From positions 124,001-188,000 of the forward strand of contig NZ_VCPD01000007.1 in assembly GCF_005938215.1 (NCBI RefSeq): DNA of 64,000 nt. Direction: 5' to 3'. The translations under genes were made by a program, and so were the position numbers. The notes beneath the pieces were generated by a model. The model did no database searches. It worked only from the letters and a program-made list of their open reading frames with translations, and was not told where the DNA came from. Positions 1 through 64,000 of the stretch are shown here, one piece after another (positions within the stretch are counted from its first letter, which is position 1; each line of letters starts with the position of its first letter). Source of the DNA: Ruegeria sediminis (GTDB taxonomy: Bacteria > Pseudomonadota > Alphaproteobacteria > Rhodobacterales > Rhodobacteraceae).

Positions 1-1
1 G

Positions 2-523
2 GAGGGGTTCGTGTGGAAAATGTCCGCCGGTTCCGGTCTGTCGCGCCTGTCCGGTTCCGACGGCACCACCTGGACGCGGTTCTGGCTTGCCGGTCTGGTG
101 CCCGTCGCGCGGCTGGGCGGCGATCCGGACCATTCCCGCTCGGCTTTCGGGCGGTATGTGGCCGAGGCGGTGTTCTGGACGCCGGCGGCGTTGCTGCCCG
201 GCCCCGACGTCACGTGGGAGCAACTGGGGGACGACGCGGCGCGGGTCGTGGTCAGGCACGGGGGGCTTGAGCAATCCGTCGATGTCACCGTCGGCGAGGA
301 CGGCCGGCCGACGCGTGTCGAGTTTCCGCGGTGGAGCAACGCCAATCCCGACAATACCTTCCGCGTCCTGCCGTTCGGCGGCTATCTGTCGAATTACGCC
401 GAGTTCGCCGGTTTCCGGTTGCCGACCCATGTGGAGGCCGGGAACTTCTTTGGCACCGGGGAGTATTTCCCGTTCTTCGTGATCGATGTCACCGACATCA
501 GGTTTCCGGCACCAGTTTCATGA
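2..523 (+). CDS. DUF6544-family protein, 3' part only
   Basis: The reading frame is open from the left edge and stops at TGA 521-523, so the beginning lies outside the window. The visible 173 residues carry the pattern I associate with the DUF6544 (formerly DUF6920) family: an AVFWTPAALLP stretch, a middle segment rich in short beta strands, a WSNANPD motif, then FGGY and a C-terminal LPTHVEAGNFFGTGEYFPFF segment. Function is unknown in this family. An ATG at position 20 falls inside the conserved part and is unlikely to be the true start. No downstream partner is on the same strand, so this is probably the last gene of its unit. Confidence 0.7.
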   Translation, partial: EGFVWKMSAGSGLSRLSGSDGTTWTRFWLAGLVPVARLGGDPDHSRSAFGRYVAEAVFWTPAALLPGPDVTWEQLGDDAARVVVRHGGLEQSVDVTVGEDGRPTRVEFPRWSNANPDNTFRVLPFGGYLSNYAEFAGFRLPTHVEAGNFFGTGEYFPFFVIDVTDIRFPAPVS

Positions 524-542
524 CCCCGCTCACCTGTCGGTC

Positions 543-572
543 AAAAAAAACGGCCGGGCACTAGGCCCGGCC
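543..572 (-). terminator. Rho-independent terminator of the response regulator
   Basis: GGCCGGGC at 552-559 pairs with GCCCGGCC at 565-572 around a five-base loop. Eight A residues at 543-550 read as a U tract on the minus strand. It lies about 105 nt beyond the stop of the response-regulator gene. Confidence 0.8.
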
Positions 573-676
573 AGTCCAACAGGGAGGTACATGTCATGAC
601 CCGGACATGCACGGGTTAGGTGAACCCTAAACATGAGAACAGGGTATCACTTTGATCCACGTCAATCCACACCCTG

Positions 677-1363
677 CTACGACACAAGCCGATATCCACC
701 CGACTCTGTGACCAAAAGACGCGCATTCGAGGGGTCGGGCTCGATTTTCTGCCGCAGGCGATAGATGTGGGTCTCGAGCGTATGGGTCGTGACCCCGGCG
801 TTGTAGCCCCAGACCTCGTGCAGCAGGACGTCGCGCGGCACGACGCCGTCGGTCGAGCGGTAGAGGAACTTGAGGATGTTGGTCTCTTTCTCGGTCAGGC
901 GAATCTTGCGGTCGTCCTCGGTGATCAGCATCTTCATCGCCGGCTTGAACGTGTAGGGCCCAAGCACGAAGATGGCGTCCTCGGACTGCTCGTGCTGGCG
1001 CAGTTGCGCGCGGATGCGGGCCAGCAGCACCGGGAACTTGAACGGTTTGGCGACGTAATCGTTCGCCCCGGCATCCAGCCCCAGGATCGTGTCGGCGTCG
1101 CTGTCATGGCCCGTCAGCATCAGGATCGGGCTTTTGACCCCCTGTTTGCGCATCAGGCGGCACAATTCGCGGCCGTCCGTATCGGGCAGACCCACGTCGA
1201 GGATGATAAGGTCATAGATCGCCTCCTTGACCCGTTCCAGAGCGCCATGCCCGTCCGAGGCCTCGAACACGTCGAAATCCTCGGTCAGCACCAGTTGTTC
1301 GCTGAGCGCCTCGCGCAGATCTTCGTCATCGTCCACAAGCAGGATTTTCTTGAGCTGTGCCAT
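677..1363 (-). CDS. OmpR/PhoB-family response regulator
   Basis: A 228-residue two-domain response regulator. The receiver domain (about residues 5-120) has the acidic pocket D11-D13, phospho-acceptor D56 in the LDVGLPD motif, T84 and K106, so it looks phosphorylatable. A winged-helix DNA-binding domain fills residues 130-227 and ends with the usual GGYRLV wing. The start at 1363 is preceded by AGGAGG at good spacing; a frame extending far upstream would cover the divergent ribA and is not credible. No histidine kinase is adjacent, so its partner is elsewhere and its targets cannot be read from context. The expression unit ends at the hairpin at 543-572. Confidence 0.93.
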   Translation of the reverse strand: MAQLKKILLVDDDEDLREALSEQLVLTEDFDVFEASDGHGALERVKEAIYDLIILDVGLPDTDGRELCRLMRKQGVKSPILMLTGHDSDADTILGLDAGANDYVAKPFKFPVLLARIRAQLRQHEQSEDAIFVLGPYTFKPAMKMLITEDDRKIRLTEKETNILKFLYRSTDGVVPRDVLLHEVWGYNAGVTTHTLETHIYRLRQKIEPDPSNARLLVTESGGYRLVS

Positions 1364-1458
1364 GTCACGGTCCTCCTGAGCCTTTTGCATCACTTGAGCC
1401 CACCGGGTGCAATCGGCAATGTTTGCTGCAAATCTCTCACGTCCTCGTGTCCGAGGCG

Positions 1459-1481
1459 CGGGAATTGTTTCACATTTCCCG
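1459..1481. promoter_or_regulatory. Inverted repeat in the divergent regulator/ribA promoter region
   Basis: CGGGAA at 1459-1464 is repeated inverted as TTCCCG at 1476-1481, with an 11-base AT-richer spacer. It lies midway in the 162-base region between the two divergent genes, where a transcription factor site would be expected. No protein can be assigned, and chance occurrence cannot be excluded. Confidence 0.3.
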
Positions 1482-1525
1482 AGCGAGAGCATAGGTAGAA
1501 CGCTGAACATTACAGGATCGCGGGC

Positions 1526-2620
1526 ATGAGTCTTTTTCCCGATATCACCGAGCTTCTGGCGCGCGCGCGGGCGGACCTGCGCATGGGCGTGCCGGTGGTG
1601 CTGGCGGACGACACCGGGTTCAGCGTGCTGTCGCTGGCGGCGGAAACCCTGGGCGCGCAGCGCCTGGCCGATCTGCGCGCCCTGGGCGGCGTGCCGGTGG
1701 TGGCGATCACCGGGCGGCGGGCCGAAACCCTGAAGGCACGCGCCTATGACGGGGACCTGGCGCGGGTGGTGATCCCGGCGGATGTGGACATGGCCTGGGT
1801 GCAGGCCGTGGCCGACCCGTCGGACGACCTGGCCGCGCCGATGAAAGGCCCGTTGATGACCGAGCGGCAGGGTAACGCCAATCTGCACCGCATCGCCATC
1901 GCCCTGACGAAATCCGCCCGCCTGCTGCCGGCGGCGGTGGTGCTGCCGATCGCGGACGGACGCGCCTTCGCGGCGGCGCGCGGCCTGACCTGCATCGACC
2001 ATGCGCTTGCCGCGCCGCACCTGGCGGATCGCAGCCCGCTGCGCGAAGTGGTCGCGGCACGCCTGCCGATGGAGGTGTCCGAAGCCGGGCGTTTGCACGT
2101 CTTTCGCCCCGAGGATGGCGGCGAGGAGCATTACGCGGTCGAGATCGGCCGCCCCGACCGGGAGAAGCCGGTGCTGGCGCGGCTGCATTCGGCCTGTTTC
2201 ACCGGCGACCTGATGGGCAGCCTGAAATGCGATTGCGGTCCGCAACTGCGCGGCGCGCTGGCGCAGATGGGGGCCGAGGGGGCGGGCGTGCTGTTGTACC
2301 TCAACCAGGAGGGGCGCGGCATCGGGCTGGCCAACAAGATGCGGGCCTATTTCCTGCAGGATCAGGGGTTCGACACGGTCGAGGCGAACCACCGGCTGGG
2401 CTTCGAGGATGACGAGAGGGATTTCCGCCTGGGTTCGGACATCCTGAAATCCATGGGCTTCAAGTCGGTGCGCCTGTTGACCAACAACCCCGCCAAGATA
2501 GCGATGATGGAGCGCACCGGCATTGCGGTGACCGAGCGCGTGCCGCTCAAGGTCGGCGAGACGGACCACAACCGGGGCTATCTGGCGACCAAGGCCAGCA
2601 AGTCGGGCCATCTGCTGTGA
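1526..2620 (+). CDS. ribA: GTP cyclohydrolase II
   Basis: A 364-residue protein whose C-terminal half (about residues 185-364) is the RibA domain that opens the GTP imidazole ring in the first committed step of riboflavin synthesis. The zinc ligands C224, C235 and C237 are present in HSACFTGD...KCDC, followed by NQEGRGIGLANK and the C-terminal NPAKI...RVPL segment. The first about 170 residues resemble a degenerate partner domain of unknown activity and make the protein longer than the roughly 200-residue stand-alone enzyme. This long form occurs in related alphaproteobacteria. It overlaps the next gene by four bases, so the two are probably cotranscribed. Confidence 0.93.
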   Translation: MSLFPDITELLARARADLRMGVPVVLADDTGFSVLSLAAETLGAQRLADLRALGGVPVVAITGRRAETLKARAYDGDLARVVIPADVDMAWVQAVADPSDDLAAPMKGPLMTERQGNANLHRIAIALTKSARLLPAAVVLPIADGRAFAAARGLTCIDHALAAPHLADRSPLREVVAARLPMEVSEAGRLHVFRPEDGGEEHYAVEIGRPDREKPVLARLHSACFTGDLMGSLKCDCGPQLRGALAQMGAEGAGVLLYLNQEGRGIGLANKMRAYFLQDQGFDTVEANHRLGFEDDERDFRLGSDILKSMGFKSVRLLTNNPAKIAMMERTGIAVTERVPLKVGETDHNRGYLATKASKSGHLL

Positions 2621-3117
2621 CGCCCGACGACCTGGTGCTGACGCCGATGGGTGTCCGGTTCCGCGGTCGGCTGTTTCCCTGTTCGGTCGGCAAGGGCGGC
2701 GTGAGCCGTAACAAGCGCGAGGGCGACGGGGCGACACCGGTGGGCAGGCACCGGATCGTGGGGATGCTGTACCGGCCGGACCGGATGGACGCGCCCGCGC
2801 CCTGGGCTGTTCCCATCGGGCCCGGGGATCTTTGGTCGGACGACATGGGCGACGCGGGTTACAACCAACTGGTCCGGGCGCCGTACAAGCACAGCCACGA
2901 AAGGCTGCGCCGCGCCGATCCGCTTTACGATCTGGTGCTGATCACCGACTGGAACTGGCCCGATGCCGTGCCCGGTCGCGGGTCGGCGATCTTTGTCCAC
3001 CAGTGGCGGCGGCCCGGTTTTCCGACCGAGGGCTGCGTCGCGTTCCGGCGCGATCACCTGCGCTGGATCGCCGGGAGGATTCTTCCCGGCGCGCGGCTGA
3101 TCATCCTTGCGGCCTGA
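2617..3117 (+). CDS. L,D-transpeptidase (YkuD) family protein
   Basis: A 166-residue protein with the YkuD catalytic signature: H128 in FVHQW and C140 in PTEGCVAF. The family forms 3-3 crosslinks in peptidoglycan or attaches proteins to it, using the cysteine as nucleophile. GTG at 2617 overlaps the ribA stop as GTGA, implying translational coupling. There is no N-terminal signal peptide or membrane segment, which is odd for a periplasmic enzyme; either export uses another route or it acts in the cytoplasm. The 3' end overlaps the convergent YggS gene by 17 bases. Confidence 0.85.
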   Translation: MTPDDLVLTPMGVRFRGRLFPCSVGKGGVSRNKREGDGATPVGRHRIVGMLYRPDRMDAPAPWAVPIGPGDLWSDDMGDAGYNQLVRAPYKHSHERLRRADPLYDLVLITDWNWPDAVPGRGSAIFVHQWRRPGFPTEGCVAFRRDHLRWIAGRILPGARLIILAA

Positions 3118-3760
3118 CCCGCTCGCCGAAAATGGCCGAGCCGATGCGCACATGGGTCGCGCCCAGCGCGATCGCGGTTTCGAAATCGTCGCTCATCCCC
3201 ATCGACAGGCCGGCAAGGCCGTTGCGCTCGGCCAACTTGGCCAGCAGGGCGAAGTGCAACGCGGGCTCCTCGTCGATCGGTGGGATGCACATGAGGCCCC
3301 GCAGCGGCAGGTCCAGCGCCCGGCATTCGGCAATGAAGTCATCCGCTTCGCCGGGCATCACGCCCGCCTTCTGCGCTTCCTCGCCGGTGTTGACCTGAAC
3401 GAAAAGGTCGGGACAGGCGCCGATCTCCTGCGCCAGTCGGGCGATGGTTTTCGCCAGTTTGGGTCGGTCGAGCGAGTGGATCGCGTGGCACAGTTCCATC
3501 GCCTGACGCGCCTTGTTGGTCTGCAGCGGCCCGATCAGGTGCAGATCGATCCCGTCATAGCGTTCCATGAAGGCGGGCCATTTGCCGGCCGCCTCCTGCA
3601 CTCGGTTCTCGCCGAAACACCTGTGGCCCTGCTGCAACACTGCCTCGACCCGCGCGTCCGGCTGGACCTTGGACACGGCGATCAGCTTGACCGATCCGGC
3701 GGGGCGGCCTGCCTCGGCCTCGGCCTTGGCGATGCGGGCGGTGATGTCTTGCAGCGGCAT
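3101..3760 (-). CDS. YggS-family pyridoxal phosphate homeostasis protein
   Basis: A 219-residue single-domain TIM-barrel PLP-binding protein of the YggS/PROSC family. The PLP lysine lies in LIAVSKVQP near the N terminus, followed by FGENRVQEA, HLIGPLQTNK and the C-terminal RIGSAIFG phosphate-binding loop. The family buffers free PLP and affects amino-acid metabolism; no catalytic reaction is established. I start at MPLQDI (3760), where these proteins normally begin, because 14 further residues upstream have no family counterpart. Confidence 0.92.
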   Translation of the reverse strand: MPLQDITARIAKAEAEAGRPAGSVKLIAVSKVQPDARVEAVLQQGHRCFGENRVQEAAGKWPAFMERYDGIDLHLIGPLQTNKARQAMELCHAIHSLDRPKLAKTIARLAQEIGACPDLFVQVNTGEEAQKAGVMPGEADDFIAECRALDLPLRGLMCIPPIDEEPALHFALLAKLAERNGLAGLSMGMSDDFETAIALGATHVRIGSAIFGERVRPQG

Positions 3761-3810
3761 GGGCTCCTCGGTGCGGCTTGGTCGCAGGCAGGAAAACACC
3801 AAGTCGGCGC

Positions 3811-3841
3811 AAAAGAAAAGGGCAGGTCCGAAGACCTGCCC
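3811..3841 (-). terminator. Rho-independent terminator of the porin gene
   Basis: GGGCAGGT (3820-3827) and ACCTGCCC (3834-3841) form an eight-base stem with a six-base loop. The A-rich run at 3811-3819 gives a U-rich tail on the minus strand. It begins about 30 bases after the porin stop codon. Confidence 0.88.
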
Positions 3842-3870
3842 AGATTCGATACCGTCAAGCGGTGTACAGC

Positions 3871-4905
3871 TTAGAAGCTGAAGTACACACCAGCCTGGAA
3901 GGTGTCGTTGTCGTTCGACGCGCGGCGGTAGCCGGTTTCGAACGATGCGCCGCCACCCAGGTCGTACGACCAGTTGATACCGTAGGTTTCACCTTCGGTG
4001 TCGGTGCAGGTGGTGCCAGCGGCACAGGACGCGCTGGTGGACGCGACGCGGTTGTCGCCACGGCCGGCGTTGACGTCGGCTTGGTCAACCGAATCTTCCG
4101 AGGTCACGAAGAGGACCAGGTTCGAAGCTGCGCCGATGTCGATGTTGCCGTACAGGCCCCACTTGCTGATGCCGTCGTTGTCGGCATAGGCGATGCGGGC
4201 GCCCCAGTTGCCGCCGTCATACCAGCCGGAAACGAGGGTCTTGTCTTCCCACATTGCGCCGGAGTTCTGGTAGGCCGCTGCAACGCCGAAGTCGTTCCAG
4301 CTGTAGGTCAGCATGATGGCTGCGCGGTCGAAGCCACCGTTGTTGTTGGCGGCGATGGTCTCGTTACGATCCGAGTACGAGATGTGGCCGACGAAGCCTT
4401 CGTAGGTGTACAGGGCTTCAACACCGTTCACGCCGACGCCGGCGGACGAGTATGCGTCCCAGTTGAAGAATTCGTTGTTGACGTTACCAACGTGCGAGAA
4501 GAAGCCGGCGCCGTCGATACCGATACCTGCGGTACGGGTTTCGAGGTAGGTGCCCGGCATGTTTTCAACGGCACCGATGATGTTGCCGACGTTGACGCGC
4601 AGACCTTCCCAGACAACGCCGAAACGAGCGCCGTTGAACACTGCGCCACCCGGGTTGTTGTCGCGGCTTTCAGCCTGAGCACGGAAACGTGCGTCGAACG
4701 CAACGCCCATGTCGGTTTCGGCCGACATGTCGAACTGCAGACGCAGACGGCTGGTGATGGTGGTGTCGGAAACGCCGTTGATGTTGGAATCGTTGGCGTC
4801 GTTGTAGTCCAGACCGAAACGGCCGTAACCGCTCAGACGAACGTCTGCTGCTGCAACGCTTGCGGTCGCGATCAGAGCAGTCGTTGCGAAGAGAACTTTT
4901 TTCAT
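3871..4905 (-). CDS. Outer-membrane porin
   Basis: A 344-residue protein with a signal peptide (MKKVLFATTALIATASVAAA) and mature N terminus DVRLSGYGRFGLDY, typical of rhodobacterial general porins. The remainder alternates amphipathic strands with acidic, Asn/Gly-rich loops, and the protein ends in an aromatic strand closing with phenylalanine (AGVYFSF), the signal read by the Bam complex. It presumably forms a trimeric channel for small hydrophilic solutes. Two cysteines in the SASCAAGTTC loop may form a disulphide. The start is preceded by GAGGGA. It is monocistronic with a strong terminator, consistent with high expression. Confidence 0.92.
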   Translation of the reverse strand: MKKVLFATTALIATASVAAADVRLSGYGRFGLDYNDANDSNINGVSDTTITSRLRLQFDMSAETDMGVAFDARFRAQAESRDNNPGGAVFNGARFGVVWEGLRVNVGNIIGAVENMPGTYLETRTAGIGIDGAGFFSHVGNVNNEFFNWDAYSSAGVGVNGVEALYTYEGFVGHISYSDRNETIAANNNGGFDRAAIMLTYSWNDFGVAAAYQNSGAMWEDKTLVSGWYDGGNWGARIAYADNDGISKWGLYGNIDIGAASNLVLFVTSEDSVDQADVNAGRGDNRVASTSASCAAGTTCTDTEGETYGINWSYDLGGGASFETGYRRASNDNDTFQAGVYFSF

Positions 4906-5172
4906 CTTGTTTCCCTCGGTTTCTATTCACATGCCCAAACCGGTGAATCCGGCGTGGATATGGACAGGGGTTTCGCTCTTTCAGCCCTGATTTGGCAAGT
5001 ACATGACGCCGCCGCGGTGCAAAGTCGTCCCGGATGGTGCAGCTTTGCCACAGTGGCGAAACCCCGCCCAAATGGCGCCGGAAGCGCCCGCAGGCCGTCT
5101 TTGCATACGGTCTTGCCCATATCGGCGCGCTTTTGTAGGAGTTCTGCACGCACAGAACGGCGGGAGCCACGG
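4906..5172. other. Divergent intergenic region, porin / DUF3576 lipoprotein
   Basis: This 267-base region separates two divergent genes and must hold both promoters. It is less GC-rich than its surroundings. I could not fix a convincing -35/-10 pair on either strand. The only discrete structure is the inverted repeat at 5141-5158, listed separately. Confidence 0.4.
5141..5158. promoter_or_regulatory. Short inverted repeat upstream of the DUF3576 gene
   Basis: GTTCTG at 5141-5146 is repeated inverted as CAGAAC at 5153-5158 with a six-base spacer, 15 bases before the ATG. It could be an operator or a leader hairpin close to the ribosome binding site. Six-base arms occur by chance fairly often, so confidence is low. 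Confidence 0.3.
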
Positions 5173-5676
5173 ATGAATCTTCAAAAGCCCCTCAGAGTCT
5201 CTCTGTTCCTGGCCATCGGGTTCGGCATGGCCGCCTGCGGCGGCGGGGGCGGAATCGACATCGCGGACGCCCCGCCCACGAATGACGGCATCGTCGCGAA
5301 CAACCCCGAGTCGGCGCCATTGGCCTACGACAAGTCCTCGATCTGGGATGTGTTCGGCCCCGACAGGTCCGAGCGGACCGGCAACGTGAACCGCTATCTC
5401 TGGGCGGCCTCGCTGGACGTGCTGGGTTTCCTGCCGGTGCAATCGGTCGATCCGTTCAGCGGCGTGATCGTGACCGGGTACGGCACGCCGCCGGGCGGCG
5501 GCCGGGCCTACCGCGCGACCGTGCACATCAAGGACCCGGCGCTTGACGCACGGTCGCTTTCGGTGTCGCTGCAGACCAGCGGCGGCGGCGCGGTGAGCCC
5601 GGCGACCGCCCGCGCGGTCGAGGACGCGATCCTGTCCAGGGCGCGCCAGTTGCGCATCGCGGACGACAAACTCTAG
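5173..5676 (+). CDS. DUF3576 lipoprotein
   Basis: A 167-residue protein with a lipoprotein signal sequence ending in a lipobox (GMAAC, Cys about residue 22), then a Gly-rich linker and the DUF3576 domain with the motifs NRYLWAASLDVL, DPFSGVIVTGYG and YRATVHIKD. The family is found in alphaproteobacteria, lies near leuS in related genomes, and has no established function; an outer-membrane assembly or maintenance role is only a guess. ATG 5173 is chosen because it begins the signal peptide directly. A terminator follows at 5704. Confidence 0.88.
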   Translation: MNLQKPLRVSLFLAIGFGMAACGGGGGIDIADAPPTNDGIVANNPESAPLAYDKSSIWDVFGPDRSERTGNVNRYLWAASLDVLGFLPVQSVDPFSGVIVTGYGTPPGGGRAYRATVHIKDPALDARSLSVSLQTSGGGAVSPATARAVEDAILSRARQLRIADDKL

Positions 5677-5703
5677 AATCCCGCGTCAATTCGCACTATC
5701 ACC

Positions 5704-5728
5704 ACGCCGGGTTCACGCCCGGCGTTTT
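5704..5728 (+). terminator. Rho-independent terminator after the DUF3576 gene
   Basis: ACGCCGGG (5704-5711) pairs with CCCGGCGT (5718-5725) and is followed by a short T run. It separates the lipoprotein gene from leuS, although a weak terminator here could allow some read-through. Confidence 0.75.
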
Positions 5729-5751
5729 CATTCACCAAGGATCAGCCCCCC

Positions 5752-8289
5752 ATGTCGCGCTACTCCGCCTCCGAAATCGAAGCAAAATGGCAAGAAGCCT
5801 GGGACAAGGCCGGGATCTTCACCGCCACCCGAAGCGCGGACAAGCCGAAATACTACGTCCTCGAGATGTTCCCCTACCCGTCGGGCCGCATCCATATGGG
5901 GCATGTGCGCAACTACACCATGGGTGACGTGATCGCGCGGTACAAGCAGGCGACCGGGCACAACGTGCTGCACCCGATGGGCTGGGACGCATTCGGGATG
6001 CCGGCGGAAAACGCCGCCATGGCGATCGGCGGCCACCCCAAGGAGTGGACCTACAACAACATCGCCGTCATGCGCGGGCAGATGAAGCCGCTGGGCCTGA
6101 GCATCGACTGGTCGCGGGAATTCGCGACCTGCGATCCGGAATATTACGGCCAGCAGCAGGCGCTGTTCCTCGACATGCTCGAGGCGGGTCTCGTCTATCG
6201 CAAGAACGCGGTGGTGAACTGGGACCCGGTGGACATGACGGTTCTGGCCAACGAACAGGTTGAGAACGGGCGCGGCTGGCGCTCGGGCGCGCTGGTTGAG
6301 CGGCGCGAGCTGACACAGTGGTTCTTCAAGATCTCGTCGATGTCCGAAGAACTGCTGTCGGCGCTCGACACGCTGGAGAACTGGCCCGCCAAGGTGCGGC
6401 TGATGCAGGAAAACTGGATCGGCAAGTCGCGCGGCCTGCAATTCTCGTTCGAGCGCACCGACGGCGGCGAGCCGATCACCGTCTACACCACCCGCCCCGA
6501 CACGCTGATGGGGGCATCCTTCGTCGGTATCTCGCCGGATCACCCGATCGCCAGGCAGCTTGAAGCCGAGCGCCCGGAAGTCGCTGACTTCGTTGCCGAA
6601 TGCCGCAAGGGCGGCACCACGGAAGAGGCCATCGAGACCGCCGAGAAACTGGGCTTCGACACCGGCATCACGGTCCGGCACCCGCTGGACCCAAGCTGGG
6701 AACTGCCGGTCTGGATCGCCAATTTCATCCTGATGGACTATGGCACCGGCGCGATCTTCGCCTGCCCGGCGCACGATCAGCGCGACCTGGATTTCTGCCG
6801 CAAGTATGGCCTGCCGGTGATCGACACCTTCTTTGCGCTGGATGACGCCACGCCGGTGGACAAGATCGCCTTTGTCCCGCCGAAGGAACAGAAGGTCCGC
6901 TGGGTGAATCACTTTGCCGGGCTGACCGAGGCCGACGGGCAGGAGGCGATCGACGCCACCATCGACTTTGCCGAAAAGGCGGGCTGGGGCCAGGGCGTCA
7001 CCAAGTACCGCCTGCGCGACTGGGGGCTTTCCCGACAGCGCTATTGGGGCTGCCCGATTCCCGTTGTGCATTGCGCCGATTGCGGCGTGGTGCCGGAGAA
7101 GAAGGAAAACCTGCCGATCCGCCTGCCGGACGATGTGAGCTTCGACAAGCCCGGCAATCCGCTGGACCGTCACCCGACCTGGCGCGACTGCGCCTGCCCG
7201 TCTTGCGGCAAGCCGGCCCGGCGCGAGACCGACACGATGGACACCTTCGTCGATTCGTCGTGGTATTTTGCGCGCTTCACCGCGCCGCGCGCCGAGACCC
7301 CGACGGATCTGGCCGAGGCGGAATACTGGATGAACGTCGATCAGTATATCGGCGGCATCGAGCACGCGATCCTGCACCTTCTGTATTCGCGCTTCTTCGC
7401 CCGCGCCATGCACATCACCGGGCACCTGCCGAAAAAGGCCATCGAGCCGTTCGACGCGCTGTTCACGCAAGGGATGGTGACGCACGAGATCTACCAGACC
7501 CGCGACGAAAAGGGCCGCCCGGTCTATCACCTGCCGGAGGATGTCGAGAACGGCAAACTGAAGGCCACCGGCGAGGCGGTGGAGATCATCCCCTCGGCCA
7601 AGATGTCGAAGTCAAAGAAGAACGTGGTCGATCCGGTCAGCATCATCTCGGCCTTCGGTGCGGATACGGCGCGCTGGTTCGTGCTGTCCGATTCGCCACC
7701 CGAGCGCGACGTGGAATGGACCGCCGCAGGCGCCGAGGCCGCGCACAAGCACCTGAGCCGGGTCCACCGCATCGCCGCGGAAATCGCGGCGTCAGACAAC
7801 CCGGCCAACGATGCGGACGAGGCGCTGCTGCGCGAGATGCACAAGACCATCCGCGACGTGACGAACGGCGTTGAATCCTTCGGCTTCAACGCCTCGATCG
7901 CCAAGCTCTATGCCTTTACCAACACCTTGGCGAAATCCGGGGCCGGGACCGCCGCCAAGGCGCAGGCCGCCAAGACGCTGGCGCAGCTGATGGCGCCGAT
8001 GACCCCGCATCTGAGCGAGGAAATCTGGCGCCTGCTGGGCGGCGAGGGGCTGATCGCCACCGCGCCCTGGCCCGTGGCGGACGAGGCGATGCTGGTGGAC
8101 GACACGGTGACGCTGCCGATCCAGATCAACGGCAAGCGGCGCGCGGAAATCAGCGTGGCCAAGGACATGGACAAGGCAGAGGTTGAAAAAATCGCGCTGA
8201 GCACCGAAGCTGTGCTGCGGGCGCTGGACGGCGCCGCACCCAAGAAAGTGATCGTAGTTCCGGGCCGGATCGTGAATGTCGTCGTTTGA
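5752..8289 (+). CDS. leuS: Leucyl-tRNA synthetase
   Basis: An 845-residue class I aminoacyl-tRNA synthetase that charges tRNA-Leu. The catalytic HIGH-type motif is HMGH at residues 48-51 (after PYPSGRI) and the KMSKS loop is at 617-621. The CP1 editing insertion, with [12 protein letters not shown], lies between them and removes mischarged tRNA. Two Cys pairs in the insertion near residues 440-490 (HCADCG and [11 protein letters not shown]) may bind zinc. The C-terminal anticodon-binding and LeuS-specific domains are complete. It is the first gene of a leuS-lptE-holA operon; its last 14 bases overlap lptE. Confidence 0.98.
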
Positions 8290-8767
8290 TCGCAGATCCC
8301 TGCTGATGATCCCGCTGGCGCTGGCCGCCTGCGGGTTCGAACCCGTCTACGCGCCGGGCGGCACCGCCTCGGGACTGGACGGCAAGGTGCGGGTTTCGGC
8401 GCCGAATTCGGTGGAATCCTACCTGCTGGTGCAGAATCTCGAACAGCGGCTGGGCCGCCATGCGGGATCCGGCGACGAGTACAAGCTGAACGTCAACGTT
8501 TCGACCGTCACGCAGCCGCTGGCGGTCTCCACCGCCAACGAAATCAACCGGTACAACATCCTTGGCCGGGTCAATTTCTCGCTGCAAAGCTCGGCCACCG
8601 GCGCGGTTCTGGCCTCGGGTGAGGTGGACAATTTCGTCAGCTACTCCGCCGCGGGTTCGACGGTGGACACCCTTGCGGACGAGCGCGACGCGAAGGACCG
8701 GCTGATGGTCCTGCTGGCCGATCAGGTGCTTGCGCGTCTCTATTCCACGGTGGACCTGCCGGCATGA
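8276..8767 (+). CDS. lptE: LPS-assembly lipoprotein LptE
   Basis: A 163-residue lipoprotein with a short basic N terminus and a lipobox at LALAAC, then [10 protein letters not shown], the usual LptE beginning. LptE plugs the LptD barrel in the outer membrane and delivers lipopolysaccharide to the surface. The later [23 protein letters not shown] region is the conserved helix-forming end. The ATG lies 14 bases inside leuS and the stop overlaps holA by four bases, so all three genes are translationally coupled. This leuS-lptE-holA order is widespread in proteobacteria. Confidence 0.93.
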
Positions 8768-9792
8768 AGCTGAGCCCGCGCGAGGCAGACGGCTATTTCG
8801 CCAAGCCGGACGCGGACAAGGCGGGATTGCTGATTTACGGCGTCGACGCGATGCGGGTGGCGCTCAAGCGGCAGCAGGTGATCGCGGCGCTTCTGGGCCC
8901 GAATGCCGAAGAGGAAATGCGCCTGACGCGCCTGCCCGGCGGCGAGTTGCGCGGCGACCCCGCGCTGCTGCTGGACGCGATCAAGGCGGTCGGCTTCTTT
9001 CCGGGGCCGCGCGCCGTGTTTGTCGAGGATGCAACCGACGCCGCCGCCCCGGCGATCGTGACCGCGCTTGAGGAATGGCGGCCGGGCGACGCCCAGATCA
9101 TCGTCACCGCCGGCCAGCTGAAGGCCAGTTCGGCCCTGCGCAAGGCGTTCGAGACCCATCGCAATGCCTATGCGGCCGGGATCTACGACGACCCGCCCTC
9201 GCGAAGCGAGATCGAACGGGTGCTGGCCCAGGCCGGCATCCGCAGCGTTCCGCGCGATGCGATGGCGGCGCTGACCGAACTGGCGGCCAGTCTCGGCCCC
9301 GGAGATTTCGCCCAGACCATTGAAAAACTGGCGCTTTACAAGCGCGACGACGAAGCGGACCTGAGCGTTGACGACATCGAAGCCTGCGCGCCGCGCTCGA
9401 CCGAGGCCGCGCTTGACGACGTGCTGAACGTGGTGGCCGAGGGGCGCACGGGCGAGATCGGGCCGCTGATGCGGCGGCTGCAGGCGCAGGGCACCAACGC
9501 CGTCGGCCTGTGCATCGGCGCGACCCGGCATTTCCGCACCCTTTATGCCTGCGCCTCGGATCCGGGCGGAGCGGCGCAGGGCATCGGCAAGCTGCGCCCG
9601 CCGGTCTTCGGAAAGCGCCGCGACCGGATCCTGCGGCAGGCGCAGGGCTGGGGCGCGCCCAAGCTCGAGACCGCGCTGACGGTGCTGACGGACACCGACC
9701 TGAGCCTGCGCTCGGCGGGCCAGACCGCGCCCGCCATGGCGCTGGTCGAGCGCGCCATGATCCGGCTTGCCATGCTGGCCCGCTCACGCTGA
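8764..9792 (+). CDS. holA: DNA polymerase III delta subunit
   Basis: A 342-residue clamp-loader subunit that opens the beta clamp during replication. It matches HolA in length and plan: an N-terminal DnaA-like AAA+ domain without a functional P-loop, a central DFAQTIEKLALYK helix, and a C-terminal collar helical domain. Motifs visible include LLIYGVDAMRV, FVEDATDAAAPAI and LPPVFGKRRDRI-type residues near 277-288. It is the last gene of the operon; an inverted repeat spans its stop codon. Confidence 0.93.
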   Translation: MKLSPREADGYFAKPDADKAGLLIYGVDAMRVALKRQQVIAALLGPNAEEEMRLTRLPGGELRGDPALLLDAIKAVGFFPGPRAVFVEDATDAAAPAIVTALEEWRPGDAQIIVTAGQLKASSALRKAFETHRNAYAAGIYDDPPSRSEIERVLAQAGIRSVPRDAMAALTELAASLGPGDFAQTIEKLALYKRDDEADLSVDDIEACAPRSTEAALDDVLNVVAEGRTGEIGPLMRRLQAQGTNAVGLCIGATRHFRTLYACASDPGGAAQGIGKLRPPVFGKRRDRILRQAQGWGAPKLETALTVLTDTDLSLRSAGQTAPAMALVERAMIRLAMLARSR

Positions 9793-9834
9793 AGTGAGCG
9801 GTGGCGGGTTCCCCCTTGACGGATGACCGCCACC
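9781..9834 (+). other. Two inverted repeats around the holA stop codon
   Basis: CGCTCAC (9781-9787) pairs with GTGAGCG (9794-9800), and GGTGGCGG (9800-9807) pairs with CCGCCACC (9827-9834). Neither is followed by a T run, so they are not classical terminators. They may act as 3' stabilising or weak termination structures between holA and the GST gene. Confidence 0.35.
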
Positions 9835-9874
9835 CGCCAATCTGACCGGCACACCGATCAAAAGGAAACGCATC

Positions 9875-10471
9875 ATGTACAAGGTCTATGGGAGTCTTCT
9901 GAGCCGCACGTCGCGGGTGCTGTGGCTGCTGGAGGAACTGGGGCAGGAGTACGAATTCATCAAGGCCGGCCCGCATGATCCCAAGGTGCTGGCGCTGAAC
10001 CCGTCGGGCAAGGTGCCGGTGCTGGTCGACGGCGACACCGTGATCACCGACAGCTCGGCGATCCTGTTCTACCTGGCCGACAAGCACGGGCAATTGACCT
10101 ATCCGGCGGGCACCACGGAGCGGGCGCAGCAGGATTCGCTGTTCTTCGCCCTGCTGGACGAGTTCGACGCGCTGCTTTGGACCAAGGCCCGCCACGGCTT
10201 CGTCCTGCCCGAGGACAAGCGCGTGCCGCAGGTCTCGGACAGCCTGAAATGGGAATTCGACCGAAATTTCGGGCGCATGGGCGAGAGGTTCAAGGGACCG
10301 TTCCTGCAGGGCGACAAGATGACGATTGCCGACATCCTGTGCGTCCACTGCATGAGCTGGGCCAAGAGCGCCGGGTTCCCGATGAATTCGGACGTGCTGA
10401 AGGCCTATGGCAAGGAAATGCGCAACCGGCCGGCATACCTGCGCATGGGCGCGCTGGCCGAGGCGGCCTAG
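9875..10471 (+). CDS. Glutathione S-transferase family protein
   Basis: A 198-residue cytosolic GST. The N-terminal thioredoxin-like domain begins YGSLLSRTSRVLWLLEELG, with the likely activating Ser near residue 7. It includes GKVPVLVDGD with the cis-proline and the TDSSAILFYLADK motif that binds the glutamyl part of glutathione. The helical C-terminal domain has MTIADILCVHCMSW, the conserved N-capping motif. The substrate is unknown. The gene stands alone with a weak ribosome binding site (AAAGGAAAC) and overlaps the convergent flavoprotein by four bases. Confidence 0.9.
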   Translation: MYKVYGSLLSRTSRVLWLLEELGQEYEFIKAGPHDPKVLALNPSGKVPVLVDGDTVITDSSAILFYLADKHGQLTYPAGTTERAQQDSLFFALLDEFDALLWTKARHGFVLPEDKRVPQVSDSLKWEFDRNFGRMGERFKGPFLQGDKMTIADILCVHCMSWAKSAGFPMNSDVLKAYGKEMRNRPAYLRMGALAEAA

Positions 10472-11655
10472 ATTTCTCCGTTCCGCAGCCAGTCGGCGGC
10501 GGAACGGCCGGCCCACCGGCCGGTGGCGAGGCAGGCGGTCAGCAGGTAGCCACCCGTCGGGGCCTCCCAATCCAGCATCTCGCCGGCGCAGAACACCCCC
10601 GGCAGCGCGCTCAGCATGAGACCCTCGTCCAGCGCCGCGCGCCGGACGCCGCCAGCGGTCGAGATCGCCTCGTCCAGCGGGCGCAACCCGGCATGGCGGA
10701 CCGGCAGGCGCTTGATCAGACGCGCCAGATCCGCCGGATCCTGCGGCAGGGGCCGCGCGAATTCCAGCAGCAGAGCGGTTCGCACCGGGCCGAGATTCAG
10801 GACCTTGCGCAGGTGGTTGGACAGGCTGGTCTTGCCGCGCGGTCTGCTCAGGCGGCGGATCAGGTCGTCGGGCGGCAGGTCCGGCAACAGGTCGATGAAA
10901 AGCTCGGCGCCCTGGCGAACCGGCTTGCAGACCGTGTAGATGCCGCCGCCTTCGAGTCCCCGGGCCGAGATCACCGCCTCGCCCCGTGTGCGGATAGATC
11001 CGGCCAGCAGGCCCACACCCTTGACCGGTTCGCCGAAAAGCGGCCGCATGTGATCGGACCAGTTGACCAGCAGCCCGGCATTTGCCGGGGCAAACTCGGC
11101 TAGGGCAACGCCCGTGTCCCGCAGAACCGGCGCCCAAGCGCCGTCCGAGCCGAGCCGCGACCAGCTCGCCCCGCCCAGCGCAAGCACCGTGGCGCCGGGT
11201 GTCAGTTTCTGCCTGCCCGCGGGCGTGTCGAAGAGCAGGGCGTCACCCTCCCACCCCACCCAGCGCCAGCGCGTCCGGATATCGACGCCCATCCCGGCAA
11301 GCCGCCCCAGCCAGGCGCGCAGCAAAGGCGACGCCTTCATCACGGTCGGAAACACCCGGCCGGTCGAACCGGTGAACAGGTCCTGCCCCAGATCGCTGGC
11401 CCAATCCTGCACCGCCTTGGCGTCGAATTCGGCGATCATGGGGCGCAACCAGTCGGCGGCCTCGTCATAAGCGCGAATCAGAGCTTCGAAAGGCTCGTCC
11501 TTGGTCAGGTTAAGCCCGGATTTCCCCGCCATCAGGAACTTGCGCGCGACCGAGGGCTTGGCTTCGGCCACGATCACGGCATGGCCCGCGCGGGCGAGTT
11601 CGCCGGCGGCCATCAGACCCGCCGGCCCCGCTCCGATCACAACTGCCTGCGCCAT
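10468..11655 (-). CDS. FAD-dependent flavoprotein, HI0933/TIGR03862 type
   Basis: A 395-residue protein with an N-terminal dinucleotide-binding fold (VVIGAGPAGLMAAGELARAGH) and the conserved KFLMAGKSGLNLTKDEPF segment that marks the HI0933-like flavoprotein family. A middle domain follows, then GVFCAGEMLDWEAPTGGYLLTACLATG, the C-terminal FAD contact. Family members are predicted oxidoreductases of unknown substrate; relatives have been implicated in tRNA or rRNA modification, but nothing here proves that. It shares a divergent region with the HNH gene. Confidence 0.88.
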   Translation of the reverse strand: MAQAVVIGAGPAGLMAAGELARAGHAVIVAEAKPSVARKFLMAGKSGLNLTKDEPFEALIRAYDEAADWLRPMIAEFDAKAVQDWASDLGQDLFTGSTGRVFPTVMKASPLLRAWLGRLAGMGVDIRTRWRWVGWEGDALLFDTPAGRQKLTPGATVLALGGASWSRLGSDGAWAPVLRDTGVALAEFAPANAGLLVNWSDHMRPLFGEPVKGVGLLAGSIRTRGEAVISARGLEGGGIYTVCKPVRQGAELFIDLLPDLPPDDLIRRLSRPRGKTSLSNHLRKVLNLGPVRTALLLEFARPLPQDPADLARLIKRLPVRHAGLRPLDEAISTAGGVRRAALDEGLMLSALPGVFCAGEMLDWEAPTGGYLLTACLATGRWAGRSAADWLRNGEI

Positions 11656-11718
11656 GCCTCTTGCCTCATGCCTGTGATGGGGCGACCCTGCGGTTCACCT
11701 GACGAACCGGGGAACATG

Positions 11719-12009
11719 ATGTCCGAGCCCATCTGCCCACTCTGCGACCGCCCGATCCCCGACGGGAACGGCAGCCTGCACCATCTGATCCCAAAACTGA
11801 AGGGCGGCAAGGGCGGACCGACGGTGCTGCTGCATCAGATCTGCCACAAGGAAATCCATGCCACGCTGACCGAGGCGGAGCTGGCGCGGGACTACAGCAC
11901 GGTCGCAGCCCTGCGCGCCCATCCGCGGCTGGCGAAGTTCCTGGCCTGGGTCGGCAAGCGCCCGCCCGGGTTCCGGTCGAAAGTGCCGGGCAGGCGCCGG
12001 ATGCGGTGA
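11719..12009 (+). CDS. Small HNH-type zinc protein
   Basis: A 96-residue protein that starts MSEPICPLCDRPIP. It has CPLC, then SLHHLIPKLKGGKGG and LLHQICHKEIHA, the CxxC, HH and C...H pattern of a compact HNH nuclease fold. Related stand-alone proteins are common in this bacterial group and are usually labelled HNH endonuclease, but no substrate is known. Two adjacent ATGs occur at 11716 and 11719; I prefer 11719 because it gives better spacing from GGGGA. It is convergent with the crotonase gene 11 bases away. The restriction partners that HNH domains often have are absent. Confidence 0.8.
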   Translation: MSEPICPLCDRPIPDGNGSLHHLIPKLKGGKGGPTVLLHQICHKEIHATLTEAELARDYSTVAALRAHPRLAKFLAWVGKRPPGFRSKVPGRRRMR

Positions 12010-12020
12010 GGGGCGCCGCC

Positions 12021-12629
12021 CTAGCGGCACAGATCAGCGATTCCGGCCGCAATCTGCGGCTTGGCGGCGACGCTGTCGGCGACCAGGTCCCGGGCCACCT
12101 GCATCAGCGCGTCCGGTTCCACCACCCGATCCACGAGGCCGAAGGCATAAGCCTCTTTCGCGGTGATCTTCTGCCCCGCCATCAGGATCAGCTTGGTCCG
12201 GGCCGGGCCGATCAGGGCGGCCATGCGTTTCGGGTCCGAGGGCTGCGGCAGAAAGCCAAGTCGCATCACCGGATAGAAGAACATCGCCGAGGGAACGGCG
12301 ATCCGCAGGTCGCAGGCCAGCGCCATGCCGTTCGCCCCGCCAGCCAGCGTGCCGTTCAGCGCCGCCACGGTCAGGCAGGGCAGCGCCGCTATCGCCCCCG
12401 AGAGCCGTTCCCACACGCCCGACGTGGCAAGCCCCGTCCGCGCCTCGTCCAGATCGGCCCCGGCGCTGAACACTTTGCCCTTGCCCGTCAGGACCAGCGC
12501 CTTGGCCTGGTGCGCGGCCTCGGCGATTTCCGCCAGTTCGGTCAGCATCGCCTCGGTCAGCGAATTGGCCTTGTCGGGGCGGTTGATGGTGACGATCCAC
12601 AACCCCTCCTCTTTCACCAGTTCGATCAT
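12021..12629 (-). CDS. Crotonase-fold (enoyl-CoA hydratase-like) protein lacking both catalytic glutamates
   Basis: A 202-residue crotonase-superfamily protein. It shows the opening VTINRPDKANSLTEAML, KVFSAGADLDEA (oxyanion hole), LAGGANGMALACDLRIAV and the FYPVMRLGFLPQP helix. The superfamily acts on acyl-CoA thioesters. By alignment from memory with mitochondrial enoyl-CoA hydratase, the two catalytic glutamates (in GGGCELA and in QPEILLG) are replaced here by Gly and Val, so ordinary hydratase activity is unlikely. It is shorter than the usual about 260 residues. The start ATG overlaps the SDR stop as ATGA, so the two are coupled. Confidence 0.85.
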   Translation of the reverse strand: MIELVKEEGLWIVTINRPDKANSLTEAMLTELAEIAEAAHQAKALVLTGKGKVFSAGADLDEARTGLATSGVWERLSGAIAALPCLTVAALNGTLAGGANGMALACDLRIAVPSAMFFYPVMRLGFLPQPSDPKRMAALIGPARTKLILMAGQKITAKEAYAFGLVDRVVEPDALMQVARDLVADSVAAKPQIAAGIADLCR

Positions 12630-13375
12630 GTCAGCCCCACCCGCCTGCGGATGTCCTCGTTTCGCAGCGAGATCTCGCCGCCGAGGAACTCGTCGGCGTC
12701 GGCGGAACACATCCAGAGCAGCGCCCGCGCCGGCCAGTCGGGCGGGATATGCGCGGACCAGTCCAGCTGGCTGACCGGGTTGATGCCGCTGGCCTTGATC
12801 TCGCGCTGCATCTGCGTCGCGACCGTGCCCGGGGACAGGCCCATGGCGCGGATGCCGTGATGGCGTTCTTCCAGGTGCAGGCACTGGGTCAGCATGACGG
12901 CACCGGCCTTGGAGGCGCAATAGTGACTCCAGGCTTCGACCGGATTGTGCGCCGCGCCCGAGGAAATGGTCACGATCGTGCCACCGCCGGCCTTGCGCAT
13001 CACCGGCAGGGCGGCCCTCATGCCGTGGAACACGCCCTTGAGATTGATGTCGATGACATGGCTCCAGGCCGCGGGATCGGCGCGGAACATGTGCGAGATC
13101 GGCTCCACCACGCCGGCGTTGCCGATCAGCACGTCAAGCCCGCCGAAACGCGCGACGCAGGCCGCAACGGCCTGCTCGACCTGGCCGAAGTCGCTGACGT
13201 CACAGGGCAGAGCGATGGCCTTGTCGCCGATCTCGGCCGCCAGGGACGCGATCTGGTCGCCGCCGCGCGCCGCCAGCGCCACATTCGCCCCGGCGGCCGC
13301 GAAGATGCGTCCGGCCTCGGCCCCGATCCCCCGGCTTGCGCCGGTGATCAGAACGGTTTTTCCCTGCATGTCCAT
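12626..13375 (-). CDS. Short-chain dehydrogenase/reductase
   Basis: A 249-residue SDR oxidoreductase with the NAD(P)-binding GASRGIG motif near residues 13-19, the DVLIGNAGV structural motif, the catalytic serine in TISSGAA, and Tyr/Lys in YCASK. The substrate cannot be predicted. I start at MDMQGKTVLITG (13375); a reading frame continues upstream but lacks family similarity. It lies directly before the crotonase-fold gene and overlaps it by four bases, so the pair may act on the same acyl or hydroxyacyl compound. Confidence 0.9.
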   Translation of the reverse strand: MDMQGKTVLITGASRGIGAEAGRIFAAAGANVALAARGGDQIASLAAEIGDKAIALPCDVSDFGQVEQAVAACVARFGGLDVLIGNAGVVEPISHMFRADPAAWSHVIDINLKGVFHGMRAALPVMRKAGGGTIVTISSGAAHNPVEAWSHYCASKAGAVMLTQCLHLEERHHGIRAMGLSPGTVATQMQREIKASGINPVSQLDWSAHIPPDWPARALLWMCSADADEFLGGEISLRNEDIRRRVGLT

Positions 13376-13509
13376 GGCTCTGCCCTTTTGATCCGTTGCC
13401 GGAATCAAGTCGTACCCCGCAATCGGGCAAAGGGTCCAGCCCTTCCCCCCTTGACGCCCGAAGCCCAAGACCCGACGATGCCCGCGAAATTGAACAAGAA
13501 GGGTTCCCC

Positions 13510-15033
13510 ATGTCCGTTTTATTCCGCCGCAGTTGCGGCGCCGCGATTGCCTATGCCGTTGCCACCCAGGGCGCCTGGGCAGATCTGACCGCAGACCAGG
13601 TCTGGGCCGATTGGCAGACCTATCTGGGCGGAATGGGATACGAGGTGTCCGGCGACAAGAGCAGCGCGGGCGACGTCACCACCATCAGCAACATGACCAT
13701 GACGATGGCGCTGCCCGAGGAAGACGGCCAGTTCGCCATGACGATCCCCGAGATGACGCTGACCGAAAACGGCGACGGGACCGTCAGCCTGGGCCTGCCG
13801 GCCTCGTTCCCGATGGTGATCGACGGCAAGGCGGACGGCGAATCCTTCCGCGCGGAACTGACCTATTCGCATGACGGAATGACCGTGGTGGTCTCGGGCA
13901 GCCCCGAAGAGATGACCTATGACTATTCCGCGGCCAGGATCGGGGTCGCGCTGGCGTCGATCGAGGCCGACGGCGAGACCATGCCGGACGACGTGGTCTC
14001 GGCGGCGATGAACATGGTCAACGTTGCCGGCATGTCGAAGATGACCATCGGCGAAAGCCGGGACCTGGATCAGAGCTTCACCGCCGACTCGCTGAGCTAT
14101 GACGTCGCATTCGACGATCCGGAATCGCAGGATGCGGGAAAACTGAAGGGCAACCTGAACACGCTGACCTTCGAAGGCAGCGGCACGGTGCCGTCCGACA
14201 TGAACACCGCCGATTATCAGAGCATGATCGAAGCCGGGTTCAATTTCGCGGGCGAATTCAACTTTGCTTCGGGCTCGACCGAAATCGCCGGCAGCGGCGA
14301 GGGCGAAGAGTTCACCATGAGCAGCGTCTCGGAGGGCGGCCGCTTCGCGATCGTCACGGATGCCGACCATATCGGATACGACATCGCGCAGAACGGCGTG
14401 AAGCTGGCGGTGAACACGGTGGAGCTGCCTTTCCCGATCGAACTGGCGATGGCGCAGGCGGGGATCAAGTTCGAGATCCCGGTGCAAGCCTCGGACGAAG
14501 AGCAACCTTTCGCCTTCGCTATGAACCTGACCGAATTCACCATGTCCGACGCGATCTGGGGCATGTTCGACCCGGCCGGTGCGCTGCCGCGCGATCCGGC
14601 GACCATCGCGCTGGACACCAGCGGCACCGCCAAGGTCAAGGTGAACTTCCTCGACCCCGAGGTGGCGGAGACGCTGGAAGCCACCAACACCCCGCCGGGA
14701 GAGCTGCATTCGCTGAAGATCAACCAGCTGTTGGTGGCGATGATCGGCGCCAAGCTGACCGGCAGCGGCGAGTTCACCTTTGACAATTCCAACCTCGAAG
14801 CTTTCGACGGAATGCCGGCGCCTTCGGGCATCGCCAAGCTGCAGCTCGTCGGAGCGAACGCGCTGATCGACAAGCTGATCGGCATGGGCCTGATGACCGA
14901 CAACGACGCCATGGGCGCGCGGATGATGATGGGCATGTTCGGCGTTCCGGGCGATGCGCCCGACACGCTGAACTCGACCATCGAGATCAACGAGCAGGGC
15001 CAGATCCTGGCGAACGGTCAGCGCATCAAGTGA
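13510..15033 (+). CDS. DUF2125-family exported protein
   Basis: A 507-residue protein with a cleavable signal peptide (cleavage probably after GAWA near residue 23), then a long beta-rich, acidic and Met-rich repetitive body with recurring segments such as MTMTMALPEEDG and MTLTENGDGTVSLGLP. This matches the alphaproteobacterial DUF2125 family, whose function is unknown; the elongated beta architecture suggests an envelope protein. It has its own weak terminator at 15056 and no obvious operon partner. Confidence 0.82.
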   Translation: MSVLFRRSCGAAIAYAVATQGAWADLTADQVWADWQTYLGGMGYEVSGDKSSAGDVTTISNMTMTMALPEEDGQFAMTIPEMTLTENGDGTVSLGLPASFPMVIDGKADGESFRAELTYSHDGMTVVVSGSPEEMTYDYSAARIGVALASIEADGETMPDDVVSAAMNMVNVAGMSKMTIGESRDLDQSFTADSLSYDVAFDDPESQDAGKLKGNLNTLTFEGSGTVPSDMNTADYQSMIEAGFNFAGEFNFASGSTEIAGSGEGEEFTMSSVSEGGRFAIVTDADHIGYDIAQNGVKLAVNTVELPFPIELAMAQAGIKFEIPVQASDEEQPFAFAMNLTEFTMSDAIWGMFDPAGALPRDPATIALDTSGTAKVKVNFLDPEVAETLEATNTPPGELHSLKINQLLVAMIGAKLTGSGEFTFDNSNLEAFDGMPAPSGIAKLQLVGANALIDKLIGMGLMTDNDAMGARMMMGMFGVPGDAPDTLNSTIEINEQGQILANGQRIK

Positions 15034-15055
15034 TCCTGACAACCGGAAAACGCGA

Positions 15056-15081
15056 AGGGGCCGCCGTTTGCGCGGCCCTTT
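15056..15081 (+). terminator. Probable terminator after the DUF2125 gene
   Basis: GGGCCGC (15058-15064) pairs with GCGGCCC (15072-15078), followed by only three T residues. It lies 25 bases past the stop. The short T run makes it moderate evidence. Confidence 0.6.
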
Positions 15082-15150
15082 CCGTTGGAACCGGGTCTTG
15101 CAGGAGGCGCGGGCCGGGGCTAGGTCCAGAGTGAGTGGAATGGAGGCCTC

Positions 15151-16497
15151 ATGACCCGGACAGTCGAAGAAATCAGCCACGCCCTGATCGACGCCGCCCG
15201 CAAGGCGGGGGCCGAGGCCGCCGACGCCCTGGTGGTCGAGGGAACATCGGTCTCGGTCGAGGTGCGGAACGGGGCGCTGGAGAATGCCGAGCGGTCCGAA
15301 GGCACCGATCTGGGGCTGCGGGTTCTGCTGGGGAAACGGCAGGCGATCGTCTCGAGTTCGGACAGCCGGCCCGAGACCCTGACGGCGATGGCGGAACGCG
15401 CCGTCGCGATGGCGCGCGAAGCGCCCGAGGATCCCTTTGCCGGGCTGGCCGGCCCCGCCGAACTGGCGCGCGGTTGGGATGCGGCGGCGCTGGAGCTGTT
15501 CGATCCGGCCCCCGAACCCTCGGCCGAAATCCTGATGCAGGACGCGCTGGCGGCCGAGGCCGCGGCGCAGGCGGTCAAGGGGGTTTCCCAGGTCTCGGAC
15601 GCCGCGGCAGGCTATGGCACGCACCGGGTGCATCTGAGCGCCACCAACGGGTTTTCCGGCGGCTATGCCAGAAGCAGCCGCTCGATCTCGTGCGTGGCGA
15701 TCTCGGGGCACGGCACCGGGATGGAGCGCGATCATGACGGTGACGGGCGCACCTTTCAGGCCGACCTGCGCAGCGCCGAAGAGATCGGCCGCACTGCGGG
15801 CGAACGCGCGGTCGAGCGCGGCGGCGCGCGCAAGCCTGCCACGGGCACATTCCCGGTCCTGTTCGACGAACGCGTTTCCTCGTCCCTGATCGGGCATCTT
15901 ATGGCGGCCAGCAACGGCGCCGCGATCGCGCGGGGCGCCTCGTGGCTCAAGGACAGTCTGGGCGAACAGGTTCTGCCCGCGAATCTGTCGCTGGTCGAGG
16001 ACCCGCACCGTCCGCGCATCCCGGGGTCGCGCCCCTTCGATGCCGAGGGGCTGGCGACCCGAAAACGCAAGATCGTCGAGAACGGCATACTGACCGGCTG
16101 GACGCTGGATCTGTCGAGCGCGCGCAAGCTCGGGCTGTCGTCCACCGGCAATGCAGCGCGGGGCGTGTCGGGGCCGCCCTCGCCCAGCAACTGGAACCTG
16201 AGCCTGACCCAGGGCGACAAGAGCCGGGACGAGCTGCTGCGCGACATGGGCACGGGGCTGCTCGTGACGTCGATGATCGGCTCGACCATCAATCCGAACA
16301 CCGGCGACTATTCGCGCGGCGCCTCGGGTTTCTGGGTCGAGAACGGCGAGATCGCCTATCCGGTGAACGAATGCACCATCGCGGGCAACCTGCGCGACAT
16401 GCTGCGGCGGATCGTTCCCGCCAACGATGCCCGCGCCTACCTGTCGCGCGTGGTTCCGTCGTTGCTGATCGAAGGGATGACTCTTGCCGGCAACTGA
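15151..16497 (+). CDS. pmbA: TldD/PmbA-family metalloprotease component
   Basis: A 448-residue protein of the PmbA (TldE) type. In enterobacteria TldD and TldE form a complex that cleaves unfolded leader peptides, including microcin precursors. TldD carries the zinc HExxxH motif; this protein lacks it, as expected for the E partner. Conserved stretches are VEVRNGALENAERSEGTDLGLRV at the N terminus and SMIGSTINPNTGDYSRGASGFW with FWVENGEIAYPVNECTIAGN at the C terminus. No tldD is visible here. It overlaps the IMPase gene by 14 bases, starting a four-gene run to lpxK. Confidence 0.92.
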   Translation: MTRTVEEISHALIDAARKAGAEAADALVVEGTSVSVEVRNGALENAERSEGTDLGLRVLLGKRQAIVSSSDSRPETLTAMAERAVAMAREAPEDPFAGLAGPAELARGWDAAALELFDPAPEPSAEILMQDALAAEAAAQAVKGVSQVSDAAAGYGTHRVHLSATNGFSGGYARSSRSISCVAISGHGTGMERDHDGDGRTFQADLRSAEEIGRTAGERAVERGGARKPATGTFPVLFDERVSSSLIGHLMAASNGAAIARGASWLKDSLGEQVLPANLSLVEDPHRPRIPGSRPFDAEGLATRKRKIVENGILTGWTLDLSSARKLGLSSTGNAARGVSGPPSPSNWNLSLTQGDKSRDELLRDMGTGLLVTSMIGSTINPNTGDYSRGASGFWVENGEIAYPVNECTIAGNLRDMLRRIVPANDARAYLSRVVPSLLIEGMTLAGN

Positions 16498-17284
16498 CCT
16501 GTCCCTGCTGATCGACGCCGCCCTCGAGGCCGGGCGGATCGCCACCCGCTATACGGGCCGCACCGCGGAACGCTGGGACAAACCGCTGGGCGCCGGCCCG
16601 GTGACGGAGGCGGATCTGGCCGTCAACGCCATGCTCGAGGCCCGCCTGCCCGCCGCCCGGCCCGGATACGGCTGGCTGAGCGAGGAAACCGAGGATTCGA
16701 CCGCGCGGCTTGAGCGGGAGCGGGTGTTCATCATCGATCCGATCGACGGCACCCGCAGCTTTGCCGAAGGGTCGCGCACCTGGGCGCATTCCCTAGCGGT
16801 GGCTGAAAACGGCGTGGTGACGGCGGCGGTGATCTACCTGCCGATGCGCGATCTGCTCTATGCCGCGGCGGCAGGTCAGGGCGCGACGCTGAACGGCGTT
16901 CCGATCCTGGCGTCGCAGATCGCATCGCTGGATGAGGCCGAGATCCTGGCGGCCCGCCCGAACCTGGAAGGCCGGCATTGGCGCAGCGGGCGGGCGCCGA
17001 ACTTTACCCGGGCCTACCGGCCCTCGCTGGCCTACCGCATGGCGCTGGTGAGCCAGGGGCGGTTCGACGGCATGCTGACGCTGCGGCCCAGCTGGGAATG
17101 GGACATCGCCGCCGGGGATTTGATCCTGCGCGAGGCGCGGGGCAGATGCACCGATCGCGCCGGGAACCCGTTGCGGTTCAACAATCCGCATCCGCGTCTC
17201 GACGGGGTGATCGCGGGCGGCGAAAAGCTTCACACGCTCCTGCTGTCGCAGATCGATCCCGAAACCGCGGGGATCCGGCCGTGA
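16484..17284 (+). CDS. Inositol monophosphatase / CysQ-like phosphatase
   Basis: A 266-residue Mg-dependent phosphatase. Metal ligands are in the SEETED segment, in DPIDGTRSFAEG (DPIDGT motif), and in WEWDIAAGDLILREARG near the C terminus. The family includes inositol monophosphatase and 3'(2'),5'-bisphosphate nucleotidase; sequence alone does not decide which. The start is TTG at 16484, with GAAGGGA six to seven bases upstream and inside the end of pmbA; no in-frame ATG is available nearby. It lies directly before a Kdo-transferase-like gene. Confidence 0.88.
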   Translation: MPATDLSLLIDAALEAGRIATRYTGRTAERWDKPLGAGPVTEADLAVNAMLEARLPAARPGYGWLSEETEDSTARLERERVFIIDPIDGTRSFAEGSRTWAHSLAVAENGVVTAAVIYLPMRDLLYAAAAGQGATLNGVPILASQIASLDEAEILAARPNLEGRHWRSGRAPNFTRAYRPSLAYRMALVSQGRFDGMLTLRPSWEWDIAAGDLILREARGRCTDRAGNPLRFNNPHPRLDGVIAGGEKLHTLLLSQIDPETAGIRP

Positions 17285-18516
17285 GCCGCGCGCGCTCCCT
17301 CAGCCTGGCCGCCTATCGCGTGCTGTCCTGGAGAGGACAGTCCAGAAACAGCGGCTATGCGGTGGAGCGCCCCGAAGGCGAGGTTCTGTGGATTCACGTC
17401 AGCGCGCGGGACCGGCTTGCGCCGGTTGAGGATCTTTGCCGCCGCCTGTTGCCCCAACGGCCGGGGCTTGCCGTCTTTCTGACCGTCCCGCCCGGCACCG
17501 AGCCGGCCACATGGGGGCAGAGCGCCCATGTCCTGGTCAGTTTGCCCAACGACAATGCCTCGGCGGTGCGCGGTTTTCTGGATCACTGGCGCCCGGACAT
17601 GGGCATGTGGATCGGCGGCGGCCTGCTGCCCAACCTCATCACGCAGGCGGCAGAGCGGGACATTCCGCTGGTCCTGCTCGAGGCCGATATCGACGTTCGC
17701 ATCCCGCGTGGCCGCCGCTGGCTGCCCGACATCGCCCGTTACACGCTGGACTGCTTTCAGGCCATCCTGACCAGCAGCGAGGCCAAGGCCCGCCAGATCC
17801 GGCGTCTGGGCATTCCCTTTGCAAAGGTGTCCATTGCCGCGCCGCTGCAGGTCAGCCCGAATCCCCGCCCCTGGCCCGAGGACGAACTGATCGAGACCAA
17901 TCACGCGCTTGCCGGGCGTCCCGTCTGGCTGGCGGCATGGGTGCAGGACAAGGAGTTCATCTCGGTCGTGTCGGCCCACCGCCAGGCGCTCCGCCTGCTG
18001 CACCGGCTGGCCCTGATCGTGCATGTCGCCGACAGGAACGAGGCCGCGCCCCTGCGCAAGCGGCTGGAAGCCATGGACCTGCGCTGCACAGACTGGGATT
18101 CGGACAACCAGATCGAGGACGCGACGCAGGTCATCCTGTCCGCCTATCCCGAGGATCTGGGCCTGTGGTACCGGGTCTCGCCGGTCACGTTTCTGGGCAG
18201 TTCGCTGGAGGCCGATGCCGAGGGGGAAAACCCCATGCTGGCCACGTCGCTCGGCTCGGCCCTGATCCACGGCCCCAACGTGCGCAGTTACGCCGACCTC
18301 TATGCGCGGCTCGACGAGGTGGGCGCCGCCTGCACGGTGCAAAACGCCGAGGAACTTGGCGACCGCGTGGTCGAGCTGCTGGCGCCTGACAGGGCCGCCG
18401 ACATGGCGCTGGCGGGCTGGAATCTGGTCACCGAGGGCGCGCAGCTGACGGACCAGCTGAGCGACATGCTTCAGGAGCATCTGGACAAGCGGAGGGTGGA
18501 CCATGCGGGCGCCTGA
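17281..18516 (+). CDS. Kdo transferase (WaaA/KdtA)-like glycosyltransferase
   Basis: A 411-residue protein of the 3-deoxy-D-manno-octulosonate transferase family, which adds Kdo to lipid A at the inner membrane. Visible family features are [30 protein letters not shown], the [16 protein letters not shown] region and a C-terminal [21 protein letters not shown] segment corresponding to the FVGGSL...GGHNPLEP donor loop, here with EGENPM instead. That divergence may mean altered donor choice. The GTG start overlaps the previous stop as GTGA, and the end overlaps lpxK by 14 bases, supporting a lipid A role. Confidence 0.85.
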
Positions 18517-19501
18517 CTGGTGGAACACGCCGCCCGACCGGCCGGACTGGCGCGCGCGGCTGCTGCAGCCGGTCGGGCGGATCTATGCCCGCGCGACGGC
18601 GCGGCGGCTGGCCTCCGGAAACGGCGTGCAGCCGGGCGTGCCGGTGATCTGCGTCGGCAACCTGAACGCGGGCGGAACCGGCAAGACGCCGACGGTGATC
18701 TGGATCGTCGAACAGCTGCGCGACGCCTGGCACAAGCCGCATGTCGTCACCCGCGGTCACGGCGGGTCGCTCGAAGGGCCGTTGCGGGTCGATCCCGCCA
18801 CGCATACGGCGGCGCAGGTGGGCGACGAGCCGCTGCTGCTGGCGGCCTTTGCCGAGGTCTGGGTCGCCAAGGACCGCGCGGCCGGGGCGCGGGCGGCGGC
18901 GCAGGACGGCGCCACTGTGATCGTCTTGGACGACGGGTTCCAGAACCCCTCCGTCGCCAAGGATTTTTCGCTGATTGTGGTGGATGCGGCGCTCGGTTTC
19001 GGCAACGGGCTGTGCCTGCCCGCCGGTCCGCTGCGCGAGCCGGTCGAGGTCGGGTTGCGCCGCGCCGATCTCGTGCTGTCTCTGGGTTCCGAAGACGCGC
19101 AGGAGCAATTCGCCCGGAATTGGGGCGGACGGCTCGGCGTGCCGCACGCGGCCGGAGAATTGCAGCCGCTTCAGACCGGCATGGACTGGAGCAGCACACC
19201 GGTTCTGGCCTTTGCCGGCATCGGCCATCCGGACAAGTTCTTTCGCACCCTGCGCCAACTGGGCGCGAACCTCATGCGGGCCGAGGCGCTGGACGACCAC
19301 CAGCCGCTGACGCCGGCACTCATGACCCGGCTCGAGAACGAGGCGCGTCTGCTCGGCGCCCAGATGGTGACGACGGAAAAGGATGCGGTGCGCCTGCCGC
19401 CCGGATTCCGCAGCAAGGTGATCACCCTGCCGGTGCGCCTGCAGGTGCGGCAGACCGATGAGGTTCGGGAACGGATGCTGAAGGCGGCGCCGTCACCCTG
19501 A
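18503..19501 (+). CDS. lpxK: Tetraacyldisaccharide 4'-kinase
   Basis: A 332-residue inner-membrane kinase that phosphorylates the 4' position of the lipid A disaccharide with ATP. It has the P-loop [13 protein letters not shown] near residues 50-62, the conserved [14 protein letters not shown]-type motif (VLDDGFQ), [14 protein letters not shown], and the [11 protein letters not shown] segment. It is the last gene of the pmbA-IMPase-Kdo transferase-lpxK run, and its stop overlaps the convergent CoA-transferase gene by nine bases. Confidence 0.95.
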
Positions 19502-20614
19502 GCGGTCATCCTCGCCCAGTTTCGGCGCGGGCCGGGTCAGCGCCAGTTCCGCGTCCGAAAAGACGAAGGGCGAGCGGATGCCCGGCACCCCTTCCAGTTC
19601 GACCTGCATGCCGCGCGCCACGACCTGCGGATCGGCCATCACTTCGTCCAGCGTGTTGATCGGTCCGGCGGGAATGCCCTGCGCTTCGCAAGCCGCAAGA
19701 AGATCGGCCTTTTCGCGTCGCGCCGTGGCCCCGTTCAGCCGCGCGATCATCACGCGCCGGTTGGCGAGCCGGTCCTTGTTGCGCTGGAACTCCGGCGCTT
19801 CGGCCATGTCGTCGAGACCCAGCACGCGGCAGAGCCGCTGGTACTGCCGGTCGTTGCCGGTGGCGATGATGATATGGCCGTCGGCGCAGTCGAACACCTG
19901 GTAGGGCGCGAGGTTCACATGGGCGTTGCCCATCCGCCCCGGCGCCTTGCCCGTGGTCAGGTAGTTCAGCGCCTGGTTGGCGGTGACCGCGACCGCCACG
20001 TCCAGCAGCGCCATGTCCACCTGCTGCCCGCGTCCGGTACGCTCGCGCTGATGCAGCGCCGCAAGGACGCCGGCGACAGAGTAGATCCCGGTGAAGACGT
20101 CGGTGATCGCCACCCCCGCCTTCTGCGGTTGGCCGTCCGGCTCGCCGGTGATCGACATCAGGCCGGACATGCCCTGGATGATGAAATCGTAGCCGGCGCG
20201 ATGCGCATAGGGGCCGGTCTGGCCGAAACCCGTGATCGAACAGTAGATCAGGCGCGGATTGACGCCCTTGAGGCTGTCGTAGTCGAGCCCGTATTTCTTC
20301 AGGCCGCCGACCTTGAAATTCTCGATCAGTATGTCCGCATTGGCCACGAGTTCGCGCACCTGCGCCTGCCCCTCGGAGGTCGAGAAATCCACCGTGACCG
20401 AGGCCTTGCCCCTGTTCGCGGAATGGAAATACGCGGCCGAAACGTCGTCGTCCCGCGTGACGAAGGGCGGTCCCCAGGCGCGGGTGTCGTCGCCGTCGGG
20501 CGATTCCACCTTGATCACTTCGGCGCCCAGGTCCGCAAAGGTCTGACCGGCCCAGGGGCCGGCCAGAATGCGCGCCAGTTCGACGACTTTCAGACCGGCG
20601 AGAGGTGCCGCCAT
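19493..20614 (-). CDS. CaiB/BaiF-family CoA-transferase
   Basis: A 373-residue class III CoA-transferase. It begins [35 protein letters not shown], the standard family opening, and contains KGIKKY-like and [28 protein letters not shown] segments. The likely catalytic aspartate is in [11 protein letters not shown]. The family moves CoA between carboxylic acids such as formate/oxalate, carnitine or bile acids; the substrate here is unknown. It is third in an operon after the DciA-like and DsbA-like genes, sharing one base with the latter, but its link to them is not obvious. Confidence 0.92.
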
Positions 20615-21279
20615 CAGTTGCCCAGTTCCTCTTCGATCAAGGTCTTGAAATCGGCATAGGACTGGTTCTCGACCTTCTTGCCGTTGACGATGAAGGTCGG
20701 GGTCGCCTCGATCCCGTCCTTTTCCGCGTTTTCCTGATACCAGGCGACGAGGGTCTGCGCATTGTTTGCGTCCTGCAGGCAGGCCTCGAGCTGGTCGTCG
20801 TCAAGACCGGCCAGCCGCCCGATCTTGCGCAGTTCGCCGACGATCTCGTTCGGGCCGCCGGCGCGGGTCCAGTCGGCTTGGCTCTTGAAGATCAGGTCGG
20901 TGAGGCCGAAGAACTTGTCGGGCCCGGCGCAGCGCGCGATCATCGACGCCCACAGGCCGTAGCGGTCGAAATAGACCTCGCGATAGACGAACTTGACCTT
21001 GCCGGTGTCGATGAAATCCTTCTTGAGCTGCTTGTACGGGCCTTCGTGGAAGGAGGCGCAGTGCGGGCAGGTGAAGGAGGCGTATTCGATGATCTCGACG
21101 GGCGCGTCCTCGGCCCCCTGAACCATTTCGACGACACTCGACGTGTCGATTTCGGTCTCTTGCGCGTTCGCCTGGCCGACCAGCGGGTTGTTGGGCAACT
21201 CGACCGCCGGGCGGGTCAGCCAGTAGGCGCCTGCTGCCACGGCGACAGCCGCGCAGATCACGATTGCAAAACGGGTCAT
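20614..21279 (-). CDS. DsbA-family periplasmic thiol-disulphide protein
   Basis: A 221-residue protein with an N-terminal signal or anchor segment (residues 1-20) and a thioredoxin-fold domain with an inserted helical region. The active site is FTCPHC, about residue 73, and the cis-proline lies in ATPTFIVNGKK. Such proteins oxidise cysteines in exported proteins or serve cytochrome maturation. Neighbours do not identify clients. The start at 21279 opens the signal peptide. It lies 13 bases after the DciA-like gene on the same strand. Confidence 0.92.
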   Translation of the reverse strand: MTRFAIVICAAVAVAAGAYWLTRPAVELPNNPLVGQANAQETEIDTSSVVEMVQGAEDAPVEIIEYASFTCPHCASFHEGPYKQLKKDFIDTGKVKFVYREVYFDRYGLWASMIARCAGPDKFFGLTDLIFKSQADWTRAGGPNEIVGELRKIGRLAGLDDDQLEACLQDANNAQTLVAWYQENAEKDGIEATPTFIVNGKKVENQSYADFKTLIEEELGN

Positions 21280-21292
21280 TCTCAGCCCTTTC

Positions 21293-21799
21293 TCAGCGTT
21301 TTGTCTTGGATAATACGTTGCGGCCCAGACGTTCAAGGGCCGCGCGGAGATCGTTGTCACAGACCTTGCCTGCGGTCCGTGTCGCCTCGGCGGCAATCTC
21401 GGGAGCGATGGCGGGTTTCGCCACTTCCGGCTTGTGCCGGAAACGGGCCTGCCCCTCGGCGAATCCGGTCGGAGCCGTCTGCGTGATGCGGATGCGGCTG
21501 ATGGCGTTGTAGCCGTATACCGCATTCACCCGGGCGCGGAGCTGTTCCTTCTGCATCTCCAGCATGGGCGCCTGCGGTCCGGTGGTCAGGACCGTCAGCG
21601 TGGCGCCGAAACCGCCCTTGCCATAGCCCACGCTGACCGGCAGCGCGATGGAGGCGATGTCCTGCCCCGCGATCTCGGCCCAATGGGTCAACAGGCGCGA
21701 CACGGCAAAGCCCCGGCTTTCACCGGCGCGCCGGATCTGGTCGTTGAGCAATGTTGCGGTGCGCTTGAACCCGCGCGTCGTGGATTGTCTGGGCGACAT
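21293..21799 (-). CDS. DciA-like (DUF721) protein
   Basis: A 168-residue protein with the DUF721/DciA domain. It has HWAEIAGQDIASIALPVSV, then a central beta portion containing LTVLTTGPQAPMLEMQKEQLRARVNAVYGYNAISRIRI, the diagnostic family pattern. DciA is the ancestral loader or regulator of the replicative helicase DnaB where DnaC is absent; assigning that role here is by family only. The C-terminal tail is charged. I use ATG 21799, with GGAAA upstream. It is first in the operon and divergent from mutY. Confidence 0.85.
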   Translation of the reverse strand: MSPRQSTTRGFKRTATLLNDQIRRAGESRGFAVSRLLTHWAEIAGQDIASIALPVSVGYGKGGFGATLTVLTTGPQAPMLEMQKEQLRARVNAVYGYNAISRIRITQTAPTGFAEGQARFRHKPEVAKPAIAPEIAAEATRTAGKVCDNDLRAALERLGRNVLSKTKR

Positions 21800-21880
21800 C
21801 TGGTTTCCGACTCCTCGTCCGCTATTGTAATGGGCGGTTGGGCGGGTGCCAGCGAAACCCGACGAGCAGAGGGATAAAAC

Positions 21881-22936
21881 TTGCGTGACGGTAAAGACCT
21901 TGATGTGAGCGGCGTGTTGCTGGCCTGGTACGACCGCCATGCGCGGGACTTGCCCTGGCGGGTCGGTCCGGCGGATCGCGCGGCCGGGATGTGTCCCGAC
22001 CCCTATCGCGTATGGCTGTCCGAGGTCATGCTGCAGCAGACGACGGTTGCGGCGGTGCGCGACTATTTCCACCGTTTCACGGCCCGCTGGCCCACGGTCG
22101 AGGCGCTGGCCGCCGCGCCGGACGAGCAGGTGATGGGAGAATGGGCGGGCCTTGGATACTATGCTCGCGCCCGCAACCTTCTGAAATGCGCCCGCACCGT
22201 TGCCGGCGAAATGGGCGGGCGGTTTCCCGCCTCGCATGACGCACTGCGGGGCCTGCCGGGCATCGGCCCCTATACTGCCGCCGCGATCGCGGCCATTGCC
22301 TTTGACCAGCCCGAAACCGTGCTCGACGGCAATGTCGAGCGGGTCATGGCCCGGTTTCACGACATCCACGACCCGCTGCCTGCCGCCAAGCCGTTGTTGA
22401 AAGAGCGGGCCGCGGCGCTGACGCCGATGCGCAGGCCCGGAGACTACGCGCAGGCGGTGATGGATCTGGGCGCCACGATCTGCACGCCCAGGTCGCCGGC
22501 CTGCGGCATCTGCCCGCTGCGCGACCCCTGTCTGGCGCGGGCGTCGGGCACGGCGGCGGAACTGCCGAAGAAGAGCCCGAAAAAGCCCAAGCCCACCCGG
22601 CACGGCTATGTCTATCTGGCGCGGCGCGGGGACGGGGCCTGGCTGATGGAGCGCCGCCCGGACAAGGGGCTATTGGGCGGCATGCTGGGCTGGCCGGGAT
22701 CGGACTGGACCGCTGCGCCGGCCGAAGCCCCGCCCTTTGGCGCGGAGTGGCAAAGCCTTGGCGAGGACGTGCGCCATACCTTCACCCATTTCCACCTGGT
22801 CCTGAAGGTTCGTACCGCCGTGCTGCCGGACGGCCTGCAGCCAGAGGGGTTCAAGATCGTCGGCAAGCATGAGTTCCGGCCATCCGACCTGCCCACCGTC
22901 ATGCGCAAGGCCTATGACCTCTGGCGCGGCCAATAG
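21881..22936 (+). CDS. mutY: A/G-specific adenine glycosylase
   Basis: A 351-residue base-excision repair enzyme that removes adenine opposite 8-oxoguanine. Catalytic E48 lies in WLSEVMLQQTT, and D149 in VLDGNVERVMARF follows the helix-hairpin-helix LPGIGPYTAAAI. The 4Fe-4S cluster cysteines C201, C208, C211 and C217 show the exact C-x6-C-x2-C-x5-C spacing. The C-terminal NUDIX-like domain, which recognises 8-oxoG, spans about residues 235-350. The start is TTG at 21881 with AGAGGGA seven bases upstream; GTG at 21905 is the alternative. Confidence 0.95.
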   Translation: MRDGKDLDVSGVLLAWYDRHARDLPWRVGPADRAAGMCPDPYRVWLSEVMLQQTTVAAVRDYFHRFTARWPTVEALAAAPDEQVMGEWAGLGYYARARNLLKCARTVAGEMGGRFPASHDALRGLPGIGPYTAAAIAAIAFDQPETVLDGNVERVMARFHDIHDPLPAAKPLLKERAAALTPMRRPGDYAQAVMDLGATICTPRSPACGICPLRDPCLARASGTAAELPKKSPKKPKPTRHGYVYLARRGDGAWLMERRPDKGLLGGMLGWPGSDWTAAPAEAPPFGAEWQSLGEDVRHTFTHFHLVLKVRTAVLPDGLQPEGFKIVGKHEFRPSDLPTVMRKAYDLWRGQ

Positions 22937-22997
22937 ACCGCTGGGCAGGCACCGTGGGCAGGGATATTCTCCGCCCAAACGGAAATGGAATACCCCG

Positions 22998-24131
22998 ATG
23001 ATCTCGCACGAATCCCTGTCCCGCTGGCAATCCGCCCTTCCCTTCTGGGCCTCGTTCCTGCTGGTTCCTCTGATCTGGGTCACCGCGAGCCTGGGCGGCT
23101 GGTGGCTGATCCTGGTGCCGCTGTCGACCTGGTGGGCTTTTGCGGTTCTGGATCGCCTGACGGGGCTGAACCTTGAAAACGCCGATCCGGACGCGACGGA
23201 TGACGACCTGCGCTGGTACATTCTGCTGACCAGGCTGTGGGTGCCGGTGCAGTTCCTGACGCTGTACGGGCTGATCTGGTACGCGACCCGCGCCGGGCAT
23301 CTGGGCACGGGCGAAAGGATCGCCCTGTTCTTCGGCATGGGGGTGCTTTCGGGCACGATCGGGATCAACTACGCGCACGAGCTGATGCACCAGAAGGGGC
23401 GGTTCGAGCGCTGGCTGGGCGACATCCTGCTGGCGATGGTGCTCTATTCGCATTTCCGCTCGGAACATCTGCTGGTGCATCACCGCTATGTCGGAACCCC
23501 GCGCGATCCGGTCACGGCGCGTTACAATGAGGGGTTCCACCGGTTCTACCCGCGCGTCCTGCGGCAATGCCTGCGGTCGGCCTTTAGGGCCGAGCGCGAG
23601 AAACTCGTCCGTAGGGATCTGCCCTGGACCGACCTTGCGAACCCGTTCTGGCGCTACTGGGCGCTGCAGGGCGGGATGCTGCTGCTGGCCGTTCTTGTCG
23701 GCCGCTGGGGCGGGCTGGGGCTGTTCCTGGTGCAGGCGGGCACTGCCATCTGGCAGCTGGAACTGGTCAACTATGTCGAGCATTACGGCCTGACCCGGAA
23801 GCACCTGGCCAACGGCAAATACGAGCATGTCCACCCGCGCCATTCCTGGAACGCGGCGCACAAGGCGTCGAACTGGCTGCTGATCAACCTGCAGCGCCAT
23901 TCCGATCACCACTACAAGCCGGACCGGCGCTTCCCGCTGCTGCAGAACCACGCCGAGGAAGCCGCGCCGCAGCTGCCCTACGGCTATCCGGTGATGACCG
24001 TGGCCGCCATGATCCCGCCGTTGTGGCGCAGGGTGATGAACCCCCGCGTCCGCGCCTGGCGGCGGCAGTACTACCCCGAGATCACCGACTGGAAGCCCTA
24101 CAACAAGGCGCGCACTCCGATGCCGCGCTAG
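22998..24131 (+). CDS. alkB: AlkB-type membrane di-iron hydroxylase (alkane 1-monooxygenase)
   Basis: A 377-residue integral membrane protein with about six hydrophobic segments. The di-iron histidine clusters are HELMH (127-131), EHLLVHH (156-162) and LQRHSDHH (298-305), plus the NYVEHYG motif (258-264) characteristic of the alkane hydroxylase branch rather than the lipid desaturases. It would hydroxylate the terminal carbon of medium or long alkanes, using electrons from a rubredoxin or ferredoxin partner not encoded nearby. I start at MISHES (22998). It is convergent with the cyclase gene 14 bases away. Confidence 0.85.
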   Translation: MISHESLSRWQSALPFWASFLLVPLIWVTASLGGWWLILVPLSTWWAFAVLDRLTGLNLENADPDATDDDLRWYILLTRLWVPVQFLTLYGLIWYATRAGHLGTGERIALFFGMGVLSGTIGINYAHELMHQKGRFERWLGDILLAMVLYSHFRSEHLLVHHRYVGTPRDPVTARYNEGFHRFYPRVLRQCLRSAFRAEREKLVRRDLPWTDLANPFWRYWALQGGMLLLAVLVGRWGGLGLFLVQAGTAIWQLELVNYVEHYGLTRKHLANGKYEHVHPRHSWNAAHKASNWLLINLQRHSDHHYKPDRRFPLLQNHAEEAAPQLPYGYPVMTVAAMIPPLWRRVMNPRVRAWRRQYYPEITDWKPYNKARTPMPR

Positions 24132-24145
24132 AGGCTTTCGCGCCG

Positions 24146-25528
24146 TCAGATGGTCCAGACGTCCATCCGGCCCTCGACGCCGGGAACGTCCTGATCGCGG
24201 CGCTGCTCGAACCCGGACAGTTGGTCCGAATCCGCGCCGGTCTCGCGCAGCGCCTGCTTGCGCAGGTCGTCGCTGATGACCAGCCGGACGCCATAGGAAC
24301 GGGTCATCGTCTCGAGCTTGGCGGCCACGTTCACCGCGTTGCCGATCACCGCGAATTCCAGCCGGTTCGCGCCGATGTCGCCCAGAACCACCGGCCCGTA
24401 ATGCAGGCCGATGCCGACCTGGATCTCGGGCTCGCCGGCACGGCGACGTTCGGTGTTCCAACGCTCGATCACCCGGATCATCGAGCGGGCGCAGGCCAGC
24501 GCGTTGCCCGCGTCCCGGTCCCCGGCGACAGGGGTGCCGAAGGTCGCCATCAGCCCGTCGCCCAGATATTTGTCGAGCGTGCCGTGGTTCCGGAACACCT
24601 CGGATTCCATCCGCGCGTGAAAGCCGCGCAGCACCTCGATCACCTCGTAGGGATCGCGCCCGGCCGCGAATTTGGTGAAGCCGACGATGTCGATGAACAG
24701 GACCGCGATGTTCTCCTTTCGCACCTGTTTCAGCGGCTCGTCATTCTGGCTGAGTTCATCGACGACATTGGGCGAGAAATACCGCGACAGGTTGGCGCGT
24801 TCCCGTTCGAGCCCCGCATTGGCCATCAGCAGTCGGTTGAAGCGCCGCATGGAAACCCCCAGCGTCACGGCGACCAGCATGAAGACCACCACCTCCTGCA
24901 CCCGCATGTGGATCATGAAGCTGTTGGGGTCCATCATCTCCGCCACGTCCGGAAAACCGGCAAAGGCCGCCGCCGCGGCCTGCGACAACACGGGGATCGG
25001 GGTCGAGAACCACCAGGCCGCGATCCATCCAAGCGTCCACATTCCGGTGGTCCAGCTTCCGATGGCGATGACGGTGCGCCAGGAATAGGCCAGCGTGCCC
25101 GCGGCCAGGATGACGAAGAAATACTGGAAGTTGTCAAAGCGGTACTGCATCGCCAGCGGGCGCACGTCGTCGCTGAACGGGTTCGGCACGACCATGCCCA
25201 GCGTCATGATCAGAAGATCGGCGAAGATCAGGAACAGCTCGGTCTGGGACTGCCCGACCCGGCCCGCCCGGCGGATCAGCCAGCCATTGGCCGCGATCAA
25301 GACCAGGATGAACTCGTAATACAGCACTTCCCAATGCGGGTTTATGAACACCAGAAGCACGCCGATCAGCGCCATCGAGATCCAGCGCGCCCGCACCGCC
25401 AGTTCCAGCCCTTCGCGCTTGTGCCGTTCAAGCGCGGCTTCGGTGTACTTGTTGTCCAGATCGTACTCGTCGGGCTGCGTGACGAAGAACCGGTCGAACC
25501 TCGATCGGCCCGGGCTGGTGTCGGTCAT
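24146..25528 (-). CDS. Membrane class III adenylate/guanylate cyclase
   Basis: A 460-residue protein. Residues about 48-230 hold six hydrophobic segments forming a membrane sensor-like region, then a short linker and a class III cyclase domain (about 272-430). Metal-binding D280 and D324, and base-reading K320 and E391, are present, as is N400. The position expected to be the transition-state arginine, in the N-x-x-x-R motif, is K404 instead. This may lower activity or indicate changed control. The start at 25528 has GGAG upstream. The product acts at the inner membrane; the stimulus is unknown. Confidence 0.9.
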   Translation of the reverse strand: MTDTSPGRSRFDRFFVTQPDEYDLDNKYTEAALERHKREGLELAVRARWISMALIGVLLVFINPHWEVLYYEFILVLIAANGWLIRRAGRVGQSQTELFLIFADLLIMTLGMVVPNPFSDDVRPLAMQYRFDNFQYFFVILAAGTLAYSWRTVIAIGSWTTGMWTLGWIAAWWFSTPIPVLSQAAAAAFAGFPDVAEMMDPNSFMIHMRVQEVVVFMLVAVTLGVSMRRFNRLLMANAGLERERANLSRYFSPNVVDELSQNDEPLKQVRKENIAVLFIDIVGFTKFAAGRDPYEVIEVLRGFHARMESEVFRNHGTLDKYLGDGLMATFGTPVAGDRDAGNALACARSMIRVIERWNTERRRAGEPEIQVGIGLHYGPVVLGDIGANRLEFAVIGNAVNVAAKLETMTRSYGVRLVISDDLRKQALRETGADSDQLSGFEQRRDQDVPGVEGRMDVWTI

Positions 25529-25596
25529 GCCTCTGGCTCCTTCGTTTGGTGGCGCGAGGACGGGGTCGGGCAATCATCCAAGCACCCCCTACATGA

Positions 25597-25626
25597 AAAC
25601 AAAAGACCCCGCCGGTGCCGGCGGGG
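25597..25626 (-). terminator. Rho-independent terminator of ccrM
   Basis: CCCCGCC (25607-25613) pairs with GGCGGGG (25620-25626) around GGTGCC. The A-rich run at 25597-25604 gives a U-rich tail on the minus strand, about 50 bases after the ccrM stop. It insulates the cyclase gene from ccrM. Confidence 0.85.
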
Positions 25627-25677
25627 CAAGGTTTAGTGCCATGTGTCAGGCCACAGGCACCGGCGGTATGGGTTTGA

Positions 25678-26790
<1,113 letters not shown>

Positions 26791-26835
26791 TCAAGTTCCA
26801 CGGCGCTTTTGCGCTCATTTGGTTGAGACAAGGAT

Positions 26836-26874
26836 GAGTCAAACCGGATTCGCGGTCAAATTCTTTTTTGAATC
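26836..26874. promoter_or_regulatory. Cluster of three GANTC (CcrM) sites upstream of ccrM
   Basis: GAGTC (26836-26840), GATTC (26847-26851) and GAATC (26870-26874) fall within 39 bases of the 106-base gap between rnhB and ccrM. On the ccrM strand, two of them abut TTGA motifs that resemble -35 elements. CcrM methylates GANTC, and in Caulobacter methylation state affects ccrM transcription; an autoregulatory role here is inference. Confidence 0.6.
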
Positions 26875-26887
26875 AAGCGGTTACGAT

Positions 26888-27505
26888 TTACTCTTGATAC
26901 AAGATATTGTGCACCGGCTTGAACGAACGCCTATGGTGTGGGGTGACACCCAGATTTTGAAGCGCCTCGCGATGCTGTTTCGACGGATATCCGGCGTTGG
27001 TTTCCCAGCCATATCCCGGATGCTGTTGCGCCAAATCCACCATCACCCGATCGCGCCAGATCTTCGCGGCGATCGAGGCCGCGGCGATCGAAACAGAACG
27101 GCTGTCGCCCTTGACCACGGCCTGGCTGGGCAGGCCCAGGCCGCGCGGAATCATGTTGCCGTCGATCAGCAGGAAGTCCGGCGCCGGATCGAGCGCGGCC
27201 ACCGCGCGCTCCATCGCCAGGTGCGAGGCGCGCAGGATGTTGTGGCGGTCGATTTCCGCGACGCTGGCCTGGGCCACCGAAACCTCGGCGCGGTCTTGCA
27301 GGATCCGCTCCAGCGCGTCGCGACGCCCGGGCGTCAGTTTCTTGGAGTCGTTCAGGCCCTCGGGAATGTCGTCGGGGTTCAGGACGACGGCGGCGGCCAC
27401 GACCGGCCCGGCCAGCGGCCCGCGCCCCACCTCGTCCACGCCGGCGATCCTGAGATATCCGCGCGCGCGCAGCGCCAGTTCCAGATCGTAATTCGGTGTC
27501 TCCAT
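26888..27505 (-). CDS. rnhB: Ribonuclease HII
   Basis: A 205-residue enzyme that cuts the RNA strand of RNA-DNA hybrids and starts removal of single ribonucleotides from DNA. The family opening AGVDEVGRGPLAGPVVAAAVVL carries catalytic D24 and E25. LIDGN holds a further catalytic aspartate, and YPSKQHREAL is near the C terminus. The length is normal. I start at METPNYDLEL (27505). It lies upstream of ccrM on the same strand. Confidence 0.96.
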   Translation of the reverse strand: METPNYDLELALRARGYLRIAGVDEVGRGPLAGPVVAAAVVLNPDDIPEGLNDSKKLTPGRRDALERILQDRAEVSVAQASVAEIDRHNILRASHLAMERAVAALDPAPDFLLIDGNMIPRGLGLPSQAVVKGDSRSVSIAAASIAAKIWRDRVMVDLAQQHPGYGWETNAGYPSKQHREALQNLGVTPHHRRSFKPVHNILYQE

Positions 27506-27542
27506 ATTCCCCGCAAACCGCGTTTGCGCGATGCGTGCAAGC

Positions 27543-27574
27543 AAAAAGGGAGGGCCGCGCGACGCAGCCCTCCC
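27543..27574 (-). terminator. Rho-independent terminator of the His-rich protein gene
   Basis: GGGAGGGC (27548-27555) pairs with GCCCTCCC (27567-27574), and five A residues at 27543-27547 give the U tract on the minus strand. It separates the His-rich gene from rnhB. Confidence 0.82.
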
Positions 27575-27612
27575 CTCGCGGCGCTCCTTGCGGCGCCGCT
27601 CCCGCTCGAAAC

Positions 27613-28125
27613 TCAGTCGCGGTAGACGACGCGGTATCCCTGTTGGCGCAGGCATCGCGGTTCGTAGGCGTGGCGGACCCTGTCACCGTTCCAGAATCCG
27701 ACCTTGCAGGCCTGCGGCAGTTGATTGGCGTATTTGTAGTGTTTCTGCAGGCAGCCCGGCCCGAGCAGCGGATGGTTGCCTGCATAGCCTTCGAACCGGC
27801 GGAGGCATCGCTGCGGCAGATCATAGCGGGCGACGCGGTCCGGCAGCGGGCGGACATGGTGCGGTTTGTGGTGCCGCTTGTAGTGCTGCTTGTGATGCGG
27901 TTGATGCGCGTGATGGTGGGGCCGGTGATCATCGCGCCGGGCCACGTAGTTGTCGCGCTCGCGGTCCTGGTTCTTTTTGTACTGGTGGACCGCCGCCCCG
28001 ATGAGGGCGATGGCGGCCAGACCGCCGAGAATGTCCTTTGCATCCGCGGCCCGCGCCCGGGATGCGGAAAAACCGGTGAAGATGATTGCAGTCGATACGA
28101 TCAGGGCAATGAATTTGCGATGCAT
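27613..28125 (-). CDS. Exported histidine-rich protein
   Basis: A 170-residue protein that I do not recognise as a named family. It has a signal peptide (MHRKFIALIVSTAIIFTGFSASRARA) and a second hydrophobic stretch (DILGGLAAIALIGAAVHQY). The middle is dense in histidine, with about 13 His in 25 residues mixed with Lys, Arg and Pro. The C-terminal part contains four cysteines. The His block could bind zinc, copper or nickel, and the cysteines could form disulphides, but both are inference. It is divergent from the small secreted protein gene and has its own terminator. Confidence 0.75.
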   Translation of the reverse strand: MHRKFIALIVSTAIIFTGFSASRARAADAKDILGGLAAIALIGAAVHQYKKNQDRERDNYVARRDDHRPHHHAHQPHHKQHYKRHHKPHHVRPLPDRVARYDLPQRCLRRFEGYAGNHPLLGPGCLQKHYKYANQLPQACKVGFWNGDRVRHAYEPRCLRQQGYRVVYRD

Positions 28126-28300
28126 GGCTCGGGTCCTTTCGATTGGTACGGCGACCCCTGAACGGATCGCGCCGGGTATGGACCAACCGTCGCCCGCCCA
28201 TTCCCGGACAGGCAATATCGGGCCGTTGTTATCGAATATCACCACCGACAAGACCCTGTGGTTATTGAATATCCGGCCGTCCACGCGCAGGATGTGGCCC
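28126..28300. other. Divergent promoter region of the His-rich and small secreted protein genes
   Basis: These 175 bases lie between two divergent signal-peptide genes and are AT-richer than the neighbours. They contain the 13-base direct repeats at 28228 and 28261. Transcription starts for both genes must fall here, but I cannot assign -35/-10 boxes. Confidence 0.5.
28228..28273. repeat. Direct repeat GTTATYGAATATC, two copies 33 bases apart
   Basis: GTTATCGAATATC (28228-28240) and GTTATTGAATATC (28261-28273) differ at one base and are 33 bases apart start to start, about three helical turns. They lie 28-73 bases before the small secreted protein gene. Winged-helix regulators of the OmpR class often bind direct repeats, so this may be a binding site; the protein is not known. 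Confidence 0.5.
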
Positions 28301-28588
28301 ATGAAACAGATCCTCGCTTCCCTGGCCCTCACGGCCCTGATAACCCTGTCTCCTGCAATTGCTGCGGCCCAGTGCTATGCCGACTACAAGGCGAAACAGG
28401 ATTCACCCCTGCGCCTGCATTACGGCGTCATGCAGGTGTCCAGCTGCTCGCCCGGCGAGGCCGCCGGCGAAGTGGCGGGGCGCCTCAAATCGGCGGGCTG
28501 GACGCTGCTGAACGTGATTTCGGTCTTCGGGCCGGAGGGTCTGGAAAAAAGGAAGGCGAATGCCGGACAATTCTATCTCCGTTTCTGA
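28301..28588 (+). CDS. Small secreted protein of unknown function
   Basis: A 95-residue protein with a clear signal peptide (MKQILASLALTALITLSPAIAAA), then QCYADYKAKQDSPLRLHYGVMQV and a second cysteine in SSCSPGEAAGEVAGRL. The mature protein has two cysteines that could pair in the periplasm. The segment SAGWTLLNVISVFGPEGLEKRKANAGQFYLRF resembles small conserved exported proteins of the Roseobacter group with no known role. ATG 28292, three codons earlier, is the alternative start. Its last 29 bases overlap the membrane winged-helix gene. Confidence 0.8.
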   Translation: MKQILASLALTALITLSPAIAAAQCYADYKAKQDSPLRLHYGVMQVSSCSPGEAAGEVAGRLKSAGWTLLNVISVFGPEGLEKRKANAGQFYLRF

Positions 28589-29261
28589 GGCCCGCCGGTC
28601 CGGGGTGCGGCTGGCCGGGGTCGGAATTGCGGTGATCGTGGCGATACTGGTGACGGCGGCGGCATTTCTGCTGTGGACCCTGCCCGACGCCAACGCCTTC
28701 AACGCGAAAGTCGAGCGGCTGTTCGTCGAAAGCGATCTGACCTCGCAGGCGGAAATCAGGCTGCTTGAGATTCTTGCGCAATCCGGCACCGCCTTTGCCG
28801 ACACGCTGTCAAGCTACCGGATGGTGATCTTCGTCCTGCTGGTCTTTGCCAGTGCGATGCTGCTGGCCGCCCTGGTCTGCCTCGTCATGCTGGTCACGCT
28901 GAACCGGCGCATGGCCCAGATCGAACGCACCGGGATCCAGGTGACATCCCTGCTCATCAGCCGGGAGGAGAACACCGTCTACCTCAACAACATGGATTTC
29001 AGGCTGACGCCGGCGGCGATGGAGACGCTGGCGGTGCTGGCCGAGTCGCGGCTCGACGACGAAATCCTGTCGGGCGCCGAGATCGAGGCGATGATTTCCG
29101 GCAAGGACGCCGTGGATTGCGAGGAGGCCGCCGGGGCGACCCGGATAAAACGGCTGCGCGACACCCTCGGCAACCAGATGGTCAGCGAGTTGCTGGTCAA
29201 GAACGTGGCACGAAAGGGCTACATGCTCGCCATCGACAAGGACGTCATTCAGATGATCTGA
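28560..29261 (+). CDS. Membrane-anchored winged-helix protein, putative transcription regulator
   Basis: A 233-residue protein. Two hydrophobic helices (about 17-40 and 88-113) flank a 47-residue periplasmic loop. The cytoplasmic part (114-233) ends in a fold resembling the C-terminal DNA-binding domain of OmpR-type regulators: a beta start (NTVYLNNMDFRLTPAAMETL), a candidate recognition helix (TRIKRLRDTLG) and a wing ending RKGYML. There is no receiver domain. I infer a one-component membrane regulator like CadC or ToxR but with DNA-binding at the C terminus and the membrane part at the N terminus. It overlaps the secreted-protein gene by 29 bases. Confidence 0.75.
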   Translation: MPDNSISVSEARRSGVRLAGVGIAVIVAILVTAAAFLLWTLPDANAFNAKVERLFVESDLTSQAEIRLLEILAQSGTAFADTLSSYRMVIFVLLVFASAMLLAALVCLVMLVTLNRRMAQIERTGIQVTSLLISREENTVYLNNMDFRLTPAAMETLAVLAESRLDDEILSGAEIEAMISGKDAVDCEEAAGATRIKRLRDTLGNQMVSELLVKNVARKGYMLAIDKDVIQMI

Positions 29262-29264
29262 GGC

Positions 29265-29567
29265 CTAGTGATTGGGGGATTCGCGCCCGAATTCTCCCTT
29301 GCGCTCCGGCTGCCGAGGCGTGGGGCAGCAGACGCAGCGCGCCATGTTGTCGTAGATCAGTTCGTCATGGATGTTCGGGCATCCCCGCCCGGGCTGCGTC
29401 ACCACCCGGCCCGGATTGGCAAGCGTCTGGCAAACCGCCATGCAGATGCATTCGCTGCGGCTGGGCGGTTTCGGCGTCTGCGCCAGCGCAGCCCCCGCGA
29501 CGACGCAGAGCAGCACCGATCCAGACACGATCCGCCGTCCTTTTCGTGCTGTTCTTGCCGCTCTCAT
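29265..29567 (-). CDS. Small exported cysteine-rich protein
   Basis: A 100-residue protein with a basic N terminus and hydrophobic signal segment (GSVLLCVVAGAALAQ). The roughly 70-residue mature part has seven cysteines in SECICMAVC, GCPN and RCVCC. The pattern suggests a small disulphide- or metal-bound domain in the periplasm. I recognise no named family. The gene is convergent with the winged-helix gene, three bases apart, and divergent from the DUF427-cyclase gene with an 81-base gap. The coding call rests on the signal peptide and cysteine pattern. Confidence 0.65.
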   Translation of the reverse strand: MRAARTARKGRRIVSGSVLLCVVAGAALAQTPKPPSRSECICMAVCQTLANPGRVVTQPGRGCPNIHDELIYDNMARCVCCPTPRQPERKGEFGRESPNH

Positions 29568-29648
29568 TCGGTAAAATCCTCGCGCCGCCCCTTGGAAACC
29601 CGGCGGAATGGACCATTCTTAGAAGATCCCCGGCTTGGGAGGCTGCAC

Positions 29649-31253
29649 ATGAACGTTCACGCCACTCCACAGACCAAAGGGTACGGCATAGAGATACAGC
29701 CACTCAAGGGTCGTATCGCCATCTATCGCGGCGACATCCTGCTGGCCGAAAGCACCGGCGCCAAGGTGATGTATGAAACGCGGCTTGCCCCCTCGATCTA
29801 TGTCCCGCGCGGGGATGTGAAGGTCGAATTGGGCGATCCGACCGAATTGCAGACCTTCTGCCCGTTCAAGGGCACGGCCACCTATCGCGATGTATTGCTG
29901 GGCGAAACCCGCATAGCCAATGCGGTCTGGGCCTATGACGACGCCTTGCCCGAAAGCAAGGCCATCCAAGGCTACATCGGCTTCATGCCCGACACCTATA
30001 CAAAGGTGGATCTGGGCGAGAACGCCCTGCGCGAAACGGACGAAGGCAATATCAGCGGACCCCTGGTCGATTGGCTGATGCGCGGCGCATGGTCGATTCA
30101 GACGCCCGAAGAGTTCACCCGCGCGCTGGCCGAGAAGATGCGGGAACACGGCATCTGCATCCAGCGCCTCGGGATCCTGGTCTGGTCGCTGCATCCCCTG
30201 ATCGCGGGCAAGCACTATATCTGGGAAAAGGGCAAGGACGAGATTTCGACCTATGCCCCGACTTATGAAATCTACGACCATCCGGGATTTGCCAACAGCC
30301 CGCTGCGACATGTTTCGAACGGGCTTGGCGGGGTGCGGCAACGGCTGGACGACGATCATCCCGAGAACAGCTTTCCCATCATGGAGGACCTGCGGGCCAA
30401 GGGCGCGACCGACTATGTCGCCATGCCGCTGCCGTTTTCGGACGGGCGGACCAATGTCCTGACGCTGACCTGCGATCACCCGGGCGGGTTCACCACCGCG
30501 AACCTGGGTCTCATCTTTGAATGTTCGGCGGTGATCGGCCGCTACTACGAAGTGTTCGTGCAGCGGGAGAACGCGCAGGCGCTGCTGGAGACCTATCTTG
30601 GCAAGCGCACGGGCGCCCGTGTTCTGGGCGGCGAGATCCGGCGCGGCGACGGTGACGAGATCGATGCGGCAATCATGTTCTGCGACCTGCGCGATTCGAC
30701 GGCACTGGAGGAAAGGCTGGGCCGGGACGCCTACATCTCGCTGCTCAACGGGTTCTTCGAAACGGTGTCCGAGATCGTGCACGCGCATGGCGGCGAGGTG
30801 CTGAAATTCATCGGCGACGCCGTGCTGGCGGTGTTTCCGGCGGGCGAGGACGCCGCGGCGGCGCAGGGTCACGCCCAGCGATCCGCCATCGAGATCGTGG
30901 AACGGCTGGCCGAACTGCGAGAGGGCGGTACCGATGCGCAGTACGATTGCGCGATCGGCCTGTCCTACGGCCGCGTGACCTATGGCAATGTCGGCTCTCG
31001 CGAGCGGCTGGATTTCACGGTCATCGGCCAGGCCGCCAACATCGCTGCGCGTCTCGGTGATTTCGGCAAGAACAACGGCCACCGGATCGTGGTGTCGCAG
31101 GACATCGAGCCGGCCTGCAGCGACGCCACGCCGCTGGGCGAGATCAACCTCCACAACGTGTCGCGCCCCGTGGTTTCCTACGCCATCCGTTCGCAAGTGC
31201 CCGACGCGGCGAACATCGCCGGGACCAAGGCCGAAGCGCAAGGCGTTATCTAG
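29649..31253 (+). CDS. DUF427-class III adenylate cyclase fusion protein
   Basis: A 534-residue soluble protein. Residues 12-115 are a DUF427 domain (GRIAIYRGDILLAEST, YVPRGDVKVEL, CPFKGTATY at 71-79, NAVWAYDDALPE). Residues about 130-330 are a linking region of unknown fold with HPLIAGKHYIWEKG. Residues 338-500 are a class III nucleotide cyclase with metal-binding D346 and D390, base-reading K386 and D455, and intact N464/R468, so it should be active as an adenylate cyclase. GGGAGG lies six bases before ATG 29649. The DUF427 domain's ligand is unknown; it may act as sensor. No membrane segment is present. Confidence 0.88.
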   Translation: MNVHATPQTKGYGIEIQPLKGRIAIYRGDILLAESTGAKVMYETRLAPSIYVPRGDVKVELGDPTELQTFCPFKGTATYRDVLLGETRIANAVWAYDDALPESKAIQGYIGFMPDTYTKVDLGENALRETDEGNISGPLVDWLMRGAWSIQTPEEFTRALAEKMREHGICIQRLGILVWSLHPLIAGKHYIWEKGKDEISTYAPTYEIYDHPGFANSPLRHVSNGLGGVRQRLDDDHPENSFPIMEDLRAKGATDYVAMPLPFSDGRTNVLTLTCDHPGGFTTANLGLIFECSAVIGRYYEVFVQRENAQALLETYLGKRTGARVLGGEIRRGDGDEIDAAIMFCDLRDSTALEERLGRDAYISLLNGFFETVSEIVHAHGGEVLKFIGDAVLAVFPAGEDAAAAQGHAQRSAIEIVERLAELREGGTDAQYDCAIGLSYGRVTYGNVGSRERLDFTVIGQAANIAARLGDFGKNNGHRIVVSQDIEPACSDATPLGEINLHNVSRPVVSYAIRSQVPDAANIAGTKAEAQGVI

Positions 31254-31387
31254 ACCGCCGGAATGACACGCCGTTTCCTTGTGAACTGCCCGCGATGCGC
31301 AGGGCCGATTTTCCAGGAGTGCCCAGTCGCGGTAAGGCGCGGCGGCCTGCGCGGCCGAACCGAACGGATTGGTGGCGTCAAGCGCAT

Positions 31388-32197
31388 TCACCGACGTCCG
31401 GGCCGGATTGACTGCAACAATGTCAAGGCTGTCTGAGCGGCCGGGTTCCCGGCGGAAAACGGCGCCATCTGCGCCCGCGCGAAATAAGTCGTCGTCAGCC
31501 GTTCGAGCGCCTCGGGCCGCGAGAATTGGGACAGGTTCGGCGAACCGGTGAGACGCGCGAGTTTGTCCTTGAACATTTCCAACTGCCTGTCGATGTCCAG
31601 CTGGGCAAAGGCCTTGGGCAGGCCAAGCGCCGTTTCCATCATGCTGCGCAGGGGCGGCTGGCTCATCAGTTCGAACCATTTCGTGTTCTCGCTGCCCTCC
31701 TTTCGGGCAAGGCCGGCAAGGGCATGTTGCGCATACAGCGCAATGCGCATCGTCTGGTCCGTTTCGCCGACGGATGCCTCGAACCGGGACGCCAGGTTCT
31801 TGCGCGCGATTTCTTGCATCTGTTCCGGCGAACCGGTCCTGACCAGTTCGCCCGGGCCAAACCCGAAGGCGGACGCCAGATCCCGGTATCTCTTGTCCGA
31901 CAGCCGGGTGGACAACGCATCCTTGGCACGCGTCCCGTCTTCGAGAATCCTGCGGATGAAATAGGTGTTGCGAATATCACTCTCCAACCCGAAGGCGCCA
32001 AGAGCGACGCGCAGCAATCGCGGGTCGGATACCAGATCGCCGGCCGATTTCACCTTGCCGATATTGTCCAGGAAGTACCGGCTGTCCCGTTCGTGCCGCG
32101 CGGTTCTGGAAAAGGTCTGCAACTGGATCTCGTGGGTCCTTTGCAGGAACCGCCATCCGACCAGTCCGCCGGTTGGGATGACCGGCTGGAAACTCAT
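31388..32197 (-). CDS. DUF1217-family flagellar-region protein
   Basis: A 269-residue protein matching DUF1217, a family found beside flagellar genes in alphaproteobacteria. It is helical, with repeated segments like RYFLDNIGKVKSAGDLVSDPRLLRVALGAFGLE and TYFIRRILEDGTRAKDALSTRLSDKRYRDLASAFGFG. Function is unproven. MSFQPVIPTGGLVGWRFLQRT is the typical N terminus, so I start at 32197. It overlaps flbT by four bases and is last of the flaF-flbT-DUF1217 string. Confidence 0.87.
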   Translation of the reverse strand: MSFQPVIPTGGLVGWRFLQRTHEIQLQTFSRTARHERDSRYFLDNIGKVKSAGDLVSDPRLLRVALGAFGLESDIRNTYFIRRILEDGTRAKDALSTRLSDKRYRDLASAFGFGPGELVRTGSPEQMQEIARKNLASRFEASVGETDQTMRIALYAQHALAGLARKEGSENTKWFELMSQPPLRSMMETALGLPKAFAQLDIDRQLEMFKDKLARLTGSPNLSQFSRPEALERLTTTYFARAQMAPFSAGNPAAQTALTLLQSIRPGRR

Positions 32198-32595
32198 TGC
32201 CTGAACGCCAGCAGCCGTTCTTCGCGCGGCAACAACGACCGCAGCGATTTCAGGCATCGGTAGTACTCGCCTCTGGTCAGGGCGCTGGTGGCCTGCGCCA
32301 GCACGTTGCGGCTGTCCGGATCAGTGAAAACCTGGCTCAGTTCCTCGATTCGGCGCAGCAGTTGCAGACGCGCCTCCTCGCGGCCCAGGTCGCCGGAAAG
32401 GACCAGTTGCGCCGCATAACATACGCGACGCACCGGGGTGTTTGCCTCGTCGGGATGAATCGCGTCCCGCAACCTCAGGACATTGGCCTCGGGCGTCATG
32501 ATCGAAAACCGGCTGCGTCGATCTCCGTTCTCGATCACCACGCCATTGATCAGCACGCGTTCTTTCGGCGCGAGTTTGAGAACCAGCCCGCTCAT
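32194..32595 (-). CDS. flbT: Flagellin synthesis regulator FlbT
   Basis: A 133-residue protein with the FlbT opening GLVLKLAPKERVLINGVVIENGDRRS. In Caulobacter FlbT binds the leader of flagellin mRNA and represses its translation or stability until hook completion. Its gene sits beside flaF, the standard pair, and is overlapped by four bases on both sides. The flagellin gene is just upstream on the same strand, with hairpins in its leader that are candidate targets. Confidence 0.92.
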   Translation of the reverse strand: MSGLVLKLAPKERVLINGVVIENGDRRSRFSIMTPEANVLRLRDAIHPDEANTPVRRVCYAAQLVLSGDLGREEARLQLLRRIEELSQVFTDPDSRNVLAQATSALTRGEYYRCLKSLRSLLPREERLLAFRQ

Positions 32596-32969
32596 GCAAC
32601 GCTCCCGGCCTGCCGCAACCCGCGGAGGACGGCCGTGTTGATGTCAAGCAATGGCTCTACCGGGGCCTTGCCGCCCAGGACGCGGCTGCTGTGCTGCCGG
32701 GTGAATTCGGCCAGATAGAAGATCCTGGCGCGCAGATCCACGGGCAACCGGTTCTCGGCATCCGCCACGCCGGCGGCGAGAACCGTCCACAGCCGCCGGT
32801 TTTCGTGCAAGGCCGCCGCAAAGCCGCCGAAATCGATGTCCCTTTGCGCAGCGGCGGTCTTGAGACGGTAGGTGATCCGTGAAATCACCTCGTATTCCGC
32901 ATCGCGCGGCGTGCGCGTAGGCGCGCTTGCCTGGGCATAGGCCTGTCGTGCAAGTGTCTGCGGTTTCAC
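32592..32969 (-). CDS. flaF: Flagellin synthesis regulator FlaF
   Basis: A 125-residue protein of the FlaF family, with the motifs RDAEYEVISRITYRLKTA, FAAALHENRRLWTVLAAGVADAENRLP and LRARIFYLAEFTRQHSSRVL. FlaF promotes flagellin secretion or translation opposite to FlbT in Caulobacter. It follows the flagellin gene with a 73-base gap containing a strong stem-loop, and overlaps flbT by four bases. Confidence 0.92.
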   Translation of the reverse strand: MKPQTLARQAYAQASAPTRTPRDAEYEVISRITYRLKTAAAQRDIDFGGFAAALHENRRLWTVLAAGVADAENRLPVDLRARIFYLAEFTRQHSSRVLGGKAPVEPLLDINTAVLRGLRQAGSVA

Positions 32970-33004
32970 CTGGAATCCTTCCTTGAGCTATCGTGGATGT
33001 AGAC

Positions 33005-33029
33005 GCCGGAGCGCGAAACGCGCTCCGGC
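33005..33029. terminator. Strong stem-loop between the flagellin gene and flaF
   Basis: GCCGGAGCGCG (33005-33015) pairs perfectly with CGCGCTCCGGC (33019-33029) around AAA. No T run follows on either strand, so it may be a partial terminator or an mRNA-stabilising end that lets flagellin exceed FlaF/FlbT output. Confidence 0.6.
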
Positions 33030-33042
33030 CGTGGATTCGCGG

Positions 33043-34350
33043 TTAACGGAACAGCGACAGGATCGTCTGCGGCGCCTGGTTGGCGATCGACAGCGATTGA
33101 ACCGCAAGCTGCTGCTGGGTCTGCAGCGCCTGAAGCCGCGCCGAGGCTTCCTCCATATCGGCGTCGACCAACGCGCCGATGCCGGATTTGAGCGATTGGC
33201 TGAGCTTGGACACGAACTCGGACTGGGTCTCGATCCGGCCCCGGGTCGAACCGAAGGATGCCGAAGCATCGATCGCCGTCTGGATCAGCCCTTCGATATC
33301 GTTCAGGGCAGTCCGCGCCCCGGCTGCCGTGCTCACGTCGATGCTGGTCAAGCCCTCCAAACCACCGCCGATGGTCACGCCCGAGGTTTCAATGGCCTGC
33401 AGCGACATGTCGTTGCCTGCCCCGGTTTCACCGGTGAAGGTTACCGTCGCCGCCCCGCCGGACGCGACCGAAACGGCGGCTTTCAGCGACGAACCCGATG
33501 CCAGGGTTCCTGCCTCGATGGCTGCGGCGACCCGGTCGTTGAACGCCTTCGCCAGAGCATTGGCCACATCCGCCTGGGTGTCGCCGTCGCGCGCCACATA
33601 GGACACGGCCCGGGCGCTGTCGTTGAACGCCGCGCCGACCGCACCTGCGGCGCCGGTGATGTTGATCTGCACGCCGGTGCCGGCCGCAACGCTGTCGATC
33701 ACGAGACTGGTCGTCGGAGCCGTCGCAGCCCCTGTCAAAGTGACCGCGGCCGCAGCGTCCAGTGCGCCGCTGATCGTCGCCCCGGACCCTGCCGCTGCCG
33801 CCGTTCCGGTGGTCCAGTCCGTCGACTGAATGCCCAGATCCTGTTTCGCAATGGAGATGTGGCTGACGGTGACAGATCCATCCGGCTTGCGGTCAAGCGA
33901 ACTGAGCACGTCGATGCTGCCCGACCCCGCTGTGGCCTGCCGATTCGACAGAAGGTTGAGGCCGTTCAGCTGAGCCGCGCCGACCACCGAAGAAATCTGG
34001 TCGCGCAGTGCGACGATATCGGTCTGGATCTTTGCCCGGTCGACGTTCTCTTCCTGGGCCGAGACGATCTTGCCCTTGATCTGGGTCAGCAGGTCCGCGA
34101 CTGTTTCCGCCCCGTTCTGCGCGACCGCGACGGTGGATTCCCCCAGCGACAGGCTGTCCGAGATGCCCCGGAACCCTTTGACATCGGATTCCATCACCTT
34201 GGAAATCGCCCAGACGGCCGCATTGTCGCGGGCCGAGGCCACCGACTTGCCGGTCGAGATCTCGTTCTGGGTCGTCGCCAGGTTCTTGTTGACCGCCTTA
34301 AGTGTTTGCAGCGCCACCATTGCGCCGTTGTTCGTCAGAATGCTGGACAT
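33043..34350 (-). CDS. fliC: Flagellin
   Basis: A 435-residue flagellin, the filament subunit exported by the flagellar secretion system. The conserved N terminus (SSILTNNGAMVALQTLKAVNKNL) and C terminus (ARLQALQTQQQLAVQSLSIANQAPQTILSLFR) form the coiled core. The middle region, about 170-340, is Ala/Gly/Thr-rich and forms the variable surface domain. I start at MSSILTN (34350), preceded by AAGGA. It is the only flagellin visible, upstream of flaF-flbT. Confidence 0.95.
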   Translation of the reverse strand: MSSILTNNGAMVALQTLKAVNKNLATTQNEISTGKSVASARDNAAVWAISKVMESDVKGFRGISDSLSLGESTVAVAQNGAETVADLLTQIKGKIVSAQEENVDRAKIQTDIVALRDQISSVVGAAQLNGLNLLSNRQATAGSGSIDVLSSLDRKPDGSVTVSHISIAKQDLGIQSTDWTTGTAAAAGSGATISGALDAAAAVTLTGAATAPTTSLVIDSVAAGTGVQINITGAAGAVGAAFNDSARAVSYVARDGDTQADVANALAKAFNDRVAAAIEAGTLASGSSLKAAVSVASGGAATVTFTGETGAGNDMSLQAIETSGVTIGGGLEGLTSIDVSTAAGARTALNDIEGLIQTAIDASASFGSTRGRIETQSEFVSKLSQSLKSGIGALVDADMEEASARLQALQTQQQLAVQSLSIANQAPQTILSLFR

Positions 34351-34395
34351 TTTTGTCTTCCTTTGCGTTTCGGGCGTTTCGACACCCTGGGTCAC

Positions 34396-34477
34396 CCCGT
34401 CCGGCAGGACGGGAACAATGTCGTTCTGACCTTTGCGATTGACCGGGCCGGTTTTCGCGCCACCTGCGTTTCAGGTG
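34396..34477 (-). promoter_or_regulatory. Two hairpins in the flagellin upstream/leader region
   Basis: CCCGTCC (34396-34402) pairs with GGACGGG (34407-34413) with a GGCA loop, and CACCTG (34461-34466) pairs with CAGGTG (34472-34477). Both lie 45-127 bases before the flagellin ATG and would be in its leader if transcription starts beyond them. FlbT in Caulobacter acts on a flagellin leader structure, so these are candidate sites. Confidence 0.45.
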
Positions 34478-34559
34478 CGGGTCCACCTTTGACCGCGATC
34501 TCCTAACGGAATCCTAAGACCGGCTGCCCCGATCATTTGGATTTGAATCAAGCCGCGCC

Positions 34560-34919
34560 TCACGCCTTTTTTTCCAGTTGGGCCGGTCCGCGCACCGGTA
34601 TGCTGTTCCTTTGACCCGCCGCATCGTAGGTATGGAGCCCCTGCCGCACCCGGCGCAGTTCCGCCATGCGATGCGCCACCGCATGGATCCCTTCGGAAGC
34701 GCTTTTGAGCAGCGCACGGTTGCGTTCGACCGATCTCTGGGTCCGCGAAAGCCTGTTTGCGTCGGTGATCCGTACCTTGCCGAGCGCATCGATCAACCGC
34801 TCTTTTTCACGCATCATCTGACCCAGACTTTCCAGCTCTCCGGCGATCAGGGCTTTTCGTTCGCGGTCCAGCAGGTCTTCCAACTCCCGAATCAGGTCGG
34901 CCGACTGGTCATGTGTCAT
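34560..34919 (-). CDS. FlgN-like flagellar chaperone
   Basis: A 119-residue, highly charged helical protein (MTHDQSADLIRELEDLLDRERKALIAGELESLGQMMREKERLIDAL...). The heptad pattern and length fit the FlgN family, which binds hook-filament junction proteins FlgK and FlgL before export. The start at 34919 lies 11 bases inside the FlgJ-like gene. Family assignment rests on coiled-coil pattern and context, so FliT-like alternatives remain possible. Confidence 0.75.
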   Translation of the reverse strand: MTHDQSADLIRELEDLLDRERKALIAGELESLGQMMREKERLIDALGKVRITDANRLSRTQRSVERNRALLKSASEGIHAVAHRMAELRRVRQGLHTYDAAGQRNSIPVRGPAQLEKKA

Positions 34920-35184
34920 GGCGCTTTTCCAGCAATGCGTTGAACAGGGTTTCGGCCAGGCCGATGCCGCCGGATTTCGCCAGTTGCCTGGCTTGCTCCA
35001 GCACCAGCATGGACGAGAATTGGTCCTCGCCCACCCCGCCGCCAAAGGCTTGCGAGGGTTTGCCCAAGCCGCCAGAGCGGAGCATTTCGGCAAGAAACGT
35101 GGCCTCCAGCTCGACTGCGGCGTTCCGCAGGGCCGAGATTCTGTCCGGAATACGCACAGTGGGCGTCGGTGTGTCGACCTTCAT
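34909..35184 (-). CDS. FlgJ-like rod-binding protein
   Basis: A 91-residue protein with the rod-binding motif LEATFLAEMLRSGGLGKPSQAFGGGVGEDQFSSMLVLEQARQLAKSGGIGLAETLFNALL. It corresponds to the N-terminal half of FlgJ; the muramidase half is absent, as is usual in alphaproteobacteria, where a separate lytic enzyme is used. It helps rod assembly through the periplasm. It is first in the leftward string and divergent from fliK. Confidence 0.85.
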   Translation of the reverse strand: MKVDTPTPTVRIPDRISALRNAAVELEATFLAEMLRSGGLGKPSQAFGGGVGEDQFSSMLVLEQARQLAKSGGIGLAETLFNALLEKRHDT

Positions 35185-35295
35185 GTCCTGCCTCGAAAAT
35201 CGCTTCGAACTTTCTGGAACAAAGTGGAAAGCCGTTAAAAAATTCGTAACCCGAGCCCGGCAGATTGCAGTCATCCACAATGGACCCCGAACGCG
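35185..35295. other. Divergent intergenic region, flgJ-like / fliK
   Basis: A 111-base AT-richer gap that must hold promoters for the leftward flgJ-flgN pair and rightward fliK-flgD pair. I could not identify a clear sigma-54 or sigma-28 element. Confidence 0.4.
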
Positions 35296-36675
35296 ATGCC
35301 CAGACCAGTGACGATCATGCCCCCCGCGACGAACCGAGGAACGGTCGTTTCCTTTGGGGTGCACGGGCGCGGAGTTCGGGAACAAGGCATGTCGTTTGGC
35401 CGGCTCGTCGAAGATGGCGCAAAGCCGGTCAGGAAAACGGCCGATGGCACCGGAACCGTCGGTTCGGAGGCAGAGGCCCAATCGGCGCAACCTCGGCCGG
35501 ACACCTCCGCTGCGCAGCCGTTCGAAACTGACGGCGACCGCAAGGAAACCGACGCTGTCACACTAGAGCAGGCTTTGATGTGGGAACCCTTGATGACGAG
35601 TTCCAAACCGACGGAGGAACATCTCCTTGATCCTTCGTCCGCAGCGGAAGGTGCGACATGGCCGCTTGGAGATTCGGCCGCCCCACAGTCCCGGCAGGCG
35701 TTCGGTGGCCGGAAGGCCGTGGAAGCGACAGATCTTCGGTTGGCGGCGGCCAATGCAGGTCAACTCAAGCGGAACGTTCAACCCATCGAACTTCCAACCG
35801 CCGATCCGAACGGGGTTCGTGTTCCCGGCCCGGCCGAGGGCCACGCGGCAAGCGCGGTGGTTGCCACGACTGAGGGTCAGCCACAAAGCGAAGCCACCGG
35901 CGCATTGGCGAATAACGCCAGGATCAAGTTGACGAATACCCTGCCCGTGGTACTTGCGGGACGTTTTTTCATCGGCAATTTCCGAACGGAACCAGGCGTG
36001 GATGATATGCCGTCGCTCGCGACCCCGAATGCGCCGATGCGGTCATTTTCGGACGGCCCTACCTTGATCTCGCCTGGTGCCGGCGGCAGTTCCGAAATCC
36101 CGTCTCAGGTGTTTGCGACCGCGATGCCCAGACACCCGGACAAAGAGACCGAAGCGGGAGAACATGACCTTCTGCTCGAGGCGGAGGCGCTCCGAGAAAG
36201 CGGACCGGGCGACTTGTCGAACCGTGCGAACCTGCGCGAGCTTGACCGGGGTCAGGCGGTCAGCTTGTTTGCGGCCCGCGCCGAAATGGTGCGATCTGCC
36301 GCGCAGCAGATCTCGGCCGCGATCCAGGCGCGTCCCGAATCGGGGGGCGTGGACATCACCCTGAACCCCGAGGAGTTGGGGCGCGTCTCCATGATTTTGC
36401 GGTCCGGCGAGGACGGTCTGTTTCTGTCGATCGCCACTGAACGGCCCGAAACGATGGATCTTTTGCGCCGCCACATCTCGCAGCTGACCGAAGAGTTTCT
36501 GCAGCTTGGATATGACACCATTTCGTTCGAGTTCGGCACGACCACAAACGGTACCGGCGGGAATCCGGGCAAGGCGGATGCATCCCCGGACCGCGAAGAG
36601 GACACCGCGAAAACATCGTTCGGTGGTGCCATGCCCCTCGGTTTCTCGCCCGCGGGCGTTGATTTGAGGCTTTGA
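35296..36675 (+). CDS. fliK: Flagellar hook-length control protein FliK
   Basis: A 459-residue protein with the usual FliK layout: a long low-conservation, Pro/Thr/Glu-rich N-terminal ruler region (about 1-340) and a compact C-terminal domain with GGVDITLNPEELGRVSMILRSGEDGLFLSIATERPETMDLLRRHISQLTEEFLQLGY. FliK measures the hook and switches export specificity. The start is uncertain: ATG 35296 gives the longest form, while ATG 35389 has better AAGG spacing. It lies three bases before flgD. Confidence 0.88.
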   Translation: MPRPVTIMPPATNRGTVVSFGVHGRGVREQGMSFGRLVEDGAKPVRKTADGTGTVGSEAEAQSAQPRPDTSAAQPFETDGDRKETDAVTLEQALMWEPLMTSSKPTEEHLLDPSSAAEGATWPLGDSAAPQSRQAFGGRKAVEATDLRLAAANAGQLKRNVQPIELPTADPNGVRVPGPAEGHAASAVVATTEGQPQSEATGALANNARIKLTNTLPVVLAGRFFIGNFRTEPGVDDMPSLATPNAPMRSFSDGPTLISPGAGGSSEIPSQVFATAMPRHPDKETEAGEHDLLLEAEALRESGPGDLSNRANLRELDRGQAVSLFAARAEMVRSAAQQISAAIQARPESGGVDITLNPEELGRVSMILRSGEDGLFLSIATERPETMDLLRRHISQLTEEFLQLGYDTISFEFGTTTNGTGGNPGKADASPDREEDTAKTSFGGAMPLGFSPAGVDLRL

Positions 36676-36678
36676 GAC

Positions 36679-37347
36679 ATGATTTCAGCGGCGGACGTCC
36701 AGATTCAGAACAACCCGTCAACGAGCCAGGCAACCCAGCCCAAGGCGACCTCGGCACTGACGTCGGATTTTGAGACATTCCTCAAGATGTTGACCGCACA
36801 GGCGCGGAATCAGGACCCCCTGAAGCCGATCGATTCGACGGAATACGCGGCGCAGCTTGCCCAGTTCTCCATGGTCGAGCAGCAGGTTCGAACGAATGAA
36901 CTGCTGGCGGGCTTCAACTCGACCCTTGGCGGGCACGACCTGGGCAGGCTTGCGGGCTGGGTGGGAATGGAGGTGCAAGCCGCTGTTCCAACCCGCTTTG
37001 ACGGCGCGCCGGTTGCAGTTCTGCCGTCTCCCGCGGCCGCGGCCAATGCGGCCTATCTCGTGGTTCGGGACGCCGCCGGAGAAATGGTGGACCGGGTCGC
37101 GATCCCTGTTTCTACCGAACCGCTGACCTGGAACGGGCGGGACGCCGCCGGCAACGTTTTTCCCGCCGGGATTTACAGCTTTGCCGTGGAGAGCCACCGG
37201 GAGGGAACGCGGATCGCCATGGACCCCGCGGCAACCTTCAACCGGGTTACCGAGGCGCGGATCAAGGGTGGCGAGATCACTCTGATCCTGGAGGGCGGGC
37301 AAAGCCTGAGCGCAGCGGAGGTCGCGGCAATTCGCACAGGTGGTTGA
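36679..37347 (+). CDS. flgD: Flagellar hook assembly (cap) protein FlgD
   Basis: A 222-residue hook-cap protein. The N-terminal export and cap part contains DFETFLKMLTAQARNQDPLKPIDSTEYAAQLAQFSMVEQQV, the family signature. The C-terminal tudor/FnIII-like part includes LTWNGRDAAGNVFPAGIYSF. It guides polymerisation of hook subunits. It is coupled to fliK (three-base gap) and ends this part of the flagellar cluster. Confidence 0.94.
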   Translation: MISAADVQIQNNPSTSQATQPKATSALTSDFETFLKMLTAQARNQDPLKPIDSTEYAAQLAQFSMVEQQVRTNELLAGFNSTLGGHDLGRLAGWVGMEVQAAVPTRFDGAPVAVLPSPAAAANAAYLVVRDAAGEMVDRVAIPVSTEPLTWNGRDAAGNVFPAGIYSFAVESHREGTRIAMDPAATFNRVTEARIKGGEITLILEGGQSLSAAEVAAIRTGG

Positions 37348-37409
37348 TCTGAGCGGCCGGACTTGCCAAACCATGCGCCAGATCGTTTACCTGAGTCCCG
37401 ACCCGAAGA

Positions 37410-38288
37410 ATGGAGCCCGCCCTGTCCGCCGCCGCACCTCCTCCGCCCGCATTGGCCGCGGAACTTCGGGCCCGTGGTCTGCTAGGCGATGGCGACCGGT
37501 TCGAGGCGCTGTTCGGGGGCAGAACCAACCGGGTCTGGAAACTGCTGGGCAGCGACAGCGACCAGGTTCTGAAGCTCTATTGCACGGGATTTCGGAATCC
37601 CCTCTTCCGCAATGACGCCGAGTTGGAGGCGGCATGCCTTCGGACATTCGAAGGCGAGGGTTTCGCACCAAGGCTTCGGGCCTCGGGCCGCTTCGGTGAC
37701 GAAAGCTGGGTGCTCTACGATCACGCTCCAGGCGAACCCTGGCGCGAAAACCCCGAGCCCGTGGCCCGCATCCTCAGGAAGGTGCACACCCATCCCGCGC
37801 GAATCCAGGCGCCGAAGGGTTGCAATGGGAGCGCCGACCTGGCGGCGCATGGCGACCGGATACTGGCGCAGTGCAGTTCTCGAGAACAGGCGACGCTGGA
37901 GCAGTTGCGGCCGGCCGCCGAGATCGCCCCCCTGTCGGAACACCGCCTGATCCACGGCGACCCGGTCGCCGGAAACATCCTGATCTCGCGGGACAGAACG
38001 ACGCTGATCGATTGGCAATGCCCTGCTTTGGGCGATCCGAGCGAGGACCTGGCGTTGTTCCTGTCCCCTGCGATGCAGCGCCTCTACCGCGGCAACCCGT
38101 TGTCAGCCGAGGAACGGGAACGCTTTCTCTCCGCCTATGACGATTCCGCCATCGTCGCCCGGTATCGCGCGCTCAGACCATGGTACGCCTGGCGCATGGC
38201 GGCCTATTGCCTGTGGCGCAGCGAAAACGGCGCCGCGGACTATTCGGCCGGATACGCGCTGGAACTGGGGACGCTGCGCCCGCGGTAG
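37410..38288 (+). CDS. Choline/aminoglycoside kinase-like phosphotransferase
   Basis: A 292-residue protein of the protein-kinase-like phosphotransferase fold. It has the ATP-loop region FGGRTNRVWKLLG, then the catalytic loop HGDPVAGNILISRD (HGDxxxxN), and LIDWQCPALGDPSEDLALFLSP, the metal-binding segment. Substrates in this family include choline, ethanolamine, homoserine and aminoglycosides; resemblance to choline/ethanolamine kinases is the closest guess. It stands alone between flgD and the polyamine operon and ends four bases from the convergent oxidase gene. Confidence 0.85.
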   Translation: MEPALSAAAPPPPALAAELRARGLLGDGDRFEALFGGRTNRVWKLLGSDSDQVLKLYCTGFRNPLFRNDAELEAACLRTFEGEGFAPRLRASGRFGDESWVLYDHAPGEPWRENPEPVARILRKVHTHPARIQAPKGCNGSADLAAHGDRILAQCSSREQATLEQLRPAAEIAPLSEHRLIHGDPVAGNILISRDRTTLIDWQCPALGDPSEDLALFLSPAMQRLYRGNPLSAEERERFLSAYDDSAIVARYRALRPWYAWRMAAYCLWRSENGAADYSAGYALELGTLRPR

Positions 38289-38292
38289 TGCC

Positions 38293-39594
38293 TCAGATAT
38301 CCGCCAGCGCCAGGGCCGCATAGACCGGAGGCATCAGCGCCCGCCGGCACGACCCGAGCGGAAACCGGCCTGGTATGCGCGAGATCGGCTCTGGCAGGTC
38401 CGCGGACTCTCCCATCGCCAGCCGCGCAAGCGCGCGGCCGCAATAGGTGCCCATCGCCACGCCGTTGCCGTGATAGGCCAGTCCGGCGAACATGCCCGGC
38501 TGTCCGGGAACGGGCCCGGCATATGGCGTCAGACTGCGCGCCAAACAAACCAGCCCCGACCACATGTGGGTCGCCTCGACGCCCGACCAGGCGGGGAACA
38601 TGCGGTCGAAATCGCGGCGCATTCCGGCCCGGATCGCCGCCTCGGCCCTTGGCGACGAAAACAGACCGCCCCGCATCCCGAACAGAAACCGCCGGTCCGG
38701 CATCAGGCGGAAATAGTGCAGCAGGTTGCGCGTGTCGTAGGACATCTGGTCCGACGTCCAGCCCTGCGCCCGCAACTCGGCATCGCTCAGCTTCCGCGTC
38801 ACCATCACCGTCGATTGCGCCGGCATGTAGCGGCCGGCCAGCCAGTCCGGCATGTCCTCGCTGGAATAGCCGTTGGTGCAGATCAGAACCGTTTCACAGT
38901 CGATGTGCCCCTGCGGCGTGGTCACCGTGTACCCAGGGCCAGCCCGGTGAACCGACTGCGCCGGGCTTTGCTGAAACAGGAGAGCGCCGGCTTTTTCCGC
39001 GGCTTCGGCAAGGCCGAAGAGGTATTTCCGCGGGTTGAGGGCGAAACCGACAGGATTGGTATAGCCGCCGTGGAAGCTGCCGCCGAAGCCCAGAGCCGCC
39101 AGGTCGCCGGGTTCGTGAAGCATTCCGCCCTCGCCCGCCTGCCGACGCAAAACCTCCATCGCGCGGGGCGTGTGCGCAAGTTGCGTCTCTCCGTTGGAAT
39201 GCTCGTCCGCATCGATCCCATGTTCGCTCAGCAGCCCGGCAACCAGATCGACGGCGTCGCGTTCGGCCTTCGCATAAGCCGCCGCGGCAGCGTCCCCGTA
39301 TCGGCGCGCCATGGCGGAATGGCTGAGTTTCGAACCGCCCAGGCAGCAGAATCCGCCATTGCGTCCGGACGCCCCCCAGCCGGGCGTTTCCGCCTCGAGC
39401 ACGGCGGCCGTGACACCTGACCGGGCGAGATGTAGCGCGGCCGAGAGGCCAGTGAACCCGCCGCCGACGATGGCGATGTCGACGCGCAGCTTGCCGGACT
39501 GCACCGGCCAGCCAGGCGCGCTGCTGGTTTCGTCCCACCAGCAGCCGTCGCGCGGGCCGGGCCCATAAGCGTAGTCCGGAAAGATCCGCCTCAT
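38293..39594 (-). CDS. FAD-dependent oxidase, gamma-glutamylputrescine oxidase-like
   Basis: A 433-residue DAO-family flavoprotein. The N-terminal FAD-binding motif is IAIVGGGFTGLSAALHLARSG, followed by ETPGWGASGRNGGFCCLGGSKL as in PuuB/OrdL enzymes. THMWSGLVCLARSLTPYAGPVPG and FAGLAYHGNGVAMGTYCGRALA close the C-terminal FAD site. It would oxidise an amine such as gamma-glutamylputrescine, but the exact substrate is not proven. It is the last gene of the potDABC-type operon, overlapping potC by four bases, which links uptake with degradation. Confidence 0.88.
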   Translation of the reverse strand: MRRIFPDYAYGPGPRDGCWWDETSSAPGWPVQSGKLRVDIAIVGGGFTGLSAALHLARSGVTAAVLEAETPGWGASGRNGGFCCLGGSKLSHSAMARRYGDAAAAAYAKAERDAVDLVAGLLSEHGIDADEHSNGETQLAHTPRAMEVLRRQAGEGGMLHEPGDLAALGFGGSFHGGYTNPVGFALNPRKYLFGLAEAAEKAGALLFQQSPAQSVHRAGPGYTVTTPQGHIDCETVLICTNGYSSEDMPDWLAGRYMPAQSTVMVTRKLSDAELRAQGWTSDQMSYDTRNLLHYFRLMPDRRFLFGMRGGLFSSPRAEAAIRAGMRRDFDRMFPAWSGVEATHMWSGLVCLARSLTPYAGPVPGQPGMFAGLAYHGNGVAMGTYCGRALARLAMGESADLPEPISRIPGRFPLGSCRRALMPPVYAALALADI

Positions 39595-40409
39595 GCCGCC
39601 CGCGCCGCGGCCTGTTCCTCCTGCTTCTGCCGGACCATCGCGCGCTTGGTCACGAGCGACGCGGTGATCACCCCGACCGTGACCAGCGCGATCATGAGTG
39701 TCGACAGGGCGTTGATTTCGGGACTGACGCCCAGGCGCACCGCCGAGAAGATCTTGATTGGCAGGGTCGTGGCCGAGGGGCCGGTGGTGAAGGAGGCGAT
39801 GACCAGGTCATCCAGCGACAGGGTGAAAGCCAGTAGCCAGCCCGAAATCACCGCCGGCGCGATGATCGGCAAGGTCACCAGCCGGAACGCCTGCGCCGGA
39901 GAACAGCCGAGATCCAGCGCGGCCTCTTCCAGCGACCGGTCGAAAGTGATCAGGCGCGAGGACACGACCACCGACACGTAGCACATCGAGAAGGTCGTAT
40001 GCGCCAGAACCACGGTGAACACGCCCCGGTCCAGCCCGACGCCGATGAACAGCAACAGCAGCGACAGGCCGGTGATCACCTCGGGCATTACCAGCGGTGC
40101 ATAGATCATGCCCGAAAACAGCGTGCGGCCAAGAAAGCGGCCGCCGCGCACCAGAACGTAGGCCGCCATGGTGCCCAAAATGGTCGCCAGTGTGGACGAG
40201 AACACAGCGACCCGCAGCGTGACCCAGGCCGCGTCCAGGAAAGCCTGGTTGCGGATCAGTTCGCCATACCACTTGGTCGAGAACCCGGCCCAGACCGTCA
40301 CCAGCTTGCTTTCGTTGAAGCTGAAGATGATCAGGATGACCATCGGGATGTAGAGAAAGGCGAATCCCAGAGTCAGGGACACCGCGTTGAACCAGCTCAG
40401 CCTGTTCAT
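39591..40409 (-). CDS. potC: Polyamine ABC transporter permease (PotC/PotI type)
   Basis: A 272-residue inner-membrane permease with six hydrophobic helices. The cytoplasmic EAA loop reads EEAALDLGCSPAQAFRLVTLPIIAPAV, where the ATPase docks. The N terminus NRLSWFNAVSLTLGFAFLYIPMVILIIFSFN and the TGPSATTLPIKIFSAVRLGVSPEINALST segment are typical of PotC/PotI. It overlaps potB and the oxidase gene by four bases each. Confidence 0.92.
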   Translation of the reverse strand: MNRLSWFNAVSLTLGFAFLYIPMVILIIFSFNESKLVTVWAGFSTKWYGELIRNQAFLDAAWVTLRVAVFSSTLATILGTMAAYVLVRGGRFLGRTLFSGMIYAPLVMPEVITGLSLLLLFIGVGLDRGVFTVVLAHTTFSMCYVSVVVSSRLITFDRSLEEAALDLGCSPAQAFRLVTLPIIAPAVISGWLLAFTLSLDDLVIASFTTGPSATTLPIKIFSAVRLGVSPEINALSTLMIALVTVGVITASLVTKRAMVRQKQEEQAAARAA

Positions 40410-41287
40410 TGCTCCGCCTCCGCCTGTTTCTGCTGATTGCGCTGGAACAGCACGATCGGGATGACGAGGATCAGCAGCAGCACCACCGCCACCGCCGAAG
40501 CCACCGGCCAGTCGCGGTTCGAGAAGAACTCCTCCCACAGCACCTTTCCGATCATCAGCGTGCCCGAGCCGCCAAGCAGCGACGGGATCACGAACTCACC
40601 GATCACCGGGATCATGACCAGGAAACATCCCGCGATGATGCCCGGACGGGACAGCGGGATGGTCACCAGCCAGAAGGCCTGCGCCCGCGAGCAGCCCAGA
40701 TCCTCGGCCGCCTCGATCAGCGACCCGTCCAGGCGGTCCAGCGCCGCGTAGATCGGCAGGATCATGAAGGGCAGATAGGTGTAGACGATGCCGATATAGA
40801 CCGCCGCAGGCGTGTTGAGGATGATCAACGGCTCGGAGATGATGCCGGTCCACATCAGGAACTGGTTCAGGTAGCCTTCGTTGCTCAGGATACCCATCCA
40901 CGCATAGACCCGGATCAGGAACGAGGTCCAGAACGGCAGGATCACCAGCATCATCAGGGTTGGGCGCCATTCCTCGGGCGCCCGGGCCATGCCATAGGCG
41001 ATCGGATAGCCGACGAGCAGGGTCAGAGCGGTGGAGATCAGCGCGATCTTGACGCTGGACAGGTACGCCTTCCAGTAGAGGGCATCTTCGGTCAGGAAGA
41101 TGAAATTCTCGAAATCCAGCTCTCTGACGAAGGCCCAGATGCCTTCGGCCCAGTCGAACTGCGGAATGTAGGGCGGCCTCGCGATGGCGGCGTCGGACAG
41201 CGAGATCTTCAGGACGATGAAGAACGGCACCAGGAACAGGGCCAGCAGCCACAGATACGGGATGGCGATGAGAACGAACCGGCGCAT
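40406..41287 (-). CDS. potB: Polyamine ABC transporter permease (PotB/PotH type)
   Basis: A 293-residue permease with about six helices. The EAA loop is EAAEDLGCSRAQAFWLVTIPLSRPGI, and the core has PFWTSFLIRVYAWMGIL and PVIGEFVIPSLLGGSGTLMIGKV, standard for PotB/PotH. It pairs with PotC to form the membrane channel of a putrescine/spermidine importer. It shares one base with the ATPase gene and overlaps potC by four. The basic C terminus ends QKQAEAEQ. Confidence 0.92.
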   Translation of the reverse strand: MRRFVLIAIPYLWLLALFLVPFFIVLKISLSDAAIARPPYIPQFDWAEGIWAFVRELDFENFIFLTEDALYWKAYLSSVKIALISTALTLLVGYPIAYGMARAPEEWRPTLMMLVILPFWTSFLIRVYAWMGILSNEGYLNQFLMWTGIISEPLIILNTPAAVYIGIVYTYLPFMILPIYAALDRLDGSLIEAAEDLGCSRAQAFWLVTIPLSRPGIIAGCFLVMIPVIGEFVIPSLLGGSGTLMIGKVLWEEFFSNRDWPVASAVAVVLLLILVIPIVLFQRNQQKQAEAEQ

Positions 41288-42414
41288 CAGTCTGCCAGCA
41301 GAACGCCTGCCGTGGCGGTCCAGGACAGCCAGACAGGGTCTTCCCATGTGTAGGAACGGCGCGAGATGCGCCGGGTGTTGGCGGATTGCGCCTTCATGAT
41401 CGTGCCGTTGGCCAGTTCGACGTGGTAGGTCGAGAGATTGCCGAGATAGGCGATGTCATGCACCTTGCCCTGAACCGCGTTGGCGGCATCCGCGGGGCGC
41501 TCGGACGAAATCGTCACCTTTTCGGGACGGATCGCAAAATGGCAGGCCTGACCCTTTTCGAAAGGATGGGCAGAGGTGGCGGTCAGCGGCTCCTGCCCCT
41601 CGGCCCAGTCGATCCGATAGGTCTCGCCGTCGTTCGGGGTGGCGCGGCCCTCGATGATGTTCACGTCTCCGATGAAGTCCGCGACATAGACCGAGTTGGG
41701 CGTTTCATAGATCTTCGCCGGTGTGTCCGCCTGCACGATGCGCCCGTGATCCATCACCGCCACGCGCGAGGCGACGGTCATCGCCTCTTCCTGGTCGTGG
41801 GTCACGATCACGAAGGTGGTGCCGGTCTTTTCCTGGATGTCCATCAGTTCGAACTGCGTGTCCTGCCGCAGTTTCTTGTCCAGCGCGCCCAGCGGTTCGT
41901 CCAGAAGCAGCAGTTTCGGCGCCTTGGCGAGCGAGCGGGCCAGCGCCACGCGCTGCCGCTGACCGCCCGAGATCTGGTGCGGCTTGCGGTGGGCGAACTG
42001 TTCCAGCCGGGTCAGGCGCAGCATTTCCTCGACGCGCTCCTTCAAATCCTGCTTCGGCATCTTGGCGCGCTTCAGGCCGAAGGCGATGTTCTCCCAGACG
42101 CTGAGGTGGGGGAACAGGGCGTAGGACTGGAACATCATGTTCACCGCCCGCTTGTTCGGCGGGATCGGGTCGATGTCCTGGCCGGACAGCAGGATCACGC
42201 CCTCGGTCGGGGTCTCGAAACCCGCCAGCATCCGCATCATGGTGGTCTTGCCGCAGCCGGATGGGCCGAGAAGGGCGAAGAACTCGCGCTCGAAGATGTC
42301 GATCGACAGGTCGTCGATCGCGGTGAATTGCCCAAACCGTTTGGTGACGTTCCGGAACTGGATCAAGGGTTTCGCCTGGGGATCATCCCACGGCGCAAAG
42401 ACGGAAGAATTCAA
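41287..42414 (-). CDS. potA: Polyamine ABC transporter ATPase (PotA/PotG type)
   Basis: A 375-residue ABC ATPase: Walker A GPSGCGKTT, Q-loop MMFQSYALFPH, signature ISGGQRQRVALARSL, Walker B LLLLDEPLGALD, and the switch His in VTHDQEEA. The C-terminal TOBE domain (about 255-370) binds regulatory ligands. I choose TTG 42414 as start: GGGGGT lies before it, and the ATG at 42498 would place a strong stem-loop inside the coding region. Powers the importer with PotB, PotC and the binding protein. Confidence 0.9.
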   Translation of the reverse strand: MNSSVFAPWDDPQAKPLIQFRNVTKRFGQFTAIDDLSIDIFEREFFALLGPSGCGKTTMMRMLAGFETPTEGVILLSGQDIDPIPPNKRAVNMMFQSYALFPHLSVWENIAFGLKRAKMPKQDLKERVEEMLRLTRLEQFAHRKPHQISGGQRQRVALARSLAKAPKLLLLDEPLGALDKKLRQDTQFELMDIQEKTGTTFVIVTHDQEEAMTVASRVAVMDHGRIVQADTPAKIYETPNSVYVADFIGDVNIIEGRATPNDGETYRIDWAEGQEPLTATSAHPFEKGQACHFAIRPEKVTISSERPADAANAVQGKVHDIAYLGNLSTYHVELANGTIMKAQSANTRRISRRSYTWEDPVWLSWTATAGVLLAD

Positions 42415-42456
42415 GGCGGACCCCCGTGTGGCTGCGGTCAGCAGTTTGGAAAGAAG

Positions 42457-42487
42457 CGGCGGGGCGGCCCGAGGGACGGCCCCGCCG
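42457..42487 (-). terminator. Stem-loop between the binding-protein gene and potA
   Basis: CGGCGGGGC (42457-42465) pairs with GCCCCGCCG (42479-42487). On the minus strand it precedes only a weak T-rich run. It probably works as a partial terminator or 3' stabiliser, allowing the binding protein to be made in excess over ATPase and permeases. Confidence 0.65.
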
Positions 42488-42499
42488 ACGAGGTTCAAA

Positions 42500-43585
42500 T
42501 CAGGTGCCCGATTTGATCTTGGTCCACAGGCGGGTGACGGCCCGCTGGGTCTTTGCCGGATATGGCGTGGTGATGAAGAGGTTCTGCATGGTTTCCTCTC
42601 CCGGGTAGATCGCCGGGTCTCCGATCACGTCCTCTTCCAGATGCTCCTGGCTCGCCTTGTTGCCATTGGCGTAATAGACGTAGTTCGACGCCGCCGCCAT
42701 GTTCTGCGCATCGAGGATGAAGTTCAGGAACTTGTGGGCCCCGTCGGGATTCGGCGCATCGACCGGAATCGCCATCTGGTCGAACCACATCTGCGCGCCT
42801 TCCTTGGCCGCGTGATACTCGATCTCGACGCCATTGTCGGCCTCGACCGCACGGTCGCGGGCCTGCAGGATGTCGCCGGACCAGCCGACGGCCACGCAGA
42901 TGTCGCCATTGGCCAGAGCGTTGATGTATTCCGAGCTGTGGAACTTCTGGATGTAGGGCCGCACCGCCGTCAGGACCGGCTCGGTCTTGGCGATCACGTC
43001 GGGATCGTGGCTGTCCGGATCCTCGCCGATGTACTTGAGAGCCATCGGGATCATTTCGGCCGGTGCATCCAGGAAATGCACGCCGCACGACGCCAGCTTT
43101 TCCATGTTCTCGGGGTTCAGCACCAGTTCCAGGCTGTCGATCGGCGCATCCTCGCCCAGAACTTCGCGCACCTTGCCGACGTTCGCGCCGATGCCGGTCG
43201 TGCCCCACATGTAGTTGATCGAATAGGCGTTGTCGGGATCGTAGCCCGCGGTCCGGTCCTTGATGACGTCCCACAGGTTCTCGGCGTTGGGCAGCTTGGA
43301 CATGTCGAGCGGCTGGAAGGCGCCGGCCTGAATCTGACGCTGCAGGAAAGTGCCCGACGGCACCACCACGTCATATCCCGACCCGCCTGCCAGCATCTTG
43401 GTCTCCAGAACCTCGTTGCTGTCGAACACGTCATAGACCAGCGTCAGGCCGGTTTCCTCCTGGAACTTGGTCAGCAGATCCTCGTCGATGTAGTCGGACC
43501 AGTTGTAGACGCGCACTTCCTCGGCGAATGCGGCCGAGGTTCCCAATGCGATCGCGGCCGTCATCGTCAGCGTTTTCAGTGTCAT
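42500..43585 (-). CDS. potD: Periplasmic polyamine-binding protein (PotD/PotF type)
   Basis: A 361-residue substrate-binding protein. The signal peptide is MTLKTLTMTAAIALGTSAAFA, then the mature start EEVRVYNWSDYIDEDLL, as in PotF/PotD. Conserved parts are YDVVVPSG, INYMWGTTGIGANVGKV and VGWSGDILQARDRA. It collects putrescine or a related polyamine for the PotABC channel. The first gene of the leftward operon; AGGGAG six bases before ATG. A promoter with a TGATCA-centred operator lies upstream. Confidence 0.94.
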   Translation of the reverse strand: MTLKTLTMTAAIALGTSAAFAEEVRVYNWSDYIDEDLLTKFQEETGLTLVYDVFDSNEVLETKMLAGGSGYDVVVPSGTFLQRQIQAGAFQPLDMSKLPNAENLWDVIKDRTAGYDPDNAYSINYMWGTTGIGANVGKVREVLGEDAPIDSLELVLNPENMEKLASCGVHFLDAPAEMIPMALKYIGEDPDSHDPDVIAKTEPVLTAVRPYIQKFHSSEYINALANGDICVAVGWSGDILQARDRAVEADNGVEIEYHAAKEGAQMWFDQMAIPVDAPNPDGAHKFLNFILDAQNMAAASNYVYYANGNKASQEHLEEDVIGDPAIYPGEETMQNLFITTPYPAKTQRAVTRLWTKIKSGT

Positions 43586-43610
43586 GTTTTTCTCCCTGGG
43601 TTTGTGCGGC

Positions 43611-43640
43611 TATTTTCCCCTTTTTTTGGATTTGATCAAG
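43611..43640 (-). promoter_or_regulatory. potD promoter with overlapping GntR-type operator
   Basis: On the minus strand a TTGATC box (43639-43634) is followed after 17 bases by AAAATA (43616-43611), a plausible -35/-10 pair. The -35 box lies inside the palindrome TTGATCAA (43632-43639), which matches two other sites near the GntR gene. Binding there would block RNA polymerase. Confidence 0.5.
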
Positions 43641-43723
43641 TTTTGCGTTCTGCGGCAACAATGTTTATGGTTTCACGAAGCGCCAAGTCCGGCACGTGAC
43701 GACCATCAGGATCAGGGTAACCC

Positions 43724-43741
43724 TTTTGAATATGATCAAAA
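43724..43741. promoter_or_regulatory. GntR-type operator overlapping the regulator start codon
   Basis: TTTTGA (43724-43729) is inverted as TCAAAA (43736-43741), and the core TGATCA is at 43733-43738, covering the ATG at 43732. It matches the sites at 43631 and 44437, giving a shared core of ATWTGATCAW. Binding would repress the regulator's own translation start region or transcription. Confidence 0.5.
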
Positions 43742-44412
43742 ACAAGACATCAGAGTCGGCGTCCGACGATGGAAAACGCCCCGCGCACGAGCAGGTCTAC
43801 CACACGCTCAGATCTCAGATCCTGTTCGGAGAGATGGTTCCGGGGCAGCCGGTGACCATCCAGGGACTGACTGATTCGCTGGGTGTCGGCATGACGCCCG
43901 TACGCGAAGCGATACGCCGCCTGATCTCGGACGGGGCGCTGGTGTTCCAGGGCAACCGCCGGGTCAGCGTTCCGGTACTGTCCGGCGAAGACATCGAGCA
44001 GTTGATCTTTGCCAGAAACGCAATTGAATCAGAGCTTTCCCGCCGCGCCGCGCTGCGCATGAACAAAAAGGAAGTCGATGACCTGGAAGCGATCGACCGG
44101 AACCTCGACGAGGCCATCGACGCGGGTGACGTCAGTGGCTATCTGCGGCAGAACTACGCCTTTCACGCCGCCCTTTACGCGCATGCGGACGCTCCTGTTC
44201 TCAGCGATCTCGCCGAACGCCTGTGGCTGCGGTTCGGGCCGTCGCTGCGCATCGTCTGCGGGCGATTCGGAACACAAAGCCTGCCGGACCGGCACAAGGA
44301 CATCATCCGCTGCCTGCGCAACCGCGAGGCTGACGGAGTCGCCGAGGCCATGGCGCAGGATGTCGAACAGGGAATGGAACTGATGGCGGACGTGCTGGCA
44401 AAGCGGCCGTGA
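43732..44412 (+). CDS. GntR-family (FCD/FadR-type) transcription regulator
   Basis: A 226-residue regulator. Residues about 18-85 are the GntR winged helix (EQVYHTLRSQILFGEMVPGQPVTIQGLTDSLGVGMTPVREAIRRL). Residues 90-225 are the all-helical FCD effector domain, with likely metal/ligand His residues in NYAFHAALY and ...LPDRHKDIIRCL. The start is uncertain: ATG 43732 gives the family-like length, GTG 43696 adds 12 residues. An operator-like TGATCA overlaps the ATG, suggesting autoregulation. It is flanked by polyamine uptake and transaminase genes, its likely targets. Confidence 0.88.
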   Translation: MIKNKTSESASDDGKRPAHEQVYHTLRSQILFGEMVPGQPVTIQGLTDSLGVGMTPVREAIRRLISDGALVFQGNRRVSVPVLSGEDIEQLIFARNAIESELSRRAALRMNKKEVDDLEAIDRNLDEAIDAGDVSGYLRQNYAFHAALYAHADAPVLSDLAERLWLRFGPSLRIVCGRFGTQSLPDRHKDIIRCLRNREADGVAEAMAQDVEQGMELMADVLAKRP

Positions 44413-44422
44413 CGTGATTCGA

Positions 44423-44450
44423 TTGACAACGAAAAATTTGATCATATTGT
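44423..44450 (+). promoter_or_regulatory. Aminotransferase promoter with internal operator
   Basis: TTGACA (44423-44428) is a perfect -35 box, followed after 16 bases by TATTGT (44445-44450). The palindromic site TTTGATCATA (44437-44446) lies in the spacer and overlaps the -10. This is the third copy of the site in the locus and would sterically block the promoter. The start codon is 31 bases downstream. Confidence 0.65.
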
Positions 44451-44481
44451 GACCTGTGACCGTTTGCGCAGGAGATTTCCG

Positions 44482-45879
44482 ATGTCGATCATCACCAACC
44501 ACATGCCGACCGCCGAGTTGCAGGCGCTCGACGCCGCCCACCACATCCACCCTTTCTCCACCAACGCGGATCTGGGCAGGGATGGCGTCCGGGTCATTAC
44601 CCGTGCGAAGGGCGTTTTCCTGACCGACAGCGAGGGCGAGGAAATCCTCGACGGCATGGCCGGCCTGTGGTGCGTGAACATCGGCTACGGGCGCGAGGAA
44701 CTGGCCGAGGTCGCGGCGCGCCAGATGCGCGAACTTCCGTTCTACAACACCTTCTTCAAGACGACGCATGTGCCGGCAATCGCGCTGGCGAAAAAGCTGG
44801 CCGAACTGGCGCCGGGCGATCTGAACCATGTTTTCTATGCCGGCGGCGGCTCCGAGGCCAACGACACCAATATCCGCCTGGTGCGCACGTATTGGGCGGA
44901 AAAGGGCAAGCCGGACAAGAACGTGATCATCAGCCGCAAGAACGCCTATCACGGCTCGACGGTCGGCTCGGCCTCGCTGGGCGGCATGGCGCCGATGCAC
45001 GCGCAGGGCGGCATTCCGATTCCGAACATCCACCACATCAACCAGCCCAACTGGTGGGCCGAGGGCGGCGGCATGTCGCCGGAGGAGTTCGGCCTGGCCC
45101 GCGCCCGCGAGTTGGAGGAAGCGATTCAGGAACTTGGCGAAGACCGCGTCGCAGCCTTCATCGCCGAACCGGTCCAAGGCGCGGGCGGCGTGATCGTGGC
45201 GCCGGACAGCTATTGGCCGGAAATTCAGCGCATCTGCGACAAGTACGAGATCCTGCTGATCGCGGACGAGGTGATCTGCGGCTTTGGCCGGACCGGCAAC
45301 TGGTTCGGATCGCAGACACTGGGCATCCGTCCGCACATCATGACGGTCGCCAAGGGCCTGAGTTCGGGCTATGCCCCGATCGGCGCGTCCATCGTCTGCG
45401 ACGAGGTGGCCGAGGTCATCGGCAACTGCGAGTTCAATCACGGATATACTTATTCCGGCCATCCGGTCGCCGCCGCGGTGGCGCTCGAGAATCTGCGCAT
45501 TCTCGAGGAGGAGAAGATCATCGAGCACGTCCGCGACGTCGCCGCGCCCTACCTGAAGGAAAAGTGGGAGGCGCTGGTCGATCACCCGCTGGTCGGCGAA
45601 GCCAGGATCGTCGGCATGATGGGTTCGGTCGCTCTGACGCCCAACAAGGAGGCGCGGGCCAAGTTCGCTTCCGAGCCGGGCACTATCGGCCTGATCTGCC
45701 GCGAGCGCTGCTTTGCCAACAATCTGATCATGCGTCATGTGGGCGACCGGTTGATCATTTCGCCGCCGCTGATCATCACGCCCGCGGAAATCGACGAGAT
45801 GTTCGTGCGCATCCGCAAGTCGCTGGACGAGGCCCACGCAGAAATCCTGCGGCAGGACCTGATGAAGGAAGCGGCCTGA
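44482..45879 (+). CDS. Class III aminotransferase, putrescine-pyruvate (SpuC) type
   Basis: A 465-residue PLP-dependent omega-aminotransferase. It has the GGGSEANDTNIRLVR phosphate-binding region, AYHGSTVGSASLGGM, the DEVICGFGRTG motif (cofactor aspartate), and the PLP lysine in MTVAKGLSSGYAPIGA. Homologues transfer the amino group of putrescine, beta-alanine or related amines to pyruvate. Sequence and neighbours (polyamine uptake, GntR) favour putrescine, but exact specificity is inferred. AGGAGA lies before ATG 44482. A terminator follows at 45910. Confidence 0.92.
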   Translation: MSIITNHMPTAELQALDAAHHIHPFSTNADLGRDGVRVITRAKGVFLTDSEGEEILDGMAGLWCVNIGYGREELAEVAARQMRELPFYNTFFKTTHVPAIALAKKLAELAPGDLNHVFYAGGGSEANDTNIRLVRTYWAEKGKPDKNVIISRKNAYHGSTVGSASLGGMAPMHAQGGIPIPNIHHINQPNWWAEGGGMSPEEFGLARARELEEAIQELGEDRVAAFIAEPVQGAGGVIVAPDSYWPEIQRICDKYEILLIADEVICGFGRTGNWFGSQTLGIRPHIMTVAKGLSSGYAPIGASIVCDEVAEVIGNCEFNHGYTYSGHPVAAAVALENLRILEEEKIIEHVRDVAAPYLKEKWEALVDHPLVGEARIVGMMGSVALTPNKEARAKFASEPGTIGLICRERCFANNLIMRHVGDRLIISPPLIITPAEIDEMFVRIRKSLDEAHAEILRQDLMKEAA

Positions 45880-45909
45880 CGCCACCTGAGGCGCGACGGA
45901 CCAAGAACA

Positions 45910-45939
45910 GGCTGACCGCGAAAGCGGTCGGCCTTTTTT
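45910..45939 (+). terminator. Rho-independent terminator of the aminotransferase
   Basis: GGCTGACCGC (45910-45919) pairs, with one G-U, with GCGGTCGGCC (45924-45933) around GAAA, followed by six T residues. It isolates the aminotransferase from the second ABC operon. Confidence 0.9.
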
Positions 45940-46069
45940 GATGACCCCCGAAAGATGCGTCGCGAAAAGTCCGCAAGTGTCGTTATTCGGTTGCGCGGGG
46001 GTCCAAAGCGCGATTAACCTTGCGTGAATAGCGGCGCAGATCGCAGGAATACACAACGGGGAGTTGGCA

Positions 46070-47170
46070 TTGACTGCACCAACCGGCAATGACGCGTTTG
46101 TCGAATTTGAACGCGTACAGAAAAGCTATGACGGCGAAACGCTTGTCGTCAAAGACCTCAACCTCACCATGCCGAAGGGCGAGTTCCTGACAATGCTTGG
46201 CCCCTCGGGTTCGGGCAAGACCACGTGTCTGATGATGCTGGCCGGGTTCGAAACCGCGACTCACGGCGACATCCGACTGGGCGGCATCTCGATCAACAAC
46301 ATCCCGCCGCACAAGCGCGGCATCGGCATGGTGTTCCAGAACTACGCCCTGTTCCCGCACATGACCATCGCCGAGAACCTGTCGTTCCCGCTGGAAGTGC
46401 GGAAGATGGGCAAATCCGAGCGCGAGGAAAAGGTGCGGCGGGTGTTGGACATGGTGGAAATGGGCGCGTTCGGCGGCCGCCGCCCGGCGCAGCTTTCCGG
46501 CGGTCAGCAGCAGCGAATCGCCTTGGCGCGCGCGCTGGTGTTCGAACCCGAACTGGTGCTGATGGACGAACCGCTGGGCGCGCTGGACAAGCAGCTGCGC
46601 GAGAAGATGCAGTTCGAGATCACCCACCTGGCCCACCGTCTGGGCATCACCGTGGTCTACGTGACCCACGACCAGACCGAGGCCCTGACCATGTCGGACC
46701 GAGTGGCCGTGTTCAACGACGGCGTGATCCAGCAACTGGCGCCGCCGGACGTGCTGTACGAAGAGCCGTCGAACAGCTTCGTCGCGCAGTTCATCGGCGA
46801 GAACAATACGCTGGAAGGCGAGATCAAGGAGATCAAGAACGGCATCGCCGTGGTCCAGCTGGACGATGGCGAACTGATCGACTGCAAGCCTGTCAATGTC
46901 AGCAAGCCCGGCGAACGCACCCGCGTTTCCATCCGCCCCGAGCGGGTGGAATACAACAAGGACCGTCTCAGGGCGGGCGTCCATACGCTCCATGCCGAGG
47001 TTCTCGAGTTCATCTACATGGGCGACATTTTCCGCACGCGCCTGCGCGTAGCCGGAAACGACGAGTTCATCATCAAGACTCGGAACGCGCCTGACCAGAC
47101 CCGCCTGCAACCGGGTCAACAGATCGAGATTGGCTGGCTGCCGGAAGATTGCCGGGCGCTGGACGCCTGA
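46070..47170 (+). CDS. Second polyamine-type ABC transporter ATPase
   Basis: A 366-residue ABC ATPase: Walker A GPSGSGKTT, Q-loop MVFQNYALFPH, signature LSGGQQQRIALARAL, Walker B LVLMDEPLGALD, and VTHDQTEA. The C-terminal TOBE domain includes ERTRVSIRPERVEY. It belongs to the PotA/opine class. TTG 46070 is chosen as start because GGGGAG lies six bases upstream; TTG 46064 would leave no spacing. Unlike the leftward operon, the ATPase is first here. Confidence 0.9.
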   Translation: MTAPTGNDAFVEFERVQKSYDGETLVVKDLNLTMPKGEFLTMLGPSGSGKTTCLMMLAGFETATHGDIRLGGISINNIPPHKRGIGMVFQNYALFPHMTIAENLSFPLEVRKMGKSEREEKVRRVLDMVEMGAFGGRRPAQLSGGQQQRIALARALVFEPELVLMDEPLGALDKQLREKMQFEITHLAHRLGITVVYVTHDQTEALTMSDRVAVFNDGVIQQLAPPDVLYEEPSNSFVAQFIGENNTLEGEIKEIKNGIAVVQLDDGELIDCKPVNVSKPGERTRVSIRPERVEYNKDRLRAGVHTLHAEVLEFIYMGDIFRTRLRVAGNDEFIIKTRNAPDQTRLQPGQQIEIGWLPEDCRALDA

Positions 47171-47253
47171 CGCGGCACGGCCTTGCAACCCGGCGCAAAG
47201 ACCGGGGGGCTGATACCTGTCGGAACGAGTATTCAACAAGGAGTAAACTGAAG

Positions 47254-48360
47254 ATGAAGCTATCCAAACTTTCCGCTCTGGCCGCGTCGACGGCGCTGTG
47301 TGCGCCGGCGGTCTTTGCCGAAGAAATGGCCAACGAACTGACGCTGGTCTCCTGGGGCGGCGCCTATCAGGCCAGCCAGATCAAGGCCTATGTCGAGCCC
47401 TATCTGGCAATGCACCCCGAAGTGAAAGTGGTCTGGGACGAAAGCTCGGCCGAAGCCACCGCCAAGATGCGGGCGATGACCGAAGCCGGCAACGTGACCT
47501 GGGACCTGGTCGACGCCGTGGCGTCGGACGCCATGCGGATGTGCGACGAAGGCCTGATCGAAGAGCTGGATCATGATGCCGTCCTGGCCGCCGCGCCCGA
47601 CGGAACCCCGGCCTCCGAGGATTTCGGCGAGCTGCTGGTCAGCGACTGCTTCGTGCCGCAGATCGTGTATTCGACCACTTTCGGCTACCGCACTGACCTG
47701 GTCGGCGACAACCCGCCGGACAACATCTGCGCGATCTTCGACCTGGAAACCTATCCCGGCAAGCGCGCGCTGCAGAAGCGCCCGATCGACAACATGGAAT
47801 GGGCGCTTTACTGCGACGGCGTTGCCAAGGACGAGATCTATGACGTTCTGAGCACGCCCGAAGGCGTCGAGCAGGCGCTGGCCAAGCTCGACACCATCAA
47901 GGACCAGGTGGTCTGGTGGACCGCAGGCGCGGAAACCCCGCAGCTGCTGGCCGATGGCGAAGTCGTGATGGGTTCGACCTTCAACGGCCGTCTGTTCTCG
48001 GCGATCGCCGAGCAGAACCAGCCGATCGGTATGCTCTGGGACATGCAGTCGTTCGACCTTGACGGCTGGGTGGTTCCGGCCGGTCTGCCGGCGGACCGCA
48101 AGGCTCGCGTCATGGACTTCCTGAAGTTCGCCACCGACACGCAGCGTCTGGCGGATCAGGCCAAGTACATCTCGTACGGCCCGGCACGCAAGTCGTCTGC
48201 ACCGCTGGTCGGCCAGCACGCCGAACTGGGCATCGACATGGCGCCGCACATGCCGACCGACCCGGCCAATGCCGGCAACGTCCACGTCTACGACTACGAG
48301 TGGTGGGCGGACAACCGCGATGACCTGGACGCGAAGTTCCAGGCATGGCTGGCCAAGTAA
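47254..48360 (+). CDS. Second polyamine-type periplasmic binding protein
   Basis: A 368-residue substrate-binding protein with the signal peptide MKLSKLSALAASTALCAPAVFA and mature start EEMANELTLVSWGGAYQASQIKAYVEPYL. Other motifs are VWDESSAEATAKMRAM, WDLVDAVASDAMRMCDEGLIEEL and a C-terminal YDYEWWADNRDDLDAKFQAWL. It belongs to the spermidine/putrescine-binding class but differs clearly from the potD product and likely has another ligand. AAGGAG lies ten bases before the ATG. A strong hairpin follows. Confidence 0.9.
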   Translation: MKLSKLSALAASTALCAPAVFAEEMANELTLVSWGGAYQASQIKAYVEPYLAMHPEVKVVWDESSAEATAKMRAMTEAGNVTWDLVDAVASDAMRMCDEGLIEELDHDAVLAAAPDGTPASEDFGELLVSDCFVPQIVYSTTFGYRTDLVGDNPPDNICAIFDLETYPGKRALQKRPIDNMEWALYCDGVAKDEIYDVLSTPEGVEQALAKLDTIKDQVVWWTAGAETPQLLADGEVVMGSTFNGRLFSAIAEQNQPIGMLWDMQSFDLDGWVVPAGLPADRKARVMDFLKFATDTQRLADQAKYISYGPARKSSAPLVGQHAELGIDMAPHMPTDPANAGNVHVYDYEWWADNRDDLDAKFQAWLAK

Positions 48361-48374
48361 GAACTTGAACTGCT

Positions 48375-48400
48375 GCAAGGGGGCCTTCGCGCCCCCTTGC
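48375..48400 (+). terminator. Stem-loop after the second binding-protein gene
   Basis: GCAAGGGGGC (48375-48384) pairs perfectly with GCCCCCTTGC (48391-48400) around CTTCGC. No T run follows. As in the first operon, it probably stabilises the binding-protein transcript and lowers permease expression. Confidence 0.65.
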
Positions 48401-48470
48401 AACCACAAGAACATGGCGGCCGCACAAGGCCGCAGACGCTGCAAGACGACAGCGGACAACGGGGAAAACG

Positions 48471-49742
48471 ATGGCCGACACAACGCAAAACGGTCCGGTT
48501 CTGGCAGCCGACGGCACGCCGCTCAAGAGAAGCCTTTCGCGTGCGCTGCGAATGCAGAAGACGCGCGCCCTCATGCTGGTCGCGCCGCTGCTGCTGTTCG
48601 TTCTGATCACCTTTCTTCTCCCGATCGCGGACATGCTGTTCCGCTCGGTCGAGAACAACATCGTATCGGATACGCTGCCCAAGACCGTCGTAGCCCTGCG
48701 CGAGTGGGATCCGGCCTCGGGCGAAGCGCCCGGCGAAGAGGTTTACGCGGCGCTTGCCGCCGATCTGCAGGTCGCAGAGGAAAACAAGACCCATACCCGC
48801 GTCGGCACGCGCCTGAACTATGAGAACCCGGGGATATCCTCCCTGTTCCGCAAGGCGGGCCGCCGGGTCAGCAAATGGGACATCGAAACCGACGGCCCCT
48901 TCAAGGAACAGTTCCTTGATATGGACAAGGACTGGGGGAAAGTCGAAATCTGGCAGACCATCCAGACCTATTCCCCCACGATGACCAACGGCTACTTCCT
49001 GAACTCCGTCGACCTGATGAAAGGCGCCGACGGGGTCGAAGTGCGCCCCGAGAACGAACGGATCTACATCACGCTGTTCATCCGAACCTTCATCATGTCG
49101 CTGGTGATCACCTGCGCCTGCATCGTGCTGGGATACCCTGTGGCGTGGCTGCTGGCCAACCTGCCGACGCGTAGCGCCAACATGCTGATGATCCTCGTGC
49201 TGCTGCCATTCTGGACATCGTTGCTGGTGCGGACCTCGGCCTGGAAGGTGATGCTGCAGCAACAGGGCGTCATCAACGAAACGCTGGTCTGGCTGGGCCT
49301 TGTCGCGGATGACGCGAGGCTGGTGATGATCAACAACCAGTTCGGCACCATCGTCGCCATGACGCATATCCTGCTGCCGTTCATGATCCTGCCGATGTAT
49401 TCGGTGATGCAGACGATCAACCCGTCTTACCTGCGCGCCGCGAAATCCCTGGGCGCGACCAACTGGACCGCGTTCTGGCGGGTCTATTTCCCGAACTCGG
49501 TTCCCGGGATCGGCGCGGGCAGCATCCTCGTCTTCATCCTTGCCATCGGCTACTACATCACGCCGGAACTGGTGGGCGGCACCAAGGGCGTCTTCATCTC
49601 GAACCGGATCGCCTTCCACATCTCCACCTCGCTGAACTGGGGGCTGGCGGCGGCGCTCGGAACGATCCTGCTGGCGGTGGTCCTGCTGCTATACTGGACC
49701 TACGACAAGATCGTCGGCATCGACAACGTGAAGCTGGGGTAA
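48471..49742 (+). CDS. ABC transporter permease with large periplasmic insertion
   Basis: A 423-residue PotB/PotH-class permease. After TM1 (about residues 34-54) there is a roughly 140-residue hydrophilic segment before the remaining helices, which begin near 204. The core shows LPFWTSLLVRTSAWKVMLQQQGVINETL, and the EAA loop is LRAAKSLGATNWTAFWRVYFPNSVPGI. The insertion should lie in the periplasm and may dock the binding protein. It is 6 bases before the second permease gene. Confidence 0.9.
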   Translation: MADTTQNGPVLAADGTPLKRSLSRALRMQKTRALMLVAPLLLFVLITFLLPIADMLFRSVENNIVSDTLPKTVVALREWDPASGEAPGEEVYAALAADLQVAEENKTHTRVGTRLNYENPGISSLFRKAGRRVSKWDIETDGPFKEQFLDMDKDWGKVEIWQTIQTYSPTMTNGYFLNSVDLMKGADGVEVRPENERIYITLFIRTFIMSLVITCACIVLGYPVAWLLANLPTRSANMLMILVLLPFWTSLLVRTSAWKVMLQQQGVINETLVWLGLVADDARLVMINNQFGTIVAMTHILLPFMILPMYSVMQTINPSYLRAAKSLGATNWTAFWRVYFPNSVPGIGAGSILVFILAIGYYITPELVGGTKGVFISNRIAFHISTSLNWGLAAALGTILLAVVLLLYWTYDKIVGIDNVKLG

Positions 49743-49748
49743 GAGATC

Positions 49749-50924
49749 ATGAGCATCAATACCGTCGAACCTCAAACCCCCGGTTTCGTAGCTGCCGTCT
49801 CGGCCGCCGCCGGTGCCTTCTTTGGCCTCTTCGTCGGCACGGCGCAGGGATCGGGCCTGCTGGGCATCGTGATCGGGGCGGTCCTGCTGGGCACGATGGG
49901 CTTCGTCTTCGCGGGTATGGCCGAGCGCGAAAAGGCGCTGCGCTGGATCATCTTCGCGGTGTTTCTTGTGGCAGGCTTCGCACTGGGCGGTCTTTCGGTC
50001 GCGCTCGTGGGCGGGCTGTTCGGCTGGTTTGCCGGATGGTTCATCTTCTGGCTGGCCACGTCGCGCTATCGCGCCCCTCTGGCGCCCTATCTGACACCCG
50101 GACAGGTGCTGTGGCACTATACCTTCAGGGTCATCGCCGGGGCGATCTTTGTCTTCCTGATCACTCCGATTCTTGTGGTCATGCCACTCAGCTTCAACGC
50201 GCAGGACTTCTTCACCTTCACGCCCGAGATGCTTCGCTTTGATCCGGCGGGCTATTCTCTGAAGCACTACGAAGATTTCTTCAACAACCCGGATTGGCAG
50301 CAGGCGCTTTGGAACTCGCTCAAGATCGCGCCGATGGCGACGCTGCTTTCGGTCGGCTTCGGCACCCTCGCGGCCATCGGACTCAGCCAGCCGCACGTGC
50401 CGTTCCGCCGGGCGATCATGGCCATCCTGATCTCGCCCATGATCGTGCCTCTGATCATCTCGGCTGCGGGCATGTACTTTTTCTACAGCCGCATCGGCCT
50501 GCAGGGCACGTATTTCGGTGTCGTCCTGGCGCACGCCGCACTGGGCATCCCCTTCGTGATCATCACCGTCACGGCGACCCTCGTGGGCTTTGACCGGTCG
50601 CTGACGCGGGCGGCGGCCAACATGGGCGCAGGTCCTGTCACCACCTTCTTCCGCGTGCAGATGCCGCTGATCCTGCCCGGCGTGATCTCGGGCGGTCTGT
50701 TCGCCTTCATCACCTCATTCGACGAGGTCGTGGTCGTGCTGTTCGTCGGTTCCGCCGGTCAAAAGACCCTGCCGTGGCAGATGTTCACCGGCCTGCGCGA
50801 ACAGATCTCGCCGACCATCCTCGCGGTTGCGACGATCCTGGTGGTCATCTCGATCATGCTGCTGACCACGGTCGAGATGCTGCGGCGACGATCAGAACGG
50901 CTGCGGGGCATGTCGCCGAGCTGA
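49749..50924 (+). CDS. ABC transporter permease with N-terminal four-helix extension
   Basis: A 391-residue PotC-class permease. The first about 110 residues form four extra hydrophobic helices (GFVAAVSAAAGAFFGLF, GLLGIVIGAVLLGTMGFVFAG, WIIFAVFLVAGFALGGL, VALVGGLFGWFAGWFIFWL). The standard permease follows from about 125, with RAAANMGAGPVTTFFRVQMPLILPGVIS as the EAA loop and TSFDEVVVVLFVGSAGQKTLP. The extension is absent from ordinary PotC (about 270 residues). It is last in its operon and ends at a bidirectional terminator. Confidence 0.9.
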   Translation: MSINTVEPQTPGFVAAVSAAAGAFFGLFVGTAQGSGLLGIVIGAVLLGTMGFVFAGMAEREKALRWIIFAVFLVAGFALGGLSVALVGGLFGWFAGWFIFWLATSRYRAPLAPYLTPGQVLWHYTFRVIAGAIFVFLITPILVVMPLSFNAQDFFTFTPEMLRFDPAGYSLKHYEDFFNNPDWQQALWNSLKIAPMATLLSVGFGTLAAIGLSQPHVPFRRAIMAILISPMIVPLIISAAGMYFFYSRIGLQGTYFGVVLAHAALGIPFVIITVTATLVGFDRSLTRAAANMGAGPVTTFFRVQMPLILPGVISGGLFAFITSFDEVVVVLFVGSAGQKTLPWQMFTGLREQISPTILAVATILVVISIMLLTTVEMLRRRSERLRGMSPS

Positions 50925-50931
50925 CGAAATG

Positions 50932-50958
50932 AAAAGGGGGCCGCTCGGGCCCCCTTTT
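50932..50958. terminator. Bidirectional Rho-independent terminator
   Basis: AAAAGGGGGCC (50932-50942) pairs with GGCCCCCTTTT (50948-50958). The A run on the left and T run on the right provide U tails on both strands, serving the convergent permease and transglycosylase genes. Confidence 0.9.
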
Positions 50959-50960
50959 CT

Positions 50961-52280
50961 TTATCTCATACTTTCGAGCAATCGCAGCGAGGCGTAGCCA
51001 TCCGGCCTCATTCCGCGGGCCAATTGATATTCGCGCACCGCGTTGACGGTCAGCGGCCCGATCCGTCCGTCGATCTTCTGCGTGTCGTAGCCAGCCCGGG
51101 TCAGGCGCAGCTGCAACTCCTGACGCTCGGTGAATGTCAGCGCCCGGTCGCCGCGCGGCCAATCCGTGCGGAAAGGTCCGTCGCCCGCGATCCGGTCGGC
51201 CAGATGCCCGACTCCGATCACATAGGCGTCGGCGGTGTTGTATCGTTCCAGCACTTCGAAATTGTCAAAGATCATGAACGCCACGCCCTGCCCGCCCGCA
51301 GGCAGCAGGATCGAGGCGCGGCTGTAATCCGGCACCGGCTTGCCGGCCATGTCGACAACGCCCGACGCGGCCCATTCCGACGGCAGACGGGTCAGTTCCC
51401 GTCTGGCGGAGGCGTAATCGAACCCGTCTGGCAATCGGACTTCGACGCCCCAGGGCTGGCCCTTGGTCCAGCCGTGACGCGCCAGGTACGCGGCGGTCGA
51501 GGCAAGCGCATCGGTCGGGTCGTCCGACCAGATGTCGCGCTTGCCGTCGCCGGTGAAATCGATGGCATGTTCCAGGTAGGAGGTAGGCATGAACTGGGTA
51601 TGCCCCATGGCTCCGGCCCAACTGCCCCTCATCCCGGACGCCGTCACGTCGCCCGCATCCAGAATCTGCAGGGCGGCGATCAACTGCGCCTCGAAGAACT
51701 CGGCCCGGCGCGCATCGAAGGCCAGAGTCGCCAGCGAGCGGATGGTGCTGTCGCTGCCCCGGAAGGACCCGAACGCGCTTTCCAGCCCCCAGATCGCCGT
51801 CACGATCTCTTTCTCGACCCCGTATTTTGCTTCGATCCGCTCAAGCGTCGCCCGGTGCCGCTCCAGCGACGCCCTGCCGTTCCGGATCCGGTCATCCGAG
51901 ACGGCGGAATCGAGATACTCCCAGATCGTCTTGGTGAATTCCGACTGGTTGCGGTCGCGTTTCACGACCTTCTCGTCATAGGTGACACCGCGAAACGCCT
52001 GATCCAGCGTCGCCGGTGAAATCCCCTGATCCAGCGCGCGGGACCTGAAGGTCGCGATCCAGACCTGGAATTGCGCATTGGATCCGCTTGCCGCCACGTT
52101 CTCTACCTCAGCCGAAGGCCGCAGGACGGGCCGGACCGATACCGCGACATCCGCCGACGCCAGTTGTATCACGCCCTCGGCAGGTTTTTCCTGCGGCCGG
52201 ATCGTATGATTCCTTGTGTCCGCTGACACGCCTGTAGCCCAAATTGCGGCGAGGACGGCGCCACTCACGCATGTTCGCAT
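50961..52280 (-). CDS. Lytic murein transglycosylase (MltB type) with peptidoglycan-binding domain
   Basis: A 439-residue periplasmic enzyme that cleaves peptidoglycan strands. A signal peptide opens the protein. The SLT/MltB domain (about 70-360) has the catalytic Glu in WGLESAFGSFRG, then GSWAGAMGHTQFMPTSYL. The C-terminal peptidoglycan-binding domain (about 375-435) includes RLTRAGYDTQKIDGRIGPLTVNAVREYQ. Segment YSRASILLPAGGQGVAFMIFDNFEVLERYN is typical of this subfamily. Ends at the shared terminator. Confidence 0.92.
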   Translation of the reverse strand: MRTCVSGAVLAAIWATGVSADTRNHTIRPQEKPAEGVIQLASADVAVSVRPVLRPSAEVENVAASGSNAQFQVWIATFRSRALDQGISPATLDQAFRGVTYDEKVVKRDRNQSEFTKTIWEYLDSAVSDDRIRNGRASLERHRATLERIEAKYGVEKEIVTAIWGLESAFGSFRGSDSTIRSLATLAFDARRAEFFEAQLIAALQILDAGDVTASGMRGSWAGAMGHTQFMPTSYLEHAIDFTGDGKRDIWSDDPTDALASTAAYLARHGWTKGQPWGVEVRLPDGFDYASARRELTRLPSEWAASGVVDMAGKPVPDYSRASILLPAGGQGVAFMIFDNFEVLERYNTADAYVIGVGHLADRIAGDGPFRTDWPRGDRALTFTERQELQLRLTRAGYDTQKIDGRIGPLTVNAVREYQLARGMRPDGYASLRLLESMR

Positions 52281-52343
52281 TCCGGATTTCCCGATTGTCT
52301 GCTCGACCCCAGAATAGCGCGAATCTTGTCTTCCACAAATAGA

Positions 52344-53057
52344 CTAGGACGGCGACTCGCGATCTTTCGCCGTGCGTTCCGCCCGGATGCGCTCCAGCGC
52401 CTCGCGCAGAAGCGGCACGCGGTTGGGACGGAAACTTTCCTCGGTGACCGACATCCCGCGCATACGGTCCAGGCGGAAGATCCGGAAATCCTGCCGCAGG
52501 TGGCACCAAGCGATCAGGACATTGGCGCGGTCCATATAGACGATGCTGAGCGGGTTCACCCGCCGGAAGGTCTCGGCCCCGTTCACGTCCGAATAGGCGA
52601 AGTCGACGGATCTCTCGTCCCATGTCGCCTGGCGCAAGGCCGCGACCGCGATCGTCGGCGGCTCGGGCCGGTCGAACCGGGTGGCGGTCAGAACCGCGTG
52701 GGTCAGGCGGTGCGATTGCCGCGGCGGCAGCCGCCCCTGCAGTTTTCTCAGCGCAGACCCGGCCGCTTCGAACAGAGCCGGATCGCCGATCAGCTGCACT
52801 TCGCGCAAGCCGAGGACCAGCGCCTCAAGCTCGTCGTCGGTGAACCCCAGCGGCGGCAAGGTGGCGTCTTCGACCAGCGTGAAACCGAACCCGGCCTCGC
52901 CATCGATCACCGCGCCCAGTCCGCGCAACGCGTCGATGTCGCGATGAATGGTGCGCGCGGACACCCCGAGATCCTGCGCCAGGTCATGCGACGTCCGCGG
53001 CGCCGGCCCCGAGCGCAGGGCTTGCATCAACTGGAACAGGCGATTGGTGCGGGACAT
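52344..53057 (-). CDS. WYL-domain (YafY-type) transcription regulator
   Basis: A 237-residue regulator. Residues 1-60 form a DeoR-like helix-turn-helix (MSRTNRLFQLMQALRSG, LAQDLGVSARTIHRDIDALRGLGAVI). A WYL ligand-binding domain follows, about 130-215, with the expected WYL triad diverged, but VNPLSIVYMDRANVLIAWCHLRQDFRIFRLDRM clearly matches. The ligand is unknown. The gene is divergent from the GST-like gene, with a perfect palindromic operator between them. Confidence 0.9.
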   Translation of the reverse strand: MSRTNRLFQLMQALRSGPAPRTSHDLAQDLGVSARTIHRDIDALRGLGAVIDGEAGFGFTLVEDATLPPLGFTDDELEALVLGLREVQLIGDPALFEAAGSALRKLQGRLPPRQSHRLTHAVLTATRFDRPEPPTIAVAALRQATWDERSVDFAYSDVNGAETFRRVNPLSIVYMDRANVLIAWCHLRQDFRIFRLDRMRGMSVTEESFRPNRVPLLREALERIRAERTAKDRESPS

Positions 53058-53075
53058 GACAGACCTTATCTACAC

Positions 53076-53098
53076 CTGATGACAGGAACTGTCATCAG
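53076..53098. promoter_or_regulatory. Perfect 23 bp palindromic operator between the WYL regulator and GST-like gene
   Basis: CTGATGACAG (53076-53085) is perfectly inverted as CTGTCATCAG (53089-53098) around GAA. It lies 19 bases from the regulator start and 44 bases from the GST-like start, in an 84-base divergent promoter. This is the expected place for the WYL regulator to control both itself and the downstream pair. Confidence 0.75.
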
Positions 53099-53141
53099 CA
53101 AGGGATAGCCTTAAAGCTAACAACTATTGTGGAGTTTCCAG

Positions 53142-53840
53142 ATGCTGACCCTGCTCACCTATCCCCCGGCCTTCGGCCTGTTCAGCGCCAGCCCGTTCTG
53201 CGTCAAGGCCGCCTACATGCTGCAACTGTCCGGACAAGCCTGGCAGCGGTCGGACATGCTGGACGCCCGCAGGATGCCGCACCGCAAATTACCGGTCCTG
53301 CGCACTGCGGAACGCCTGATGCCCGACAGCGACGGCATCCGCGCCTGGCTCGAAGCGCAGGGGGCGGATTTCGACGCCGGCCTTGACGATGTCCGCAAAG
53401 GCCAGTCCCGCGCGTTGATCCGCATGGCCGAAGAACATCTGTATTTCCAGGTCGTCATGGACCGCTGGGCCAACGACGAGGTTTGGCCCATCCTGCGCGA
53501 CACGTTCTTCGCCGAAGTGCCCGCGCTGATCCGCAGGCCCGTAAGCAGCGCGATCCGCAAGTCGGTTTTGAAGGGTCTCGACGCGCAAGGCGTGTCCCGG
53601 TTCTCCGAGTCCGAGCGCCTGGAACGCGTCGAGTGCGACCTGCAGTCGATCTCGGCCTTTCTTCGGCAATCGGCGTTCCTGATGGGGGACGAGCCAACCT
53701 CGTCCGATCTGAGTGTCGGACCGATGCTGGCAGCCATGCGGGCGACACCGGCAGAAACCCGACTGACGCAGCGGATCAGGCAGGATAAGCTGCTGTGCGA
53801 CTACATAGACATGATCGACCGGACCATAAGCCTGCCATGA
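53142..53840 (+). CDS. GST-fold protein (FAXC/metaxin-like)
   Basis: A 232-residue protein with an N-terminal thioredoxin-like domain (LTLLTYPPAFGLFSASPFCVKAAYMLQLSG, where SPFC is the active-site position), MPHRKLPVLRTAERLMPDSDGIRAWLE, and a helical C-terminal GST domain ending in FLMGDEPTSSDLSVGPMLAAM. It resembles the failed-axon/metaxin-like branch of GSTs, whose substrates are not known. ATG 53142 has GGAG seven bases upstream; a TTG 15 bases earlier is less likely. It is regulated by the palindrome upstream and coupled to the DUF1801 gene. Confidence 0.87.
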   Translation: MLTLLTYPPAFGLFSASPFCVKAAYMLQLSGQAWQRSDMLDARRMPHRKLPVLRTAERLMPDSDGIRAWLEAQGADFDAGLDDVRKGQSRALIRMAEEHLYFQVVMDRWANDEVWPILRDTFFAEVPALIRRPVSSAIRKSVLKGLDAQGVSRFSESERLERVECDLQSISAFLRQSAFLMGDEPTSSDLSVGPMLAAMRATPAETRLTQRIRQDKLLCDYIDMIDRTISLP

Positions 53841-54223
53841 GACCTTTTGCCGATCCGGCCGTGGCCCAAGCCTTCGATGCCTTTCCCGACGAGACCCGAA
53901 AGGGTCTGCTGGTACTGCGCGGGCTCATCTTCCAGACTGCCGACACCCTGCCGCGCGCGCAGCCGCTTCGCGAGGCGCTGCGCTGGGGCCAGCCCGCCTA
54001 TCTGGCGCCGCTCGGGTCGACCATCCGGCTGGGTGCGCACAAATCCGCGCGGTTCGCGTTGTTCGTCCATTGCCGAAGCCGGCTGATCGGCGACTTCACC
54101 TCGGCCTTCCCGGGCGAAGACCGGATCGAGGGCACACGGGCCATCCTGTTCGACAACCCCGATCAGATCGACGAGACCCGCCACGGCTGGCTGATCGCGC
54201 GGGCGCTGACCTATCACCTCTGA
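53837..54223 (+). CDS. DUF1801-domain protein
   Basis: A 128-residue single-domain protein of the DUF1801 (YdhG-like) fold. Visible segments are AFDAFPDETRKGLLVLRGLIFQTADTLP, REALRWGQPAYLAP and IRLGAHKSARFALFVHCRSRLIGDFTSAFPGE. Function is unknown; the fold binds small ligands in related proteins. The ATG overlaps the GST-like stop as ATGA, so the two are translated together and share the WYL-type operator. It ends ten bases inside the convergent rnr gene. Confidence 0.88.
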   Translation: MRPFADPAVAQAFDAFPDETRKGLLVLRGLIFQTADTLPRAQPLREALRWGQPAYLAPLGSTIRLGAHKSARFALFVHCRSRLIGDFTSAFPGEDRIEGTRAILFDNPDQIDETRHGWLIARALTYHL

Positions 54224-56472
54224 CGGCGTTTGCGTTCGATCTTGCGCTTGATCTTGTCCTTCTTGCGCTTGGTGCTGGCCGCCTTGCGCCGCACCCCGCG
54301 TCCCGCAGGAGCGCGCCCGCGCGGCAGGGACTGGTCGTCGATCGAAAGCAATTCCAGCTCCAGACCGCCGGTGACCGGAACCGCTTCGGTCAGGCGCACC
54401 GTCACGCGCTGCCCGATGGCGATCAGCAGACCGGTATCCGAACCCATCAGGGTTCCCGCCTCGCGGTCGAAGTGGAAGAATTCGCGCCCCAGCGACCGCA
54501 CCGGCACCAGGCCGTCCGCGCCGGTTTCATCCAGCTTCACGAAGGCGCCGAACCGCGCGATGCCGCTGATCCGGCCGCTGAACTCGTTGCCCAAACGCTC
54601 GCTCAGATAGGCGGCCAGATAGCGGTCGGTCGTGTCCCGTTCGGCCATCATCGAACGGCGTTCGGTATCCGAGATGTGGTTCGCCGTCTCCTCCAGCCGG
54701 TCGATTTCGTCCTGCGTCAGGCCGTCCTCGCCCCAGCCATGGGCCGAGATCAGCGCGCGATGCACGATCAGGTCGGAGTAGCGCCGGATCGGCGAGGTGA
54801 AATGGGCGTAGTTCTGCAGCGCCAACCCGAAATGGCCGAAATTCTCGGGGCTGTAGTATGCCTGCGCCATGGACCTGAGCGTGCTGAGGTTGATGAGTTC
54901 CGCATCCTCGGTGCCCGCGGCCGCGTTCAGCAGGGCGTTCAGGTGCCGGGTCTTCAGCACCTGCCCCTTGGCCAGGTTCAGCCCGGCGGCCTGCGCGGTT
55001 TCCCGCAGCGATTCCAGCTTTTCGGGGGCCGGTTCCTCGTGAACCCTGAACACCAGCGGGCGGCGCTTGGCGATCAGCGTCTCGGCGGCGGCGACATTGG
55101 CGAGGATCATGAATTCCTCGATCAGCCGGTGCGCGTCCAGCCTCTCGCGGAAAGCGACGCTTTCGACATGACCGTTCTCGCTCAGGACGATCTTGCGCTC
55201 GGGCAGGTCCAGATCCAGCGGCTGCCGCGCCTCGCGCGCCCGCTTCAGCGCGCCATAGGCGTCGTAGAGCGGCTTCAGCACCTCCTCCAGCAGGGGACCC
55301 GTCCGGTCGTTGGGATTGCCGTCGATCGCCGCCTGCACTTCGGCATAGTTGAGCGAGACGACCGAGCGCATCAGCCCGCGCACGAAGCGGTGGTCGATCT
55401 TGTTGCCTTCGGAGTCGATGCGCATCCGCACCGCGATGCAGGCGCGCGGCACGCCCTCGTGCAGCGAGCACAGGTCGCCCGACAGCCGGTCCGGCAGCAT
55501 CGGAACCACCCGGTCGGGGAAATAGGTCGAGTTGCCCCGCTTGCGCGCCTCGCGGTCCAGTGCGGTGCCGGGGCGCACATAGGCCGCCACATCGGCAATC
55601 GCGACCCAGATCACGTGACCGCCGGGGTTTTTCGGATCATCGTCGGCTTGGGCGTAGCAGGCGTCATCGTGGTCCCGCGCATCCGAGGGGTCGATCGTCA
55701 GCAGGGGCAGGTCGCGCAGATCCTCGCGCCCGGCCAGGCCCAGCGGTTTCGCCTTGTCGGCCTCTTCGATCACGTGGTCAGGAAAATCGTCCGGGATACC
55801 GTGCTGGTGGATCGCGATCAGGGACACCGCTTTGGGGGCCGACGGATCGCCCAGCCGCTCGACGATGCGCGCGCGGGGCAGGCCCATGCGGTTCTTGGGC
55901 CCCGACTGTTCGGCCTCCACCAACTCGCCGTCCCTGGCGCCCAGCGTCGTGCCGTCGGGCACAAGCCACTCGGTCGAGCCGGCCTTGTCGATGGGCACGA
56001 TCCGTCCGCCCTCGGCCCCCTTGCGGAAGATCCCGACGACGCGCCGCTGGTTCTTTGCGATGCGGCGGATCAGGCGGGCCTCGTAGTTGTGATCCTCCTC
56101 GTGCACCAGCGTCAGCCGGGCAAGGATGCGGTCGCCTTCGCCCAGGGCCGGATCGCTGGCGCGCGGAAGAACCAGTACGATCGGCTCCACGCCTTCGCCA
56201 TGCCACTCCAGCGGGCGGGCGAACAGGTCGCCGTCGGCGTTGGGCGCCTTGACCTGCAACACGCTGACCGGCGGCAGGCGGTCCGGATCATGGTAGCTGC
56301 GTTTGCGCTTTTCCAGATGCCCTTCGGCCTCAAGCTCTCTCAGAACGCGCTTGAGGTCGATCCGGTCCGCGCCCTTGATGCCAAAGGCCTTGGCGATGTC
56401 GCGTTTCGAAGTGAGGGTGGGATGCGCGGAGATCCATTCCAGGATTTCCTGCTTCGTCGGGATGCGTGTCAT
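54214..56472 (-). CDS. rnr: Ribonuclease R
   Basis: A 752-residue RNase II/R-family 3'-5' exonuclease that degrades structured RNA. It has an N-terminal helix-turn-helix and cold-shock-like domains, the RNB catalytic core with the metal-binding aspartates in TIDPSDARDHDDACYA, an S1 domain near residues 640-720 (GRISGIARFGAFVKLDETGADGL), and a Lys/Arg-rich tail typical of RNase R. I start at MTRIPTKQEI (56472). It is last in the dapE/DUF2064/rnr operon. Confidence 0.96.
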   Translation of the reverse strand: MTRIPTKQEILEWISAHPTLTSKRDIAKAFGIKGADRIDLKRVLRELEAEGHLEKRKRSYHDPDRLPPVSVLQVKAPNADGDLFARPLEWHGEGVEPIVLVLPRASDPALGEGDRILARLTLVHEEDHNYEARLIRRIAKNQRRVVGIFRKGAEGGRIVPIDKAGSTEWLVPDGTTLGARDGELVEAEQSGPKNRMGLPRARIVERLGDPSAPKAVSLIAIHQHGIPDDFPDHVIEEADKAKPLGLAGREDLRDLPLLTIDPSDARDHDDACYAQADDDPKNPGGHVIWVAIADVAAYVRPGTALDREARKRGNSTYFPDRVVPMLPDRLSGDLCSLHEGVPRACIAVRMRIDSEGNKIDHRFVRGLMRSVVSLNYAEVQAAIDGNPNDRTGPLLEEVLKPLYDAYGALKRAREARQPLDLDLPERKIVLSENGHVESVAFRERLDAHRLIEEFMILANVAAAETLIAKRRPLVFRVHEEPAPEKLESLRETAQAAGLNLAKGQVLKTRHLNALLNAAAGTEDAELINLSTLRSMAQAYYSPENFGHFGLALQNYAHFTSPIRRYSDLIVHRALISAHGWGEDGLTQDEIDRLEETANHISDTERRSMMAERDTTDRYLAAYLSERLGNEFSGRISGIARFGAFVKLDETGADGLVPVRSLGREFFHFDREAGTLMGSDTGLLIAIGQRVTVRLTEAVPVTGGLELELLSIDDQSLPRGRAPAGRGVRRKAASTKRKKDKIKRKIERKRRQR

Positions 56473-56503
56473 GTCTCCGCCGTAGCACGACGGAAATCGC
56501 CAG

Positions 56504-57115
56504 TCACCGCAAAAGCGACGGTGCCTGCACGGGCGCGGAAACTGCCGCCAGATCGGCCACACTGTCGACGTCACGCAACAGATCCACCATTGCCACCCGG
56601 CGGCCGGAGACCGTAGCCAGCGTGTCGGTCAAGGCATGTTCGGTCGACCAGCGCACGCCCTGGAACAGCCCGTTGGGCAGCAGGCCGGGGCGTCGCGCAC
56701 CGACCAGCCAATAGCCGCCGTCCGTCGCCGGGCCGAACGCCATCTCGGCGCGGCCCAGCGCCGCGAAGGCCCGCGCGACATGGGCGGGGGTGATGCCGGG
56801 AATGTCCGCGCCGATCAGGCAGACCGGACCCTTCGGCGCCCGCCGCAACAACCGGCCCATACGCGCCCCCAGGTCGCCCCGTCCCTGTCCCGCGCGGGGC
56901 AGATCGTCGGGCCAGACCCGGCTGGACAATCCTTCGCGGTCCGGCGACACCGCCAGCACGATCCGCCAGCGCGGATCACGCAGGCCCCGGATCAGCGCAC
57001 GGGCCTGGTGCCGGAACCACCACGCGGCGCGGACATGGCCGATATCCCGCCCCAGCCGCGTCTTGACCCGACCCGGGCGCGGTTCCTTGACCATGATGAT
57101 CAGGGTGCGCCGCAT
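56504..57115 (-). CDS. DUF2064 (TIGR04282-type) glycosyltransferase-like protein
   Basis: A 203-residue nucleotide-diphospho-sugar transferase-like protein, with RTLIIMVKEPRPGRVKTRLGRDIG (nucleotide-binding start), CLIGADIPGITPAHVARAF (metal-binding DxP region) and FGPATDGGYWLVGARRP. TIGR04282 members are associated with arsenosugar biosynthesis in some genomes, but no arsenic genes occur here. It lies three bases after dapE and 31 before rnr on the same strand. Confidence 0.88.
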   Translation of the reverse strand: MRRTLIIMVKEPRPGRVKTRLGRDIGHVRAAWWFRHQARALIRGLRDPRWRIVLAVSPDREGLSSRVWPDDLPRAGQGRGDLGARMGRLLRRAPKGPVCLIGADIPGITPAHVARAFAALGRAEMAFGPATDGGYWLVGARRPGLLPNGLFQGVRWSTEHALTDTLATVSGRRVAMVDLLRDVDSVADLAAVSAPVQAPSLLR

Positions 57116-57118
57116 GGA

Positions 57119-58258
57119 TCAGGCGAAATAGTCCCGCAGGATCCGTCCGTAGATCGCCTTGAGCTGATGGATCTGGGCTACTTCCACGCATTCGTCCACC
57201 TGATGCATGGTCCGGCCCACAAGACCGAATTCCACGACCGGGCAATGATCCTTGATGAACCGCGCATCCGAGGTGCCGCCGGTGGTCGAAAGCTGCGGCG
57301 TCACGCCGGTTTCGGCAGCGACCGCGGCCGAGACCAGGTCCGACAGCGGGCCGGGCGGGGTCAGAAAGCTTTCGCCGGAAATCTGCAGCTTCATCTCGAC
57401 CGCAACGCCGAATTCCTCGGCCACGCGGTCGGCCTCGGCCCGCAGCCAATCGCCGAGGCTGGCGCCGGAATGCAGGTCGTTGAAGCGGATGTTCACCGCT
57501 CCCTTGCATTGGGCCGGAATGACGTTGTTGGCCGGATTGCCGGTGTCGATGGTCACAACCGCAAGGGTCGAGGCGTCGAAATGCTCGGACCCGGTGTCAA
57601 GCTCGTGACTCGCCAGGCGGTCCATCAGGCGGGCCATCGCGGGCAGCGGGTTCCGCGCCCGGTGCGGATAGGCGGAATGCCCTTGCACACCGGTCACGGT
57701 GAACCAGGCGGTCATCGAGCCGCGGCGGCCAATCTTCATCATCTCGCCCATGCGGTCCGGGCAGGTCGGCTCGCCCACCAGGCAGACCGACATGCGCTCG
57801 CCCGCCTGCTTCATGTAGTCGAGGAGCGCCGTCGTGCCATCGACCGCGTCGCCTTCCTCGTCGCCGGTGATCGCCAGGATCACCGCGCCGTCCGGCGGGG
57901 TCTCGCGTACGAAATCCACGGCGGCGGTGGCAAAAGCCGCGACGCCCGATTTCATGTCCGTCGCCCCCCGTCCGTAAAGGACGCCATCGCGGATCTCGGC
58001 GCCGAAGGGCGCAACCGTCCAGGCCGCCTCGTCCCCCACGGGCACGACGTCGGTATGCCCGTTGAACCCGAAGCTGCGCGCATGGCCCCTGGCGCCCCAA
58101 CGGGCGAAGAGGTTGCAGACGCCGCCCCGGTCCACCCGGACGCAGTCGAAGCCTGCATCGGCCAGCACCTTTTCAAGAAGGGTCAGTGCACCGCCTTCCA
58201 CGGGTGTCACTGAAGGACAACGGATCAGGTCGGCGGTCAGTTGGGCGGCGTCGGTCAT
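57119..58258 (-). CDS. dapE: Succinyl-diaminopimelate desuccinylase
   Basis: A 379-residue M20-family zinc amidohydrolase that removes succinate from N-succinyl-LL-diaminopimelate in lysine and peptidoglycan precursor synthesis. Metal and catalytic residues are in [42 protein letters not shown] and the C-terminal [16 protein letters not shown]. The dimerisation domain is in the middle. I start at [19 protein letters not shown] (58258). dapD, the enzyme making its substrate's precursor, lies 2.2 kb away. Confidence 0.96.
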
Positions 58259-58461
58259 TTGGGTCGGGTTCTTTCGTTGCGCAATCAAAGGTCGCGCACA
58301 GATTCTATGAATTGTCCCGCTTGCCAACCCCTGACCCGCAAAAACGAGCCGCCCGCCGTTCTGGCTGGAGGGCAGGAACCCGAAATTCACCGCCCTTTCC
58401 CCGAGACTTCCTTGCCCGAACACCACAATCTGCGCTAGACGGCCACGAAACAGGTAGAAAA
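58259..58461. other. Divergent intergenic region, dapE / iGluR-like gene
   Basis: A 203-base gap with no coding gene I can support. Open frames on both strands lack codon or family support. It must contain promoters for both genes; I see no clear boxes. Confidence 0.4.
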
Positions 58462-59523
58462 TTGTCGATCCGAGCATTCTTCACCTTTCTGTGCCTGACT
58501 TTTTCGGCGCTTGCGCAGCAAAGTCTTGCACAGACCCTTACGGTCGCGACCGTGACCCGGCCCCCGTTCTCGTATGTCGAGGATGGCAAGGATGTGGGTT
58601 TCTCGATGGAACTGCTCGGGGCGCTGGCCCAGTCGCTGGGCTGGGACTACACGATCCAGCGCGCCGAAAGCTTCACCGACATGCTGGACGCGGTTCAGGA
58701 AGGGCGTGCGGACCTGGCGGTCGCGAACATCTCGATCACTGCTGCGCGCGAAACCCGCATGGATTTCAGCCAGCCGATCTTCGAGGCCGGGTTGCAGATC
58801 ATGGTGCCCTCTGATGCCGCGCGCGAACCGTCCCTGCTGAACGCGCTGCTGGCGCGGGATCTTTTCATCGCCATCGGGCTGGCCTTTGGCATCCTGCTGA
58901 CCGGCGGGATGCTGATGTGGTATTTCGAACGGCGGTCGCAACCCTATTTCGACCGTAGCCTGAACGAAGCCTGGTTTCCCTCGTTCTGGTGGGCGCTGAA
59001 CCTCGTGGTGAACGGCGGGTTCGAGGAACGGGTGCCCCGGACCGCCTTCGGGCGGGTATTCGGCGTCGTTCTCGTCGTGTCCTCGTTGTTCATCGTGTCG
59101 GTGTTCACGGCCCGGATCACCTCGGTGATGACGGTGGACGCCATCAGCGGTTCGGTGAACTCGGTCAATGACCTCTATGGCAAGCGCGTCGGCACGATCG
59201 CGGCCTCCACCGCAGCCGGCTTCCTGGACCGCAGGGAAATCGAATACAGCAGTTATGACGGGCTCGATCCGCTGATCGCCGCCTTCGAGCAGAACGATCT
59301 GGACGCAGTCGTTTTCGACGCGCCGATCCTGTCCTACTATGCCGCGCATGAAGGGCGGAAGTTCGCGTCGATGGCGGGGGGCATCTTTCTGCGCGAGAAT
59401 TACGGCATCGCCTTTCCGACCGGCTCGGCCCTGGTCGAGGACGTCAACCAGGCGCTGCTGGCGCTGCGCGAAGACGGCACCTATGACGCGATCTACAGGA
59501 AATGGTACGGCGCGCGGAACTGA
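58462..59523 (+). CDS. Prokaryotic ionotropic-glutamate-receptor-like channel
   Basis: A 353-residue protein. A signal peptide (1-23) is followed by lobe S1 (24-118), with the ligand arginine R96 in [15 protein letters not shown]. Then come a membrane helix (131-153), a pore loop (170-186, [16 protein letters not shown]), a second helix (196-218, ending [13 protein letters not shown], like the iGluR gate), and lobe S2 (228-350). This is the GluR0-like layout. The TVGYG potassium filter is absent, with VVNGG in its place. The start is TTG 58462 with AGG upstream. Ligand is probably an amino acid. Confidence 0.85.
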
Positions 59524-59526
59524 GCG

Positions 59527-59868
59527 TCAGCCGTCCTGGTCTTCGGCGAAAAACGGGGTCATCTGCGCCACAATCACCGCGTTTTCATCGAGCGCCCGCT
59601 GCATCAGCCCGCGTTCCTCGTCATCGATCTCGTGCCCTGCCGCTTCGCGCTCTTCCAGTGTGCCGTATCCGGTCACGTCCAGAGGCGCGGTGTCTGCCTG
59701 TTTGAGGATCGCCACGGTTTCGCGCACCGCCTCGGCCTCGTCCACACCGCTGGCATAGCACATCAGCGCGGCGCCGGTTGCCCCCTTGGGCAGGCCATCG
59801 CCATCCTTGCGGCCGATCTGGACCAGAAGGGTATAGACCTGCTGGCGTGAGGGTTTCTTCTTTTCCAT
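59527..59868 (-). CDS. Conserved hypothetical protein, about 113 residues
   Basis: A 113-residue soluble, acidic protein: a basic N terminus (MEKKKPSRQQVYTLLVQIGRKDGDGLPKGATGAAL), then helical segments DEAEAVRETVAILKQA and DDEERGLMQRALDENAVIVAQMTPFF. I do not recognise a characterised family. No signal peptide, membrane segment or metal motif is evident. It is convergent with the iGluR-like gene and divergent from the cupin gene. Confidence 0.7.
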   Translation of the reverse strand: MEKKKPSRQQVYTLLVQIGRKDGDGLPKGATGAALMCYASGVDEAEAVRETVAILKQADTAPLDVTGYGTLEEREAAGHEIDDEERGLMQRALDENAVIVAQMTPFFAEDQDG

Positions 59869-60011
59869 GGCGCCGCCATAAACGCGCGCCTGATCCCGGT
59901 CAACCGAATCCGCTTGATCGCGTCGCCGATCCCGATGCGCGATCAAAGGCTTGGGCATTCGCCCTGACCTGGAGTATCCTTCTGAACTGACAAATGAATT
60001 GGAACTTGAAG

Positions 60012-60377
60012 ATGAAATTTCAGAAACTGTTTTCGGACGACGCCGGTGAAAGCCGTTGGGCGGACATCGAGGTCAATCTCGTGGAACGCAGCTTTGCTCC
60101 GCCGGCGCAGAACATCGAAATCTCGGAACCGGAGGACGTCAGGCGGATGATGTTTCTCAGGCTACGCGCGGGTTGGGACGAACCGATCCACCCGACCCCG
60201 GTGCGTCAGCGACTGGTCTGCCTTGCCGGCGCCGTCCGGGTCACCGCCAGCGACGGCGAGACGCGCGAGATCCGCCGCGGCGATGTCTGGCACATGGAAG
60301 ACAAGAGCGGCAAGGGTCACCATACCTGCGTGATCGGCGACGAGGATTTCGAGGCGGTCATCGTTCAATTCGAGTGA
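60012..60377 (+). CDS. Small cupin-domain protein
   Basis: A 121-residue single cupin (beta-barrel) protein. The conserved parts are FLRLRAGWDEPIHPTPVRQRLVCLAGAVRVTASDGETREIRRGDVWHMEDKSGKGHHTCVIGDEDFEAVIVQF, with metal-site candidates in HPTPVRQ and KGHHT. Possible roles range from sensing to small-molecule binding; none is proven. ATG 60012 gives the normal cupin start; ATG 59994 is an alternative. Confidence 0.82.
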   Translation: MKFQKLFSDDAGESRWADIEVNLVERSFAPPAQNIEISEPEDVRRMMFLRLRAGWDEPIHPTPVRQRLVCLAGAVRVTASDGETREIRRGDVWHMEDKSGKGHHTCVIGDEDFEAVIVQFE

Positions 60378-60402
60378 CAAAAGCGCCGGGGCCCAACGGC
60401 AA

Positions 60403-60427
60403 GGCGGGTCCGCATCCCGCCGCCTTT
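60403..60427 (+). terminator. Possible terminator after the cupin gene
   Basis: GGCGGG (60403-60408) pairs with CCCGCC (60416-60421), followed by GCC and four T residues. The stem is short. Nearby CCGGGGCC/GGCCCCGG repeats complicate the folding, so it may also serve the convergent dapD. Confidence 0.45.
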
Positions 60428-60491
60428 TGCCACGAAAAAAGGCCCCGGACACCTGTCGCCGCGGCCGTTCATATCGTTGCTACGCGCCGTA

Positions 60492-61319
60492 TCAGTCGCG
60501 CAGCAGTTCGTTGATCCCTGTCTTCGAGCGGGTCTTTTCATCCACCCGTTTCACGATCACGGCGCAATACAGGTTGATGCCGTTCTTCGACGGCATCGAG
60601 CCCGACACGACGACCGAATAGGGCGGTACTTCGCCGTACATGACCTCGCCGGATTCGCGATCGACGATCTTGGTCGATTTGCCGATGTAGACACCCATGC
60701 CCAGGACCGAGCCTTCGCGGACGATGCAGCCCTCGACCACTTCCGAGCGCGCGCCGATGAAACAGTTGTCCTCGATGATGGTCGGGCCGGCCTGCATCGG
60801 TTCCAGCACGCCGCCGATGCCGACGCCGCCCGAAAGGTGCACGTTCTTGCCGATCTGGGCGCAGGAGCCGACGGTGGCCCAGGTGTCGACCATGGTGCCT
60901 TCGTCGACATAGGCGCCGAGGTTGACGAAAGAGGGCATCAGCACCACGCCCGGCGCGACAAAGGCCGATTTGCGGACGACGCAGTTGGGCACGGCGCGAA
61001 ATCCGGCGGCCTTCCACTGATCGGCGCCCCAGCCGGCGAACTTGCTGTCCACCTTGTCCCACCAGCCGCCGCCCTGCGGGCCGCCCGACTGGATCTCCAT
61101 GTCCTTGATGCGGAAGCCCAGTAGAACCGCCTTCTTGGCCCATTGGTTCACGTGCCAGTTGCCGTCGCCAAGCTTTTCGGCCACCCGCAGCGACCCGCTG
61201 TCCAGCGCGTTCAGCGTTTCTTCGATCGCGTCGCGCTGCTCGCCTTTGGTGGCGGGGGTGATGGTGTCGCGGACCTCCCAGGCGGCCTCGATCGCGGCTT
61301 CCAGTTTTGCGTTGGACAT
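60492..61319 (-). CDS. dapD: Tetrahydrodipicolinate N-succinyltransferase
   Basis: A 275-residue left-handed beta-helix acyltransferase that succinylates tetrahydrodipicolinate in the lysine/diaminopimelate pathway. The hexapeptide repeats run from about residue 110 ([56 protein letters not shown]). The N-terminal domain includes [17 protein letters not shown]. It has GGGAGAAG-type binding site upstream and supplies the substrate branch that DapE completes. Confidence 0.96.
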
Positions 61320-61443
61320 GGGGCTTCTCCCTGCAGAATCTCGTCGCGTTGGTGTCGCCTATATGCAAGCGGGGGCCAATGCGCAATGCGACGCAGATTC
61401 GATCCGATGCGGCAAGGCCGAAGATAATGCTGGCCTGGCGCGT

Positions 61444-62361
61444 TCAGCCCGCGAACGGATCGGGCGCGATGTTCCCGCCGCAGACCAGAACCGCGACCCT
61501 TTCGCCGCGCCGGGGCTGGTAGGCGCCGCAGGTCAGCGCCGCAAGCGCGGTTGCGCCCGCTGGTTCGACCAGCATCCGCCGCTCTTGCCAGAGGGCCCTT
61601 TGCGCCGCCGCGATCGCCGCGTCCGGCACCAGCACCGACTCGACCCCGCCGGACAGGCCGAAACAGATATCGCCGATGCGCCGGGCGCCGAGGGCGTTGG
61701 CGGCGATGCCCGACACCTCGACATCCACGGGCGATCCGGCGCGCAGGGCAGCATTCAGCGCGCAGGAGGTTTCCGGCTCGACCGCGACGACCTTGCGCGC
61801 GCCCTGCAGCCAGGCCAGCGCGCCTGCGATCAGACCGCCGCCGCCGACGGCGATCAGCACGGTGTCTGCCTGGAGACCCTGCGCCTCCCATTCGGCGAAA
61901 CAGGTTCCCTGCCCGGCGACGGTGGCGGGCGCGTCATAGGCGTGGATCTGCATTGCGCCCGTCGCGGTCTCGTGCTCGCGGGCCTGGGCCAGCGCGTTCG
62001 CGTATTCCCCCGGCACGACGCTCAGATCGGCGCCGATGCCCCTGATCAGGGCAATCTTGGACAGCCCGGCCATTTCAGGAACGAAAATCTTGGCGGGGTA
62101 TCCCAGCGCGCGCGCCGCATAGGCCGCCGCTGCGCCGTGGTTCCCGCCCGAGGCCGCCACCACGCCGGCGGGCGGCACATCGCAGCTGAGCAAGGTATTG
62201 AACGCCCCGCGCGCCTTGAAGCTGCCGGTATGCTGCAGATGCTCAAGCTTCATCTCCAGCGGGAAATCTAGCCCGAAGCCGCGCGTTTCGATCACTGGCG
62301 TCACCTGCACATGACCCGCGATCCGATCTGCCGCCTCCGCAATTTCCGCTTTCCAATCCAT
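61444..62361 (-). CDS. Threonine dehydratase-like PLP enzyme
   Basis: A 305-residue fold-type II PLP enzyme. The PLP lysine is in LEHLQHTGSFKARGAF, followed by AASGGNHGAAAAYAARALGY (substrate and phosphate loop) and the glycine-rich VGGGGLIAG. It lacks the C-terminal ACT regulatory domain of biosynthetic IlvA. Likely activities are threonine/serine dehydratase or a related racemase; sequence alone does not choose. I use ATG 62361; GTG 62367 is two codons earlier. Confidence 0.9.
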   Translation of the reverse strand: MDWKAEIAEAADRIAGHVQVTPVIETRGFGLDFPLEMKLEHLQHTGSFKARGAFNTLLSCDVPPAGVVAASGGNHGAAAAYAARALGYPAKIFVPEMAGLSKIALIRGIGADLSVVPGEYANALAQAREHETATGAMQIHAYDAPATVAGQGTCFAEWEAQGLQADTVLIAVGGGGLIAGALAWLQGARKVVAVEPETSCALNAALRAGSPVDVEVSGIAANALGARRIGDICFGLSGGVESVLVPDAAIAAAQRALWQERRMLVEPAGATALAALTCGAYQPRRGERVAVLVCGGNIAPDPFAG

Positions 62362-62440
62362 TCTCACGTTCCCGTCACTGGCGCTCCGTTCGCGAACCCT
62401 ATAGCTGTTGGAAAAACACGCAAGCAGGGATCACCCAGCA

Positions 62441-63283
62441 ATGAAAGAAGACCGCCGCAGCCCGTTCCGCGATGCCCAGACCGACCGTTCGACTGCACGT
62501 GGCGTTCCGGAAACGCCGCAATCCCGATCCCCGTCCTACAAGCTCGCCTTCGCGGACGAGGATTTCCTGCTTCGGGACGAGTTGCGCCCGGTGCGGCTGC
62601 AACTGGAACTGCTGAAGCCCGAGATGCTGATGGCCGAGCGGCAGATCACCTCGACCATCGTCATGTTCGGCGGCGCGCGCATTCCCGAGCCGTCGCAGAA
62701 GCACAAGGCACGCACGCAGACGCTGGCGGAACTGTCGCAGTATTACGAAGAAGCGCGCGAATTCGCCCGCCTGATGACCGAGAAGTCCAAGGAGAGCGGC
62801 TGCCGCGAAAACGTCATCGTCACCGGCGGCGGACCGGGCGTCATGGAGGCAGGCAATCGTGGCGCGCATGAGGCCGGGGGATGCTCGATCGGGCTCAGCA
62901 TCGTGCTGCCGCATGAGCAGGCGCCGAACCTGTTCGTGACGCCGGAACTCAGCTTCAACTTCCACTATTTCGCCATCCGCAAGATGCATTTCCTGATGCG
63001 CGCCCGGGCCATCACCATCTTCCCCGGCGGCTTCGGGACGATGGACGAGATGTTCGAATCCCTGACGCTGATCCAGACTGGCCGGATGGGTCGGGTTCCG
63101 TTCCTGCTGTTCGGGCGCGCCTTCTGGGAAAAGGTCATCAACTGGGAGGCGCTGGCCGATGCCGGCACGATCTCGGCCGAGGATCTGGACCTGTTCCGGT
63201 TCGTGGACACCGCACAGGAGGCCGTGGAGATCATCGAGAACTGGGAGCCCGCGCCGCCGCGCGACACAATTCCGGGGAGGTGA
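62441..63283 (+). CDS. LOG-family protein (lysine decarboxylase-like fold)
   Basis: A 280-residue Rossmann-fold protein of the LOG (TIGR00730-related) type, with TIVMFGGARIPEP, VTGGGPGVMEAGNRGAHEAGG and ITIFPGGFGTMDEMFESLTL, the PGGxGT motif that binds nucleotide phosphate. Shorter LOG proteins release cytokinin bases from nucleotides or remove phosphoribosyl groups; this longer form has an extra N-terminal about 60 residues. A lysine decarboxylase function is not supported. ATG 62441 is preferred over an upstream TTG. Confidence 0.87.
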   Translation: MKEDRRSPFRDAQTDRSTARGVPETPQSRSPSYKLAFADEDFLLRDELRPVRLQLELLKPEMLMAERQITSTIVMFGGARIPEPSQKHKARTQTLAELSQYYEEAREFARLMTEKSKESGCRENVIVTGGGPGVMEAGNRGAHEAGGCSIGLSIVLPHEQAPNLFVTPELSFNFHYFAIRKMHFLMRARAITIFPGGFGTMDEMFESLTLIQTGRMGRVPFLLFGRAFWEKVINWEALADAGTISAEDLDLFRFVDTAQEAVEIIENWEPAPPRDTIPGR

Positions 63284-63330
63284 GGCGATTCGTGCTACAC
63301 TGAGCCCGTCCATTTCCAAGGGAGGGGCTC

Positions 63331-63618
63331 ATGGCATATGTAACGGTCTCAAACTGGACTTATGACGACAGCCTGAACGAAGCGGCGCTGATCGCGACGG
63401 CCAAGGAAAAACTCAGCCAGCTCAAAGCCATGGGCGCCAGCAGCGGTCACCTGGTGCGCACCGGCCCGTACGAGGGGTTGATCGTGGTCGTGTATCCCGA
63501 CGAGGGCTCCTGGAACCGCGTCCGCGAGGCCGTGCAACACATGCGCAAGGATACCAGCCCTTCCGAAGGCGGCGTGTTCACCGGCGCGCTCAGCGGCCCT
63601 GCCGTCGTGTCGGTCTGA
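63331..63618 (+). CDS. Small conserved hypothetical protein, 95 residues
   Basis: A 95-residue protein starting MAYVTVSNWTYDDSLNEAALIATAKEKLSQLKAMGASSG, with a mixed alpha/beta pattern (LIVVVYPDEGSWNRVREAVQHMRKD) suggesting a ferredoxin-like or dimeric alpha-beta barrel fold. No signal peptide or known motif. A good AGGGAGG binding site precedes the ATG. It is convergent with the short gene at 63642. Confidence 0.75.
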   Translation: MAYVTVSNWTYDDSLNEAALIATAKEKLSQLKAMGASSGHLVRTGPYEGLIVVVYPDEGSWNRVREAVQHMRKDTSPSEGGVFTGALSGPAVVSV

Positions 63619-63641
63619 GCGGCGCCTTTGTTCCGCCCGGA

Positions 63642-63851
63642 TCAATGCAGATGCGCCGGCAACACACCCAGTTCGACACCCTGCGGCAGCTTGGTCAGCA
63701 CCTGCGCGCCCGCCACCTCCTTGATCGCATAGCCGTAACCCGCCAGACGGAACTTCCATTCCCGCGCGCTCAGGGACTTGTCCCGCTCCCGTTGCAGCAG
63801 GTCCAATAGGCCCGCCTCGATCGCGTCGCGTGCAATTTCAACCCGTGCCAT
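63642..63851 (-). CDS. Small conserved hypothetical protein, 69 residues
   Basis: A 69-residue cytoplasmic protein, MARVEIARDAIEAGLLDLLQRERDKSLSAREWKFRLAGYGYAIKEVAGAQVLTKLPQGVELGVLPAHLH. The helix followed by a beta-hairpin-like end resembles short conserved proteins of the Roseobacter group. Function is unknown. A weak binding site precedes ATG 63851. Confidence 0.68.
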   Translation of the reverse strand: MARVEIARDAIEAGLLDLLQRERDKSLSAREWKFRLAGYGYAIKEVAGAQVLTKLPQGVELGVLPAHLH

Positions 63852-64000
63852 ATGCCATCCTCCATGGCCTTGTTGCCAGTTTCGAAACTGATTGTTGATC
63901 GCGGCGAGGGTTTGCCGGGAATTGGGAAAGTTTCGGGCGCGCGGGCGGCTTTTCCCGGCGGGGATTGAGTGTTATGGCGGCCGTGTTGGATGAAGGAGAC
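63852..64000. other. Intergenic region with the ribosome binding site of the next gene
   Basis: No gene is visible in the last 149 bases. The closing GAAGGAGAC at 63992-64000 is a strong Shine-Dalgarno sequence, so a plus-strand gene probably starts just beyond the window. The region is partly AT-rich and likely holds divergent promoters. Confidence 0.5.

Follow-up and report, generated by a model that had tools for sequence, protein, structure and literature searches.

A DUF427 domain joined to a divergent GAF domain and a class III cyclase in Ruegeria sediminis: domain content, spread and possible signaling role

The locus and its gene neighborhood

The window analyzed in this study is a stretch of 64,000 nucleotides from Ruegeria sediminis (contig NZ_VCPD01000007.1). 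Within it, a gene on the forward strand (29649..31253, +) encodes a protein of 534 residues that combines a DUF427 domain, a divergent GAF domain and a class III cyclase domain, as judged from its translation, Pfam matches and full-length relatives. The reading frame contains no internal stops. Its upstream extension is open too, with a GTG at 29268; the ATG at 29649 is preceded by a GGGAGG run and is supported by the alignments of 75 out of 80 named relatives, which extend from residue 1 onward. The closest named relatives are from Ruegeria species (best identity 82%), and the fusion is retained in relatives down to approximately 38% identity. Conservation of the fusion across 12 families, together with purifying selection on its DUF427 part (dN/dS of 0.12–0.27 vs. 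seven relatives), led us to drop chance or a frame artifact as an explanation. An antisense ORF of 686 residues (29619–31679) is presumably a shadow ORF of this GC-rich gene.

The upstream gene (28560..29261, +) encodes 233 residues. Two likely membrane segments were recognized in it by eye, and its OmpR-type winged helix matches PF00486 (E 1.6e-5) just under the family cut-off (25.3 vs. 26.2 bits). The 80 named loci represent, by title, Rhodobacteraceae or their MAGs, and some of them end at contig edges; in 78 of them a winged-helix gene (75–90% identity among the relatives shown) precedes the fusion in the same orientation, with a median gap of 106 nt (387 nt in the window), and it is a possible operon partner of the fusion. 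The named loci also contain ccrM (76/80), rnhB (76/80) and a second cyclase (73/80), which in the window form one conserved block on the reverse strand: a class III cyclase of 475 residues matching PF00211 (24146–25573, −), a CcrM-like DNA methyltransferase (25678–26781, −; 644.5 bits by NCBIfam, below the cut-off of 830) and RNase HII (26888–27655, −). In Parasedimentitalea marina the ccrM–rnhB block resides on plasmid pW43D (L314). The interval that separates the fusion from the winged-helix gene contains a Cys-rich ORF of 100 residues (29265–29567, −) with a likely signal peptide, judged by eye; related ORFs occur in 10 of the 80 named loci.

Beyond the family of the window, these neighbors (the winged-helix gene, ccrM, rnhB and the second cyclase) were found near the fusion in none of the 18 fetched loci, and no neighbor cluster, other than that of the fusion itself, is common to more than three of the 20 fetched loci. 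The cross-family pairs and trios of neighbors that were inspected are generic (ABC transporter, isochorismatase, chemotaxis receptor, TPP enzyme). The neighborhood was, thus, set aside as a guide to a pathway, none of the neighbors outside the family of the window pointing to one. A different, unfused class III cyclase is encoded within approximately 6 kb of the fusion in four of the 18 loci of other families (L228, 7673–9031; L231, 4544–5860; L230, 9363–11135; L236, 4504–5550). Two of these loci come from one family, one of the cyclases has a receiver domain and one has PAS domains; since these genomes encode dozens of cyclases each, the proximity was not read as a link between the loci. A role in motility was likewise not adopted, because the flagellar genes downstream of the fusion (FlbT in 52 of the 80 named loci) are convergent to it and present only in a part of the loci.

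Domain content of the fusion protein

The DUF427 domain occupies residues ~10–121 (29676..30011, +). It had been proposed in an earlier note made from the sequence of this gene, and a profile search, which could have failed to return this family, gave a strong match to PF04248 at residues 26–114 (84.6 bits vs. a cut-off of 22.1; E 4.4e-24). A solved DUF427 protein (3djm) matches residues 14–119 (E 3.9e-12), and the predicted model of residues 11–120 is rich in strands, with pLDDT values of 88–98 per ten-residue block. Conserved positions of this part include E43, Y51, P53, the C71-P72-F73-K74-G75 stretch, A77, Y79, W94, Y96 and F112. Among them, E43, Y51, P53, the C-P-x-K-G-x-A motif, Y79, W94, Y96 and F112 are common to the fused domains and to stand-alone or tandem DUF427 proteins, and most of the shared residues are present in every fused sequence. 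Within the fused set of 117 distinct sequences (99 close relatives, 17 distant ones and the window protein itself), C71 and E43 are each found in 117, and K74 in 116, being replaced by Arg in the remaining sequence (L055). The single-copy DUF427 proteins, a group of 42 that includes one fused cyclase (L135), have C71, K74 and Y96 in 42/42 each and E43 in 36/42.

DUF427 is termed a domain of unknown function in the relevant passages of PMC4287342, which place it among the zinc-less members of the beta-tent fold, a fold that also comprises MsrB, the CULT domain of cereblon, MSS4 and TCTP. The passages on DUF427 in PMC4287342, PMC3388012 and PMC5307852 give neither a ligand nor a measured activity for it. 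Three further papers returned by the literature search (PMC6316151, PMC11288750 and PMC13304343) were discarded, as the passages retrieved from them concern DUF4278 or DUF4279.

The region of about 200 residues that connects DUF427 to the cyclase was described in the earlier note as a joining segment. The connection is indeed present, but instead of a plain linker it appears to consist of a divergent, GAF-like domain (residues ~138–300; 30060..30548, +) and a long helix. Modeled alone, the region folds as a domain with a mean pLDDT of 81. Its closest structural matches by VIA are the GAF domains of PDE5A (3mf0; Z 13.9, rmsd 3.4 over 165 residues) and 3k2n (Z 13.5), the latter also being detected by Foldseek (E 1.1e-7) along with 1ykd. 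A profile built from the fused and unfused middle regions matches GAF_2 in hhalign with a probability of 92.6%, the DUF427 and cyclase controls yielding 0.1–0.2%. A LuxR-type autoinducer-binding domain was considered as an alternative identity of this region. It is close in structure, with only slightly lower VIA scores (Z 12.7 for QscR and 12.2 for LasR), and weaker in the profile comparison (53.5% for PF03472), and it stays a less favored candidate next to GAF. Single-sequence Pfam searches returned no family at E ≤ 10 for the middle domain of the window protein, PF03472 included, and matched GAF_2 for five of 35 members at this threshold (best E 0.024); the profile of the middle region had no believable match among the sequences of solved structures. 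The label "divergent GAF" reflects this combination of a fold and a profile–profile match with no single-sequence Pfam match. The domain runs into a putative transducer helix (residues 283–319 of the model) followed by a Gly/Arg-rich linker, together spanning residues 283–334 (30495..30650, +). Residues Y316, G318, G328, R332 and G333 are common to fused and unfused relatives; the model has pLDDT values under 50 at residues 315–334.

The C-terminal class III cyclase homology domain (residues 335–513; 30651..31187, +) matches PF00211 at residues 340–487 (48.8 bits vs. a cut-off of 21.9; E 8.2e-13), and sequences of solved photoactivated and CyaB/CyaC-type adenylyl cyclases align with it from residue ~330–340. 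The catalytic part of the model superimposes by VIA on OaPAC (8qfg; Z 24.5, rmsd 2.1 over 187 residues) and CyaC (1wc1; Z 23.8). D346 and D390, which we take to be the metal-binding Asp pair, are present in all 117 fused sequences, as are T457 and R468; N464, presumably a transition-state residue together with R468, is present in 116. The Lys and Thr residues of bPAC, which we assume to set the choice of base, line up with K386 and T457 of the window protein. Recognition of adenine by Lys and Thr is the rule for class IIIb adenylyl cyclases, and by sequence the window protein has the Lys/Thr set of this type. Thus, the metal, base and transition-state residues of the domain are apparently all in place, in agreement with the earlier description of a complete cyclase, and the encoded enzyme probably makes cyclic AMP. 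K386 is accompanied by D455 in 112 of the 117 fused sequences. In the other five, all distant (L188, L189, L141, L194 and L196) and sitting on separate tree branches, both positions are changed jointly, to R386 and E455; a shift in base recognition is a possible meaning of this change.

At the level of the whole protein, a scan of NCBIfam gave cyclase matches only, far under the cut-off, and cyclase domains took up the results of a fold search. The whole-protein model has a pTM of 0.59, and its arrangement of domains carries no trusted confidence.

Spread and history of the fusion

A survey for the same architecture, suggested in the earlier note, recovered the full-length fusion in all 53 genomes of the same genus and in 21 of the 248 genomes of a family sample (own genome included). 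The class sample of 385 genomes has it in 20, again including the own genome and, in one case (G184), a truncated copy; these represent 12 families, and two of the genomes have two copies. In a phylum sample of 299 genomes, it was found in three, all from the same family and one of them the own genome. The fusion is, thus, fairly widespread in Alphaproteobacteria, and it is annotated. The earlier note had named a common, annotated architecture with a known role as a ground against its reading, and this applies by half: the annotation in two named records goes by DUF427 only, and no study of the DUF427–GAF–cyclase architecture or its role was found in the open-license PMC literature. Two named RefSeq records of Parasedimentitalea plasmids have the fusion under the product name "DUF427 domain-containing protein," so that surveys by product name could overlook it as a cyclase.

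PF04248 matches as such occur in 151 of the 385 class-sample genomes. Tandem DUF427 proteins are encoded in many genomes of the class and contributed 28 domains to the comparison of DUF427 sequences; one of them (L242, 10177–11034) lies about 3 kb from a fusion. A 2.7-Mb genome (G146) has 13 DUF427 matches, the other genomes listed having five or fewer.

The window genome (4.2 Mb) encodes four further cyclases that share residues ~136–511 with the fusion and lack its first 120 residues, and many more such DUF427-less GAF-cyclases are spread across the class. Among 34 of these unfused relatives, the shared core starts no more than 48 residues from the start of the open frame in 22 (at 9, 10 and 15 residues in L199, L259 and L263, respectively). 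GAF plus cyclase is, thus, a complete protein on its own, and DUF427 was added to a receptor with an input domain of its own. A search of the same genome with the fusion protein gave 22 matches: the fusion itself, a stand-alone DUF427 protein (C12:473427–473699) and 20 that align with the cyclase part. It also has ten cNMP_binding matches, nine of them above the family cut-off and possible cAMP targets; by these sequence counts, a large cyclic-nucleotide network is predicted for this organism.

A distinctive feature of the fused proteins is a GxGG turn at residues 225–228 (30321..30332, +), which the profile alignment places directly ahead of a GAF strand. The counts were made on distinct cores spanning most of residues 136–513, with identical cores counted once and the truncated G184 copy left out. 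In the first comparison, G225, G227 and G228 were each present in 40/40 fused cores vs. 11, 3 and 3 of 34 unfused cores, none of which has GxGG as such. In the wider set, of which 77 fused and 35 unfused cores were outside the first comparison, GxGG is found in 117/117 fused vs. 0/69 unfused cores, the unfused loci being the best-scoring matches and hence the nearer part of the unfused family. M259 and G287 show a similar but looser association with the fusion. This association suggests a GAF domain fitted to DUF427 in the fusion. It may also be merely a mark of common descent, since the fused proteins are compatible with a single clade and closely related sequences make up 100 of the 117.

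In a tree built from 40 fused cores and 34 unfused ones, a single supported group of 44 rows (100/99) takes in every fused protein along with four unfused rows; the tree program raised a flag on two long branches of unfused rows. The free tree requires two changes between the fused and unfused states, vs. a mean of 24.7 upon shuffling, and a tree forcing the 40 fused cores together is not rejected (p-AU 0.562), its score being even a little better. A single ancient fusion is the simplest reading of these sequences, compatible with the data rather than proven by them.

Possible roles of DUF427 and comparison with known systems

Overall, we consider it fairly probable that the product of this gene is a soluble adenylyl cyclase of the IIIb type, to which DUF427 provides a second input via the GAF domain. 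The retention of the residues typical of its stand-alone forms favors an input function of DUF427, as does its strict association with GxGG. According to this model, DUF427 would have joined the N-terminus of a GAF-cyclase early in alphaproteobacterial history. The soluble, presumably dimeric enzyme would use ATP as a substrate, and the signal would run from the GAF domain through the long helix to the catalytic dimer, as in other sensor-cyclases. The fused DUF427 would bind the same ligand as its free-standing counterparts and alter the cAMP output through the GAF domain, the GxGG turn being a putative part of the coupling. The interpretation offered in the earlier note, a DUF427 sensor that sets the level of cAMP, remains plausible. 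Its structural premise, DUF427 joined to an apparently intact cyclase, holds, but it overlooked the GAF domain in between, a more orthodox sensor than DUF427 and one that occurs in related cyclases without it.

The GAF domain could also be the sole sensor, with DUF427 as a structural, dimerization, localization or protein-docking module that binds no signal. Many relatives manage with GAF and cyclase without DUF427, and presumably work. DUF427 is, moreover, the fastest-evolving of the three domains: mean identities to the window protein are 64% among near and 34% among far relatives, as compared with 76 and 43% for GAF and 72 and 43% for the cyclase. Also in line with a docking role, MSS4, a fold relative of DUF427, acts on a Rab GTPase according to the passages on it in PMC4287342. 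Nevertheless, E43, Y51, C71, K74 and Y96 are kept even in the 17 distant fused sequences, and a mere scaffold would need none of them; we regard a sole GAF sensor as unlikely, if worth keeping in mind.

More speculatively, DUF427 and GAF may form one composite ligand gate, in which the conserved Cys/Lys/Glu site would capture or chemically process a small molecule, and the GxGG turn would be the route by which the outcome, or the shape of DUF427 with its ligand, reaches the GAF domain. Although we hold this to be rather improbable, it would mean that the molecule recognized by many DUF427 proteins is a signal controlling cAMP in Alphaproteobacteria.

Somewhat more doubtful still is a bifunctional protein that couples sensing with production, DUF427 being an enzyme that makes, modifies or removes the molecule read by the GAF domain. 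The near-invariant Cys and Lys of the CPxKG motif, together with the Glu, would suit an active site no less than a binding site, DUF427 matches separate from the fusion are present in 18 of the 20 fusion-bearing genomes of the class sample, and MsrB is an enzyme. MsrB has the beta-tent fold as well, as stated in the same part of PMC4287342. Against this idea, the literature passages on DUF427 give no activity, that in PMC5307852 offering only a computed link to deoxyhypusine monooxygenase, and the Pfam short name NTP_transf_9 found no backing in our analysis. A product other than cAMP, such as cGMP made by a guanylyl cyclase or another cyclic nucleotide, is very improbable for the window protein, given its bPAC-like Lys/Thr pair and the presence of T457 in 117/117 fused sequences, even though a guanylyl cyclase (Cya2, 2w01) and a cUMP synthase (7r65) are among the close structural neighbors of its catalytic part and five of the 117 have R386 and E455 in place of K386 and D455.

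Returning to the preferred reading of DUF427 as a second input, the protein would hold two possible sensor modules in one enzyme and offer a route to what DUF427 recognizes: fusion to a cyclase gives this domain a measurable output, and cAMP yield could serve as a screen for its ligand.

A comparison with known systems places the fusion next to three groups of proteins. The DUF427-less GAF-like class III cyclases of Alphaproteobacteria, exemplified by L084–L087 of the window genome and by plasmid-borne members in Sinorhizobium and Rhizobium, have the same GAF domain, transducer helix and cyclase domain, with ~28–42% identity to the fusion over residues ~136–513; they differ by the absence of DUF427 and of GxGG (0/69) and by Phe rather than Ser at position 350 in 53/69. 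Stand-alone DUF427 proteins (PF04248; 3djm) have the same conserved residues as the fusion, CPxKG included, but are mostly free single-domain proteins or tandem pairs without a cyclase. Finally, bPAC, OaPAC (both with a BLUF sensor) and the tandem-GAF cyanobacterial cyclase 1ykd share with the fusion the general order of a sensor, a helix and a class III catalytic domain. The bPAC and OaPAC entries superimpose on its catalytic part with VIA Z scores of ~20–24.5, and bPAC has the Lys/Thr base residues, whereas the fusion has DUF427 followed by GAF in the position of their BLUF or tandem GAF sensors.
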